Shown here: positions 1-5,064 of the stretch, in pieces
Numbering within the stretch: position 1 is the stretch's first letter
How the letters are laid out: each line of letters opens with the position of its first letter
NCBI GenBank assembly: GCA_947464585.1
Contig: CANHYS010000227.1
Location: 1 to 5,064, forward strand
DNA: 5,064 bases
Reading direction: 5' to 3'
DNA from: Planctomycetaceae bacterium
GTDB taxonomy: Bacteria; Planctomycetota; Planctomycetia; Pirellulales; UBA1268
Program-made: the position numbers and the translations under genes
Notes under the pieces: model-generated
The model's input: only the letters and a program-made list of their open reading frames with translations
Told to the model about the DNA's origin: nothing
Databases searched by the model: none

Positions 1-881
1 AACGCCCGGTTACGGATCGCCTCTCCTGACCGACGGATCAGTCCCTGGCCTGCCCCAACGAGAAGCCCGAAGAGTGTCCAGCCGACGACTCGCGTCAGCA
101 GGCCGGATGTCATCATCGAGATGAGCGACAGCTGCGGCTTCCCCCCGAATTCGAACTCGTGCACCAGCCTGAAGCGTTCGTCGTTGGAAATCCTTCCCTC
201 GATCGTCTTGTGATGCCCCGGGGCGCCAACCTCGACGCGAAAGTCGGTCGGATCGCCCGGAGTGCACCGTTGGAAGTAATCGACTTCCACGCGGTATTTG
301 CCCTTAGGGGCAAAGTCGGGCGGCCAAACGATGTGCTCGACAGGTTCGTTCGTGACGTTGCCGCCGCACGATGCGTTGCGATCGACATCAAGTTCACCCT
401 GTGTCGAGGAAATACGATCCCCGAAAAAAATTCGCTCACCGCGAGGGTCGACGACGTGGAGGTCGAGATCGTTTCTGTTTTGCCAGAAAAGGCCGATCTC
501 TATTTCGCCGGCCTTGGCGCCAGCGTCACGCAACCGCTCCTGCAGTTCGGCACTGAAAACGCTCCCACCGCTCTCCGTCCCAGCGGCCAGCGAGCTCGCG
601 TAACTCGCCTGCGCGAGGCCAGCCCCCAGGCCGCCGCCAAGAATGCCGAGGCCGCCGCCAATCAACATTCCGCGTACGGCGATAGCCTTCGAACCGGAAG
701 CGAGCCCCTCCGACATACCAAACAGCGTGCCAATTCCCAGGCCGGTCAGGCAGCCAAACCCGGCCGTGGCTATGAATGATTTGGGCACACCGATAATCAT
801 CTCGGCAATGAGCCACCCAATCGCGCCGCCGACGATGCCGGCAAGCACGGCACGCGCCCGTGAATCGTTTAGCAGTCGCAT
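1..881 (-). CDS. Membrane protein with YfaP/DUF2135-like extracytoplasmic domain (C-terminus beyond window)
   Basis: I read this frame from the ATG at 881; it is open for 293 codons to the left edge, so the stop lies outside. The ATG is the only sensible start: the frame is closed by a TAG upstream with no other start codon between, and GGAG sits 8 bases before it. Seen: three glycine-rich hydrophobic segments (about residues 10-32, 38-56, 70-92), then a soluble beta-rich domain (about 126-243) with DLDLHVVDPRG at 138-148, GELDVDRN at 162-169 and GKYRVEVDY at 194-202, then a fourth hydrophobic segment (about 256-282) followed by RRSGEAIRNR. The middle motifs match the DUF2135 family of E. coli YfaP, whose function is unknown. 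Basic residues at 1-10, 64-70 and 283-292 put the soluble domain outside the cytoplasm, where Cys172 and Cys206 could form a disulfide. The fourth segment (WTLFGLLVGAG from Trp268) resembles the start of the membrane module in the two upstream genes, so an FHA-like domain may follow. Gene and domain are well supported; role is unknown. Confidence 0.88.
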   Translation of the reverse strand, partial: MRLLNDSRARAVLAGIVGGAIGWLIAEMIIGVPKSFIATAGFGCLTGLGIGTLFGMSEGLASGSKAIAVRGMLIGGGLGILGGGLGAGLAQASYASSLAAGTESGGSVFSAELQERLRDAGAKAGEIEIGLFWQNRNDLDLHVVDPRGERIFFGDRISSTQGELDVDRNASCGGNVTNEPVEHIVWPPDFAPKGKYRVEVDYFQRCTPGDPTDFRVEVGAPGHHKTIEGRISNDERFRLVHEFEFGGKPQLSLISMMTSGLLTRVVGWTLFGLLVGAGQGLIRRSGEAIRNRA

Positions 882-889
882 GCTCGTTA

Positions 890-893
890 CTCC
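890..893 (-). promoter_or_regulatory. Ribosome binding site (GGAG) of the DUF2135-like gene
   Basis: On the minus strand the sequence reads CGGAGTAACGAGC and then ATG. GGAG lies 8 bases before the ATG at 881, a normal spacing. It supports the start of a gene whose far end is outside the window, and it is better than the site in front of the kinase gene. Confidence 0.7.
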
Positions 894-916
894 GTAGAAG
901 GTGGTGCTGCGGCTAC

Positions 917-939
917 ACCACGACCGCTATCGTGGTCGT
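917..939 (-). promoter_or_regulatory. Intergenic hairpin with two alternative pairings
   Basis: Within the 81 bases between the kinase stop (963) and the next start (881), ACCACGA at 917-923 pairs with TCGTGGT at 930-936 (7 bp, 6-base loop). An overlapping pairing is ACGACC at 920-925 with GGTCGT at 934-939 (6 bp, 8-base loop); the two cannot form together. No run of U follows, so this is not a standard intrinsic terminator. It may mark a processing site, a partial attenuator or a stabilising element between cotranscribed genes. The pairing is seen; the function is inference. Confidence 0.4.
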
Positions 940-962
940 CGAAGCTGGTGTCGCCCGCGTGT

Positions 963-3884
963 TCATGGTGCCCTCGGCGGAGGAGGGGCGGGCGGTACCG
1001 GTCTTGATAGGGGCGTTGCAACAGAGGCTTTTGGTAGTGCCATAACCGTCTGTGGTTGGCGGCTTGGTTGTGATGTCGCGACCAACGGGCTCGGCCGTGA
1101 ACCCGTCGGGATCGTTTGCCTCGAGTTCTCAGCGACGACAAGGGCAAGGGATCCAAGAGCCCGCCGGTCTCCCACCGAGATCCTCGCCGGCTGGTTGGTG
1201 GCGTAGTCCAGAAGGTAGATCTGCTGATTATCAACCCAGTATTTGTACGTCAACGGTCTGAGGGCATCACGCACGAGGATGTCGCATGACGATGCGTCGG
1301 ATCCAGCGGTCACAGCTCGAGATCCGAGGCTGATCTGCGCCGGCTGGAAGCCCCCTCCACGATCGATCTCGAGGAAGTATCGGCGGGTGGCCGCCTCTGC
1401 AATCGCTGTGACCATTCCGAAAACTATCCCAAGACAGCCGGCACCAACAAAGCGACCAGCTGTCTCGTTGACCGACGCATGAATCGTCATATCGGCAAGA
1501 GAGGCAACGGCGCCCGCGGTAATTCCCCCGACGACCGCTGGCACGATTCGAAAGTTTGGAATGATTCTCGTCGCAGTGAACCCCATCGCGGCACCGAGCA
1601 GGCACCAATGAGACAAGTTGCGGCACATCCACAGACCTAGAGAATGCCATGTATTGTCTGACCTGATGAACTCAGCAGGAAAAAATCGCTCGAGACCTAC
1701 GGTCGTCAAAGCTGCAATGACGACAAATGCGGTACCGATAAGGAGTTGTCGCCACGAGGCGAGCCCAGGTCGCCGTATGGAGAGGTTCTGACCCACGATG
1801 AGTGCCAGCACTGCGCCGATCGCGACAGAGAGCGTTCGGAGTTGTTCTGCGTGAAGCCACATGTCAAGCAGTCGGCCAAGGCTGGGCTTCAAAGCGATCA
1901 CCCCCTCCCCAAGCATCGCTCCGCTGAACGCACCAGCCGTCGCCGCCAGCGACAGTGCAACAGCCTTCATGATGACACCAGGCGTAATAGCGCCTGCTGG
2001 AATTCGCTGCGCGAGCCAACGCGCAGGAGGCAGCCAACGGAGAATCACGGCGACAGTGCTATTGACGGCTTCGGTAGCAAAAAGTGTCCAGGCTGTTTGC
2101 AGTGGGGTTGATGCCACGTTCACAGCAGGCTGAATGGGGTTTGTGAACGAGGAGCTAGACTGGACTGGCTGCCCCACGAGTTGAACCGCGGGCCGAGGGA
2201 TGGGCTGCGGAAGTGGCGTCGTTACAGCCTGCGGGGTTGGCTGAGAAGCGAGTTGGGCCGTTGCCGGCGGAGCAGGCCGAGACAGCGGGCGCACGGGTTG
2301 GGACTGGCTCTGGGGTCGCGGCGCGGGAAGTGTGACCGGAGCCTTTGGGGACTGTGCTGGGGGCGACTGCACTGGCCGGTAGGTCGCCAGCAGCCCTTCG
2401 ATGGTACGGCGTTGCGGGTCACACTCCGGGTGCCCGCCCAGGTCGGTGAGCTTCGTCCAGGCGGCATGCAGAGCGGCGAGATCCCGGCTGGGCGCGCGGA
2501 TGGCGGCGAGCACCTGATCACACAAAATATTTTTCGCGCGCCACGAGACGACATCCGCTTGATACACGGCCGCGCTCTTGCGGAGGCTTCCGTTAGGCCG
2601 GGTGAGCACCGGCTGTGATGCATCCCATTCACGCACCAGATCCCGCCAGCGGCGGCCCGCTCTTGCCGACTCAAGCCGTTGGATCGCGGCGATAACTCCC
2701 GGGGCGTCTTTCGCCGCAGCAACAGCTGCCGTGGCGCCTGGATAATTGTGCAACAGTGGTGAGCCGACGAGAGACGCCATGCTCTTCTCGTTTCCACTGT
2801 CGATGGCGGTGACGAGTTCCGCGAGCTTTGCGATCCGCTGCTGAGCATCCCGTATTCCCGGCTGCAGGTCGGGCGGCGCATCGGCGACTTTTTTGCCGTT
2901 ACGTGTGAGGAGTCCGATCGCGGCATCAAAGTCGCGTCTATTTAAGCACGACCGGACGACGTTGAAATCAAACGCCGCCAACAACTCTTCAAGGAAGGGC
3001 ACCTGGTCCATCCGCACGCGGGACAGTTCGCAGAGCGTCGCCGACAACCGCTGCACCTCGCTGTCAGGCGACCTTCGTAGTCGGCCGAATAGCGGTGATT
3101 TCACTGGGTCGGCCAAATCCTCTTTGCGAAACAGCATCTTGTCGTAGAGCGGTTGTGTGACGAACTCGCTCCAGAGTCTGGGCTCCGCGGAGAGAGCCTT
3201 CAGGCCGACATAAATGAACATGGAGGAAAAGTTGTCAAGACCGAGGGACAGCAAAGTGTTTCCGTCGCGGCTTGGATGCTGGTATGGCTCGACACCGATC
3301 TCGAGGTTGCGGCGGCCGACAAGTTGCGGCACGCACATGCCGTCGTAATCGACCAGCTTTATGTCGTTGGATGCAGTAATCATCACGTTGGCATGCTGCA
3401 GGTCGCCATGCGCGATGTTGGCACGGCTCAACGCCAGTGCGGTCCCCCGCCACTTCTCGCAAACGGACCCGATCGTACGGCCATCATTCGACTCGGCTCT
3501 CTTCGCCAGCCAGTCAAACAGAGTGTCCCCCTCGATCCAATCCATCGTGATCAGCGGATACCACTTGCCGTTCGGGGCGCGTATTCCTTTTTCCGAATAC
3601 ACAAACGGGACCAGGCACCCAAGCGACTGCCGCGATAGGTGGTTGTGGATTGCCAGGTAGCGTTCTTGCCTTTCGGGCTGGGCTGAGGCAAAGACGCGGA
3701 TGGCCCGGCTCTTCTTATTCGGGAGGAGGGCGCGATATACGTCTGCAAATGTACCTGCCCGTGCACGCGGCAGATTCATCGCGTCCCGTTCGATCGTTAC
3801 GCCCTTGAGTTCGGCGTCGCGAAACGCGACCTGCGGATTCTGCAAAATGTCATTGAAGGCCTTCCGTGGTGGGAAATTATCCAT
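963..3884 (-). CDS. Membrane-anchored Hanks-type protein kinase-like protein with C-terminal FHA-like domain
   Basis: A 973-residue multidomain protein, presumably phosphorylating Ser/Thr at the membrane. Residues 1-300 form a kinase-like domain: a glycine-loop remnant ARAGTFADVY (41-50), hinge region MDWIEGDTL (114-122), catalytic loop HGDLQHANV (159-167; Asp161, Asn166) and DYDG (179-182) in place of DFG. The N-terminus (NPQVAFRDAELK, 16-27) and HGDLQHAN/DYDGM match a bacterial kinase family that includes the YegI-type kinases. The VAIK lysine position appears to be Arg63 (AIRVF), so catalysis or ATP binding may be atypical. Residues 308-500 are helical and unassigned, with ALHAAWTKLTDLGGHPECD at 471-489. 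Residues 503-590 are a Pro/Gln-rich linker. About six membrane segments follow (near 636-660, 684-700, 712-730, 756-772, 782-797, 811-830), then an FHA-like domain (834-917) and a proline-rich tail ending PPAPPPPRAP. An even number of helices places kinase and FHA-like domain together in the cytoplasm. The ATG at 3884 is the only start after an in-frame TGA; its ribosome site is weak. The stop is TGA at 963-965. Confidence 0.93.
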   Translation of the reverse strand: MDNFPPRKAFNDILQNPQVAFRDAELKGVTIERDAMNLPRARAGTFADVYRALLPNKKSRAIRVFASAQPERQERYLAIHNHLSRQSLGCLVPFVYSEKGIRAPNGKWYPLITMDWIEGDTLFDWLAKRAESNDGRTIGSVCEKWRGTALALSRANIAHGDLQHANVMITASNDIKLVDYDGMCVPQLVGRRNLEIGVEPYQHPSRDGNTLLSLGLDNFSSMFIYVGLKALSAEPRLWSEFVTQPLYDKMLFRKEDLADPVKSPLFGRLRRSPDSEVQRLSATLCELSRVRMDQVPFLEELLAAFDFNVVRSCLNRRDFDAAIGLLTRNGKKVADAPPDLQPGIRDAQQRIAKLAELVTAIDSGNEKSMASLVGSPLLHNYPGATAAVAAAKDAPGVIAAIQRLESARAGRRWRDLVREWDASQPVLTRPNGSLRKSAAVYQADVVSWRAKNILCDQVLAAIRAPSRDLAALHAAWTKLTDLGGHPECDPQRRTIEGLLATYRPVQSPPAQSPKAPVTLPAPRPQSQSQPVRPLSRPAPPATAQLASQPTPQAVTTPLPQPIPRPAVQLVGQPVQSSSSFTNPIQPAVNVASTPLQTAWTLFATEAVNSTVAVILRWLPPARWLAQRIPAGAITPGVIMKAVALSLAATAGAFSGAMLGEGVIALKPSLGRLLDMWLHAEQLRTLSVAIGAVLALIVGQNLSIRRPGLASWRQLLIGTAFVVIAALTTVGLERFFPAEFIRSDNTWHSLGLWMCRNLSHWCLLGAAMGFTATRIIPNFRIVPAVVGGITAGAVASLADMTIHASVNETAGRFVGAGCLGIVFGMVTAIAEAATRRYFLEIDRGGGFQPAQISLGSRAVTAGSDASSCDILVRDALRPLTYKYWVDNQQIYLLDYATNQPARISVGDRRALGSLALVVAENSRQTIPTGSRPSPLVATSQPSRQPQTVMALPKASVATPLSRPVPPAPPPPRAP
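1134..1619 (-). repeat. Copy 2 of shared membrane hairpin plus FHA-like module (kinase residues 756-917)
   Basis: This segment encodes WCLLGAAMG, two further glycine-rich hydrophobic stretches ending in EAATRRYFLEI, then ISLGSRAVTAGSD, RPLTYKYWVDNQQIYLLDYAT and GDRRALGSLALVV. It aligns from end to end with 4561-5031 in the upstream gene. Over the last 62 residues the two align without gaps and I count 27 identities. It is a diverged protein-level duplication, not a recent DNA repeat. Confidence 0.8.
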
Positions 3885-3975
3885 GCAACACCCGCACCGC
3901 AGCGTCGAAACTCACCGGTCGCACTCTGACGCAGAACTGATCGGCCTTCCCGCAATACAAACAGGCTACGACCAT
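3877..3975 (-). CDS. Possible 32-residue CxxC leader peptide overlapping the kinase start
   Basis: A 33-codon frame begins at the ATG at 3975, just after an in-frame TAG, and ends with TAA at 3877-3879. Its last codons read through the kinase ATG (3884) in another frame, giving ATGGATAA, a layout typical of translational coupling. The peptide starts MVVACLYCGKADQFC, with Cys5, Cys8 and Cys15, and ends AAVRVLHG. The CLYCGK stretch resembles half of a zinc ribbon, but one knuckle and a lone cysteine are too little to name a family. Ribosome signals are weak for both this frame (GCGGGGCG before the ATG) and the kinase (GGGTG), so coupling could matter. It lies about 40 bases below the predicted transcription start. 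A chance ORF is quite possible at this length. Confidence 0.3.
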   Translation of the reverse strand: MVVACLYCGKADQFCVRVRPVSFDAAVRVLHG

Positions 3976-4024
3976 CGCCCCGCAGGCCTATGCGACCTCA
4001 CCGGTATGCCAGAGCCGAGGCCGT

Positions 4025-4053
4025 AATATCTCCCCCCTGTTGGAAGGAGTCAA
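4025..4053 (-). promoter_or_regulatory. Candidate sigma70-type promoter for the kinase gene
   Basis: On the minus strand TTGACT (4048-4053, five of six bases of TTGACA) is followed after 17 bases by GATATT (4025-4030, four of six bases of TATAAT). Transcription would start near 4018, about 40 bases before the possible small ORF and about 134 before the kinase ATG. It is the best match I see in the gap. -10 motifs vary between phyla, so this remains a motif-level prediction. Confidence 0.42.
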
Positions 4054-4056
4054 CAG
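4037..4056. promoter_or_regulatory. Inverted repeat over the -35 element, possible operator
   Basis: CTGTTG (4037-4042) and CAACAG (4051-4056) are exact 6-bp inverted arms separated by 8 bases. The right arm overlaps the -35 hexamer at 4048-4053 and the left arm lies in the spacer, which is where a repressor dimer would block RNA polymerase. A 6-bp pair can arise by chance, and no regulator gene is visible. Confidence 0.28.
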
Positions 4057-4190
4057 CCCTCTCGCAAAGCCGGCGTTGCGTCGAATGTCTGGCGAAACGG
4101 CACCGCTGGCAATGTTGTCAACCCGGTGTCGGGTGGCTTGATATGTGCCAGAGATCGTGGCTTGGCTGGTGACGCAAGAGCAGAACTCCG

Positions 4191-4215
4191 GTATCGGGCC
4201 GCGATGAATCGATAC
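4191..4215 (-). terminator. Stem-loop just downstream of the right-hand gene, weak terminator candidate
   Basis: GTATCG (4191-4196) and CGATAC (4210-4215) form a 6-bp stem with a 13-base loop, starting 9 bases after the TGA at 4225-4227. There is no U tract after the stem, so Rho-independent termination is doubtful. It may be a processing or stability structure. Confidence 0.2.
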
Positions 4216-4224
4216 TCACGCACG

Positions 4225-5064
4225 TCACGCGTTCTTCGGCGGTGGCGGAGGCGGCGGTGGGGCGCGTTTTACGGGCTGGCCCGTATGCGGTGCAGGTGGA
4301 GTGGCCTTCTGCACAGGGCCGACTGCGGGCGGTGCTGTCGTCTGTGGCCGCGATGGTGGCGGCGGTGGCGGGATTGGTGCCGCTGGCCGGGCAATGGGCG
4401 CCGATGTCGACGCGGGCGGTGCCAGCGTCGGCACCTGGCTGGGCGATCTGGATGGGCGCCCAGTGATTGGCGATGAGGGGGGCGAAGACGGAGAGGGAGG
4501 AGGAGGCGGTGGTGCGACGGTTCGGGCGATTGGTGCTCCGGCCGGCGCCGATCCCTGTTTGACCGTGAGAGTGATGCTGCCCACGGTGCGCTCATCGTTC
4601 GCGGCGACCGTTGTAGCCTGTTCCGTGGCATAGTCGAGGAGAAACACCTGATGGTTGGCGACCCAGTACTTGTACAAGATTGGCCGTGTTGACGACGGAG
4701 CGAACACGGTGCAGGCTCTGCCATCAGCACCCACGGTGACCGGGGCCGAACCAAGACTCACCTTGACGATCTCCCGCAGTCCGTAGCGCACCTCAAGGTA
4801 GAAGTCACGGGTGGCTGCCTCGATCAACGCGAGCATCGCCCCGATGCAAAAACCGAGCAACCCCGCGCCGCAGAGTCGCCCGATCAGATCGCCCAGGAGC
4901 GTCGATGCCGCCATGAAGCCCACCGCCGCGGCAACGCCGCCGACGATTCCGCCCACGGTGGCGGCGAGGGCACCGAGATTCGGCACGAACGCGGCCAAGC
5001 CTCGCCCGAGCAATCCCCCCAAAAGTGACCACCCCAAGAGCATGCCGCAAACAGCCAAGATACC
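4225..5064 (-). CDS. C-terminal part of a membrane protein with FHA-like domain and polyproline tail (N-terminus beyond window)
   Basis: The frame is open to the right edge and ends with TGA at 4225-4227, leaving 279 residues visible; the TTG at 5056-5058 has open frame before it and need not be the start. Seen, numbering from the edge: three glycine-rich hydrophobic segments (about 4-26, 33-53, 60-82) ending EAATRDFYLEV (82-92), a beta-rich domain (88-168) with VSLGSAPVTVGAD, ILYKYWVANHQVFLLDYAT and VGSITLTV, and a 110-residue Pro/Ala/Ser-rich tail with proline runs of 6, 6 and 8 at 185-190, 232-237 and 269-276, ending KNA. The beta domain has the spacing of an FHA domain but lacks the usual Gly-Arg and Ser-x-x-His phosphothreonine-contact motifs. 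Hydrophobic segments and domain are homologous to residues 756-917 of the kinase encoded next. The missing N-terminal part may carry a separate sensor or effector domain, for example a VWA domain as in similar proteins I remember; that is a guess. Confidence 0.88.
   Translation of the reverse strand, partial: GILAVCGMLLGWSLLGGLLGRGLAAFVPNLGALAATVGGIVGGVAAAVGFMAASTLLGDLIGRLCGAGLLGFCIGAMLALIEAATRDFYLEVRYGLREIVKVSLGSAPVTVGADGRACTVFAPSSTRPILYKYWVANHQVFLLDYATEQATTVAANDERTVGSITLTVKQGSAPAGAPIARTVAPPPPPPSPSSPPSSPITGRPSRSPSQVPTLAPPASTSAPIARPAAPIPPPPPPSRPQTTAPPAVGPVQKATPPAPHTGQPVKRAPPPPPPPPKNA
4561..5031 (-). repeat. Copy 1 of shared membrane hairpin plus FHA-like module
   Basis: Encodes visible residues 12-168 of the right-hand protein: WSLLGGLLG, a PNLGALAATVGGIVGG stretch, LIGRLCGAGLLG, EAATRDFYLEV and then the FHA-like domain. 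The matching stretch in the kinase keeps the order Trp-x-Leu-Leu-Gly, Pro-Asn, Gly-Gly-Ile, Gly-Arg, Gly-Ala-Gly, Glu-Ala-Ala-Thr-Arg, Ser-Leu-Gly-Ser, Tyr-Lys-Tyr-Trp-Val and Leu-Leu-Asp-Tyr-Ala-Thr. Confidence 0.8.

Follow-up and report, generated by a model that had tools for sequence, protein, structure and literature searches.

The window, by which we mean the whole stretch of 5064 nucleotides analyzed here, carries three co-directional open reading frames on the minus strand, referred to as genes A, B and C (Table 1). Pfam gives no match for gene A and no FHA match for gene B at an E-value of 1; no secretion gene occurs among the three. A tRNA search of the window found none, a promoter scan was uninformative (one site against 0.9 expected), and a plasmid search returned two records with a 29–30% match to the kinase.

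Table 1. Genes of the window and the features assigned to them
Feature	Coordinates	Strand	Extent	Content or basis
Gene A	4225..5064	-	279 aa seen, N-terminus past window edge	Three helices in the membrane, an FHA-fold head that lacks the customary phosphate-binding motif, and a proline-rich tail
Module copy 1 (gene A)	4549..5064	-	Helices at aa 2-24, 32-57 and 59-85 of the stretch
FHA fold of module copy 1		-	aa 88-170 of stretch 4549..5064
Gene B	963..3884	-	973 aa	Protein kinase of the STK_OB type; partly proline-rich linker; membrane helices; module copy 2; proline-rich tail
Kinase part of gene B	2970..3875	-	aa 4-305	PADLOC STK_OB match and residue table
Module copy 2	1125..1646	-		C-terminus of the kinase protein (gene B)
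Gene C	3..881	-	293 aa seen, C-terminus past window edge	DUF2135-like domain between an N-terminal three-helix membrane bundle and the first part of another three-helix bundle
DUF2135-like domain of gene C	132..506	-	About aa 126-250	Sub-threshold Pfam match and relatives

A first-pass annotation of this DNA had proposed that the three genes share one membrane and FHA-like module joined to different working ends, with copies 1 and 2 alignable along their length. The alignment is confirmed. Copies 1 and 2 are identical at 65 of 161 residues with one gap (BLASTP, 1e-41). At the coordinates of the first-pass annotation (4561-5031 and 1134-1619) their Smith–Waterman score is 326, whereas 1000 residue shuffles reach at most 62 and 1000 half-wise shuffles at most 71. 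Judged by this alignment, the two copies are homologues. An ungapped core of 65 residues contains 30 identities, close to the 27 of 62 originally counted, and the EAATR motif is indeed present in both copies. EQALS occupies the same place in P0008, a 512-residue relative of gene C that is 99% identical to it over 293 aa.

The claim that gene C begins a third copy fared less simply. Only about 30 residues of that copy lie inside the window, so the case for it rests on relatives, and pairwise BLASTP of gene C against gene A is not significant. However, beyond the point that corresponds to the window edge, where the module might have been lacking, P0008 has three further membrane helices, followed by an FHA domain and a proline-rich tail. 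Comparison of the helical parts of the gene C and A/B families by hhalign gives an E-value of 1.1e-15 and a score of 82.6, against a maximum of 19.9 in 100 column-shuffled controls. Profiles of the FHA parts of copies A and B and of gene C score 19.6, barely more than the best shuffled control (19.5), indicating that these parts are not joined by sequence alone and that it is the helices and the fold that join them. Gene C very probably carries the module past the window edge.

The AlphaFold model of copy 1 contains three helices and an FHA fold, in agreement with the three membrane stretches and FHA-like domain first read from the sequence, and it matches 4a0e, 4d9v and 6uid by fold. Searched against the PDB by sequence, the A/B module profile finds no FHA chain (three rows with unrelated names, best E-value 0.65). 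P0008 passes PF16697 with 38.5 bits (cut-off 33.2), and an FHA fold is predicted for both copy 1 and this relative of gene C. The phosphothreonine motif of FHA domains comprises Gly-Arg, Ser-x-x-His and Asn. In the A/B family, which consists of copies A and B and 43 relatives, Arg follows the conserved Gly in none of 45 sequences, and a basic residue stands three places further on in 36 (Arg in 24, Lys in 12). The gene C family retains Arg in 20 of 21 sequences and both His and Asn in all 21, with the Ser of the S-x-x-H motif present in none. The full motif is absent in both families. Because the FHA heads of A and B lack Arg after Gly, scaffolding is a likelier role for them than phosphate reading; phosphopeptide recognition by this common part is unlikely on the residues present, and the FHA of gene C, with Arg and Asn kept, could bind a phosphorylated partner.

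The kinase of gene B matches PADLOC STK_OB at 1.9e-56 over profile positions 3-297 of 562, which is the kinase half only. Beyond position 297, in the half of the profile expected to cover the OB fold, gene B has no STK_OB match; its C-terminus consists of a linker, membrane helices and the FHA-fold module. By its profile match, the kinase is of the TerY-P type. The catalytic His, Asp and Asn and the metal-binding Asp are kept in 31 of 31 kinases compared. The beta-3 Lys is Arg in the window kinase (Lys in 17 and Arg in 14 of the 31), a replacement that may impair catalysis. Kinase and module were seen in one protein only in the window and in three relatives, and a fourth relative is without the kinase part. 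Of the other kinase ORFs, 0 of 30 are joined to the module.

The DUF2135 label given to gene C is retained in a weaker form. Against Pfam DUF2135 (PF09906) gene C scores 15.5 bits over 14 residues, below the gathering cut-off of 22, and P0008 has no Pfam DUF2135 match at an E-value of 0.01. However, the domain is 37–49% identical to that of eight planctomycete module proteins (1.9e-34 to 2.8e-24), and we refer to it as DUF2135-like. Hydropathy peaks and the model give P0008 six helices, three before and three after this domain, an arrangement that would place the DUF2135-like domain and the FHA on opposite sides of the membrane. For gene A, the vWA-module query A5 matched 355 proteins; among the best 120 of the 355, Pfam finds a vWA domain in 111, which the choice of query makes unsurprising, and none is a close orthologue of gene A. 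The best non-self match of gene A among the matches listed is the kinase P0007 (46%), followed by vWA proteins (46–49%); the vWA domain proposed for its N-terminal end is a prediction.

Gemmatales genomes contain the module joined to either a DUF2135-like or a vWA domain. Related genomes gave 44 strong module ORFs: 19 are DUF2135-like, 21 are vWA and four, apparently fragments, are neither, in line with the idea of one module and different working ends. The A/B-type unit is whole, with three helices and the FHA fold, in 45 sequences and has 18 invariant columns. In the module tree, whose bootstrap was incompletely settled (0.988), the four kinase modules are united in a single clade (100/99), whose sister is gene A (99/94), a grouping to be read with the program's warning that the long outgroup and gene A plus kinase branches may attract falsely. 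DUF2135-type modules fall into more than one clade (four changes).

With up to 35 candidates scored per genome, the module was matched in 57 of 102 genomes from the order of genome G001 (29 strong and 28 weak). In a phylum-wide draw, query A1 matched in at least 3 of 246 genomes, with at most 14 candidates scored per genome and misses possible. In four of the 29 strong-module genomes (G280, G288, G289 and G316) TerY is without a match and STK_OB does not exceed 25 bits, and among 23 kinase-bearing genomes, seven have no module match and three more (G004, G009 and G016) have weak matches only. A gene-C-type search in the order of genome G022 gave matches in 192 of 196 genomes, with at most seven candidates scored per genome; most of the matches listed span only the FHA part (about positions 349-450). 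In the 22 of these genomes followed up, each with a query A4 match over 80 bits, a strong STK_OB match is present in five, on the same contig only in G011, and G011 is also the only one with TerY on the contig of the A4 match. The gene-C FHA-type module is not tied to the kinase system.

Relatives of the window genes lie in operons with recognizable partners. Locus L001 contains a kinase, TerY and PP2C. Locus L004 runs in the order membrane-FHA-Pro protein, DO-GTPase2 (26.2 bits, just below the cut-off of 27), kinase, GAP1-N2/GAP1-M, an unnamed protein, TerY and PP2C. Locus L029 combines DO-GTPase2 (35.9 bits), a kinase, a GAP1 protein (GAP1-M at 24.1 bits, cut-off 24; GAP1-N2 below cut-off) and a module protein, and at L028, which has related kinase and module ORFs, a TerY gene immediately follows the module gene. 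With a floor of 100 bits for module, TerY and STK_OB rows, and with G004, G009, G016 and the weak-module genomes of the 102-genome search set aside, 32 of 66 strong modules are within 20 kb of TerY and 21 are within 20 kb of an STK_OB-type kinase; GAP1-N2 is within 20 kb of 19 of the 41 modules in genomes searched for it. Chance would give under one for each, by a rough estimate that ignores contig ends. Another module lies within 20 kb of 26 of the 66, where about 0.6 is expected. The clustering of module matches near kinases that the first-pass annotation proposed as a check is partial: 24 of the 66 modules have no TerY, kinase, GAP1 or other module within 20 kb. The 23 kinase-bearing genomes in this sample were chosen because of the kinase; the 16 genomes selected for the module contain 25 modules, 11 with TerY nearby and 2 with a kinase nearby.

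For the 42 of the 66 modules with a retrieved and typed locus, distance to TerY could be set against type. Of the DUF2135-type genes, 17 of 21 have a TerY gene no more than 3 kb away, a count in which two rows (L034 and L041) are fragments typed by tree position only, and some of these loci also contain a kinase and GAP1. Among vWA-type modules, 13 of 21 have no TerY within 20 kb. On the large contigs of G005, G276, G277, G278 and G282, TerY is within about 1 kb of the DUF2135-type gene and the kinase is at least 470 kb away, in a table that draws on a subset of the kinases and so omits certain distances above 20 kb, G277 being one example.

Module relatives often adjoin the genes of a kinase–phosphatase–vWA system described in phage defence, suggesting that this system also exists in a membrane-bound form. 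The reading we put forward, at slightly short of an even chance, is that the window belongs to an operon encoding a membrane-bound protein-phosphorylation switch of a planctomycete lineage, related to the TerY-P triad, with the shared unit assembling proteins A, B and C. The unit would consist of three glycine-rich helices bundled in the membrane, an FHA-fold head in the cytosol and a proline-rich tail, attached to a cytosolic kinase (B), an outward-facing DUF2135-like domain (C) and the predicted vWA N-terminus of gene A. Packing of these units like with like in the membrane would bring the outside domains and the kinase into one complex, in which the FHA fold of copies A and B would be a structural dock and not a phosphopeptide reader. 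Assembly of the three proteins through the module is plausible, and the complex might sense and respond to envelope stress or phage. A wider claim, which we consider rather doubtful, is that the unit is a dedicated membrane assembly module, bringing every protein that bears it into one transmembrane complex and coupling outward vWA and DUF2135-like sensors to TerY-P and DO-GTPase/GAP1 conflict signalling in planctomycetes, and that one lineage's kinase captured the module of a neighbouring gene.

The unit could be a mere membrane anchor spread by duplication of neighbouring genes, with the three proteins acting separately. Glycine-rich helices are a common type of anchor, the sister relationship of the kinase modules to adjacent gene A is expected if a kinase captured its neighbour's tail, and most vWA-type modules have no TerY within 20 kb. 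We consider this account possible but not probable, because a unit preserved whole with its invariant columns is more than an anchor needs and because modules so often have another module nearby. Classical FHA signalling, in which phosphothreonines placed on partner proteins by the kinase are bound by the FHA heads of A, B and C, would draw on the predicted fold, on the kinase in the same operon, on the Arg, His and Asn kept in gene C and on the displaced basic residue of the A/B family, which might replace Arg. It is nevertheless improbable given the missing Arg in A/B, the missing Ser in the gene C family and the Arg at the beta-3 Lys of the kinase. The reading first put forward, perhaps a membrane phospho-signalling complex, is supported in part.

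A housekeeping envelope complex of planctomycetes, serving for example the cell wall or division, would account for a module spread rather broadly for a defence island and for the absence of mobile-element genes among the window's three. It seems possible but not probable; the linked families TerY, PP2C, STK_OB, DO-GTPase2 and GAP1 are described in conflict systems in the relevant sections of PMC7159879 and PMC11090510. Those sections describe TerY-P and DO-GTPase/GAP1 systems mainly by gene neighbourhoods, leaving the sensed signal and the cell location open. If the proposed switch is correct, the unit common to outward domains and kinase would place one version of the system in the membrane as a concrete complex, and would provide an example of an FHA fold minus its phosphate motif that is seemingly kept for assembly.

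The module resembles the YscD/PscD type (PF16697) both in the score of P0008 and in the fold matches of copy 1. FHA folds of YscD/PscD serve ring assembly in type III secretion. Here, by contrast, a three-helix membrane bundle precedes the FHA fold, and its fusion partners are kinase, vWA or DUF2135-like domains. The TerY-P triad consists of a TerY-like vWA protein, a PP2C phosphatase and a Ser/Thr kinase that ends in an OB fold or a zinc ribbon. Its OB-fold version has been reported as an antiphage system in its own right (Gao et al. 2020, cited in the passages concerned of PMC11090510 and PMC7699616). Gene B resembles the triad in its STK_OB match and in having relatives (42–50% identity) in the STK–TerY–PP2C operons L001 and L004. 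It differs in ending in a membrane module with an FHA fold, its STK_OB match stopping before the OB-fold half, and TerY and PP2C, present in those two operons, are not among the window's three genes. The word DUF2135 was not found in the literature searched, including the main text of PMC7159879. In its section on the subject, that paper (Kaur et al. 2020) calls the GAP1-N2-type DO-GTPase theme restricted to actinobacteria. By Pfam, DO-GTPase2 and GAP1-N2 genes are not among the window's three, whereas L004 and L029 resemble these systems in having DO-GTPase2-like and GAP1 genes, some with borderline scores, adjoining the kinase. The loci described here differ in belonging to planctomycetes and in adding a membrane-FHA module carried on DUF2135-like, vWA or kinase proteins.

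The first-pass annotation suggested that the three genes share one module, with three glycine-rich membrane stretches followed by an FHA-like domain and a proline-rich tail. Copies 1 (gene A) and 2 (gene B) are indeed homologous, with 65 of 161 residues identical in BLASTP (1e-41) and a Smith–Waterman score of 326, where the best of 1000 shuffles reached 62 in one set and 71 in another. Only ∼30 residues of the third copy lie inside the window, and they give no significant pairwise match; the remainder is seen in the closest relative of the gene C protein, P0008, which continues past the edge with helices followed by an FHA domain and then a tail containing a proline run. Profile comparison of the A/B and gene C families gives an E-value of 6.6e-18; in 100 column shuffles, the helical parts score 82.6 against a shuffled maximum of 19.9, whereas the FHA parts (19.6 against 19.5) are not significantly similar. 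The observation of a repeated module is confirmed.

Relatives of the gene B tail (P0004–P0007, at 98%, 89%, 65% and 50% identity) and 29 proteins matching gene C show that both genes are genuine. The sequences closest to B and to C, P0004 and P0008 respectively, each come from a contig of 8768 bases, which would fit a common contig.

Features of the window and of related proteins and loci
Feature	Location	Strand	Description
Gene A	4225-5064	-	start beyond window
Gene B	963-3884	-	973 aa
Gene C	3-881	-	end beyond window
First predicted three-helix bundle, gene C relative	P0008 aa 7-100
Second predicted three-helix bundle, gene C relative	P0008 aa 252-347
Related locus	L001		STK_OB kinase, TerY, PP2C
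Related locus	L004		consecutive: membrane-FHA-Pro protein, DO-GTPase2 (just under cut-off), kinase, GAP1-N2/M, unnamed protein, TerY, PP2C
Related locus	L029		DO-GTPase2, kinase, GAP1 protein, module protein with DUF2135-like domain
Related locus	L028		TerY directly after module protein
Related locus	L016		two tandem vWA-module proteins

Gene C appears to contain the three-helix bundle twice, with the DUF2135-like domain between the two copies, because the module helices score 32.9 against its N-terminal bundle and the maximum of 100 column shuffles is 18.4. Three of the six helices predicted for P0008 precede this domain and three follow it, so that the DUF2135-like domain and the FHA domain are predicted to lie on opposite sides of the membrane. 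The protein at L004:1142-2293 looks like the gene C protein minus the inserted domain. PF09131 matches the module region weakly (P0087, 1.5e-4; L016:5076-7472, 0.032), most likely through chance similarity of glycine-rich helices.

The kinase of gene B falls below the Pfam cut-off (24.6 versus 31.7 bits) and matches the first half of the PADLOC STK_OB profile at 1.9e-56. The HxD motif, Asn and DFG Asp are retained in all 31 kinases compared (the window's and 30 relatives), and the β3 position (window kinase, 2970-3875) is Lys in 17 and Arg, as in the window, in 14. Within this set of 31 ORFs, several of them truncated at contig ends, the window's kinase is the only one to carry the module; P0004, P0005 and P0007 have both kinase motif and module, and in P0006 the kinase part is missing. 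A tree of 54 modules groups the four kinase modules in a single clade (100/99), to which gene A is sister (99/94), and separates them from the vWA and DUF2135 types. The tree has a very distant outgroup and a bootstrap that is not fully settled, and the program issued a long-branch warning. The simplest reading of these sequences is that the kinase tail was acquired once, from the neighboring gene or a common source. The L011 contig encodes a shorter second kinase relative (574 aa, L011:2786-4507) upstream of its main kinase, and the Calothrix and Acaryochloris (cyanobacterial) plasmids AP025019.1 and NZ_AP026079.1 encode kinase relatives of 29-30% identity. Judged by title, 29 of the 31 loci found by kinase are planctomycete.

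Of 23 genomes that carry the kinase, 16 matched the module query (13 strongly), as did 57 of 102 genomes from the order of G001 (29 strongly) and 3 of 246 genomes drawn evenly across the phylum. Among 66 strong modules (≥100 bits), 32 have TerY, 21 a kinase and 26 another module no more than 20 kb away. GAP1-N2, which was sought in the genomes of 41 of these modules, is equally close to 19; by rough estimate, chance would yield <1 for each count. Modules in genomes found by module rather than kinase lie near TerY in 11 of 25 cases versus 2 of 25 for the kinase, making the TerY linkage the firmer result. By type, 44 strong module ORFs comprise 19 DUF2135-like, 21 vWA and 4 with neither. Among 42 typed modules, 17 of 21 DUF2135-type genes have TerY no further than 3 kb away, versus none of 21 vWA-type genes, eight of which have it within 20 kb. 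Three of the four DUF2135-type exceptions are at loci cut short (L032, L040, L066), which fits contig ends, and one is in G006; G280, the genome of one cut locus, has no TerY match anywhere. Four of 29 strong-module genomes have neither TerY nor a strong STK_OB match. A second, divergent TerY-like protein follows TerY at L028:20657-21622 (2.1e-7, C-terminal half only), where L001 and L004 have PP2C. By a simple pattern, 33 of the 44 strong module ORFs in related genomes carry a zinc ribbon near the C-terminus (CPxCGRK...RYCMxCDxTF, after the proline-rich tail; L013, L014, L016, L028, L029 and many of L034-L076); the window's module copies have none.

The first-pass annotation had suggested that the proteins perhaps form a membrane phospho-signalling complex. 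Many relatives, though not all, do show a real link to a kinase system, and the phospho-reading part is weakened. The gene B kinase must be cytosolic, and the FHA heads would most simply be inside as well, should the helices of B be even in number. We propose that outward-facing domains are coupled to the kinase through like-with-like packing of the common bundle, in which case the A and B FHA heads would play a structural role. From the known company of TerY-P (TerY-like vWA, PP2C and Ser/Thr kinase) and DO-GTPase/GAP1 genes (PMC7159879, PMC11090510, PMC7699616), we infer that the system may act in phage defence or envelope stress.
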